Source: Candidatus Azophilus lithoversatilis (lineage in GTDB: Bacteria > Pseudomonadota > Gammaproteobacteria > Pseudomonadales > Azotimanducaceae). Taken from it: DNA of 43,137 nt. The stretch is taken from contig JAQAJJ010000026.1 in assembly GCA_028278675.1 (NCBI GenBank), positions 1-43,137 of the forward strand, read 5' to 3'. The notes under the pieces are model-generated. The model was not told where the DNA came from, did not search any database, and was given only the letters and a program-made list of their open reading frames with translations. Below are positions 1 to 43,137 of the stretch, one piece after another. Both the position numbers and the translations under genes were made by a program. Every line of letters starts with the position of its first letter. Position 1 is the stretch's first letter.

Positions 1-90
1 GAAGAGCGGGAGCGATTGCGAAAGCTGGCGCAGCAGCTCGACCCGAAGACGGCCGCGCAGGTTTCCAAGCTCCTCGACCACGGGGATTGA
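1..90 (+). CDS. C-terminal fragment of an unidentified protein
   Basis: Frame 1 is open from the window edge to a TGA at 88-90. The last 29 residues are charged and helical (ending KLLDHGD). Too little is present to name a family. A perfect 14-bp palindrome (ACCCCGATCGGGGT, 173-186) lies downstream and may be part of a terminator, though it has no T-tract. The gap to the next gene shows no other coding signal. Confidence 0.5.
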   Translation, partial: EERERLRKLAQQLDPKTAAQVSKLLDHGD

Positions 91-320
91 ACAGCGCCGG
101 TTGTCCCGGCCAAGGATGCTTCCAAGCGCCCAAGCGCCCCACCGCCGCGGGGTCAACAGGCCCTTGAGCCGAACCCCGATCGGGGTGACCCCTCTGCCTA
201 AGAACATCCCGCCCTTGTCTTGAACCAGCATGGCTTCGTGGAAGTGCGGGCTGGGGCCTAGGACCGCAGCGCGGGATTACGGGTTAACATCCGGCGCTTT
301 TGGGCAGGCGGGAGAATGCC

Positions 321-2228
<1,908 letters not shown>

Positions 2229-2267
2229 GGGCCAAAAACCTCTCTATGGGCTGCGTCCGCAGCGGTG

Positions 2268-2744
2268 TCAGCCCTCGTGCATCTGCGACTGGATGTAGTT
2301 TTCGATGCCGACCTTGCCGATCAGCTCGAGTTGGGTTTCCAGCCAATCCACGTGGTCCTCCTCGGAATCGAGAATGTCCCGGAACAATTGCCTGGATACG
2401 TAGTCACCGATGCTCTCGCAGTAGGCGATGGCGTCGCGCAGCACGGGCATGGCGTCCATTTCCAAAGCCAGGTCGCACTCGAGCATTTCCTGGGTAGCCT
2501 GGCCGACGCGGAGCTTGCCGAGGTCCTGGAGATTGGGCAGCCCCTCCAGAAACAAAATGCGTTCCATCAGGGCGTCGGCATGCTTCATCTCGTCGATGGA
2601 CTCCTCACGCTCCTTTTCCGCCAAGCGGCGGATGCCCCAGTCCTCGTACATCTTGGCATGCAGGAAGTACTGATTGATGGCCGTCAGCTCGTTCTTCAGA
2701 GCCCGGTTGAGGTGGACGATGACGTCCTTTTCGATCGGTTGCAT
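2268..2744 (-). CDS. bfr: bacterioferritin
   Basis: Iron-storage protein forming a 24-mer shell that oxidises Fe(II) and binds haem at dimer interfaces. The 158-aa length equals the family norm. Ferroxidase residues are visible: Glu19 ([12 protein letters not shown]), Glu52 and His55 in [10 protein letters not shown], the Glu of the third helix, and the [12 protein letters not shown] motif. Met53 is the expected haem ligand. Start chosen at ATG 2744, with AGGA six bases upstream; the upstream extension to 2789 has no family similarity. It is divergent from bfd, with an AT-rich intergenic region between them that holds a possible Fur site. The product is expected to be cytoplasmic and unloaded by Bfd. 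Confidence 0.96.
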
Positions 2745-2821
2745 GGCGGTTCCTAGATGGAATTTTCCGCATGATGCGCCTTTCGCCACCCAAAAACAAG
2801 CTTAACTCATTGTTTTATAAA

Positions 2822-2836
2822 TAGAAATTACTTTCA
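2822..2836. promoter_or_regulatory. possible Fur box between bfr and bfd
   Basis: TAGAAATTACTTTCA matches 10 of the 14 defined positions of the 7-1-7 Fur core TGATAATnATTATCA. It lies in the AT-rich gap between two divergent iron-storage genes, a sensible place for iron control. The match is moderate and was judged by eye. Confidence 0.35.
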
Positions 2837-2848
2837 TTCGATAACATG

Positions 2849-2875
2849 AATTGCAACGCGATAACTGTTGCAATT
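2849..2875. promoter_or_regulatory. perfect 9-9-9 inverted repeat upstream of bfd
   Basis: AATTGCAAC and GTTGCAATT are exact inverted arms separated by nine bases, ending 30 bp before the bfd ATG. One further TTGCAA follows at 2874. The symmetry and position suggest a dimeric repressor operator; the regulator is unknown. Confidence 0.45.
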
Positions 2876-2905
2876 GCAAATACCTATCACTTAGACTTAC
2901 GCGCC

Positions 2906-3091
2906 ATGTACGTTTGCCTGTGCAAAGCCATCACCGACTCGGAAATCCGCGAAGCCGCCGAGACCGGCGTGGCGGATGTCGAGCATCTCACCGAAAAGCT
3001 GGGCGTCGGCGGCGGCTGCGGCACTTGCCTGGAAATGGCCGAAGCCATCATCGACGCCTGCCGCGCCAACCGGCTGTCCTACGCCGCCTAA
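2906..3091 (+). CDS. bfd: bacterioferritin-associated ferredoxin
   Basis: Small [2Fe-2S] protein that docks on bacterioferritin and reduces its iron core for release. The 61-aa product has the complete Cys set: Cys4-x-Cys6 and Cys38-x-x-Cys41, in the order MYVCLCKAITDSEI then GGGCGTCLEMA. ATG 2906 is chosen because the family begins MYVC at this point; the reading frame continues upstream to 2846 without similarity. It is divergent from bfr. Codons 8-24 (AITDSEIREAAETGVAD, normal for this family) are the source of the 49-bp inverted copy found in the upstream dehydrogenase gene, so bfd is the donor rather than the recipient. Confidence 0.95.
   Translation: MYVCLCKAITDSEIREAAETGVADVEHLTEKLGVGGGCGTCLEMAEAIIDACRANRLSYAA
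2927..2975 (+). repeat. donor copy of the 49-bp inverted repeat (inside bfd)
   Basis: These codons encode ordinary, conserved Bfd sequence. The exact reverse complement is at 2116-2164. The two arms bracket the whole bfr gene, with 762 bp between them. Confidence 0.95.
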
Positions 3092-3622
3092 CCTGTTCAC
3101 ACTCTCCGGGTTAGCCTCGACTCGCCCATGGCCGGGCCCGTTTTCCCCCGAACCGCGTTGTCGTTCTCTCGCCCGCGAGTCCCTCCCCAGCGGTTAGGAG
3201 ACGGCGCCTCGTCCCGCCCTCGTCTTGGATCGGAGTTGCTTCATGGAACGGGCGCCTGGCGCTTTGCGGCGCGGCGGACCGTGAACGGGGCATGCCCAAC
3301 GGCCACGTAGAACGATTCAAGGCTCTCGCCAAGCATCCTCACCTCCGGACGACACCCATTCACCCAAGAGGTCCGAGAGGCCCTGCAGGCAGTCATCGTG
3401 AACAGGCGTTCCTCCGCGCTCAGTCAGATGATCGCTGCCGACTTCGCAAGCTATCACACCGCCTTCATCGAGGTTGGCCGCTGCGCGTCTGATCCCGCCC
3501 ATCGCTCACTTGCATTGCATTACCTCAGCCGCTCGTTCCGAGCAAACGCCTTGCGGCCGCGGAATGCAGAATCCTGCCGCTCAATCGTTTACCATGCGTG
3601 GGAATCGAGTAGCGAATCCGTC
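3092..3622. other. non-coding stretch with repeat remnants upstream of rseP
   Basis: No gene recognised in 531 bp. The start, directly after the bfd stop, resembles 15471-15530: both begin CCTGTTCAC, followed by a GGGTT(A/G)GC motif and a C-rich CGTTTTCCCC stretch. A segment near 3217-3237 (CCTCGTCTTGGATCGGAG) recurs almost exactly near 40476-40493. The rseP frame stays open back to 3398, but that extension resembles nothing known. This looks like repeat-derived filler where cdsA and dxr would often stand in related genomes. Confidence 0.5.
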
Positions 3623-4948
3623 ATGCTGATCTATCCCCTCGCATTCATCATTACCTTGGGCGTGCTGGTGACCTTCCATGAATTCGGCCACTATATCGTG
3701 GCCCGTTGGTCGGGCGTTCGCATTGTCAAGTTCTCCGTTGGCTTCGGCAGGGCGCTGTGGTCGCGCACCAACCGGCAAGGTACGGAGTTCGCCATCGGCG
3801 CCCTGCCCTTGGGCGGCTACGTGCGCATGCTCGATGAGCGCGATCCCCAACAAACCGAGGCCATCGGCGCTGATGAGGTAAGCTTCAACCGGCTCAGCGT
3901 TTGGTGGCGGCTGGCCATCGCCGCAGCCGGCCCGTTCGCCAATTTCCTGCTCGCCATCCTCATCTACAGCCTGCTGGCGCTGGTCGGAACCCCCAGCCTG
4001 CTGCCGATGGTGGGGCAAGCCGAGGAGCCGAGCCCGGCGGCTGCGGCGGGGCTCGACGAATACCAGCAGATCGTGGCCATTGACGGCCGAGCGGTCAACA
4101 GTTGGCGGGAGGTCGTGATGGCGCTCGCGGAGCGCATCGGCGAGACCGGGCGCATTGGCATCGTCACGCGCACCCCCGGCGCCACGGCCGGGCAACAGGT
4201 GGACGTGCCAGTGGTGGACTGGCTGAAGGACGAAGCAGATCCTGACCTGCTGGACGCCCTGGGCCTGAAGCCGGCTCGCTTGGCCATAATCGGCGAAGTG
4301 CAGGTTGGCGACGCCGCGCAACGCGCCGGGCTCCAGCCCTGGGATCGGGTGCTGTCCATCGACGGCGGGGTCATCGACACTTGGACGCAAATGGTCAAGG
4401 CGGTGCAGGCCTCGCCGGGTAAGCCCATGCGTTGGACCTTCCTGCGCGATGGCGCGGAGCGCGAGGCCATGGTGACGCCAGATCCGCGCCCCGGCAGCGA
4501 GGGCGAGGAAATCGGCTTCGTCGGCATACGGGCACCGGTGGCCACCCTGCGTTACGGGCCGGTGGATGCCTTGCTGCACGGCGTTGAGGAAACCGGGGCC
4601 ATGTCAGCACTGATGCTCGACCACTTGGGCAAGCTGCTGTTCGGGCAGATGTCGGCGCGCAATCTCGGTGGCCCGATCACCATCGCCAAGGTGGCCGGCG
4701 ACTCGGCCGCGGCTGGCTGGCAGGTCTACGTCGGCATGCTGGCGCTGCTGAGCGTCTCCTTAGGCGTCCTGAACCTGCTGCCGATTCCCCTGCTTGACGG
4801 TGGCCACGTGATCTACTGCCTAGCGGAAATCGTCACCCGGCGCCCGGTTTCGGAGCGCATCCAGGCGTTGAGCGGCCAAGTTGGCGTGGTGCTGATCGGC
4901 GGCCTCATGGTGCTGGTCTTCGTCAACGACATTCTGAGGTTCTTCTAG
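3623..4948 (+). CDS. rseP: RIP metalloprotease RseP (site-2 protease)
   Basis: Inner-membrane zinc protease that cuts membrane-embedded anti-sigma factor RseA and residual signal peptides. The 441-aa length is close to E. coli RseP (450). The zinc motif HEFGH is at residues 19-23 in the first membrane segment; two PDZ domains occupy the middle (two copies of a D-x-VxxIDG-type core: EYQQIVAIDG and PWDRVLSIDG); the second active-site motif NLLPIPLLDGGH lies near the C-terminus, between hydrophobic segments. ATG 3623 matches the family N-terminus MLIYPLAF. It overlaps bamA by one base, so the envelope genes are probably co-transcribed. Confidence 0.96.
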   Translation: MLIYPLAFIITLGVLVTFHEFGHYIVARWSGVRIVKFSVGFGRALWSRTNRQGTEFAIGALPLGGYVRMLDERDPQQTEAIGADEVSFNRLSVWWRLAIAAAGPFANFLLAILIYSLLALVGTPSLLPMVGQAEEPSPAAAAGLDEYQQIVAIDGRAVNSWREVVMALAERIGETGRIGIVTRTPGATAGQQVDVPVVDWLKDEADPDLLDALGLKPARLAIIGEVQVGDAAQRAGLQPWDRVLSIDGGVIDTWTQMVKAVQASPGKPMRWTFLRDGAEREAMVTPDPRPGSEGEEIGFVGIRAPVATLRYGPVDALLHGVEETGAMSALMLDHLGKLLFGQMSARNLGGPITIAKVAGDSAAAGWQVYVGMLALLSVSLGVLNLLPIPLLDGGHVIYCLAEIVTRRPVSERIQALSGQVGVVLIGGLMVLVFVNDILRFF

Positions 4949-7329
4949 TGGTGCAAGCCGCTCGGGGAACCAAGCTGCTGGGCGCGTTGGTGTTGGCGGC
5001 GGCACTGGGCTTCGCCGCGCCGATCCTCGCCGATGCCTTCACCATCTCCGACATCCGCCTGCAAGGGCTGCAGCGGGTCTCCGCCGGCACGGTGTTCAAT
5101 GCGCTGCCGGTCAACGTCGGCGACCGGGTCGATGAAGTGGCCATCCGCCAGTTGATCCGACTGCTGTTCGCCTCCGGCTACTTCGATGACATCCGCATGG
5201 CTCGGGACGGCGGCGTGCTGGTGGTGACCGTGGTGGAGCGGCCCGCCATCGAGTCCATTGAGATCGAGGGCAACAAGGCCATCAAGACCGATGCGCTGCT
5301 GGAGGGGCTGACCCAACAGGGTTTGAGCGAAGGCGAGATATTCAAGCAGGCGACCCTGGAGCGGGTCGGTTTGGAGCTTGAGCGCCAATACGTCGCCCAA
5401 GGCCGCTACGGGGCGGCCATAGACACCCAAGTGGAGGAGTTGGCCCGCAATCGGGTATCCATCCGCATCGACATCGAGGAAGGCAAGACCTCGGGCATCC
5501 GCCACATCAACATCGTCGGTGCCAGTGCCTTTTCCGAGGATGAGTTGCTTGACGTGATGGAGCTTCAGCATCCAACGCTGTTCTCGTTCTTTCGCAACAA
5601 CGACAAGTACAGCCGCGAGAAGCTCTCCGGCGATCTCGAAAAGCTGGAGTCGCACTACAAGGACCGGGGTTTCGTCGAGTTCGACATCAATTCGACCCAA
5701 GTGAGCATCACCCCGGATCGGCGCCAAGTCTATGTCTCCATGAACGTGGAGGAAGGCAACAAGTACGTGGTCGATGAGGTCAATCTGCTCGGCCAACTCA
5801 ACGACGTGAAGCCGGAGGATCTGCGGCGGCTGTTTCTGGTCGCCCCCGGCCAAGTGTTCTCCCAACAGCTATTGACGGCCACCGAGGACCGCTTGGAAGC
5901 GGCGCTCGGCAACGCTGGCTACACCTTCGCGTCCGCCTCCGGAGTGCCCTTGGTTGATGAGGAGACCGGCGACGTAGATGTGGACTTCATGATCGACGCG
6001 GGCAAGCGGGCCTATGTGCGCCGCATCAGCTTCGCCGGCAACCGAGTCACCCAGGATGAAGTGATGCGCCGCGAAATGCGCCAGATGGAGGGCGGTTGGG
6101 CGTCCACGGCGCAGATCGACCTCTCGAAGGTGCGGCTGGAGCGTCTGGGCTACTTCCGGGACGTGAATGTGGAAACTCCCCCGGTACCGGGCACTGACGA
6201 CCAAGTGGACGTGGCCTTCGACGTGGAGGAGCAACCCTCCGGCAGCATTTCCGCAACCCTCGGCTATAGTCAAGGCTGGGGCTTGGTGCTTGGCGGCAAC
6301 TATCAGGAGAACAACGTGCTCGGCACCGGCAACAGCCTCGGTGTCGGCCTGTCGTTCTCCAGCTACCAAAAGTCAGCGAGCTTCAACTATTTCAACCCCT
6401 ACTACACCCTCGACGGCATCAGCCGCGGCTACAACGCCTACTTCCGTCGCCTGGACTTCGACGAGCGCAACATCGCCCGCTACAGCACCGACGCCGTGGG
6501 GTTGGGCATCACCTTCGGCTTCCCCATCGGCGAGACCCAACGGATCAACTTCGGCGGCACCATAGAGCAAACCAAGCTGACGGAAGGCCGTTTCCCCGCC
6601 TTGGAGATCACCGAATTCCTGGAGAAGAACGGCGACGACTTCCTGAACTTGAAGCTCAATCTCGCTTGGCAGGGTTCGACCCTGAATCGGGGCCTGTTCC
6701 CGACGCGGGGGCGTTCCCAAACGTTCGGTCTGCAGGCCTCCGTCCCCGGCAGCGACTTGCAGTTCTGGAAGCTGACCTACCGGGGTGAGCAGTACTTCCC
6801 CTTCATCGGCGACATGGCGCTGCGTTTCCGCACCGAAGTGGGCTACGGCAACGGCTACGGGAAAACCAACGGCCTGCCGTTCTACGAGCATTTCTTCGCT
6901 GGCGGCTTCGGCTCCATCCGCGGCTTCGAGCAATCGACCTTGGGTCCAAGAACCACCAATCCATCAACCGACATCGATGGAAACGCGCTGCCGTCGGGCT
7001 ATCTGCGTGACCGCGGCGACCCCTTTGGCGGCAATTTGCTGGTGGAGGCCTCAGCGGAGATCATCTTTTCCCTGCCCTTCGTGGAGGACAACCGGCAGTT
7101 CCGCTCCGTGATGTTTGTCGATGCGGGCAACGTGTTCAACACCAACTGTCCGGACTCGAGCGTCAACTGCTTCGACTTCGGCTTGGACGAGTTCCGCTAC
7201 TCGGTGGGCTTGGGCATCACCTGGCTGACCGGCATGGGACCGATGACCTTCGGCATCGCCAAGCCCTTCAACACCAAGGACTTCGACGAGGAGGAGCGCT
7301 TTCAGTTCGAGCTGGGCCGCACGTTCTAG
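4948..7329 (+). CDS. bamA: outer membrane protein assembly factor BamA
   Basis: Central beta-barrel insertase of the BAM complex. 793 aa: signal peptide to about residue 28 (ending ILADA), five POTRA domains to roughly residue 420 (first begins FTISDIRLQGLQR; last begins RRISFAGNRVTQDEV), then a 16-strand barrel. The loop-6 motif is present as SIRGFEQ, and the protein ends in Phe (ELGRTF), as a barrel signal should. Start is GTG 4948, sharing its G with the rseP stop; GTG 4951 is equally possible. The usual followers skp, lpxD and fabZ are absent; xseA comes next after 7 bp. The partner bamB is elsewhere in the window (19.4-20.8 kb). Confidence 0.97.
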   Translation: MVQAARGTKLLGALVLAAALGFAAPILADAFTISDIRLQGLQRVSAGTVFNALPVNVGDRVDEVAIRQLIRLLFASGYFDDIRMARDGGVLVVTVVERPAIESIEIEGNKAIKTDALLEGLTQQGLSEGEIFKQATLERVGLELERQYVAQGRYGAAIDTQVEELARNRVSIRIDIEEGKTSGIRHINIVGASAFSEDELLDVMELQHPTLFSFFRNNDKYSREKLSGDLEKLESHYKDRGFVEFDINSTQVSITPDRRQVYVSMNVEEGNKYVVDEVNLLGQLNDVKPEDLRRLFLVAPGQVFSQQLLTATEDRLEAALGNAGYTFASASGVPLVDEETGDVDVDFMIDAGKRAYVRRISFAGNRVTQDEVMRREMRQMEGGWASTAQIDLSKVRLERLGYFRDVNVETPPVPGTDDQVDVAFDVEEQPSGSISATLGYSQGWGLVLGGNYQENNVLGTGNSLGVGLSFSSYQKSASFNYFNPYYTLDGISRGYNAYFRRLDFDERNIARYSTDAVGLGITFGFPIGETQRINFGGTIEQTKLTEGRFPALEITEFLEKNGDDFLNLKLNLAWQGSTLNRGLFPTRGRSQTFGLQASVPGSDLQFWKLTYRGEQYFPFIGDMALRFRTEVGYGNGYGKTNGLPFYEHFFAGGFGSIRGFEQSTLGPRTTNPSTDIDGNALPSGYLRDRGDPFGGNLLVEASAEIIFSLPFVEDNRQFRSVMFVDAGNVFNTNCPDSSVNCFDFGLDEFRYSVGLGITWLTGMGPMTFGIAKPFNTKDFDEEERFQFELGRTF

Positions 7330-7336
7330 GCGTTTC

Positions 7337-8719
7337 GTGACCGAACCCACCGTACTGACGGTCAGCGACCTCAACCAAAGCGCCCGGCGGCTGCTTGAGG
7401 AGCGCTTCAACCTCGTCTGGATTCGTGGCGAAATTTCCAACTTCGCCCGGCCTCGCTCCGGCCACTGGTACTTCACCCTGAAGGACGAAGCGGCCCAGGT
7501 GCGCTGCGCGATGTTCGTCAATCGCAACCGCCTTTGCCGGCTGCAACCCGGCGGCGGTGGCGAGGTGCTGCTGCGCGGGCGGGTGAGCCTGTATGAAAAC
7601 CGGGGTGAATTCCAGGTCATCGTCGAGCACATGGAAGCGGCCGGGGAAGGCGCCTTGCGCGCCGCCTATGAGGCGCTCAAAGCCCGCCTCGCCGCCGAGG
7701 GCCTCTTTGCCGACGAGCGCAAGTGCGCCCTGCCGCGCTATCCGCGTCATCTGGCCGTGGTCTCCTCGCCTTCGGGCGCAGCCCTTCGGGATGTGCTGAG
7801 CGTTATTCGGCGCCGCTTTCCGATGCTCGGGGTCACCCTCCTGCCGGTCTCCGTCCAAGGGGCGGAAGCCGAGCCGCAGATCCTAGATGCCCTGCACCGG
7901 GCGCCTGCCCTGGCGCCCGACCTGATCCTGCTGACCCGCGGCGGCGGCAGCCTAGAGGACTTGTTCACCTTCAATTCCGAGGCGGTGGCCCGTGCCATCG
8001 CCCGTTGCCCGTTGCCCACCGTGTCGGCCATCGGCCATGAAACCGACTTCACCATCGCCGACTTCGCAGCCGATCTTCGGGCACCCACTCCGTCGGCGGC
8101 GGCGGAGATGATCACCCCGGACGCCAACGCCCTGAACCAAGAGCTCGGCCGCTGGCGGCAGCGCCTGATGGCCTCCTCAACCAACCGGCTGGAATTGCTC
8201 CGCCACCGGCATGCGGCCTTGCGGTCGCGGCTGGTCAACCCCCGCGACCGTCTGCTGCAACTAATGCAGCGGGCCGACGATCTTGAGACGCGCCTGCGCC
8301 TCAGCTTGGGGAACGGCTTGGAACGCGCCGAGGCCCGCTTCGCCATCCTGCAGCGGGGCCTGAAACGGCAACGTCCCGAACCGCGCATCGCCGCTCTGAC
8401 CGCCGCGCTGACCGCTTTGCGCGATCGCGCCGAACAGCGCACGGAGGCCCAACTCGCGCAGCGCGGGGAACGACTTCGGGCCTTGGCCCGCACCCTTGAG
8501 GCGATCAGTCCGCTGCAGGTGCTGACGCGGGGATTCGCCATCGTCACCGGCGAAGGCGCCGGCGCGGGCCCAGCGGGTGCGATCACCGAAGCCGCGCAGG
8601 CGGCGCCCGGTGACGGCATCCAAGTCAACTTTCACGACGGTGCGCTCAGCGCCCGTGTCGAGCGACGAGCGCCACTGCCAGAACAATGGCGCACCTTGAA
8701 CGACAGCAAAGCAAAATAG
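7337..8719 (+). CDS. xseA: exodeoxyribonuclease VII large subunit
   Basis: Catalytic subunit of the single-strand-specific exonuclease VII, which makes acid-soluble oligonucleotides during repair. 460 aa. An N-terminal OB-fold (about residues 10-105; FNLVWIRGEISNF, SGHWYFTLKD) is followed by the Exonuc_VII_L domain, with the conserved VVSSPSGAALRDV, RGGGSLEDLFTFNSE and AIGHETDFTIADFAADLRAPTPSAAAE segments; then a long charged coiled coil and the closing LTRGFAIV motif. GTG start is 7 bp after bamA. xseB is not visible in the window. Confidence 0.96.
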   Translation: MTEPTVLTVSDLNQSARRLLEERFNLVWIRGEISNFARPRSGHWYFTLKDEAAQVRCAMFVNRNRLCRLQPGGGGEVLLRGRVSLYENRGEFQVIVEHMEAAGEGALRAAYEALKARLAAEGLFADERKCALPRYPRHLAVVSSPSGAALRDVLSVIRRRFPMLGVTLLPVSVQGAEAEPQILDALHRAPALAPDLILLTRGGGSLEDLFTFNSEAVARAIARCPLPTVSAIGHETDFTIADFAADLRAPTPSAAAEMITPDANALNQELGRWRQRLMASSTNRLELLRHRHAALRSRLVNPRDRLLQLMQRADDLETRLRLSLGNGLERAEARFAILQRGLKRQRPEPRIAALTAALTALRDRAEQRTEAQLAQRGERLRALARTLEAISPLQVLTRGFAIVTGEGAGAGPAGAITEAAQAAPGDGIQVNFHDGALSARVERRAPLPEQWRTLNDSKAK

Positions 8720-8728
8720 GCGTGCACC

Positions 8729-8880
8729 GTGACCATTGAGGAAGTCCGCACTGACATGACCGAGAAGGCCAGCCCGACCGGATCAGCACGGCGGATTGTG
8801 ACGAGGCGATCATTTTCATCCGCTGGCTGCTCGCTGACGAGATGCCGGAGACGCCGACCGCCGAACAGCTCACTTGGTGA
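8729..8880 (+). pseudogene. short frameshifted remnant after xseA
   Basis: GTG 8729 opens a frame beginning MTIEEVRTDMTEK. A different frame, open from 8755 to the TGA at 8878-8880, encodes an acidic, protein-like segment containing DEAIIFIRWLLADEMPETP but has no start codon. Joining the two needs one frameshift near 8785-8790. The family is not recognised. It may equally be non-coding sequence. Confidence 0.25.
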
Positions 8881-8895
8881 CGGCGGGCCGAGCGC

Positions 8896-9654
8896 TCACC
8901 ACACCTTTGGAATCAGCGCTGCCCGTCCCTTGGGGAAGTCGGCAAAGCTCTCCCGATACTGGTTCCGACGCCAGACCGCCCGGGGGGCGAGGTTGGCAAC
9001 GGTCCAAATAGCGAAGGCCAAGCCCGGAAACGACCAAGTCAGCAGCGCGAACCCGAACCACTCAAGAATCTCGCCCGCCAGATTGGGGCAAGCCATGTAT
9101 TCGAAGGCTCCGCCCCGGGGCAACACGCGCTGCCCCGGACTCGCTTTGCGCAGTCGCAGCAACCGATAGTCCGCCCACACATTGAGCGCCGCTCCCGCGA
9201 ACATCACCGCCAGCCCGGCCACGAACCTCGGATCGGACAGCCAGGATTCACCATAGTCGGCCACGTAACCCATGAACCAGCCGATCAGGCCACCGGTGAC
9301 CCCGTTGAAGAAAAGCGCCATCGCGACCATTGTGAACGGCACCGTGGTGCCCTTATTGGGGACTAACCAAGGCCAGACAAGGGTGCGGTGACCATAGTGG
9401 GCCAGCCAGAGGACGACCACCACGTTGCCGACGAGATGGAAATTGCCGCTCGATGCATAGATCAGCGGAAATGTGGCAAGCGCCGGCAGCTCGACGATGA
9501 ACCAAGCAAGCCTGATTTCCACCCGCATGCCAAAACCCCGCCCGCCGATGCGCCCGACCGGATCCCAACCAGCCATCAACACGATGAAGGCCGGAGGGGC
9601 CAGCGCAATCCAGATCCAAGTGGCGAGATTCAGGGAAGGCAATAAATCGTTCAT
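8896..9654 (-). CDS. steroid 5-alpha-reductase-like membrane enzyme (3-oxo-5-alpha-steroid 4-dehydrogenase family)
   Basis: Predicted NADPH-dependent polytopic reductase of a delta-4-3-oxo-steroid or similar enoyl lipid. 252 aa with six or seven hydrophobic segments. The C-terminal block follows the family pattern: LPRGGAFEYMACPN, GEILEWFGFALLTWS, and the Arg-rich ending with FPKGRAALIPKVW. The region GHRTLVWPWL in the middle also fits this superfamily. ATG 9654 gives the normal length; the frame continues upstream but without similarity. It stands alone between xseA and a dead regulator. The bacterial substrate is unknown, and a related methyltransferase fold (isoprenylcysteine methyltransferase-like) is the main alternative. 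Confidence 0.8.
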   Translation of the reverse strand: MNDLLPSLNLATWIWIALAPPAFIVLMAGWDPVGRIGGRGFGMRVEIRLAWFIVELPALATFPLIYASSGNFHLVGNVVVVLWLAHYGHRTLVWPWLVPNKGTTVPFTMVAMALFFNGVTGGLIGWFMGYVADYGESWLSDPRFVAGLAVMFAGAALNVWADYRLLRLRKASPGQRVLPRGGAFEYMACPNLAGEILEWFGFALLTWSFPGLAFAIWTVANLAPRAVWRRNQYRESFADFPKGRAALIPKVW

Positions 9655-9766
9655 GGGCAAAATTCTATTCCAATAGGTAGCAAGACAGGAGCTTCCTTTT
9701 TCTGGCAGGCTGATTCCGGACCAGCGAACCCAGTATCGTGCGCACTCAGGACTCACTATCGCCGCG

Positions 9767-10120
9767 GTCCGACTTCTCGGGCAGCGGATCCGAATTGCCC
9801 GAAAGAGGAGGCGTTGGTCCGAACGCCAACTGGCGGAACGTGCGGGCGTGGCGCGAGCAACAGGGCAAAAAATCGAGCGGGGCGACTTGGGAAGCTGAAT
9901 CGGCCGCGTGTTCGAATTGGCCGCGCTGGTCGGCGTGCCGTTGTTTGAACCCGATGCCGACCGCATCCGTCGGCACTTGGCGCAAGGGGAGGACATCCTC
10001 TCGCTGTTGCCTAAGCACACGCATCCCGAGCGGCAGTTCCTAAATCCGTATGCCTTTGAGCGGATCAGCGCCCAGCCGCTGGGTTGCGGTCGCTCGCCAA
10101 CGAGACGCGTGAATCGCTAG
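9767..10120 (+). pseudogene. XRE/HipB-like helix-turn-helix regulator with an in-frame stop
   Basis: One frame reads through a recognisable HTH: RLLGQRIRIARKRRRWSE, then QLAERAGVARATGQKIERGD, a TGA at 9896-9898, then IGRVFELAALVGVPLFEPDA and on to TAG 10118-10120. Related regulators have Cys-Glu or similar at the stop position, so the TGA looks like a nonsense change. No normal start codon lies just upstream. There is no hipA-like toxin beside it. The residues around the HTH remain well conserved, so the inactivation appears recent. Confidence 0.7.
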
Positions 10121-10300
10121 CGTAGCCTTGGGCATGGAGCCCGGGCATCTTGCGTCGCCTTGGACCAAGGTGGTTCCGCGGGAAAGTTGGACGCTCGCTC
10201 CACGCCATCGGCCTCTCGCTGGCGCCGATCGAATTCACTGCCAATCCGACGGCAAATCACCTACATTGCCAAAACTGCGGCAGGTTGAGGCGGGAGCGCC

Positions 10301-11413
10301 ATGGCTTTTGACTATTCGATGGGAGAGCACGCCATCCGCGAGGACGTCGCCGATGCGCATCGGGCCGTCTGGCGGATGATCGGCGAGCCTGGCTGTTGGT
10401 GGTCTGGCGGGGATCGGATCGCATTCGTCACCGAAGCGCGCAACGCCCGCGCCTGCGAGGCTTGCCGAAGACGACGGGAAGCCTTGTCCCCTAACGAGGA
10501 TTGCGGCCCCCACCTCCGAACGACCCGCCTGCCGGATGTCGTCGTCGATACCGTTCACCGGGTCACCACCGACCCGGCACGCCTGTCGCGAAGCTGGCTT
10601 GATGGCGTCAACGCCGCCGGTGTGACCGGCGAGCAATACGTCGAACTCCTGGGCGTGGTGGTGGCGGCAATCAGCATCGATGCCTTCCATCGCGCGCTGG
10701 GCTTGCCTCTGGAGCCCCTGCCCGCCTCGACCGCCGGCTCGCCGAGTGGCTACCGACCGCCCGGCGCTGCCGACTCCGGCGCCTGGGTGCAAACCGTGCA
10801 ACCCGAACACGCAGGCGATTCCGAAGCCGATCTCTACCCCAGCGGACGCACCGGCTACGTGATTTCCGCCATGAGCCTAGTGCCCGACTCGGTGCGCATG
10901 CTGCTCCGATTGAGCGACGCCCAATACCTGCCCATCGACAGCATCCGCACACCCAATGACAACGCGGACCGCACCCTTTCCCGTTGCCAGATCGAGCTGT
11001 TGGCCGGCCGCGTGTCCTCCTTGAGCGAGTGCTTCTACTGAACCAGCGCCCACGCCATGATGCTCCGTGCGAGCGCCGAGACCAGTGGAGAGGACGTGGA
11101 CTTAGCAGCCATCACTGACAGCGCAGCGATCCCAACCAGCGTGCCCGGCGACCGAGCCCTGCTGGCTTTCGCAGAAGTCTGCTTAGGTGACGATGCCGAA
11201 GCCATCGCCGAAGCCCGGCGGCGGGTGCTCGACGAGTTGGATGAGGCGGCCATGATCGAAGCCGCCGGCGTCATCGCCAACTTTCAGCGCATGGTGCGCA
11301 TCGCCGACGGCACCGGCATCCCGCTCGACCCCCCGATGGCCGCTCTGACGGCTGATTTGCGCGTCGAATTGGGCATCAACGGCTACGGAGTGGGAAGGTC
11401 GGAACGGCTATAG
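10301..11413 (+). CDS. AhpD-like (carboxymuconolactone decarboxylase fold) protein with in-frame UGA; candidate selenoprotein
   Basis: The frame is intact from ATG 10301 (GGAG upstream) to TAG 11413, except for one TGA at 11039-11041, codon 247. Read through, it is 370 aa. The TGA falls in ...SLSECFY-[UGA]-TSAHAMMLR, which lines up with the AhpD/CMD redox motif CxxC followed by a His four residues later (CFYU-TSA-H). Thus UGA occupies the second, resolving or catalytic, cysteine: Cys244 and Sec247. A second CxxC (Cys52/Cys55) lies in the N-terminal half. Sequence after the TGA is conserved-looking (ANFQRMVRIADGTGIPLD) with no frameshift. AhpD-like selenoproteins are known from bacterial surveys. 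Alternative: a nonsense mutation, as in the neighbouring regulator. The hairpin at 11046-11076 (GCGC/GCGC outer and CACG/CGTG inner pairs) is a weak SECIS candidate, and its loop does not clearly meet the usual rule. Likely role: thiol/selenol peroxidase or reductase. Confidence 0.7.
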
Positions 11414-11559
11414 CTGTAACGGAAGAGCAGATTTGCGCAGGATTTTTTTGCGGTTGCTTCGCCCACTGGCGCTCCGGTCGCCCCCCAGACCCATAGGCGG
11501 CGTTGCTTCGTCATGCCCTGCGGAGCCTGGATGGAATCGCTAGGCCGGATGACTGCGCA

Positions 11560-11713
11560 CTAGCCCGACCTATTCACGAATGAACGTAGCGAGGTCGGCA
11601 AGAGTAGTGAAAGCTCTGGGTGCGCGGACCAGAGCGCGCGCAGGCGTGCTTGACAGCACGTTGAGCACGCGGCGGGAGCACGCCCAGTGATTTCGATGAA
11701 TAGGTCGGGCTAG
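11560..11713. repeat. 154-bp miniature inverted-repeat element
   Basis: Perfect 17-bp terminal inverted repeats: CTAGCCCGACCTATTCA at 11560-11576 and its complement at 11697-11713. No coding capacity. Just inside the left end (about 11577-11595) is a GAATGAACGTAGCGAGGTCGG-like stretch that also forms the right end of the related element at 12803-12923. Confidence 0.8.
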
Positions 11714-12009
11714 GGGGCGGCACCCGCGTCGCCATGGAGCACGGCTGGCACAGGGACTCCCATGACATTGGCGAGATGTGCGCCGACCTCGTTGGATGGA
11801 GAAAGATTCGCTCCCGAGCGAAAAATCGACCAATGGGCAAGGTGTTCAAGAGGGCGCCGGAGCTTGCCCGGGACGTGCGGGCGGACAAGTTCGGAGAAGG
11901 AGCCTTCAGTATCCCAAGAGGAATAACAAAGGTGCAATCAAATCAGCCAGTTGCCGCAAGAGCCTTACGTCCCAACTGGCGACAAATCCGCCAAAATTCC
12001 AAACGGCTT
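11714..12009. other. stretch between a repeat element and tRNA-Ser with no recognised gene
   Basis: A minus-strand frame (11710-11937) contains ...ANVMGVPVPAVLHGDAG... but lacks a ribosome site and similarity that I can recognise. The preceding 11414-11559 contains a T7 tract after a GCGC-rich stretch near 11436-11451, possibly a weak terminator of the AhpD-like gene. Confidence 0.3.
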
Positions 12010-12101
12010 TGGCGGAGAGGGTGGGATTCGAACCCACGGATCCCTTGCGGGATCTCTTGATTTCGAGTCAAGCCCGTTCGGCCAAGCTCCGGCACCTCTC
12101 C
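12010..12101 (-). tRNA. tRNA-Ser (anticodon CGA)
   Basis: On the minus strand the acceptor stem GGAGAGG pairs with CCTCTCC, followed by G and an encoded CCA. The anticodon stem CTTGA/TCAAG encloses loop CTCGAAA, giving anticodon CGA. A long variable arm (GATCCC...GGGATC) and the T-arm GGTTCGAATCC are present, as expected for a class II serine tRNA of 92 nt. Confidence 0.96.
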
Positions 12102-12139
12102 GCGGTAGGCGCACAGTGTAACCGCAAACGGAGAATTGG

Positions 12140-12802
12140 CTAAGTCCGACTATCGAAGTGCGGGCGGGTCTTGACGAACAAGAGGCTTGGCTCCACGCAA
12201 ACCACCCTTAGCGGATGCCCCGGCGCCAAGCGGAACCAGCTTTGCGGCGCCAGGGTGCGGGTTTGCTCGGTCTGCCAGGTGATGAGGCCGCGCAGGACCA
12301 GCAGTTCGCGGCAGTAGTGGCTGGCTCGCAGGCGCACGTTGGCGCCCGCCGCGGCGCGCACGATGGCGGCTTGTTCGCCTTGGTTTTCATGCAGTCGTTC
12401 CGTTCGCCAGCCGTCCTTTGGGCAGCGTTCGCTGATGGGGAGCACGCAGCGGCGCTGGTCGTCCGGGTGGAACTGGCGGAGCTTGACGAACAGGGTGCAG
12501 CCGGGGTCGCTGTAGGGGCTGTGGGCCGACCCGGGTGGATTGCGCACGTAGGTCAGCGGTGGATAGTGGCTCTGCTCGTCGGCGAACTCGCCATCGAGGA
12601 CGATGAACTCCTCACCCGTAATGTGTTTGTGGGGGCTGTATCCCGCGCCAGCCGCGTAACGAACAAGCGATGTGGCCACCGCCCGTTCACCGCCGATGCG
12701 GTCGAGCATCACCCGCTCGACGCCAGGCAACGGTGAGGGGGTCCACGCATGCTGATCCGGCGTGACATGCACAATTTGGTCGAAGTCGGAGCGAATGCGC
12801 AT
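12140..12802 (-). CDS. ChrR-type cupin protein
   Basis: 220-aa two-cupin protein. The first half carries the metal-binding pattern (GAGYSPHKHITGEEF, then VLDGEF), and the conserved YVRNPPGSAHSPYSDPGC segment of ChrR-like cupins. The second half ends ELLVLRG...SWFRLAPGHPL. The N-terminal zinc anti-sigma domain of true ChrR is absent and no ECF sigma factor is adjacent, so it is more likely a stand-alone metal-dependent sensor or enzyme. Its 5' end abuts the repeat at 12803; its stop lies 38 bp from the 5' end of tRNA-Ser. Confidence 0.75.
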   Translation of the reverse strand: MRIRSDFDQIVHVTPDQHAWTPSPLPGVERVMLDRIGGERAVATSLVRYAAGAGYSPHKHITGEEFIVLDGEFADEQSHYPPLTYVRNPPGSAHSPYSDPGCTLFVKLRQFHPDDQRRCVLPISERCPKDGWRTERLHENQGEQAAIVRAAAGANVRLRASHYCRELLVLRGLITWQTEQTRTLAPQSWFRLAPGHPLRVVCVEPSLLFVKTRPHFDSRT

Positions 12803-12923
12803 CTAGCCCGACCTAGATTCCTTGATCGCGGATTAATGTTGTCACATGAGTCAACTTCTGCGCCCGGCGACCGCCCTCTCGTCGGTCTGAGAGTCATGAA
12901 TGAACGTGGCGAGGTCGGGCTAG
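12803..12923. repeat. 121-bp element: 83-bp dispersed repeat framed by CTAGCCCGACCT inverted ends
   Basis: Ends CTAGCCCGACCT (12803-12814) and AGGTCGGGCTAG (12912-12923) are perfect inverted repeats, shared with the element at 11560-11713. The core 12821-12903 is copy 1 of an 83-bp repeat also at 29662-29744 and 32224-32306 (minus). Read on the plus strand it contains an open frame with the peptide HESTSAPGDRPLVGLR. Confidence 0.85.
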
Positions 12924-12943
12924 GAGCCTGCGCCGTAAACTAC

Positions 12944-13105
12944 GTGGGTTTTGGGCGCTAGGCCGTTTGGGTTCCCGGGCAAGGGCCTTTCCGTTGCCGG
13001 AAAGGGCGACAACGCAATGTGGCAGGCCCCACATAAGGCGGAGCAACGCGGTCGGGGGCCGAAACGGCCACGAATAATCACACTTGTTTGCGGGACAGGA
13101 CACTA
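12944..13105. repeat. MITE-like element, inverted partner of 15471-15729
   Basis: Bases 12944-13038 match the reverse complement of 15614-15707 at roughly 90 percent with one gap. The right end (13081-13105; contains GCGGGACAGGACACTA) also matches 15705-15729 in direct orientation, 23 of 25 bases. A degenerate left end starts at CTAGGAGCCTG (about 12921). No transposase remains. Confidence 0.8.
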
Positions 13106-13121
13106 CAGACTCGCGCTAGGC

Positions 13122-14246
13122 TCAGTTCATCGGACCGGCAACGAAGGGATGACCGAGCAGGTGGCGGCCGACGAAGCCATAGTAGGACATCCGCGCCTGA
13201 ATGTGCTGGGTGATCACGTTCATGTCCTGAAAGCGCCGGTGCAGCGGGTGGTGGCGATAAATCCCCGTGCTGCCTGCCGCCGTGTAGGCGAGGTTGAGGG
13301 CCGCAGCGGCCTCTCGAATGACATGGGTGCCCGCCATGCGCAGCGCGATGCGTTGGTCGTGGGTGATGGTCTCCTGGTGTTCGAGCTCAGCCAGAACGCC
13401 GGAGACCGTGTCGTGCAGGAACGCCCGGCCGGCCCGCCAGCGGATTTCAGCCTCGCCGAGCGTCTGTTGCGCTTGCGGGTCGTCCTTGACCGGACCGGCG
13501 CCCATCTTCGGCACCTTGTCGCCGGCCAACTCGAAGACGGCATCAAGGGTCGCACGAGCAACGCCGAGGGCGACGGCGGCGAAGCTCGCGGCAAAGGCCA
13601 AACCGGTCGGCAGCCGATAAAACAGGCCATCGTGGTTCGGGCGCCCCCCCAAGTCGGCCATCCACACGTCTTCAACCACCAGGTCCTCGACGGAAAACTC
13701 CAAGCTGCCGGTGCCGCGCAACCCTTGCACGTCCCAGGTGTCATGGAAGCGAACCGCCGATTGGGGGACGAAGGCGCATATCCAACGGTCGCTGCCCCGC
13801 ACCTTCAAGGCGCCGGTCATCCAGGTGGCATGGCGGCAGCCGCTGGAGAAACCCCAGCGGCCATTCAGAACCCAGGCATCGCCGCGCCGCTCAGCCTCGC
13901 AAGAGCCAGGCGGGCCATTGGCAATGCAGGCGCCGGGGTCCGACCAGATGGCCCGGATTTGCGCCTCGGCCAGCCAAACGCTGGCGGTGCCGATGACCGC
14001 GCCTTGGCTGATGCACCAAGCCGTGCTGGCATCGGCCTGCGCATAGACTTGCAGGGCGTTGAGAAAGTCCGGGAACGGCGCTTCCAAGCCACCGTAGCGC
14101 TGCGGGATCAACAGCCGAAAGACCCCAGCGGCCTTGAGCTGGCGCACCAAACCCGCGGCCAAGGCCCGGTTGGCATCATTGGCGTCCGCCGCCTGGGATA
14201 CGCTGGCGCGCAGCGATTCGGCGACCGCTGTGGCCGTTTCAGGCAC
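13122..14246 (-). CDS. acyl-CoA dehydrogenase-like flavoenzyme (HsaA/DszC-type monooxygenase family)
   Basis: 374 aa with the three-part fold of the acyl-CoA dehydrogenase superfamily: helical N-domain (FRLLIPQRYGGLEAPFPDF), beta middle domain (WGFSSGCRHATW, WDVQGLRGTGSLEF) and C-terminal helices (AALNLAYTAAGSTGIYRHHPL). The SSGC/H pattern, the GT-x-S motif and the closing FQDMNVITQH resemble flavin-dependent hydroxylases such as HsaA more than true acyl-CoA dehydrogenases; no catalytic Glu is evident. Likely uses reduced flavin from a separate reductase to hydroxylate an aromatic or sterol-derived ring. It overlaps the 3' end of the defective amidohydrolase by 8 bp, so the pair was an operon. 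Ends just outside a repeat element. Confidence 0.75.
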   Translation of the reverse strand: MPETATAVAESLRASVSQAADANDANRALAAGLVRQLKAAGVFRLLIPQRYGGLEAPFPDFLNALQVYAQADASTAWCISQGAVIGTASVWLAEAQIRAIWSDPGACIANGPPGSCEAERRGDAWVLNGRWGFSSGCRHATWMTGALKVRGSDRWICAFVPQSAVRFHDTWDVQGLRGTGSLEFSVEDLVVEDVWMADLGGRPNHDGLFYRLPTGLAFAASFAAVALGVARATLDAVFELAGDKVPKMGAGPVKDDPQAQQTLGEAEIRWRAGRAFLHDTVSGVLAELEHQETITHDQRIALRMAGTHVIREAAAALNLAYTAAGSTGIYRHHPLHRRFQDMNVITQHIQARMSYYGFVGRHLLGHPFVAGPMN

Positions 14247-15282
14247 GCGAGATCTTGCCGGCGTAGAATCCCGTCGGCTCGCCGCCCTCCATGAAGATCC
14301 GGCCGTTGACGACGGTCAGGCCATAGCCGGAAGCCGCCTGCAAATGGCGCCACGCGCCTTCGGGGAAGTCGTGGCGATACTCCGGCAGCTTGCGGGCAAT
14401 GCCGCCCCAGTCGATGACGTTGATGTCGGCCAAGGCGCTTGGGCGCAACCGGCCGCGGTCACGGACGCCCAACAGGTCGGCGGTGTCGTTGGTCCAGCCG
14501 CGAACGGTCTCCTCAACGCTGAGCAGGCCCCGTTCTCGCACCCAGTAGGCGAGCAGCCAGTTCGGTGAACGGGCGTCCGTGATCTGTCCGACATGGACGC
14601 TGGAATCCGCTAGGCCCATGGCCACCGTCGGATTGCGCAGCATCTCGCCGACGGCCTCCATGTTTCGGTTGAGGCCCGGGAAGTAGAGCACCATGCGGCC
14701 TTGATGGCGGCAGTTGAGCGCGATGAGGGCCGCCGCTGGGGTCATGTCCTCGGACTCGGCATGGGCCTTGAGCGAATTGGCGGCATCGTGGCCGTATTGG
14801 ACCTTGCCATCCAGCAGCACGTAAATTTGGTCGAGATCCAGCGTCGCCGAATGGGTTTCGGCATCGGCCACCAGCGCGGCGCGAACGCTCTCGTCCTCCA
14901 GCGCCGCCAAACGATCCGGGAACGGACGTTTGGCCAGCGCCGCCCAAGCCGGGGCGCTGTGCCAAGGCGTGATGTGGTCGAGCGCAAAGAGCACGCCGAC
15001 GCCGCGGGACGTGGTCTGGGGCCGCAAGTGGGCATCGCGCTCGTTTTCCGCCTCGGCAAACTCAATGACCCGCCGATGGAGCAGCGGACGGCGGTCGCTC
15101 TGCATTCGTGTCGTGTCAGGCGTCACCCAATTGCCCGCAGCGTCCAACTCCCGTCGCCCCTGTTCGACTACCTTGCCGATTGCGGTGATGCGCTCGCCGT
15201 CAACGGCCACATCGCCCAACCGCGCCGCCGCGTCGGTGGCGTCAATCACCGTGCCGTTGCGGATCACTAGGTCGTCGGCCAC
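14239..15282 (-). pseudogene. D-aminoacylase-like amidohydrolase with a large internal deletion
   Basis: The N-terminus (LVIRNGTVIDATDAAARLGD) and C-terminal two thirds (RPQTTSRGVGVLFALDHITP onward; ADINVIDWGG; GLTVVNGRIFMEGGEPTG) are typical N-acyl-D-amino-acid deacylase family sequence. Family members are about 540-580 aa, whereas this frame gives 347. The missing part follows WVTPD, exactly where the metal-binding HxH segment and the next 200 or so residues should be; instead there is a short unrelated join (about residues 55-80). Without those ligands it should not be catalytic. The reading frame is preserved, so the deletion is old or tolerated, or the shortened protein has another role. 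Expressed ahead of the flavoenzyme gene. Confidence 0.7.
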
Positions 15283-15470
15283 GGTGGAAACCTCCCCTCT
15301 CGATGCCGCAAAGCCTCAAGCCTATGTGATTGATACGCTGCGGCGCAATGCGCACGCCAACATGCGCACACTGACGCATCGACTAAAGGAACCGCGCTCC
15401 GTTCGAGGCAATCCGTCGGCTCAAGGGCATCTTGCCCTCCATGGAACCTGGGCCATCCGCGCGACCAGGG
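15283..15470. other. upstream spacer of the amidohydrolase remnant
   Basis: No gene recognised. Together with the following repeat it forms a 444-bp gap. A short hairpin AAGGGCATCTTGCCCT (15423-15438) is visible. Any promoter for the minus-strand pair would be here; none is convincing. Confidence 0.3.
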
Positions 15471-15729
15471 CCTGTTCACGCTATCTGGGTTGGCTCTGCC
15501 GTTGGCAGGCCGGACGCCGTTTTTCCCCGGACAAGGCGGAGCGGGCGCAGTGTGGCCAGCGTCACGGGGGGGCCTTCAGCTTAGGGAGCTCGAGGGGGCC
15601 GCCCCTCGCCAAACCTTGTGTCGGGCCTGCCACACCGCGTTTTCGCCCTTTCCGGCAACGGAAAGGGCCTTGCCGGGAACCGAAACGGCCTAGCGCCTAA
15701 AACCCACTTATTTACGGGACAGGACACTA
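15471..15729. repeat. MITE-like element, inverted partner of 12944-13105
   Basis: About 259 bp. The left end (CCTGTTCACGCTATCTGGGT) resembles 3092 onward. The right part 15614-15707 is the inverted copy of 12944-13038, and its last 25 bases repeat 13081-13105 directly. The final CTA supplies the stop codon of the GST gene (minus strand TAG 15729-15727). Together with 12944-13105 it brackets the flavoenzyme and amidohydrolase genes. Confidence 0.8.
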
Positions 15730-16359
15730 GCCCGGGAGGTCCATGTCCACGCTTAGCTGATCGTCGAGCGCGTTGGCCCGCTGATGGGCCGGGCGGGCGC
15801 TGACCCGTTCCGCGTAGTCGATGAAGGCGGGCCGCTTCTCCAGTGTGTTCATCATGTTAAGGCCCCAACTGATGTGCGCCCCGACGTAAACGTCCGCAGC
15901 GGTGAAAAGCTCGCCCGCGATGTATTCCCGGGCTGTTAACTCCGCTTCCAGGACGTCCATCACGGTCCCGAGATTGCCGTAGCCCAGCATCAACTCGTGG
16001 TCGGCATTCGCCTCCACGCCGATGGATCGATTGGTGACCGCCGCCTCCAGGGGACCGGCACCGAAAAAGAGCCATCGATAGTACGCACCCCGCTGGTTGA
16101 AAGGCGGGGCGAGGCCCGCTTCGGGGAAGGCATCGGCCAGATAGGCGCAGATGGCCGCCGTTTCGGTCACCACCTCGTCGCGGTGGCAAATGGTGGGCAC
16201 CTTGCCCATTGGGTTGATCTGCCGATAGAACGGCGACTTCATTTCATCGCCGTACCGCACGGGTTCCATCCGGTAGGGCGCACCAACCTCCTCCAGCATC
16301 CAACGAACGATGCGGCCTCGGGATTGCGGGTGGGTGTAGAAAACCACTTCATCTGCCAC
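15727..16359 (-). CDS. glutathione S-transferase family protein
   Basis: 210 aa. N-terminal thioredoxin-like domain with FYTHPQSRGRIVRWMLEE (active-site Ser/Arg region), the cis-Pro loop INPMGKVPTI, and the glutathione-binding VTETAAICAYLAD; C-terminal helical domain with FTAADVYVGAHISWGL. GTG 16359 is chosen because AGGAG stands eight bases upstream, whereas the TTG at 16380 has none. Predicted to conjugate or reduce substrates with glutathione in the cytoplasm; substrate unknown. The stop codon lies in the end of the repeat element, so insertion may have set the C-terminus. The tannase-like gene ends upstream on the same strand, 32 bp from this start. Confidence 0.9.
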   Translation of the reverse strand: MADEVVFYTHPQSRGRIVRWMLEEVGAPYRMEPVRYGDEMKSPFYRQINPMGKVPTICHRDEVVTETAAICAYLADAFPEAGLAPPFNQRGAYYRWLFFGAGPLEAAVTNRSIGVEANADHELMLGYGNLGTVMDVLEAELTAREYIAGELFTAADVYVGAHISWGLNMMNTLEKRPAFIDYAERVSARPAHQRANALDDQLSVDMDLPG

Positions 16360-16390
16360 AAGACTCTCCTTGGAAATCAAAGCGCCCGAG

Positions 16391-17941
16391 TTACGGACTC
16401 ACGCAGTCGAAGCTGCGCTCGTCGCTTTGGTCGCCCTGCCCCCGGTACTTGGCGTACTCGGGATAGGGACACAGGGGCCGGGTGAAGCGATGCGGCTGGA
16501 CGGCTCGGGCGTCCGGCGCCAAGTGGTCGAAAGCGACCGGGCCGGGCTGCGCGCCGACGATCCGCTCCGGGGCTTTGCCGTCCTCCCGCCAAGCCACCAA
16601 GGGCTTGACGTAGTCGGCCTGCCACGGCCCCGGCCCGCCGGCGCAGTGGGCCATGCCCGGCACCATGAACAGGCGCAGGAAACTGCGGGTGGCTGTGGCG
16701 CCGCCCATGGCCCGCTCGACCTTGCCCAAGTAGTCGATGGCCCGCTGCGGACGCAGCGGGTAGTCGTTCCAGCCTTGGTACATCAGCAGCTTGCCGCCGC
16801 GGTCGCGGAACTCCGACAGATCCCCGGAGCGCACGTCGAGGGCGGTGGTGGCATCGGCGATCCGATCCCGGTCTTCGGCCGGGTCGTAGTCATCGACGTT
16901 GAAGTCGGTTTCGAAACGCATCAGCAACGCCAGAATGTTGTTCATTGAGCCAATGGGCGAATCGCCGCCCATTTGTTCGTTGGGCGCCATCCAGAACGCC
17001 CAATCGCCAGCGGCCTCCGCGCCTGGCGGCACACCGGGGGAGACCACAACACCCTCGGCATTGATCAGGTCCTGGTAGTGGCCCCTGGCGGTGGCGATTT
17101 GGCCCTCGGTCAGGCAGCCTTCGGCTTGCCCCTCCGCGCAGGCCAAGGCATCGAGATCGAGAACATCGGCGGTGCACAGGCGAGGGTCGTCGATCACGCC
17201 GTCTTCTACGCCATCGATTCCGTCGCAGGCCCGCCTTGATGCGTTGTCGAGCAGCAGCAGGGAATCATCGGTCAATGGATGGGCGCTTTGCAGGCGGTGC
17301 ATGGCGATCATCCACGAGGCGAACTCCTGGAACCGGAAGGCCGGCGCGCCGGCGATGATGCCATCGTAGTCATCCGGGAAGCGCAGCGCCTCCATCAGAG
17401 CCGCCCGGCCACCGTTCGAGCAACCCGTCAAATAGGCGTGGTCGATGTCCCGGCCATAGAATTGGGAGATGACCCGCTTCGACGCCAAGGTGGCTAGGTG
17501 AACGCCCCGGTAGGCGTAATCGATCGACGCTTCCGGCTGCCGGTAGAACTCAAATCCCTCGCTGATCTCATGTCCGGTATCCGTGGACGCCATCGCAAAA
17601 CCGTCGGCGAGCAGCGAAGTGGTGTCGCCAATCACCCCGGCCGCGCCGCCCACGGCGGTAAACATCAGGCGTCCGTTCCAGTCCGCCATCGGCAACCGCA
17701 CTTCAAAGCGAATGGCTCGATTGACCACCCCGCGCACCCGGCAATGAGCTGGCAGTCCGCCGCCTGCGGCCACCGGGACGCCAGGCTCAATGGCGTGCGA
17801 AACGTCCGTCAGCCGGTAAAGTTTGTGGCACTGCTGCTCTATTTCCGCCGCCTCGGCACCGACGGAGCTCAACGCCATAAACAACGCAACAGTCGTCAAC
17901 TGTTTGATTTTTAGAGTGAATACAGGGTCTATCGTGTTCAT
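16391..17941 (-). CDS. secreted tannase/feruloyl esterase family protein
   Basis: 516 aa with a signal peptide (MNTIDPVFTLKIKQLTT, then a hydrophobic stretch ending VGAEA). Alpha/beta-hydrolase with nucleophile in TGCSNGGRAALMEAL; the CS bracket Cys typical of this family precedes the Ser. Other family segments: ADWNGRLMFTAVGGAAG, STDTGHE, PDDYDGIIAGAPA, GKLLMYQGWNDYPLRP with the acid Asp and MVPGMAHCAGGPGPW carrying the catalytic His and the partner Cys. ATG 17941 has GAGGATG just upstream and is preferred to the ATG at 17965. Expected to hydrolyse ester bonds of plant or algal phenolics, or similar esters, in the periplasm. Confidence 0.88.
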   Translation of the reverse strand: MNTIDPVFTLKIKQLTTVALFMALSSVGAEAAEIEQQCHKLYRLTDVSHAIEPGVPVAAGGGLPAHCRVRGVVNRAIRFEVRLPMADWNGRLMFTAVGGAAGVIGDTTSLLADGFAMASTDTGHEISEGFEFYRQPEASIDYAYRGVHLATLASKRVISQFYGRDIDHAYLTGCSNGGRAALMEALRFPDDYDGIIAGAPAFRFQEFASWMIAMHRLQSAHPLTDDSLLLLDNASRRACDGIDGVEDGVIDDPRLCTADVLDLDALACAEGQAEGCLTEGQIATARGHYQDLINAEGVVVSPGVPPGAEAAGDWAFWMAPNEQMGGDSPIGSMNNILALLMRFETDFNVDDYDPAEDRDRIADATTALDVRSGDLSEFRDRGGKLLMYQGWNDYPLRPQRAIDYLGKVERAMGGATATRSFLRLFMVPGMAHCAGGPGPWQADYVKPLVAWREDGKAPERIVGAQPGPVAFDHLAPDARAVQPHRFTRPLCPYPEYAKYRGQGDQSDERSFDCVSP

Positions 17942-18050
17942 GTCATCCTCATGCTTCGAAGGCATGGCGGGTCATCTTTCTGCCTTCGGCTGTTCGCGTC
18001 AACCTTTGCGCATCTCGGAGAGCCTCTGTTCGGGAGCATCCCCCGGACCG

Positions 18051-19451
18051 CTACCTCGTCTTGCGGCCCTTCAGCTTGCGGCGGCGCACCAAGCGGGTCC
18101 GTTTGCGCTGCTGACGCGGGTTTAAGGCGTTGGCTTGACCCGCATAGGGGTTGGCGCCGCTGCGCAACGCCAAGCGGACGGGGTTGCCGACCAGATCGAA
18201 CGCCTCCCGAAAGCCGTTCTCCAGGTAGCGGACGTAGCTCGCGGGCAGCGCTTCGGCTTGGCTGCCGTGAATGCCGATCCGCGGCGGATGCTCGCCCAGC
18301 TTGTGCGCGTAGCGCAGCTTGATGGGGCGACCGCGGTTCGACGGCGGCGGGTGCCCGCGAACCAGGCCGTTGAGGGCGCGGTTGAGGGCGGCGGTGTTGA
18401 CCGCGAGCCGGCCGCGACGAAAGACGGCCAGAACCTCCTCCATCAAGCGGCCCACCCCTTGGCCGCGCAGGGCGGATATGAAGCGCAGGGGTGCCCAGGG
18501 GATGAAGTCGAGGCGGCGGTCGAGCGCCGCTTGACGGCGGCGCTTCTCATCGCCGCTCAGCGCATCCCACTTGTTGACGGCCACCACCAGCCCCGCGCCC
18601 GCGTCGGCGGCCAACTTGAGAACGTGCAGGTCCTGATCCACCACCCCCTCCTCGCCGTCGAGCATCAGCACCACCACATGCGCCCGTTCCATGGCATCGA
18701 GCGCCTTGACGACGGAGAACTTCTCGACGATGCCCTCGACCCGGCCCTTGCGCCGCACCCCGGCGGTGTCGATCAACAGGAAACGCTCACCCCGTCGCTC
18801 GTAAGGGATCTCAATAGCGTCGCGGGTCGTGCCAGGACGGTCGAAGACGATCTGGCGCTGCTCGCCGAGCAAACGGTTGACCAAGGTGGATTTGCCGACG
18901 TTGGGACGGCCGACGATGGCGGTGCGTATGGCGTCCGGCTCCGCCTCCGTCAAGGCCGGCCCGTCAGGCAAAAGATGCGCCACAAAGGCGGTCAAGGCAG
19001 CGACCCCGCGCCCGTGGCTGGCCGCGATCCGATGGATGTCCGCAAAGCCGAGACGAGCGAATTCCGCTCCGGCCGCCTCGGCATCGAGGCCGTCGATCTT
19101 GTTGATGACCAGCACGACCCGCCTGCCGCTGCGCCGCAAATGCTCGGCAATGACTTCATCGCCAGCGGTCAGCCCGGCCCGGGCATCGACCAGGAAGAGC
19201 ACGCAATGGGCATCAGCCAGCGCCATCTCGGCCTGCTCGCCGATAAGGCCGGCAAACTCGCCGTCCGCAGCCAACCCGCCGGTGTCGATCAGCACGCAGG
19301 GTTTGCCGCCGAGCACGGCGCGGCCATAGCGCCGGTCGCGGGTCAGGCCAGGCACATCGGCAACCAAGGCGTCCCGGGTACCGGTGAGCTTGTTGAACAG
19401 CGTTGACTTGCCGACGTTGGGGCGGCCGGCCAGCACTAACTGAGGTATCAC
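18051..19451 (-). CDS. der: ribosome-assembly GTPase Der (EngA)
   Basis: Tandem-GTPase protein required for maturation of the 50S subunit. 466 aa. The first G domain has GRPNVGKS at residues 9-16, the DTGG switch and NKID; the second has another GRPNVGKS near residue 178, DTAG and NKWD; a KH-like C-terminal domain follows, with a basic tail (QRKRTRLVRRRKLKGRKTR). GTG 19451 shares GTGA with the bamB stop, so it is translationally coupled. Last gene of the ndk-rlmN-rodZ-hisS-yfgM-bamB-der run. Confidence 0.97.
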   Translation of the reverse strand: MIPQLVLAGRPNVGKSTLFNKLTGTRDALVADVPGLTRDRRYGRAVLGGKPCVLIDTGGLAADGEFAGLIGEQAEMALADAHCVLFLVDARAGLTAGDEVIAEHLRRSGRRVVLVINKIDGLDAEAAGAEFARLGFADIHRIAASHGRGVAALTAFVAHLLPDGPALTEAEPDAIRTAIVGRPNVGKSTLVNRLLGEQRQIVFDRPGTTRDAIEIPYERRGERFLLIDTAGVRRKGRVEGIVEKFSVVKALDAMERAHVVVLMLDGEEGVVDQDLHVLKLAADAGAGLVVAVNKWDALSGDEKRRRQAALDRRLDFIPWAPLRFISALRGQGVGRLMEEVLAVFRRGRLAVNTAALNRALNGLVRGHPPPSNRGRPIKLRYAHKLGEHPPRIGIHGSQAEALPASYVRYLENGFREAFDLVGNPVRLALRSGANPYAGQANALNPRQQRKRTRLVRRRKLKGRKTR

Positions 19452-20809
19452 CGCGCCTCGATCTCGATGGCGTGCAGGGCGCCGGAATTGCCGAGGACGT
19501 GGAGGGTGCGCCCATCAACCACCGCCATGCCGGAGCGCAGGCCATCGCCATCGAGCTTGCGACGGGCGAGAAAGCGGCCGTCGCTTTGCGCCAGCACATG
19601 GAGGTAGCCGTCGTCATCGCCGACCACCAAATAGTTGCTGAAGGCGACCGGGCTCGACAGCTTGCGGCGGTACAGCCCCTCCTGACGCCACACCTCTTCG
19701 GCGGTCTGCTCGTCGATCGCGATCACCGCATCGGTGTCATCGACGACGTAGATTTGGCCATATCCGGTGGCAAGGTCCAAGTAGCTCGAGGCTTCCCGCT
19801 GCCACACCGCAGCGCCATCGGCGACCCGAAGCGCCTTCAGGCGCCCTTGGTAGGACACCGCGTACAGCAGCGGTCCGTTGATGAGCGGCGAGGCGTCCAC
19901 ATCCACCATCCGATCAAGTTCCGAGCGGCCTTCCGGCAGCATCACCCGATGCTCCCATAGCGGTTCGCCATTGCCGGTGCGGATGGCGCTGACCATGCCA
20001 TTGGCAAAGCCCGCGTATACGATGCCGCCGTTGAAGACCGGTGAGGCGCTGCCGCGCAGGGTGAGCACCGGCACTTGGTTGTCGAAGCTCCAGCGCACGC
20101 TGCCGTCGGTCTGCTCAAGGGCCAGCAGCCGCCCGTCGATGGTTTGGACGAATACCGCGCCGTCGCCAGTCGCGGGCCGGCTGAGAATCTCCGCGCCGAC
20201 GTGGCTTCGCCAAACTTCGCTACCGTCGGCCACCGAAAGCGCCACCAGCGCCCCGCCGGTGGTGCCGATCAGCACGAAGCCCGCACCGACCCCGACACCG
20301 CCGCTGACGAAGCTCGGATCCTGGCGATCGAAGATCTTGAATTGGATTCTCGGCACGAAGCGCCCCGCACCGGACCTGGGGGAGCGGCCCGTTCTCTCCG
20401 CCTGGCCGATGTTGGCGCGCCAGATGCGCTTGCCGGAAAAGCGGTCCCGGGCCTCCACAACGCCGTAGCCATCGGCGGCGACTATCCGGTCCGCCAAGGG
20501 GGCCGGGTCCAAACGCAGGTACTTGCGTCCCAGTCCCTTCCCGGTGCGGGCCCGCCACAGTTGCCTGATGCGCGCTTCGGGCTCGAAATCCACCAGCTTC
20601 GCAGGTTTGAGCACATCCTCCTTGTCGTCCTTGTCACCGATGCCGGGAATCCAGGAAAACCAGCTGCAACCGCCCGCTAAGAGGCCCGCGATCAGCAATG
20701 GCACGATGCGGGCGAATCTGGCCTTCGAGTTTCCACCCCGGTCCGCCGGGGCACCGACTGGCAGGGAAACAGCGCTTTCCCCGCGGGGCTTACCTAGCAA
20801 ATGGTTCAT
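19448..20809 (-). CDS. bamB: outer membrane protein assembly lipoprotein BamB
   Basis: Eight-bladed PQQ-like beta-propeller lipoprotein that scaffolds BamA. 453 aa. The lipobox LLAGGC puts the acylated Cys at about residue 48, after a long, hydrophilic N-terminal region; an internal start nearer the hydrophobic stretch is possible, but ATG 20809 overlaps the yfgM stop as ATGA. Propeller repeats are clear (ALSVADGSEVWRSHVGAEI, LALEQTDGSVRWSF, IAIDEQTAEEVWRQEG). The partner bamA is in the same window but in another operon. Order matches the gammaproteobacterial yfgM-bamB-der cluster. Confidence 0.95.
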   Translation of the reverse strand: MNHLLGKPRGESAVSLPVGAPADRGGNSKARFARIVPLLIAGLLAGGCSWFSWIPGIGDKDDKEDVLKPAKLVDFEPEARIRQLWRARTGKGLGRKYLRLDPAPLADRIVAADGYGVVEARDRFSGKRIWRANIGQAERTGRSPRSGAGRFVPRIQFKIFDRQDPSFVSGGVGVGAGFVLIGTTGGALVALSVADGSEVWRSHVGAEILSRPATGDGAVFVQTIDGRLLALEQTDGSVRWSFDNQVPVLTLRGSASPVFNGGIVYAGFANGMVSAIRTGNGEPLWEHRVMLPEGRSELDRMVDVDASPLINGPLLYAVSYQGRLKALRVADGAAVWQREASSYLDLATGYGQIYVVDDTDAVIAIDEQTAEEVWRQEGLYRRKLSSPVAFSNYLVVGDDDGYLHVLAQSDGRFLARRKLDGDGLRSGMAVVDGRTLHVLGNSGALHAIEIEAR

Positions 20810-21510
20810 TCCTGCACCGTCTCCGCACTCTCTGGCTCCGGCTCGGGCTCCGCGATTTGCGGCTCAGGTTCCGCACTCTCGGGCTCGGGCCGAACAGGCG
20901 GCGCGGTGTCGTTGATCTTCATTTCCAGAATCGGTCTTTCGCGTTCGCCGCCCATCTCCTCAAAAGCGGAGCGGTAGGCTTCATGGGCCAGGGAGGGCTC
21001 GCCCCGCTCCGTATGGATGTCGCCTTTGAGCTCTTGGGCCAACCCCCTGTAGCCGCTGCCGCGAACGCCCGCGAGAACGGCCAGCGCCGCAACGCCGTCA
21101 CCGCCCTGCTGATGCAGCCGGGCGAGGCGAATGCGGGCCAGATCCTTGAGCGAATCAGGGGAATCGGTGTCGATGACGCGTTGCAGATAGGCCACTGCCG
21201 CCTCGATGGCATCGGCTTCGACGGCTTCGCGCGCCCGATGCAGCAGAGTGAAGGCGTGGTAGGCGGTGCCCTCGCTGGCCTCGTCAAGCTGTTCGGCCAG
21301 GATGGTGCGGCCCTCGCCTTCAGCCGCCAGAAAGGACTCATAGAGGCCCGAAGTGGCCTGCCGCGCCTCGGTCGCCCACTGATCGTACCACCGCCATCCA
21401 GCCAACCCGGCAACGGCCAACACAAGGCCCGTCACCAGGCCGGTCCCGTTCCTGCGCCACCAAGTCTGCAACCGCTCAAGCTGCTCTTCGTCACTGAGAA
21501 AGTCAGACAC
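20806..21510 (-). CDS. yfgM: YfgM-family membrane-anchored TPR protein
   Basis: Ancillary SecYEG-associated chaperone. 234 aa with one N-terminal membrane segment (TGLVTGLVLAVAGLAGW) after a short cytoplasmic stretch containing EEQLERLQTWWRRNG, then periplasmic TPR-like helices. The C-terminus adds a Pro/Glu-rich tail (repeats of PEPE and AEPEP, about 25 residues) not usual for YfgM, perhaps a flexible linker to a partner. It sits between hisS and bamB exactly as in E. coli. Confidence 0.9.
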   Translation of the reverse strand: MSDFLSDEEQLERLQTWWRRNGTGLVTGLVLAVAGLAGWRWYDQWATEARQATSGLYESFLAAEGEGRTILAEQLDEASEGTAYHAFTLLHRAREAVEADAIEAAVAYLQRVIDTDSPDSLKDLARIRLARLHQQGGDGVAALAVLAGVRGSGYRGLAQELKGDIHTERGEPSLAHEAYRSAFEEMGGERERPILEMKINDTAPPVRPEPESAEPEPQIAEPEPEPESAETVQE

Positions 21511-21557
21511 TCACCGCACTCCTGATTGCGTCCCAAACCGCACCGTCCCCACCCCAC

Positions 21558-22841
21558 TCAAGCCAGCTCGCCGAGCAAACGCTCAATCACGGCCGGTGCG
21601 GCCAGCGACTCTTGGGGGGCACCGGAGCGCAGATCCTTGAGGGCCATGCGATTGTCCCTCAATTCGTCTTCTCCAAACAACAGCGCCCAACGGGCCCCGC
21701 ACTGATCGGCCCGCTTAAGCTGGCTCTTCAGGCGGCCTCCTCCCACATGCACCCGAAAGCGCAGCCCCGGTGCCCCGTCCCGCAGCCGCTGCACGTTGGC
21801 AAGAGCGAAGCCCTGCCACCGCGGCTCCAGGACGCAGCAATAGACATCGACCGCCGGTTGCGGGGCGGCCTCGTCAAGCGCCTGCCGCAGCAACACCACC
21901 CGCTCCAGCCCCAACGCAAAACCCGCCGCCGCGGTCGGCTTGCCGCCGATGACCTCAACGAGGCCGTCATAACGCCCGCCGGCGCATACCGCGCCCTGGG
22001 CACCCAAGCGCTCCGTGGTCCATTCGAACACCGTCCTGCCGTAGTAGTCCAAGCCGCGCACCAAGCGCGGATTCAGCACATAGGCGATGCCCAACTCATC
22101 AAGCAGCCCCTTGAGCGCTTCAAAATGCCCGGCGCTTTCGTCATCGATGTAGTCGTCAAAGCTGGGGGCACCGGCCAGCAGCGCTTGGGTGGACGCTGAC
22201 TTGCTGTCGAGAATGCGCAACGGATTGCGGTCCAGACGGCGAGCGCTGTCGGCATCGAGATCCGCGCGATGCGGCACGAGATAAGCGGCCAAGGCGTCGC
22301 GCCAAGCGGCCCGGGCGGCGGGCGCACCGAGCGTGTTGAGCTCCAGTTGAATCTCGCCGCTGAGGTCCAAGGCTCGCCAAATCTCAGCATTAATCTGGAT
22401 CAGTTCCGCGTCCACGTCCGGCCCCGGCGGCCCGAAGGCCTCCACGCCGATCTGATGAAATTGGCGAAAGCGGCCCATCTGTGGACGCTCATGGCGAAAC
22501 ATGGGGCCGCGGTAGAACACCCGCTGCGCCTGATTGCGCAACAGGCCGCTTCCAAGCATGGCTCGAGCGCACGAGGCGGTGCCCTCCGGGCGTAGCGAAA
22601 TGCTACTGCCGTCGCGGTCAATGAGGCTGTACATTTCCTTTTCGACGATATCGGTCGCCGCGCCGACGCTGCGGGCGAAGAGCTCAGTCATCTCAAGCAA
22701 CGGCAGGCGCAGTTCCTCGTAGGCAAAGCCATCGAGGACATCGATGATCCGTTCCTCGATCGCACGCCAACGCCTTGCCTCATCCGGCAGCACGTCGCGC
22801 ATGCCCCGCACTAGCGTCGCGTCATGCCTCCTATGGCGCAT
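21558..22841 (-). CDS. hisS: histidyl-tRNA synthetase
   Basis: Class II synthetase charging tRNA-His, 427 aa from ATG 22841, close to the 424 aa of E. coli. Motif 2 is SISLRPEGTASCARA, followed by FYRGPMFRHERPQMGRFRQFHQ; the histidine-specific RGLDYYGRTVFEW and GGRYDGLVE are present; motif 3 is ALGLERV; the anticodon-binding domain follows. The frame stays open to ATG 22970, which has GAGG just before it, but that 43-residue extension (GSASVRGWFPGNAPP region) looks repeat-derived; the true start is therefore not certain. ispG, normally between rodZ and hisS, is absent. Confidence 0.96.
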   Translation of the reverse strand: MRHRRHDATLVRGMRDVLPDEARRWRAIEERIIDVLDGFAYEELRLPLLEMTELFARSVGAATDIVEKEMYSLIDRDGSSISLRPEGTASCARAMLGSGLLRNQAQRVFYRGPMFRHERPQMGRFRQFHQIGVEAFGPPGPDVDAELIQINAEIWRALDLSGEIQLELNTLGAPAARAAWRDALAAYLVPHRADLDADSARRLDRNPLRILDSKSASTQALLAGAPSFDDYIDDESAGHFEALKGLLDELGIAYVLNPRLVRGLDYYGRTVFEWTTERLGAQGAVCAGGRYDGLVEVIGGKPTAAAGFALGLERVVLLRQALDEAAPQPAVDVYCCVLEPRWQGFALANVQRLRDGAPGLRFRVHVGGGRLKSQLKRADQCGARWALLFGEDELRDNRMALKDLRSGAPQESLAAPAVIERLLGELA

Positions 22842-23003
22842 CAGCGTTTGCCCCTCGGCTCGTGGCAAGGTGCGCCTCGCAGGCAATGGCAGGCGCCATC
22901 GGCAGCAAGGCGGGGCATTCCCAGGGAACCAGCCTCGTACTGACGCGCTGCCGGCGCTCTGATGCGTCATAGCACCTCGGAAACGACGCTAAGCCCACCA
23001 CGG

Positions 23004-23399
23004 CTATTGATCCGGCAATATGGATAGGGTGCCGCCGATGGCCGCAGCCAGCGCGGCGCCGGCGATCCACCAATACAGGCCGCGGCTACGCGCCCGCGTC
23101 TCGGCGGATGGCGAATCGTCTTGGGCCTCCGCGTCATCGGCGCTCGGCCTGCTGTCCAGCAGCGTCTCGCCGTCCAAGGCCATCAGGCGGGCGTATGCGC
23201 GGATGTAGCCGCGCACGAACACAGGCGCCGGCAACCGCTCCCAGTCGTCAGCCTCCAAGGCAGTCACCGTCGCCGAAGAGAGCTTAAGCTGATCAGCCAC
23301 TTGGGAGACAGCCAGCTGCCGTGCCTCCCGGGCCGCCTGCAGCGCCTGGCCAAGGCCTTCGGTTGCATCGACCACAACTAGTGTCTCGTCAAGCGTCAT
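23004..23399 (-). CDS. rodZ: short RodZ-like HTH membrane protein
   Basis: 131 aa. The N-terminal HTH_25 domain (LGQALQAAREARQLAVSQ, ADQLKLSSATVTALEADDW, PVFVRGYIRAYARLM) is that of RodZ, the MreB-binding cell-shape protein. It ends with a single membrane segment (YWWIAGAALAAAIGGTLSIL) and stops; the periplasmic domain of about 200 residues found in E. coli RodZ is missing. ATG 23399 overlaps the rlmN 3' end by 11 bp, as expected for the operon. Either truncated by the same event that removed ispG, or a naturally short form. Confidence 0.85.
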   Translation of the reverse strand: MTLDETLVVVDATEGLGQALQAAREARQLAVSQVADQLKLSSATVTALEADDWERLPAPVFVRGYIRAYARLMALDGETLLDSRPSADDAEAQDDSPSAETRARSRGLYWWIAGAALAAAIGGTLSILPDQ

Positions 23400-24480
23400 G
23401 CGTCGCCACTTGCAAACGGGCAAGATAGCGGGACTGGCGTCGAGTCCGGTCGCTGACCGCGCCGGTCAACTGACCGCAGGCAGCGTCGATGTCGTCCCCC
23501 CGGGTGGTGCGCAGCATGGCCGCGTAACCGGCGTCCAAGAGCGCGGTTTGAAAGGCGCGCACCGCCCCGGCGCCCGGGCGCTCAAAGCCCGATGCCGGGA
23601 AGGGGTTGAAGGGAATGAGGTTGATCTTGCAGCGCAGGCCGCGCAGCAGCCGCGCCAGCGCCTTCGCTTGGGCGAGGCTGTCGTTGACGCCCTTGATCAG
23701 GGTGTATTCCACCGTCAAGGCGCGGCGTTCGCCCAAGCCGGCAACGTAGTGGCGGCAGGCGGCGAGCAGTTCGCTCAACGGATACTTGCGATTGATGGGC
23801 ACGAGCTCATCACGCAGCGCGTCATCCGGCGCGTGCAGGGACACCGCCAAGGACACGTCGCTCACCTCAGCCAAATCGTAGATGGCCGGAACGACGCCGG
23901 CGGTGGAAATCGTCACCCGGCGTTTGGAGATGCCGAAGGCCAAGTCATCCATCATCAGGTTGACGGCACGAATCACCGCATCGAAGTTGAGCAACGGTTC
24001 GCCCATGCCCATCAGCACCACGTTGCTCACGCTGCCGCCCTGCTCCTTGAGCACCTCGTTGGCCAGCCAAACCTGGCCGATGATCTCCGCCGTGGTCAGG
24101 TTGCCGTTGAAACCCTGCTTGCCAGTGGCGCAAAAGCGGCAATCGAGCGCGCAGCCGGCTTGCGAGGAGACGCACAGCGTGTTGCGGCCCGCTTCTGGTA
24201 TCAACACAGTCTCCACCGCATCGCCTTGGCCCAAGCCCATGGCCCACTTGATGGTGCCGTCCACCGAATCGCGCCGGGACCGCACTTCGGGCACGGCGAG
24301 GGTTGCCGTTTCCCCGAGCCAGGCGCGCAGGCTCTTGGCGAGATCGGTCATGGCCGCAAAGTCCCGGACGCCGCGGTGGTAGACCCACTTCATGATTTGC
24401 CGGGCACGAAATGCCTTATGTCCCGCGGCTTGAAAGCCCGCTTCAAGCCCCGCCCGGTCGTAGTCGAATAGATTCCGCAT
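23389..24480 (-). CDS. rlmN: dual-specificity 23S rRNA A2503 / tRNA A37 C2-methyltransferase RlmN
   Basis: Radical SAM enzyme, 363 aa. The cluster motif is SSQAGCALDCRFCATG; the SAM segment MGMGEPLLNFD and GISKRRVTISTAGVVP follow; the methyl-carrying Cys lies in GDDIDAACGQL. N-terminal fold AFRARQIMKWVYHRG is standard. Placed between ndk and rodZ, as in other gammaproteobacteria, starting 10 bp after ndk. Confidence 0.97.
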   Translation of the reverse strand: MRNLFDYDRAGLEAGFQAAGHKAFRARQIMKWVYHRGVRDFAAMTDLAKSLRAWLGETATLAVPEVRSRRDSVDGTIKWAMGLGQGDAVETVLIPEAGRNTLCVSSQAGCALDCRFCATGKQGFNGNLTTAEIIGQVWLANEVLKEQGGSVSNVVLMGMGEPLLNFDAVIRAVNLMMDDLAFGISKRRVTISTAGVVPAIYDLAEVSDVSLAVSLHAPDDALRDELVPINRKYPLSELLAACRHYVAGLGERRALTVEYTLIKGVNDSLAQAKALARLLRGLRCKINLIPFNPFPASGFERPGAGAVRAFQTALLDAGYAAMLRTTRGDDIDAACGQLTGAVSDRTRRQSRYLARLQVATHDA

Positions 24481-24490
24481 CGGGGCGGCC

Positions 24491-24919
24491 TCAAGGGCCG
24501 GAGAGAATCTCCGATGGTTCGAAAAAGTAGGCGATCTCGCGACGGGCCGACGCCGGAGCGTCCGAGCCGTGCACCGAATTGGCGTCCAGGGATTCGGCGA
24601 AGTCCGCCCGAATGGTGCCCGGCGCCGCCTCCGCCGGGTTGGTGGCGCCCATCAATCGACGGTTCGCCGCAATGGCGTCCTCGCCTTCCAGGACCTGCAC
24701 CATGATTGGGCCGGAGGTCATGTAGGCGCACAGCCCGTCGTAAAACGACTTGCCCTGATGTTCGGCGTAGAAGCCCGCGGCCCGAGGCTGGTCGAGCCGC
24801 AGCATCTTGGCCGCGACGATCTTCAAGCCTCCGCTTTCAAAGCGTGAGTAGATTTCGCCAATGAGGTTGCGGGCCACCGCATCGGGCTTGACGATGGATA
24901 AAGTGCGCTCCACGGCCAT
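24491..24919 (-). CDS. ndk: nucleoside diphosphate kinase
   Basis: Balances nucleoside triphosphates by phosphohistidine transfer. 142 aa, normal length. Conserved [15 protein letters not shown] start, and active-site His in [21 protein letters not shown]. First gene of the operon running to der. The 80-bp upstream gap contains the only likely promoter space; it holds a hairpin-like GGGCCTTCGGCCC (24972-24984). Confidence 0.97.
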
Positions 24920-25000
24920 AGAGGTCTCCGCAATGTCCGTTCAACCATTCAGGTAGGGTGCGTCGGCACAGGGCCTTCGGCCCCGCTTTCGGAACGGCTA

Positions 25001-25774
25001 TTATATCCGTTCAAAGTCGCCGTGGCGTCCCCTGCCTGCGGCGAAGCGTGCGGCACCGCGTCGGGTTTCGCCGGAGGCGAGCACTGCCAGGCCGAGGCGG
25101 GTCTCATCCTTGAGCGCCTCATCAAGCGGCAGCGACCATTGCCGATAGGAGGACAGCCGGTCATTGCGCAGGCAAAGCTGGGGAAAAGCGGTGAGGCTTT
25201 CCGCCAACGCCATGGCCGCCTCCAAGGCCTGGCCAGGCGGCGCCAGCCGGTTGGCCAGGCCCATGGCCTTCGCTTCCTCCCCGGCCACGCCGCGGCCGGT
25301 GAGGATCAGGTCGAGCGCATGGCTGTGCCCGATCAGACGGGTCAAACGGATGGTGCCGCCATCGACCAGGGGCACGCCCCACCGGCGGCAATACACACCG
25401 AACACCGCATCTTCCGCGGCCACCCGCATATCGCACCAAAGCGCCAACTCCAGGCCGCCCGCCACGGCAAAGCCTTCCACCGCAGCGATCACCGGCTTCG
25501 ACAACAGCATGCGCGTGCAGCCCAATGGCCCCCTGCCCTCGGGCTTGAGCTTCGGTGCGCCCTGGCCCTCCGAGACGGACTTCAGGTCGGCACCCGCGCA
25601 GAATGTGCCGTCGGCGCCGGTCAGCACGGCAACGTCAAGATCGCCGTCGCCGTCAAAGCGGGCGAACGCATCGGCCAGCCCCTGCGCCGTTTCCCCATCG
25701 ACGGCGTTGCGGACCTCCGGGCGATTGATGGTGATCAAGGCCACCCGGCCATGGGTGGTCGATTCCACTTTCAT
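25001..25774 (-). CDS. enoyl-CoA hydratase/isomerase family protein (crotonase)
   Basis: 257 aa crotonase fold with oxyanion-hole segments FCAGADLK and GFAVAGGLELALWCD. ATG 25774 has GGAGG eight bases upstream. In the active-site region the sequence reads CRRWGVPLVDGGTIRL; Arg stands where classic enoyl-CoA hydratases have a catalytic Glu (PE in the usual form), so it belongs to the RRWGVPL subgroup whose reaction is uncertain. Its 5' end faces iscR, leaving 134 bp for two divergent promoters. Confidence 0.88.
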   Translation of the reverse strand: MKVESTTHGRVALITINRPEVRNAVDGETAQGLADAFARFDGDGDLDVAVLTGADGTFCAGADLKSVSEGQGAPKLKPEGRGPLGCTRMLLSKPVIAAVEGFAVAGGLELALWCDMRVAAEDAVFGVYCRRWGVPLVDGGTIRLTRLIGHSHALDLILTGRGVAGEEAKAMGLANRLAPPGQALEAAMALAESLTAFPQLCLRNDRLSSYRQWSLPLDEALKDETRLGLAVLASGETRRGAARFAAGRGRHGDFERI

Positions 25775-25908
25775 TTTCACATCCTCCGAACATCCTGGAA
25801 CCGCCAAAACCCAAAAACAGGCACCCCGGCACTTGAAGTGGACGCATTGGGCTGGCTATTGCATACTCAACCGCAATCATCGCACAACGGGCAGTGGGGC
25901 ATGACGCC

Positions 25909-26376
25909 ATGCGCCTGACGACCAAGGGCCGCTATGCGGTCACAGCCATGCTCGACATCGCGCTGCACCGGCAATCGGGACCGGTGAGCGTGACCGACAT
26001 CGCGCAGCGGCAGGGCATTTCACCGTCCTATCTGGAACAGCTTTTCGGCCGCTTGAAGCGCGCCGGCCTGCTGGTCAGCCTGCGCGGGCCGGGCGGCGGC
26101 TACCGGCTCGGGCCGGCGGCGGAGTCGATCAGCATTTCCGAGATCATTGCCGCAGTCGGCGAAGGCGTGGACGCCACCCGCTGCCGCGGCGCCGCCGACT
26201 GCCAGGACGGCACCATCTGCCTGACCCATGATCTGTGGAACGACCTGTCCATGGAAATCGACGGCTTCCTCAAGCGGGTCACTTTGGCGAGCTTGGTGCA
26301 ACGCAGAGAGGTGCAGTCCATCGCCCATCGACAGGACCGCCGCGCCGAAGAGGTCATCCTGAGCCAACTCGCCTAG
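25909..26376 (+). CDS. iscR: Fe-S cluster regulator IscR
   Basis: Rrf2-family repressor that senses [2Fe-2S] status. 155 aa. Winged helix [19 protein letters not shown], then [26 protein letters not shown]; the cluster ligands are in [20 protein letters not shown], with Cys spacing and His matching E. coli Cys92/98/104/His107. ATG 25909 is the family start; GTG 25894 is also in frame. It is followed by iscS after 43 bp, the standard order. The upstream 134 bp should carry an IscR-regulated promoter; no exact site was recognised by eye. Confidence 0.96.
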
Positions 26377-26419
26377 CGCCTTTCAGGTTGGATTGATTCA
26401 TCAGAAAGGCGGAGCTTAA

Positions 26420-27571
26420 GTGCGCAAAGCGGTTTACCTAGACTACTCAGCCACCACGCCGGTTGACCCCAAAGTGGCGGCCAAAATGAACGCCTGCCTG
26501 CTGGCGGAGGGCAACTTCGGCAATCCAGCCTCACGCAGCCACATCTTCGGCTGGCATGCCGAAGAGGCGGTGGAGGCGGCCCGCGCCGACGTGGCCCGAC
26601 TGCTCAACGCCGACCCCCGGGAAATCGTCTGGACCTCAGGCGCCACCGAATCGGACAATCTGGCTATAAAGGGCCTTGCCGAAGGCGCTTCACGGCGCCA
26701 CATCGTCACCAGCGCCATCGAGCACAAGGCGGTGCTCGACACCTGCGCCCTCCTTGAGACCCGAGGCTTCGAGATCACCTGGCTCGCGCCCCCGGCGGAC
26801 GGCATCATCCGCCCCGAGCAGGTAGCCGAGGCGCTGCGCGAGGACACCCTGCTGGTCTCCCTGATGCAGGTGAACAACGAAATCGGCGTTGTCAACGATG
26901 TCGCCGCCATCGGCCAAATTTGCCGCGCGGCCGGGGTTCGCTTTCACGTTGACGCCGCTCAGAGCGCCGGCAAGCTCCCGTTGGACGTGCAGGCCATGGC
27001 CATCGACCTCATCAGCCTGTCGGCGCACAAGATGTACGGCCCCAAGGGCGTCGGCGCCCTGTACGTGCGCCGGGAGCCACCCATGCGCCTGCGCCCGCAG
27101 ATGCACGGCGGTGGCCACGAACGCGGCATGCGCTCCGGCACCTTGGCCACCCACCAAGTGGTGGGCATGGGGGAGGCCTGCGCCATCTTGGGGCGAGTCA
27201 TGGAAACCGAAAACGCCCGCATTCTGGCCCTGCGCAAGCGTCTGTGGTCGCACTTGAAGCAGGCGCCCGGCGCCGTGCTGAACGGCGACGAGGAGCGACG
27301 GCTGCCGGGCAACCTCAACGTCGGCTTCGCTGGCATCGACGGCGAAACCCTGCTGCTGGCCCTCGACGACATCGCCGTCTCCAGCGGCTCCGCCTGCACT
27401 TCCGCCAGCATCGAGCCATCCTATGTCCTGAGCGCCCTCGGCGTTCCCGACGACATCGCCCACGCCAGCCTACGCTTCACCATCGGCCGCTTCACCACTG
27501 AGGAGGAAGTGGACTACGCCGCCCAGCGGGTGGTGGAGGTGGTGACGGGACTTGGGGCGAGGGGACGCTAG
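26420..27571 (+). CDS. iscS: cysteine desulfurase IscS, shortened C-terminus
   Basis: PLP enzyme that supplies sulfur from cysteine. N-terminus [21 protein letters not shown]-lysine segment [14 protein letters not shown], and active-site Cys loop [17 protein letters not shown] are nearly canonical. GTG start with GGAG six bases upstream. Length is 383 aa against 404 in E. coli: the frame ends GLGARGR, about 20 residues short, so the conserved tail that helps dock IscU is missing. iscU, iscA, hscBA and fdx do not follow; an unrelated DUF1214 gene does. The enzyme should still be active, but its scaffold partner must be encoded elsewhere. Confidence 0.95.
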
Positions 27572-27697
27572 CGAGTCAAGCTGCGCCGTGCAATGGCGCT
27601 TCGAACGGCCTGCGGCGGCGATGCTGGTGACGAACGGAGCTTCATCCACGCCAACTGCCATGAGGTAAACTGAGGCGGAAAGAGTTGATGAAACCAA

Positions 27698-28906
27698 GTG
27701 CGGAAATTCGCGATCAAGTTGCTGGCCGGATTTCGACGGCTCCTGCTGTTGGTCAGAAAGCTCAGGGCCAGGACGCCCGACGACATCGCCGCCGAGCGGG
27801 TGGTCAGCGGGCGGGCATGGGATGAGTTCTGCGACACCCTGAAGGCTGCTGGCGCGTCGCTGAACTTTCCGGGCGCACCGCAGGACGCCTTCAATCAAGC
27901 CGAGGGCTATCGGTATCTCAGCCGCTTGGCACGCGGAGGATTGATGGCCTTTGTCGAACACGCCGACCCGAAGGCGCCGGTGCTGCATCGCGTGGCCAAC
28001 GAGACCGTCAAGCTGGGCGCCGACAACCCGGACAACCACTACCAGACAGCGGCGATCAACGGCGACTACGAATACCGGATCTCCGGCTGTCGCAATACCG
28101 TGTCCCATCTCACCTTCGGCACCCATGCGGGCGACTACGGGCAGGGCGGCGGCCTGCCGCCCACCGGCCACATCGACGCCACCGAGATCGAGTTGGACGC
28201 CGAGGGGCGCTTCGAGCTGGCCCTAAGCCAACAACCCCGGCCCGGCAACTGGCTGCCGATGACGTCCGAAACGGGCACCCTGATCGTGCGCCAGACCTTT
28301 GCCGACCGCGACCGGGAAACTCCGGCGGAACTGACGATTGAGCGGATCAACTGCGCAGCGCAGGACAAGCGCCCCACGCCGCTTACGCCGCAGCAATTGG
28401 ACGCAGGCCTGAAGTCCGCGAGCCTGCTGGCGGCAGGCGCATCCTTGATGTTCGCCAAGTGGGCGCGCGACTTTCAACGCCACAGCAACGCCCTGCCCCG
28501 CTTCGACCAGGACGTGTCCAATGCTGCCGGAGGCGACCCCAACATCGCCTACTACCACAGCCACTGGGCGCTCGCCGAGGACGAGGCGCTGCTGATCGAA
28601 GTGGTCCCACCGGATTGCGAATACTGGAACTTCCAACTCAACAACTACTGGATGGAGTCGTTGGACTACCGCCACCATCGGATTCACACCAACAAGCACT
28701 TGGCAAACTTGGAAGACGACGGCAGCATCCGGCTGGTGGTGGCGCACCAAGACCCCGGCTTGGCGAACTGGATCGAAACCGCTGGCCATCGGTCGGGCAC
28801 CATGTGCTTTCGTTGGGTGCAGGCGGCAGCCCATCCGCAGCCCGCCACCCGCGTGGTCAGATTCAGCGACCTCGCCGCGCGGCGGCAAGCGCCGTCCCCG
28901 CCGTGA
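27698..28906 (+). CDS. DUF1214 domain protein
   Basis: 402 aa. The C-terminal half carries the DUF1214 pattern (DPNIAYYHSHWALAEDEALLIE, CEYWNFQLNNYWMESLDYRHH). The N-terminal part (RVVSGRAWDEFCDTLKAAG, TPDNHYQTA-like NPDNHYQTAAI) is the usual partner region. Function unknown; such genes often sit near sulfotransferases and SDRs in lipid-degrading bacteria. Start is GTG 27698, preceded by GGAAAGAG; no upstream ATG is in frame. It overlaps the sulfotransferase start by 4 bp (GTGA), so it leads a four- or five-gene operon. Confidence 0.8.
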   Translation: MRKFAIKLLAGFRRLLLLVRKLRARTPDDIAAERVVSGRAWDEFCDTLKAAGASLNFPGAPQDAFNQAEGYRYLSRLARGGLMAFVEHADPKAPVLHRVANETVKLGADNPDNHYQTAAINGDYEYRISGCRNTVSHLTFGTHAGDYGQGGGLPPTGHIDATEIELDAEGRFELALSQQPRPGNWLPMTSETGTLIVRQTFADRDRETPAELTIERINCAAQDKRPTPLTPQQLDAGLKSASLLAAGASLMFAKWARDFQRHSNALPRFDQDVSNAAGGDPNIAYYHSHWALAEDEALLIEVVPPDCEYWNFQLNNYWMESLDYRHHRIHTNKHLANLEDDGSIRLVVAHQDPGLANWIETAGHRSGTMCFRWVQAAAHPQPATRVVRFSDLAARRQAPSPP

Positions 28907-30258
28907 AGCGCGTCACGGAAACGCCAACCGACTACGCCCGCCCCTACCGGCCCTGGCCCGTGACCGCCTTCAACGCCTTGGCGCGCCGAACGCCGCGCTC
29001 CGGCCCGCTGCGGCGGCTCGACGCCGACCGAATGCTGGCCAACGCCCGCAAGCGCACAGGGCTCAAGGATCTGGGCGATGAGCGCTGCCTGACGGCGCTG
29101 CGGGTGCTGGTGCGCGCCATCAACGATGAGGCCCAACTCACGCCGACCGGCGTGCTGCTGCAAAGGCAACGCATCGAGGGCGCATTGACCAACCGGCTGC
29201 GGGCGCAGCAGGCGCTCAAGCGGCATCCCGAAATCCATGACCTGGAATTGGGCAAGGTGGTGCTGATCGCCGGTTTGCAACGCACCGGCACCACTGCGCT
29301 GCACCGGCTGGTGGCCTCGCATCCGGACGTGCGGGCGCTGATGTCCTGGGAGGCCCTCAATCCAGCGCCGCTGCCCGGCGAGGGCGAGCGCGGGTTCGAC
29401 CGGCGGCTGCGGCGCGCCCGGGCGGCCGAACGGGCCATCGCCTACTTAGCGCCCGCGTTCTTCGCCGTGCACCCCATCGACCACGATGCGCCGGAGGAGG
29501 ACATCCTGCTGCTCGACCTGTCGTTCATGAGCCAGACCCCCGAAGCCACGATGCACGTGCCGAGCTACGCGAAGTGGCTGGAAGGGCAGGACCACGCCCC
29601 CGCCTACCAATACCTGCGAAACCTGCTACAAATCCTGCACTGGCAGCGGCCCGCGAGTTCTCCTGATCGCGGGAGAAGGTTGCGCGGTGAATCAACTCTT
29701 GCGCCCGGCGACCACCCTGTCGCCGGTCTGAGGCATCGCCTCGTCAGTCACTGGGTGCTGAAGACCCCCAACCACCTGGAGCATCTGGACACGGCGCTGA
29801 AGACATTTCCCGAATTGACCGTGGTGCAAACCCACCGCGACCCGCAGGTGGCCTTGGCCTCGTTCCTCAGCATGGTGGCCCATGGCCGGGGGGTGTTCAG
29901 CGACCGGATCGACCCCGAGGCCATCGCTCGCCACTGGACGGCGAAGGCCCGCCGGATGATCGAGCGCGCCGAGGCGGCACGCCGCCAAGCGGACCCTGAC
30001 CGTTTCTTGGATGTGCTGTACCGCGACCTAGTGCGCGACCCCAAGGCGCAGCTTGAACGGGTCTATCGCCAAGCCGGCATCCCCTTCGACGCTGAAGCGC
30101 AAAGCGCCGCAGCTCGCACGGCGCAGCACAACCCGCAGCACCGCCACGGCAAACACATTTACAATGCGAAGCACTTCGGACTCGACCGCAGCGCGCTCCA
30201 AGAGGCCTTCGCATCCTATCAGGCGCACCATGGCATTCCTGGAGAGCAAGCGCATTAA
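28903..30258 (+). CDS. sulfotransferase family protein with an in-frame repeat insertion
   Basis: 451 aa, PAPS-dependent sulfotransferase-like. The 5'-phosphosulfate loop is IAGLQRTGTTALHRLVASHP; the 3'-phosphate segment is VVQTHRDPQVALASFLSM; FYKDL-type region DVLYRDLVRDP follows. GTG 28903 overlaps the DUF1214 stop. The odd feature is residues about 250-283, between HWQRP and HWVLKTPNHLEHL: these are encoded by an 83-bp dispersed repeat (29662-29744), giving SPDRGRRLRGEST onward. In relatives WVLKTP follows the QWQ-P helix closely. The extra segment adds about 30 Arg-rich residues between core elements, yet the frame is kept and the rest is well conserved. Substrate unknown, likely a lipid or sterol hydroxyl. 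Confidence 0.85.
   Translation: MKRVTETPTDYARPYRPWPVTAFNALARRTPRSGPLRRLDADRMLANARKRTGLKDLGDERCLTALRVLVRAINDEAQLTPTGVLLQRQRIEGALTNRLRAQQALKRHPEIHDLELGKVVLIAGLQRTGTTALHRLVASHPDVRALMSWEALNPAPLPGEGERGFDRRLRRARAAERAIAYLAPAFFAVHPIDHDAPEEDILLLDLSFMSQTPEATMHVPSYAKWLEGQDHAPAYQYLRNLLQILHWQRPASSPDRGRRLRGESTLAPGDHPVAGLRHRLVSHWVLKTPNHLEHLDTALKTFPELTVVQTHRDPQVALASFLSMVAHGRGVFSDRIDPEAIARHWTAKARRMIERAEAARRQADPDRFLDVLYRDLVRDPKAQLERVYRQAGIPFDAEAQSAAARTAQHNPQHRHGKHIYNAKHFGLDRSALQEAFASYQAHHGIPGEQAH
29662..29744 (+). repeat. 83-bp dispersed repeat, copy 2, inside the sulfotransferase gene
   Basis: Ungapped match to copy 3 (32224-32306, minus) at 63 of 83 bases by hand count, and to copy 1 (12821-12903). The last 14 bases before 29744 (AGGCATCGCCTCGT) are identical to copy 3. 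It is translated in the same frame that is open in the other two copies (EST-x-A-x-GD-x-P-x-x-GLR). Confidence 0.88.
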
Positions 30259-31234
30259 GAGCGTAGCCAGCGCCCTCAGGGCAGCCATCGGCCAACGGGC
30301 CACCGAGCGGGCGAGCATCGAGCCGGTGCCCAGGAGCCAGCGAATCGACGGCAAGGTCTGCTTGGTGACCGGCGCCAACAGCGGGCTCGGCAAGGCGGTC
30401 GCCATCGACTTGGCCGAACGCGGCGGCGTTGTGCTGATGGCCTGCCGCGGCGGCCACCCCGAAGCCGGCGAGGAGGTGAAGCGCCGCTCCAGCTCCGAGG
30501 CGGTCCGTATGCTCAAGGTGGATCTGGCCGATCTGTCAAGCATCCATCGGCTATGCGATGAACTGCGCAGCACCACCCCCAGGATCGACATCGCCGTGTT
30601 GAACGCCGGGCTCATGCCGCGCCGGGCAAGCCGGTCCAAACAAGGGTTCGAGCTGATGTTCGCCGTCCACTTTCTGGCCAACCGGGTGCTGGTTGACCGT
30701 CTGCTTGAGGACGGCCTGCTCAACCCGTCGGATGGCGCCGGCGAGACGCCGCGCATCATTCTGGTGTCCTCCGAGACCCATCGCAACGCCGAGCCGATCG
30801 ACTTCGGCCGTCTCGGCGCATTCGCCAACTACCCGTTCAAGGACGGCCTCAAGCACTACGGCCAAAGCAAGCTGGCCCAATGCACGTTCGCCCAGACGCT
30901 GTCGCGCCGGCTGAATCCGGAACCCGAGGTGCGCATCGCCGTCCACGCGCTCTGCCCCGGGCCGATCAACTCCAACATCGCGCACGAGGCGCCGATGCTG
31001 CTAAAGCCCTTGCTTAGTCCGGTCATGAAGGTCTCTTTCCTAGACCCCGCCAAAGCGGCGCTGCCAGTGACCTACCTCTGCTGCGCCAAGGTCGCCGGCG
31101 AGCGTACCGGCCTCTATCTCCACATGATGCGGGAGAAGGCCCCGGCGCCCGAAGCCTCGGACCCGCAAAACGGCGCCAAGCTCTGGTCGGAAAGCGAGGC
31201 GTTGATGCGCCCATTCGCGCCCGACCCGAGTTGA
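30230..31234 (+). CDS. short-chain dehydrogenase/reductase (retinol dehydrogenase-like)
   Basis: 334 aa. Rossmann motif GKVCLVTGANSGLGKAVAID (TGxxxGxG), the AVLNAG turn, Ser in ILVSSETH, and catalytic YGQSK. The N-terminal 45 residues are an amphipathic extension. ATG 30230 overlaps the sulfotransferase end by 29 bp. The type is that of RDH11-14 enzymes acting on hydrophobic alcohols or ketones with NADP(H). With the following SDR, the sulfotransferase and the DUF1214 protein, it suggests processing of a lipid or isoprenoid. No alternative upstream start is needed. Confidence 0.9.
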   Translation: MAFLESKRIKSVASALRAAIGQRATERASIEPVPRSQRIDGKVCLVTGANSGLGKAVAIDLAERGGVVLMACRGGHPEAGEEVKRRSSSEAVRMLKVDLADLSSIHRLCDELRSTTPRIDIAVLNAGLMPRRASRSKQGFELMFAVHFLANRVLVDRLLEDGLLNPSDGAGETPRIILVSSETHRNAEPIDFGRLGAFANYPFKDGLKHYGQSKLAQCTFAQTLSRRLNPEPEVRIAVHALCPGPINSNIAHEAPMLLKPLLSPVMKVSFLDPAKAALPVTYLCCAKVAGERTGLYLHMMREKAPAPEASDPQNGAKLWSESEALMRPFAPDPS

Positions 31235-31243
31235 GGACAAACG

Positions 31244-32224
31244 ATGGCCACCACGCACCTCCCGACCATGCTCCGCGACACCGCCGTGCACTTGGTCCGC
31301 CTCCTCGGCCCCAAGCCGATGGCCAAGCCCACGGACATGGCCGGCCGTCGGGTCATCGTCACCGGCGCATCAAGCGGCTCCATTGGCTATGCGGCGGCGC
31401 TTGAGTTGGCCCGCTGGGGCGCCGAGGTGGTCGTCACCTGCCGTCGCGACCCGGACGCGCTGCAGCAGGCGCTAAGGGCCGAACTCGGTCATGCCGGCGG
31501 TGGCGTGGCCGCCCAGGCTTTGGACCTCGCCGACCGCGACAGCGTCAGCGCCTTCGCCGGTTGGTATCGCCGGCGCTTCGGCGCACTGCATGTGCTGATC
31601 AACAACGCCGGCATCCTGCACGACGTGCTGGCGCTACGGCGCCAGGTGGAGCGCTCGCCGGATGGCTTCGAGGTCCACTGGCGCATCAACTATCTTGGCA
31701 CCTTCCATCTCACCAGCCTGCTGCTGCCCACTCTCATCGACAGCGCGGCAGCGGACGGCGACGCCAGGGTGCTCAACGTGACCTCGCACCAACACATGCG
31801 GGGCCGCAATGACCGCCTGTTTGCGGAATTCGGGGGCCACAACCCTTGGGATGCCTACGGCCAATCCAAGCTGGCGCTGATCCACATGACGCAGGCGCTC
31901 CATCGCCGCCACGGCGGGACGGGCAAATTTCGTGCCCTGTCGGTGCATCCCGGCTCGGTGTACACCAACCTGGTTGCCGGTGGCCTTGAGTCCTACCGCG
32001 GCGTTCGGCCGATTCAATGGCTGTTGGCGGCGCCAGTGAAGGCAGCGCTGCTGTCGCCGCAGCAGGGCGCTCAGACCACCCTCTTCTGCGCGACGGATGC
32101 CGATGTGGAAGGCGGGCGCTACTATGAACGCTGCGCCGTCGGCCGCCCCTCGACCGATGCGCTGGATGCCTCGGTCGCCGAGCGGCTGTGGGAGCTATCG
32201 GAGGAATGGCTGGCGCAACCCTAA
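31244..32224 (+). CDS. short-chain dehydrogenase/reductase
   Basis: 326 aa, 9 bp after the previous SDR and related to it. Cofactor motif VTGASSGSIGYAAA has two extra residues relative to the common TGxxxGIG. NNAG is intact (LINNAGILHD), Ser lies in VLNVTSHQH and the active site is YGQSKLA. A GGACAA stretch lies before ATG 31244. The coding end runs directly into copy 3 of the 83-bp repeat: the TAA stop at 32222-32224 touches its edge, so repeat insertion may have defined the C-terminus. Confidence 0.9.
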   Translation: MATTHLPTMLRDTAVHLVRLLGPKPMAKPTDMAGRRVIVTGASSGSIGYAAALELARWGAEVVVTCRRDPDALQQALRAELGHAGGGVAAQALDLADRDSVSAFAGWYRRRFGALHVLINNAGILHDVLALRRQVERSPDGFEVHWRINYLGTFHLTSLLLPTLIDSAAADGDARVLNVTSHQHMRGRNDRLFAEFGGHNPWDAYGQSKLALIHMTQALHRRHGGTGKFRALSVHPGSVYTNLVAGGLESYRGVRPIQWLLAAPVKAALLSPQQGAQTTLFCATDADVEGGRYYERCAVGRPSTDALDASVAERLWELSEEWLAQP

Positions 32225-32306
32225 CGAGGCGATGCCTCAGACCGATGAGTGGGCGGTCGCCGGACGCAGAAGTGGACTCGTATGACAATCCACTCCCGCG
32301 ATCAAG
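32224..32306 (-). repeat. 83-bp dispersed repeat, copy 3
   Basis: Minus-strand copy between the SDR gene and the SRPBCC gene. In the repeat's own frame it encodes YESTSASGDRPLIGLRHRL, closely like copies 1 and 2. It starts at the last base of the SDR stop codon. Confidence 0.88.
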
Positions 32307-32337
32307 AAAACCAAGCGTCGCTATAGGAGTTTGATCC

Positions 32338-32796
32338 ATGTTCAACCACGTCCTGCGTTCCGACCCGGTCACCATAGACGCACCCATCGAGGCCGCTTGG
32401 CGGGTGCTCGCGGCGGTGGAAGACTACGGTGAGTGGAATCCGTTCACGCCTTCCGTCAAAACCGACCTCAAGATGGGTTCTCGGGTGGATATGCGGGTCC
32501 AGATGGGGCCCATTCGCCTGAAGCAGACGGAAATCGTCTGCGCCGTCGAGCCACCCCGCCTGTTGGCGTGGTACACCACCATGGGCGCCCGCTTCCTGCT
32601 CCACGCCGTGCGGGAGCAGCGGCTTGAAGCCTTGAGCGAGAAACAGTGCCGCTACATCACGACGGACGCCTTCACAGGCATCCTGACCCCCTTGGTGGCC
32701 GGGCTGGCTGGCCGCACCGTTGAACGGGGATTCAACAGCGTCGCCCAAGGCTTGAAGCAACGCGCCGAGACTCTGGCCAGGCCCGCACCGCGTTAG
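32338..32796 (+). CDS. SRPBCC-fold lipid-binding-like protein
   Basis: 152 aa. Typical START/SRPBCC layout: VTIDAPIEAAWRVLAAVEDYGEWNPF, then beta strands (LKMGSRVDMRVQMG), LLAWYTTM and a long C-terminal helix (RGFNSVAQGLKQRAETL). AGGAG lies eight bases before ATG 32338. Members bind hydrophobic ligands or act as polyketide cyclase-like proteins. It follows the SDR pair after a repeat and may share their lipid substrate. Confidence 0.85.
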   Translation: MFNHVLRSDPVTIDAPIEAAWRVLAAVEDYGEWNPFTPSVKTDLKMGSRVDMRVQMGPIRLKQTEIVCAVEPPRLLAWYTTMGARFLLHAVREQRLEALSEKQCRYITTDAFTGILTPLVAGLAGRTVERGFNSVAQGLKQRAETLARPAPR

Positions 32797-32815
32797 GGCG
32801 CTGTCGCGCAGGAGT

Positions 32816-32899
32816 GGCGCTTCGCGCCGCCGAGGAGTCACGCCCGACTTCAACTGGGTTTCGCGCCAGCGAAACTCCAACGCGAACCGAAGGTTCGCG
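32816..32899. terminator. cluster of three hairpins between convergent genes
   Basis: GGCGC-ttc-GCGCC (32816-32828), GTTTCGC-gcca-GCGAAAC (32858-32875) and CGCGAACC-gaa-GGTTCGCG (32881-32899), all perfect stems. They lie between the SRPBCC gene and trmJ, which converge here. No T-tracts, so REP-like mRNA 3'-end structures are as likely as intrinsic terminators. The last stem resembles 40020-40042. Confidence 0.55.
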
Positions 32900-32955
32900 C
32901 CATCCCGCCCTGGCTTTCGAGGCGCGGCGATATCGACTACACGACACGCTCTGCT

Positions 32956-33690
32956 TCAGTCGGGGATTGAGCCGAGCCTTTGCAGGTGGGTCGCAATGCC
33001 ACGCAGCATGCGCACCTCGGTCTGGTCCAGTCCGGCGCGAGCGGCGAGGCGGCGCAGGCGGGTCAGGGTCTGGCCGGGATTGGCGGGGTCGAGGAAGTCC
33101 GCGGCCACCAGCAAGCGCTCCAAGTGGGTCAACATCGCTTCAACTTCAGCGGCGGTGGCCGGGGGCCGGTCCCATTCCGGTTCAACCGGCGCCGATTGCC
33201 CGGAGAAGAGTTCGTAGGCGACCACCTGCACCGCCATGGCCAAGTTCAAGGATGGGTAGTCCGGCGAGGCGGGGATGCGCAGATGCGCGTTGCAGCGCTG
33301 CAGCTCCTCATTGCTGAGGCCGTCCGCCTCGCGGCCGAACAGCACCGCCACCTGGCCGGCGGCGGCTTCGGCGAGCAGCCTCTGCGCCGAGGCGCGGACA
33401 TCCGCCACCGGCCAAGGGATGCGTCTCGGCCGGGCGCTGGCGCCAACCACCCAATGGCAGTCCGCGATCGCCTCATCAAGGCTCGCGCAAACCCGGCACT
33501 CGTCCAGCACGTCGGTGGCGGAGGCCGCCCGCCACTCGGCCTGCGGGTCTGGGTAGCGCAGAGGATTGACCAGCGCCAAGCGCGAAAGGCCCATGGTCTT
33601 CATGGCTCGGGCAGCGGCGCCGATGTTGCCCGGATGGCTGGGCGCCACCAGCACGATGCGAATGTTGTTTAGTGTCGTGTCTGAGCTCAT
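32956..33690 (-). CDS. trmJ: tRNA (cytidine/uridine-2'-O-)-methyltransferase TrmJ
   Basis: SpoU-class (trefoil knot) enzyme methylating ribose of tRNA position 32. 244 aa. Motif 1 LVAPSHPGNIGAAARAMKTM, motif 2 VLFGREADGLSNEEL and motif 3 IPASPDYPSLNLAMAVQV are intact; the C-terminal extension (TLTRLRRLAARAGLDQTEV) is the TrmJ type. Divergent from suhB with only 21 bp between, as commonly seen. In E. coli it lies directly upstream of iscR; here it is downstream of the isc genes and in the opposite orientation, with the lipid cassette between. Confidence 0.95.
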   Translation of the reverse strand: MSSDTTLNNIRIVLVAPSHPGNIGAAARAMKTMGLSRLALVNPLRYPDPQAEWRAASATDVLDECRVCASLDEAIADCHWVVGASARPRRIPWPVADVRASAQRLLAEAAAGQVAVLFGREADGLSNEELQRCNAHLRIPASPDYPSLNLAMAVQVVAYELFSGQSAPVEPEWDRPPATAAEVEAMLTHLERLLVAADFLDPANPGQTLTRLRRLAARAGLDQTEVRMLRGIATHLQRLGSIPD

Positions 33691-33711
33691 ATTGCAGTAG
33701 GCTACCCGGCC

Positions 33712-34500
33712 ATGCAGCCGATGGCCAACATGGCGTTGCGGGCCGCCCGCCGCGCCTCACCGATCCTCCTGCAGGCCATGGACCGGCTTGATGAGCTCAA
33801 GGTGGAGGAAAAGGCCCCCAACGACTTCGTCTCCAGCATCGACCGCCAAGCAGAGCGGGTCATCGTCGATACACTGCTCGAGGCCTACCCGGAACATGGG
33901 GTGATTGCCGAGGAAGGCAGCGGCGAGGAACGCGCCGACGCCGAATACACCTGGATCATCGACCCGCTGGACGGGACGCTCAACTACTTGCAGGGGATTC
34001 CCCACTTCGCCATCTCGATCGCGGCGCGGCGCGGACGGCAAATCGAGCACGCCGTGATCGTCGATCCGGTGCGCAACGAGGAGTGGGTGGCGAGCCGGGG
34101 CGCCGGCGCGCAACTGAACGGCAAGCGCATCCGGGTCAGCCAGACGCGCCAGCTAAGCGACGCCGTGATCGCCACCGGGCTGCCGCCCGGCGCCCGCGAC
34201 CGGCTCGGCGCGTTCAACGCCGCGGTCGCCGAATTCACCGACAATTGCCGAAACATCCGCCGCCAAGGCTCAGCGGCGCTTGATCTGGCCTATGTGGCCA
34301 GCGGGCGGCTCGACGGCTTCTGGGAAATGGGCTTGGCGCCTTGGGACATCGCCGCCGGATCGCTGCTCATCAAGGAAGCGGGCGGCTTCGTCGCCGACCT
34401 CGAAGGCGGTGAACGCTACTTCGACAGCGGCGACATCGTGGTGGCCAACCCCCGATGCTTCAAATTGATGGTGGCCTGCCTGCGGCGGCACGTCGCCTGA
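33712..34500 (+). CDS. suhB: inositol-1-monophosphatase family protein SuhB
   Basis: 262 aa Mg-dependent phosphatase that in gammaproteobacteria also acts in rRNA transcription antitermination. Metal-site motifs are present: EEGSGEE, WIIDPLDGTLNYLQGIPHF and GLAPWDIAAGSLLIKEAGG. N-terminus MQPMANMALRAARRA matches the family start. Divergent from trmJ. The stop codon lies within a strong hairpin that probably ends the transcript. Confidence 0.95.
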   Translation: MQPMANMALRAARRASPILLQAMDRLDELKVEEKAPNDFVSSIDRQAERVIVDTLLEAYPEHGVIAEEGSGEERADAEYTWIIDPLDGTLNYLQGIPHFAISIAARRGRQIEHAVIVDPVRNEEWVASRGAGAQLNGKRIRVSQTRQLSDAVIATGLPPGARDRLGAFNAAVAEFTDNCRNIRRQGSAALDLAYVASGRLDGFWEMGLAPWDIAAGSLLIKEAGGFVADLEGGERYFDSGDIVVANPRCFKLMVACLRRHVA

Positions 34501-34545
34501 CGGCACGTCGCCGTCAGGCGACGTGATCGAGTTGCTGCGCAACTC
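34489..34545. terminator. two perfect hairpins between suhB and secF
   Basis: A 16-bp perfect stem CACGTCGCCTGACGGC with 5-base loop (34489-34525) includes the suhB stop; a second, 8-bp stem CGAGTTGC with 3-base loop spans 34527-34545. The genes converge here, so the pair may stop transcription from both sides, although a T-tract is lacking. Confidence 0.65.
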
Positions 34546-34587
34546 GGCACGTGTCGGGTAGCTGGGGCGGTCTGAGGAATCGCTTGG

Positions 34588-35514
34588 CTAAGGGTAGGAC
34601 TCCTTGGCGCTCTCCTTTTCCGGAACAACCAGGTCCTCGCGGGAAATGTTCATCACCATCAGCATGTTGGCGGCGATGTAGATCGACGAATAGGTGCCGA
34701 TCACCACGCCGAAAGTGAGCGCTGCGGCGAAGCCGCGGATGCCCTCGCCGCCGGCGATGAGCAGCGCCAGCAACACGAACAGGGTGGTCATGGAGGTCAC
34801 CAGGGTGCGGCCGAGGGTCTGGTTGAGGGAGCGGTTGATGACGTCGACGGGCGCTCCCTTGCGCAGGGTGCGGAAATTCTCCCGGATGCGGTCCGAGACC
34901 ACGATGGTGTCGTTGAGCGAGTAGCCCACCACCGCCAGCAGGGCCGCCACCACGGCCAAGTCGAAGGTCCATTGCAGGACGGAGAACAGGCCCAGCACCA
35001 AGCTGACGTCGTGCGCCAGGGCCACCACGGCACCAACCGAGAACTGCTTGGTGAAGCGGAACAGAATGTAGAGCATCACCACCGCCAAGGCAGTGAGAAT
35101 GGCCAGTCCCGCGCTCTCGGCCAGTTCCTCCCCCACCACCGGGCCGACAAAGTTGGACTGGCGCATCTCAGCCTCTGGAGCCTGTAGCCGAATGGTGGCC
35201 AGAATGCGGTCGCCGAGGCCCGCTGGGTCGCCTTCGCCTTGTGGGGGCATGCGGATCAGCACTTCCTTGTCGGAGCCAAAGTGCTGCACCACGCCGTTGA
35301 CGAAGCCAGCATCGTCGAGTTGGCTGCGCAGCGCTTCGGGATCGGCACTCGAGGGAAAGCCGACCTCCACCAAGGTGCCGCCGGTGAAGTCGAGGCCGAA
35401 ATTCAGGCCGTTGACGGTCAACGAGGTCAGCGACAGGAGAACCAGGCCGATCGACACGCTCCCCGCCAGCTTGCGGCGGCCCATGAAGTCGAAGTTGAAC
35501 TCCGGGAATTTCAT
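34588..35514 (-). CDS. secF: protein translocase subunit SecF
   Basis: Proton-driven partner of SecD that completes protein export. 308 aa with six membrane segments. Markers: GLDFTGGTLVEVGFPSSADPE (N-terminal periplasmic domain), FVGPVVGEELAESAGLAI, VGYSLNDTIVVSDRIRENF and TLFVLLALLIAGGEGIRGFA. ATG 35514 overlaps the secD stop (ATGA). Last gene of the queA-tgt-yajC-secD-secF operon. Confidence 0.97.
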   Translation of the reverse strand: MKFPEFNFDFMGRRKLAGSVSIGLVLLSLTSLTVNGLNFGLDFTGGTLVEVGFPSSADPEALRSQLDDAGFVNGVVQHFGSDKEVLIRMPPQGEGDPAGLGDRILATIRLQAPEAEMRQSNFVGPVVGEELAESAGLAILTALAVVMLYILFRFTKQFSVGAVVALAHDVSLVLGLFSVLQWTFDLAVVAALLAVVGYSLNDTIVVSDRIRENFRTLRKGAPVDVINRSLNQTLGRTLVTSMTTLFVLLALLIAGGEGIRGFAAALTFGVVIGTYSSIYIAANMLMVMNISREDLVVPEKESAKESYP

Positions 35515-37406
35515 ATCCTCAAGACCTTCAAGTTGCGTCCGCCGTATATCAGGTTGACCAGCGCCCGGGTGCCCATGATGGCGGTGAACACCGACGTGAC
35601 GATGCCCACTGCCAACGTCACGGCGAAGCCCTTGACGGGCCCGCTGCCGATGGAAAAGAGGATGATCGCCACAAAAAAGGTGGTGATGTTGGCGTCGAGA
35701 ATGGTCAGCAGGGCGCGGTCGAAGCCCGCGGCGATGGCCTGCTGCGGCGCCCGCTCCTTCAGTTCCTCGCGAATGCGCGAGAAGATCAGCACGTTGGCAT
35801 CCACGGCCATGCCCACGGTCAGCACGATGCCGGCAATGCCGGGCAGGGTGAGGGTGGCGCCCAAGACCGACATCACGGCCACCAGCAGCGTCAGGTTGGC
35901 GATCAGCGCCAGGTCGGCAGCCAGCCCGAAGCCGCGGTAGTAGATGATCATGAAGATCATCACCAGGATGAAGCCGACCACCACCGATTGCTGGCCGCGT
36001 TCGATGTTCTCCTCGCCGAGGCTGGCGCCGACGGTGCGCTCCTCGACGATGTACATGGGCGCGGCGAGCGCCCCCGAGCGCAGCAGCAGGGCCAGGTCGC
36101 GCGCCTCGCCGAGTTCCAGGCCGGTGATGCGGAAGTTGTAGCCGAGGGCCGACTGAATGGTGGCCACGCTGATCAGGCGGCGCTCCTCCACCGTGTAGCG
36201 CTCCACCACCTCTTCGCCATCCACCATGACGGTGCGGGCGCGCGGCTTCTGCTCGATGAAGATGATGGCCATGGAGCGGCCCACGTTGTCCTTGGTGGCA
36301 TTGTTCATGCGCTGGCCGCCATCGCCGTCGAGGCCGATGCTGACCTGCGGCAGGCTGGTCTCCGGATCGTAGTCTTGGCTTGCGGAAGTGACCTGGTCGC
36401 CGGTGACGATGTTGCGCCTGAGCAAGGTGGTTGGCGTGCCCCGGTAGTCCAGCGTCTCCGTCTGCGAGGCGCGGTCGCCCGGCATGGCGACCAGGCGGAA
36501 CTCCAGGTTGGCGAACTTGTTAATGATCCGCTTGGCTTCAGCACTGTCCTGTATGCCGGGCAGGTCGAGCACGATGCGCTCCCGGCCCAAGCGCTGCACC
36601 AGTGGCTCGGAAACGCCCAATTCATTGACCCGGTTGCGCAGGCTTTGCAGGTTTTGCGATATGGCCGCATCCTCGAGTTGGCGCAGGTACTCATCAACCA
36701 TCGCGAATTCGAGCGCTGGCTGGCCATCGACGTCGGTCTCGGAAACTTCAAAACCCTCAAATTGCTCCGCGAGCAGGGCCGCCGCCTCATCGCGCAGGGC
36801 GGCATTCTGAAACGGGATGCGCAGCCGCGTTCCGTCCACCCAGTTGCGCCCGACGTAGCGGATGCGCGCCGCCACCAAGGCGTCGCGGGCGGTTTCCTCC
36901 ATGCTCTCCATGCGGTCACCGACGAACTTGTTCATATCAACCTGCAGCAGCAGGTGGACGCCGCCGGACAGGTCAAGCCCCAAGGACATCGGCGCCGCGC
37001 CTAAGTCGGCCAACCATGGAGGCGTGGTGGAGGCCCGCGTCAACGCAACGATGTGGTGGTCCTCACCGCCGGCAAGCGCCTGCATGACCACTTCCCGCGC
37101 CCGCAGTTGGTCGCCGTCATCCATCAATCGCAGAAAACCGGAACTGCCCTCCAGCTCCGCGGCCTTCAACCGGATGCCGGCATCCGCCAAGGCCGCACGG
37201 GCCCGCTCCAGCGCCTCGGCGCTTAGAGCCCGGTCGGGATCCTCCGGCTTGACCTGCAGCGCCGGATCCGGCGGAAAGACGTTGGGCGCCGCGTACAACG
37301 CACCGAGCGCGACCACCGCCAGCACAAACAGGTAGCGGCCTAACGGATAGGTGTTCGGCGCCCGCTGCTTCGCCGGGGACAAACCGAGCAGGCTTTCGCC
37401 AACCAT
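35511..37406 (-). CDS. secD: protein translocase subunit SecD
   Basis: 631 aa RND-family membrane protein. N-terminal helix (YLFVLAVVALGALYAAPNVF), large periplasmic P1 domain with GLDLSGGVHLLLQVDMNK and RERIVLDLPGIQDSAEAKR, then five C-terminal helices including GMAVDANVLIFSRIREELK with the conserved Asp for proton coupling. Length equals the gammaproteobacterial form (615 in E. coli). Starts 23 bp after yajC. Confidence 0.97.
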   Translation of the reverse strand: MVGESLLGLSPAKQRAPNTYPLGRYLFVLAVVALGALYAAPNVFPPDPALQVKPEDPDRALSAEALERARAALADAGIRLKAAELEGSSGFLRLMDDGDQLRAREVVMQALAGGEDHHIVALTRASTTPPWLADLGAAPMSLGLDLSGGVHLLLQVDMNKFVGDRMESMEETARDALVAARIRYVGRNWVDGTRLRIPFQNAALRDEAAALLAEQFEGFEVSETDVDGQPALEFAMVDEYLRQLEDAAISQNLQSLRNRVNELGVSEPLVQRLGRERIVLDLPGIQDSAEAKRIINKFANLEFRLVAMPGDRASQTETLDYRGTPTTLLRRNIVTGDQVTSASQDYDPETSLPQVSIGLDGDGGQRMNNATKDNVGRSMAIIFIEQKPRARTVMVDGEEVVERYTVEERRLISVATIQSALGYNFRITGLELGEARDLALLLRSGALAAPMYIVEERTVGASLGEENIERGQQSVVVGFILVMIFMIIYYRGFGLAADLALIANLTLLVAVMSVLGATLTLPGIAGIVLTVGMAVDANVLIFSRIREELKERAPQQAIAAGFDRALLTILDANITTFFVAIILFSIGSGPVKGFAVTLAVGIVTSVFTAIMGTRALVNLIYGGRNLKVLRI

Positions 37407-37429
37407 CAGCCTCGACCGCCTAGGGTGCG

Positions 37430-39970
<2,541 letters not shown>

Positions 39971-40019
39971 GGGCGTGGCCAACCGGCAGGCAGGAATCAA
40001 GCATTTTACCCCCGATGTC

Positions 40020-40042
40020 GGCGCGAACCTTTGGTTCGCGCC
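40020..40042. terminator. perfect 10-bp hairpin upstream of queA
   Basis: GGCGCGAACC-ttt-GGTTCGCGCC. Same stem core as the hairpin at 32881-32899. It lies 50 bp upstream of the queA start, so it is more likely a REP-like element than a terminator of a known gene. Confidence 0.45.
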
Positions 40043-40659
40043 TGCGCCTCGGATTAGGGCGGTTCGACGGGACGGTGGGTGCTCCCCCGCGGCGGATCAG
40101 AGATTGTCGCGGTAGTCGGCGTTCACCGCTTGGTCAATGGCGGCAGCGGCCTGCGGAGGCGCGTTCTTGGCAGCGGCGAACATCTTGCCGAAGGACACCT
40201 CGTGTCGCGCGCCCCAAGCTTCGGGACACCAAAGCTCCGAACGAATGAATGCCTTGGCACAGTCAGTTGATGCTCGGAAGCCCTAAGCTCGCCCCAGTGC
40301 GGCGAACCGCCGATGCCTAAGGATCATCGAGCCAGTTGACGAGCCTTCTCCACTTGTTCCATTGAAGCTTCGACCCCAGCCCGCCGGGCGCCGACAGATA
40401 GGGAACAAGCGCTCTGCTTGCCCGGCGTTCATCGCGGGGAGGAACGGCACTTCGCGCCATGCGAGGGCAGCACGCCCTCGTCTTGAATCGGAGCCTTCAG
40501 CTTGCCCCCGAACGGCGCGCCGCCGACGCCGAAGGAACAACCCGCCAGCCGCTGGGCCGTCTCCATTTGTTCCATGGAAGCCCTTAGCTTGCCCCAGAAC
40601 GGCACGCCGCCGACGCCGAAGGAACAACCCGCCAGCCGAACAAGGTGTATTGTTGGTGT
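40043..40659. repeat. repeat-rich gap before vapB with at least three copies of the 57-bp repeat
   Basis: No gene supported. Copies at 40281-40336, 40495-40551 and 40582-40638; the last two are nearly identical (about 53 of 56 bases; core AGCTTGCCCC, then CGCCGCCGACGCCGAAGG) and lie 87 bp apart, joined by TCTCCATTTGTTCCATGGAA. A similar joiner (TTCTCCACTTGTTCCATTGA) follows the first copy. A further divergent copy seems to start near 40366. Just before vapB are two GGTGTA hexamers separated by five bases (about 40644-40660), a possible operator. Confidence 0.8.
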
Positions 40660-40869
40660 ATGTCACGCACAAACATCGACGTCGACGAACGGGCATGCGC
40701 CGAGGTGATGCGGAGGTTTGGATTCGCGACCAAGAAAGAAGCGGTCAACTTCGCCCTGAGCATATTGGCTGCCGAGCCCTTGAGCTTGGAAGAAGCCCAG
40801 AAGCTGCGCGGTTCGGGTTGGGAGGGCGATCTTGACGAGATGCGGTCGCAGGGACCCGCATGGTCTTGA
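40660..40869 (+). CDS. vapB: VapB-type antitoxin
   Basis: 69 aa. N-terminal ribbon-helix-helix-like MSRTNIDVDERACAEVMRRF with KKEAVNFAL, and C-terminal LRGSGWEGDLDEMR, the usual VapB toxin-binding tail. Should bind the adjacent VapC and repress the operon. Its end overlaps the vapC start by 10 bp. Direct repeats of GGTGTA lie at the promoter side. Confidence 0.9.
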   Translation: MSRTNIDVDERACAEVMRRFGFATKKEAVNFALSILAAEPLSLEEAQKLRGSGWEGDLDEMRSQGPAWS

Positions 40870-41243
40870 TCGATACGTCGGCTTGGGTCGAATTCCTACG
40901 AGATACCGGATCACCTGCATGCGAGCGGGTTCAACAAGCCTTAGTGGATGAGGCCGCCACAGCCGATCCGGTCCGAATGGAAGTGTTGGCTGGTGCACGC
41001 AACGAGCTGCACATGATTCAACTGCGCAGGTTGCTCGCACGATGTATGCACTTCGCCGCTGACCCGGTCGACTATGAGCAAGCGGCGACCCTCTACCGCC
41101 AGTGCCGCGCCAACGGTGAAACCGTGCGAAAGCTGATTGACTGCCTGATCGCGGCGGTTGCAATCAGGCATGGCGTCCCTGTGCTGCACCGCGATGCGGA
41201 CTTTGACGTGCTGAGGCGGCACACAGGGCTCGAAACCGCTTAG
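40860..41243 (+). CDS. vapC: VapC-type PIN-domain ribonuclease toxin
   Basis: 127 aa PIN domain. Acidic residues of the metal site are visible: MVLIDTSAWVEFLR (first Asp), PVRMEVLAGARNE (Glu), KLIDCLIAAVAIRHG (Asp) and LHRDADFDVL (Asp). Expected to cut specific RNAs when free of VapB. The pair sits between a repeat cluster and a tRNA gene, typical of mobile or unstable DNA. Confidence 0.93.
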   Translation: MVLIDTSAWVEFLRDTGSPACERVQQALVDEAATADPVRMEVLAGARNELHMIQLRRLLARCMHFAADPVDYEQAATLYRQCRANGETVRKLIDCLIAAVAIRHGVPVLHRDADFDVLRRHTGLETA

Positions 41244-41330
41244 CTCCCGAGTCCCGATCCGCCGACGAACACGACGAACCATTTCGAGTTGGCGCACCGG
41301 CGCGAGGTTGCTAAGATTCGCGGCCCCAAT

Positions 41331-41417
41331 GCCTGGGTGGCGAAATCGGTAGACGCGCCAGACTCAAAATCTGGTTTGGGCAACCAAGTGAGAGTTCGAG
41401 TCTCTCCCCAGGCACCA
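41331..41417 (+). tRNA. tRNA-Leu (anticodon CAA)
   Basis: Acceptor GCCTGGG pairs with CCCAGGC, followed by A and encoded CCA. D-arm GTGGCGAAATCGGTAGAC; anticodon stem CCAGA/TCTGG around loop CTCAAAA gives CAA; variable arm TTGGGCAACCAA; T-arm GAGTTCGAGTC. 87 nt, class II leucine tRNA. Confidence 0.97.
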
Positions 41418-41501
41418 CCTGCCCCAACTCCGTGTCGGCTTGGCTTGGCGCATGGACGTTGCAACTTTGTTGTGGATTATGGCTGCGGCGTCGATGGCGT
41501 C

Positions 41502-41825
41502 CTAACGCTTCTGGGCGCACTCGGCGTCGCGGTCGTCGCGGCACCGCTGGCAAAGCAAGTCACCCTCAAGCCGTTTCCGATACGCACACCTGCGGCACCC
41601 GCCTTCTGCGGCAAGTGCGGCCCGTTTTCGGCGACAACTGGCCGCCCGACGAGCCAGACAGGGCACGCAGGCGTTGGCAAATGTTCCGTCTTTCTTGACG
41701 GCCGCCGGCCTCCGGCAGCGCTTGAGCGAGCACTCGGGGGCCGGGGTCCGGCGGAGGATGGCGGGCGGCACGAAGCCCTCGGGGAGTTTTCCGCTCCACT
41801 GGGCAACAAGGGTTGGAAGGTCCAT
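41502..41825 (-). CDS. cysteine-rich small protein, possible zinc ribbon
   Basis: 107 aa, not recognised. ATG 41825 has AGGAG seven bases upstream, the best ribosome site in this gap. Cys pairs are regularly spaced: CSLKRC, CVPCLARRAASC, CRRCAYRK and CQRC, with many Arg and Lys, as in zinc-ribbon nucleic-acid-binding proteins. The start MDLPTLVAQWSGKLPEGFVP is less basic. Codon 21-30 region contains one copy of a 27-bp direct repeat whose other copy lies upstream of the gene. Located beside tRNA-Leu, a common integration place. Confidence 0.55.
   Translation of the reverse strand: MDLPTLVAQWSGKLPEGFVPPAILRRTPAPECSLKRCRRPAAVKKDGTFANACVPCLARRAASCRRKRAALAAEGGCRRCAYRKRLEGDLLCQRCRDDRDAECAQKR
41746..41772. 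repeat. 27-bp direct repeat, copy 1
   Basis: GTCCGGCGGAGGATGGCGGG plus CGGCACG, identical to 41860-41886, 114 bp apart. This copy lies in the 5' part of the cysteine-rich gene. Confidence 0.9.
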
Positions 41826-42439
41826 GTCGGTCTCCTGTCAGGTTGTTGCCGACGCGGGAGTCCGGCGGAGGATGGCGGGCGGCACGCGCGCACAGCGCGG
41901 TCACCTCGCGCCAGCGAGGTCGGAGCGAAGCGGAGAACCGACCGGTTGACCGCGCGAGCACGCGTGACACGCTGGAACGCATCGACGGACGTGTGCCTTC
42001 TTCGCGCCAGTGCCGCGAGGCATTGCTGCTAGCCGAGCGAAATGCCCGGTGCGGTCCAGCGGGGCTGTTTGGCGGTCATTGACGCGGGCGGCGGCAAGTC
42101 GGTCGTCGAACAGGCGGACGTCGTGGTGTGCCATGGGTGGAAGTTCCGACAGACCGCTTTGGATGGCACGTCGGCATCGGCGCCCGGAGGGCGCAAGCGT
42201 TAGCGATCGTTACCCGAAGGGACGAGACCGCTTGCGGGCTCGGTCGCCGCAGGCGATAGAGCGCGGGCCGCAAGGCAACGCCCCGGAAAGGCCAGCCCGG
42301 TCACAGGCAAGGAGGTCGCCGTCGACCTCGCATCGTCAGGCGACCGGTGGGAGTCCGGCCGACAGGTTGCATTTCCCGGCCCAACGGCTAGCCTGTCAGG
42401 GCAGATAAGCCAAACGCCGCGTCAGCGACGGGGGCGATC
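41826..42439. other. GC-rich gap without a supported gene
   Basis: Several short frames exist, none with a ribosome site and a recognisable product. A minus-strand stretch 41901-42134 reads CHACSRGQPVGSPLRSDLAGAR at its end, perhaps a fragment. The last 20 bases carry GGGGGCG before the DUF433 start. Confidence 0.35.
41860..41886. repeat. 27-bp direct repeat, copy 2
   Basis: Identical to 41746-41772. It lies upstream of the start codon of the cysteine-rich gene, suggesting a local duplication of the coding region or recombination between the copies. Confidence 0.9.
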
Positions 42440-42661
42440 ATGAACGAACCGATAGACAGGAATCCCGACATCCTGGGCGGTACCCCGGTGTTCGCACACA
42501 CCAGGGTCCCGGTGCGCATACTCATCGAGTACCTCGAAGCGGGCGACCGGCTCGACGACTTCCTTCAGGACTTCCCTTCGGTGTCCCGGGATCAAGCCGT
42601 CGCGCTGCTGGAAAGAGCCAAGTTGATTTTCGCCGGCGAGCAGGATGAGGCTGCTGCTTGA
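42440..42661 (+). CDS. DUF433 antitoxin-like protein
   Basis: 73 aa, normal DUF433 size: ILGGTPVFAHTRVPVRILIE, then YLEAGDRLDDFLQDFPSVSRDQAVALLE. DUF433 proteins pair with PIN-like toxins and bind DNA through a winged-helix-like fold. Overlaps the next gene by 17 bp. GGGGG precedes the ATG. Confidence 0.92.
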   Translation: MNEPIDRNPDILGGTPVFAHTRVPVRILIEYLEAGDRLDDFLQDFPSVSRDQAVALLERAKLIFAGEQDEAAA

Positions 42662-42980
42662 CGAGTCGGTCCCCCGGCCGCTAAGGACGTCCTTTCCAGC
42701 CGCTTTCGAGGTTCGAACTGTCCCTGAGATGGGATGGGCGGGCACCGGAAACGGCACGCTCCTCGGCCTCGCTGCGGATAGCGGATTCGATGCGCTGCTC
42801 ACCGTAGACCGCGGGTTCGCGCATCAGCAGAATCAGGACGACCTGCCGCTCCCTGTCGTCATCATGCTGGCCCCAAGCAACCGACCGGACGATTTACGAC
42901 CGCTGGTGCCGGAGGCGATAGGCATCCTGTCCGGCACGCTGCAAGGGCGCGTCTACCACGTCCCGGCAGCTGGCCCATGA
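42645..42980 (+). CDS. DUF5615 PIN-like toxin
   Basis: 111 aa. MRLLLDESVPRPLRTSF supplies the first acidic site; GFDALLTVDRGFAHQQN the second. These are hallmarks of the Mut7-C/DUF5615 PIN-like family that pairs with DUF433. Presumed ribonuclease toxin. Together with vapBC it makes two toxin-antitoxin pairs within 2.4 kb. Confidence 0.9.
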   Translation: MRLLLDESVPRPLRTSFPAAFEVRTVPEMGWAGTGNGTLLGLAADSGFDALLTVDRGFAHQQNQDDLPLPVVIMLAPSNRPDDLRPLVPEAIGILSGTLQGRVYHVPAAGP

Positions 42981-43137
42981 ACTTGAAGACAGGTTGTCGC
43001 GATCAGAGTTTGCCGCCGGGCTGTGGGGCCGGTGGGGCCGGTGATCGTGATGATGGCCTTCGTGAAGGAGGAGCGGGCGGAGCCGCTGGGGGAAGAGGAC
43101 GCTTGGAGAAGATAGGCTCGCTGCTGGTTGCGGTGGC
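42981..43137. other. window end, no clear gene
   Basis: A tandem GTGGGGCCG/GTGGGGCCG occurs near 43023-43041. A TTG at 43103 opens a frame to the edge (MEKIGSLLVAVA) preceded by AGAGGA; this could be the start of a signal-peptide-bearing gene, but only 12 codons are visible. Confidence 0.25.

Follow-up and report, generated by a model that had tools for sequence, protein, structure and literature searches.

The gene at positions 10301–11413 of the window, a 43,137-nucleotide stretch of contig JAQAJJ010000026.1 from Candidatus Azophilus lithoversatilis, belongs to the catalogued protein family NF041238, and the in-frame UGA at its codon 247 is very likely read as selenocysteine (Sec), judging from comparison of the nucleotide and protein sequences with those of relatives. 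With high confidence, the product is regarded here as an NF041238 selenoprotein in which Sec insertion would be directed by a hairpin and which would act as an AhpD-type redox enzyme. An initial annotation of this DNA had proposed a candidate selenoprotein at the redox site of an AhpD-like protein, and the proposal is supported by the Sec machinery of the genome, by the conservation of the UGA, and by a conserved hairpin 3′ of it.

The reading frame opens with the ATG at 10301, the previous in-frame stop upstream lying at 10286, and is split by a single TGA at 11039–11041 (codon 247), after which it remains open to the TAG at 11411–11413. The initial annotation's description of one TGA dividing a 370-codon frame is therefore confirmed (Table 1). 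On read-through, the TGA stands in the context C244-F-Y-U247-T-S-A-H251. The GC content at third codon positions is nearly equal on its two sides (0.78 before, 0.77 after), and coding conservation continues 3′ of codon 247, in agreement with the earlier remark that the sequence after the TGA is well conserved. A plain listing of open reading frames truncates the gene product at residue 246; a mechanical listing returns 20 candidate TGA-split frames in the window.

Table 1. Features of the predicted selenoprotein gene, in window coordinates.
Feature	Position	Strand	Remarks
AhpD-related gene (NF041238), predicted selenoprotein	10301..11413	+	370 codons including the putatively recoded UGA, then TAG; NF041238 E 1.2e-136 over residues 12-362
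Second CxxC (Cys52, Cys55), N-terminal half	10454..10465	+	both Cys in 48/48 copies
CMD/AhpD domain, residues 222-291	10964..11173	+	Pfam CMD (PF02627), 24.2 bits, above gathering cut-off 23
Cys244, opens CFYU motif	11030..11032	+	Cys in 48/48 copies
In-frame UGA, predicted selenocysteine 247	11039..11041	+	TGA at the same codon in 48/48 aligned copies
His251 of CxxC...H active site	11051..11053	+	His in 48/48 copies
SECIS-like hairpin core	11062..11074	+	4-bp stem 11062-11065/11071-11074, 5-nt loop 11066-11070

The read-through protein matches NCBIfam model NF041238 with 455.6 bits (cut-off 175) over model positions 1–355 of 357. This entry, AhpD_rel_CFYUT, is described as an "alkylhydroperoxidase-related (seleno)protein", and its CFYU-T motif is found in the window gene as C244-F-Y-TGA-T; the model is also matched by all 30 members of the family alignment (A2). 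The score against TIGR01926, a peroxidase-related enzyme model, is 41.4 bits and lies below the cut-off of 81.8. In the available text of a 2026 review, NF041238 is given as an AhpD-related protein corresponding to "hypothetical protein 1" of the Sargasso Sea selenoproteome, with the motif CxxU (PMC13188914). The 2005 Sargasso Sea paper, in the parts available, lists for hypothetical protein 1 four Sec sequences that carry a CXXU motif and states a downstream stem-loop for all of its new selenoproteins, and its table gives 4, 7, 0, and 5 for this protein, the 7 and 5 being taken here as Cys homologues (PMC1088965). Since the family has its own NCBIfam entry and appeared as hypothetical protein 1 in the Sargasso survey, neither the family nor its Sec form is new, and the window gene is a member of an already catalogued family and not a new kind of protein. 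The suggestion of the initial annotation that the longer form with a second CxxC may constitute a distinct group was thus right as to the separateness of the group, but the group had already been described under these two names.

Codon 247 is TGA in every one of 48 distinct aligned copies from many genera, which were drawn from the matches above cut-off with none selected by stop codon and with partial copies left out. Cys244, His251, Cys52, Cys55, His71, and His86 are each invariant in the same 48 copies. Family matches above cut-off were obtained in 42 of 97 relatives and in 137 of 206 genomes of the window's own bacterial family. Among the 150 matches listed from these 206 genomes (a count made by eye; more matches exist), all 150 contain an in-frame TGA: a single TGA in 148, two TGA in another, and a TGA together with a TAG in the last. 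The two extra stops, one TGA and one TAG, coincide with Gly and Trp codons of relatives and hence look like random damage. No full-length relative with Cys at codon 247 was seen among the 48 aligned copies or the 150 matches listed, so that no exchange of Sec and Cys within the family was observed. In the set of 97 relatives, the rows above cut-off without a stop (genomes G011 and G004) are N-terminal pieces ending before codon 247. Locus L025 was omitted from the counts as it lies on the same contig as L053, L032 is a duplicate of the window gene, and L090 was missed by the first search expression and recovered with a looser one. The initial annotation had held that chance would rarely place a nonsense mutation at exactly the redox codon and had advised that homologues be inspected for Cys or UGA at that position; the uniform UGA in the alignment, together with the in-frame TGA of every match listed, places the coincidence beyond chance.

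Several irregular copies were also encountered among the relatives. L118 (G004:C21:6000-7700), from the same genus, has lost most of the middle part of the protein through an in-frame internal deletion and retains the N-terminal CxxC and the CFY-TGA, representing either a natural variant or an assembly collapse. L119 (G011:C84) and L120 (G038:C88) appear to be frame-broken or to have an incomplete N-terminal region; their CFY-TGA part is intact.

A conserved hairpin lies just 3′ of the UGA, where the initial annotation had proposed a search for a SECIS element. The hairpin that it had noted at 11046–11076 encloses the conserved core listed in Table 1, the loop of which begins 24 intervening nucleotides past the UGA. 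Across the 48 copies, the four base pairs of the core are retained in 45, 47, 48, and 48, and the second position of the loop is G in every copy. The stem pair 11065–11071, both bases of which fall at third codon positions, reads C-G in 42 copies and U-A in the other 6 and is never mixed; on the tree, this switch needs at least three changes (gains or losses), forced by well-supported branches. Thirty copies align gap-free from the TGA, and for these RNAalifold predicts a 5-bp stem with a 5-nt loop. Synonymous constraint was measured as the degree to which codon identity exceeds that expected from the codon usage of each gene and was scored where enough pairs share a residue, which gave 154 columns for the 48 copies, with hairpin codon 257 outside the scored set. 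The four most constrained of these columns are L255, S258, and R256, all within the hairpin, and Y246, directly before the UGA. With the 30-copy set, the same four and codon 248 form the top five of 179 columns, codon 248 ranking fifth there and tenth with 48 copies, and codon 246 is TAC in 30/30 copies of one set and 40/40 of another.

Some results weigh against the hairpin: its stem is short, at 4–5 bp, the folding energy of the 51 nt from the TGA in the window sequence is no better than that of shuffles (z 0.21), and there is no Rfam match in 10900–11250. As the energy of the single hairpin gave no support, comparative tests were used instead. Over 29 distinct sequences, 98.3% of cells are paired, and the covariation score is reached by 1 of 500 shuffles; the count of pairs changed on both sides is reached by 68 of 500, and sliding the partner columns by +3 yields a higher covariation score (0.147 vs 0.083). 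The hairpin pattern occurs at four places across the window's genome, including the selenoprotein gene, and at none in the reversed control. A downstream hairpin with a small apical loop containing G, the arrangement looked for in bacterial selenoproteins, is accordingly present, with mixed results in the pair controls and an unremarkable energy, and the hairpin is likely to be the SECIS, on the comparative evidence of the aligned copies. The initial annotation had called it a poor SECIS, a doubt that was fair from one sequence in view of the shuffle result; against it stand the constrained codons and the covarying pair across 48 copies.

The genome of the window, listed as 99.56% complete, encodes all four components of the Sec pathway that the initial annotation had named for checking, each above cut-off: selA (507 bits), selB (395.8 bits), and the tRNA-Sec gene (75.2 bits) are neighbours on a single contig, and a different contig carries selD (266.9 bits). 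ARAGORN likewise reports a tRNA-SeC with anticodon tca in this genome. Across the relatives, SelB is above cut-off in 40 of 42 family-positive vs 17 of 55 family-negative genomes (p 2e-11, uncorrected for relatedness). Within the window's own bacterial family, this link is weaker (38/40 vs 14/21, p 0.006). The two family-positive genomes without SelB above cut-off are G024 and G026, both of them drafts with a listed completeness of 91%. In G071, which belongs to another family of the same order, the gene immediately precedes selA-selB, with all three in one orientation (L091, G071:C321, 279-5204). As a separate observation, the selD match at L049 (G000:C36:21267-22166) falls within a 777-codon open frame, the model having 311 positions; this long frame is possibly a fusion of the Ndh-SelD type, which is mentioned in the available text of PMC2398784.

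Stray stops do occur in the family, as the extra TGA and TAG among the 150 copies listed attest, and some relatives carry partial or frame-broken copies, both of which would fit a gene that is dying or miscalled, its TGA being a plain nonsense mutation or an error of assembly. This explanation is scarcely credible for codon 247 and was rejected because the TGA recurs there throughout the aligned copies; coding sequence is conserved beyond it, and the stray stops lie elsewhere. The UGA might instead be a plain or regulated stop that yields a 246-residue protein, perhaps with a second product from a downstream ATG: a frame of 118 residues beginning with ATG occupies 11057–11413, and a restart would be possible in many relatives at codon 254 (11060), which is ATG in 25 of 30 copies. 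Such an arrangement would lose the invariant His251, encoded after the UGA but before either ATG; an ATG at codon 253 is present in no more than 10 of 30 copies, and neither the association with SelB nor the correspondence of the UGA to a catalytic Cys would be explained, making this reading very improbable. Nor is there any serious prospect that UGA encodes an ordinary residue such as Trp throughout the organism. The frame would be open under such a code, but in 11 of 31 family loci it is a TGA that first closes the frame beyond the match. The Trp reading was rejected on account of this and of the tRNA-Sec encoded in the genome; the position moreover corresponds to the catalytic Cys in three structure alignments. 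Decoding of codon 247 as Sec is the reading adopted in what follows.

The AlphaFold2 model of the protein has a mean pLDDT of 92.9, and its best fold matches are the AhpD-type structures 6k40, 2prr, and 3c1l (best E 1.8e-3), no match at E ≤ 0.001 being found for either the whole model or the N-terminal half. By profile, AhpD-type solved structures are matched over the C-terminal half only. The initial annotation had placed the TGA at the redox Cys of an AhpD-like motif, and it does align with the second active-site Cys of CxxC...H in the alignments shown with three solved structures, 6k40, 3c1l, and 2pfx. Modelled alone, the N-terminal half reaches a pLDDT of 92.0, and its 13 best fold matches are AhpD/CMD-type chains, all weak (best E 0.033, rmsd about 9). 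Comparison of the two halves by profile gave no significant similarity, and an internal duplication is unsupported at this level, the best local alignment setting CEAC on CFYC over 14 columns with a probability of at most 2%. In the model, a Cys pair sits at the turn between two helices in each half. The N-terminal half may represent a second, divergent AhpD-like fold, according to the predicted structure.

In the mechanism proposed, UGA codon 247 would be decoded as Sec by the SelA, SelB, tRNA-Sec, and SelD of the genome under the direction of the short hairpin, giving a C-terminal AhpD-type catalytic domain with a predicted active site Cys244-x-x-Sec247...His251. Sec247 would most likely reduce an organic peroxide or similar electrophile and would then form a selenenylsulfide with Cys244, which thiols would re-reduce, possibly through Cys52 and Cys55. 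From the AhpD-type fold and profile matches, the Cys pairs at the helix turns, and the sestrin-like layout, we infer a Sec-based redox enzyme acting most likely on peroxides, with a dithiol helper at Cys52/Cys55 as a possibility. For peroxide reduction as the specific role, the chances appear about evenly balanced. The protein could also be a selenoprotein that is no peroxide reductase, serving as a dithiol-type oxidoreductase or, in the manner of Bmp8, using a different substrate, for instance a halogenated compound. That AhpD-like debrominase (6ohi, 6ohj) is among the fold matches, and the family has no constant gene neighbour that would fix the substrate (the commonest cluster occurs in 10 of 40 regions); Bmp8, however, ranks below 6k40, 2prr, and 3c1l, and such a role, while a possibility to be reckoned with, is considered unlikely.

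The tree of the 48 copies is divided into two well-supported clades of 14 and 34 members (100/100), and both clades are present within one genome in several cases (e.g., G016, G024, G051, and G060). The two clades are old paralogues, with the UGA in every aligned copy of both. A fuller scenario, in which the protein would be a tandem AhpD selenoenzyme of sestrin-like layout, with Cys52-x-x-Cys55 as a dithiol relay re-reducing Cys244-Sec247, and in which the family would have split early into two clades while keeping Sec in every aligned copy, is put forward only tentatively and is judged doubtful as a whole. Outside the window's bacterial family, the rest of its order was represented by 36 genomes, of which two (G063 and G071) have matches above cut-off. 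Of 369 genomes sampled from the class and 398 from the phylum, with at most 5 and 4 candidates scored per genome, respectively, only the window's own genome was above cut-off in each sample. A search of named genomes returned one relative, on a Gammaproteobacteria metagenome-assembled contig (L053; best segment 83% identical), and no relatives on plasmids were found. Over 40 regions, no conserved operon was found, and the cluster found most often besides the gene itself stands at varying distance from it.

Close to the selenoprotein gene in the window, on the minus strand, lies a gene with a ChrR-type cupin domain (12140–12802). A tRNA-Ser(CGA) gene, also on the minus strand, occupies 12010–12101 and additionally gives a sub-threshold tRNA-Sec match; the weaker RF01852 match, at 12013–12102, was rejected as a tRNA-Sec gene, being this tRNA-Ser.

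To a family known from in silico work, the present analysis adds the two old paralogous clades, the invariant second CxxC, and a hint from the model of tandem AhpD-like folds, along with comparative evidence for Sec decoding in the form of synonymous constraint and the repeated paired change in the hairpin. It also supports a recoded gene where a plain open reading frame listing stops short. With a TGA in every match listed and no Cys form among them, the family is well suited to the question of why Sec persists.

In comparison with known systems, the window gene agrees with NF041238 in sequence, in its CFYU-T motif, in coverage of the whole model, and in the predicted Sec, with no distinguishing feature found. 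The table of the 2005 paper, in its available form, contains counts for hypothetical protein 1 that are taken as Cys homologues, whereas none is among the matches listed here (PMC1088965). Among the selenoproteins of the marine surveys from 2005 and 2008, the AhpD-like and CMD ones (COG2128, PF02627), as far as the available texts describe them, share with the window protein a CxxU in an AhpD/CMD domain; they are families separate from hypothetical protein 1 in the 2005 table. The solved structures 6k40, 2prr, and 3c1l align with the C-terminal half of the window protein, with CxxC...H in the same place in the alignments shown, but are chains of 188–197 residues that carry Cys at the site and leave the N-terminal half uncovered. 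Sestrins, according to the available text of PMC4674687, contain two AhpD-like domains per chain, one of them catalytic, and give weak whole-length fold matches to the window protein that are not significant (E 0.5 or worse, rmsd 12–15). The catalytic half is N-terminal in sestrin, whereas the predicted catalytic half of the window protein is C-terminal.
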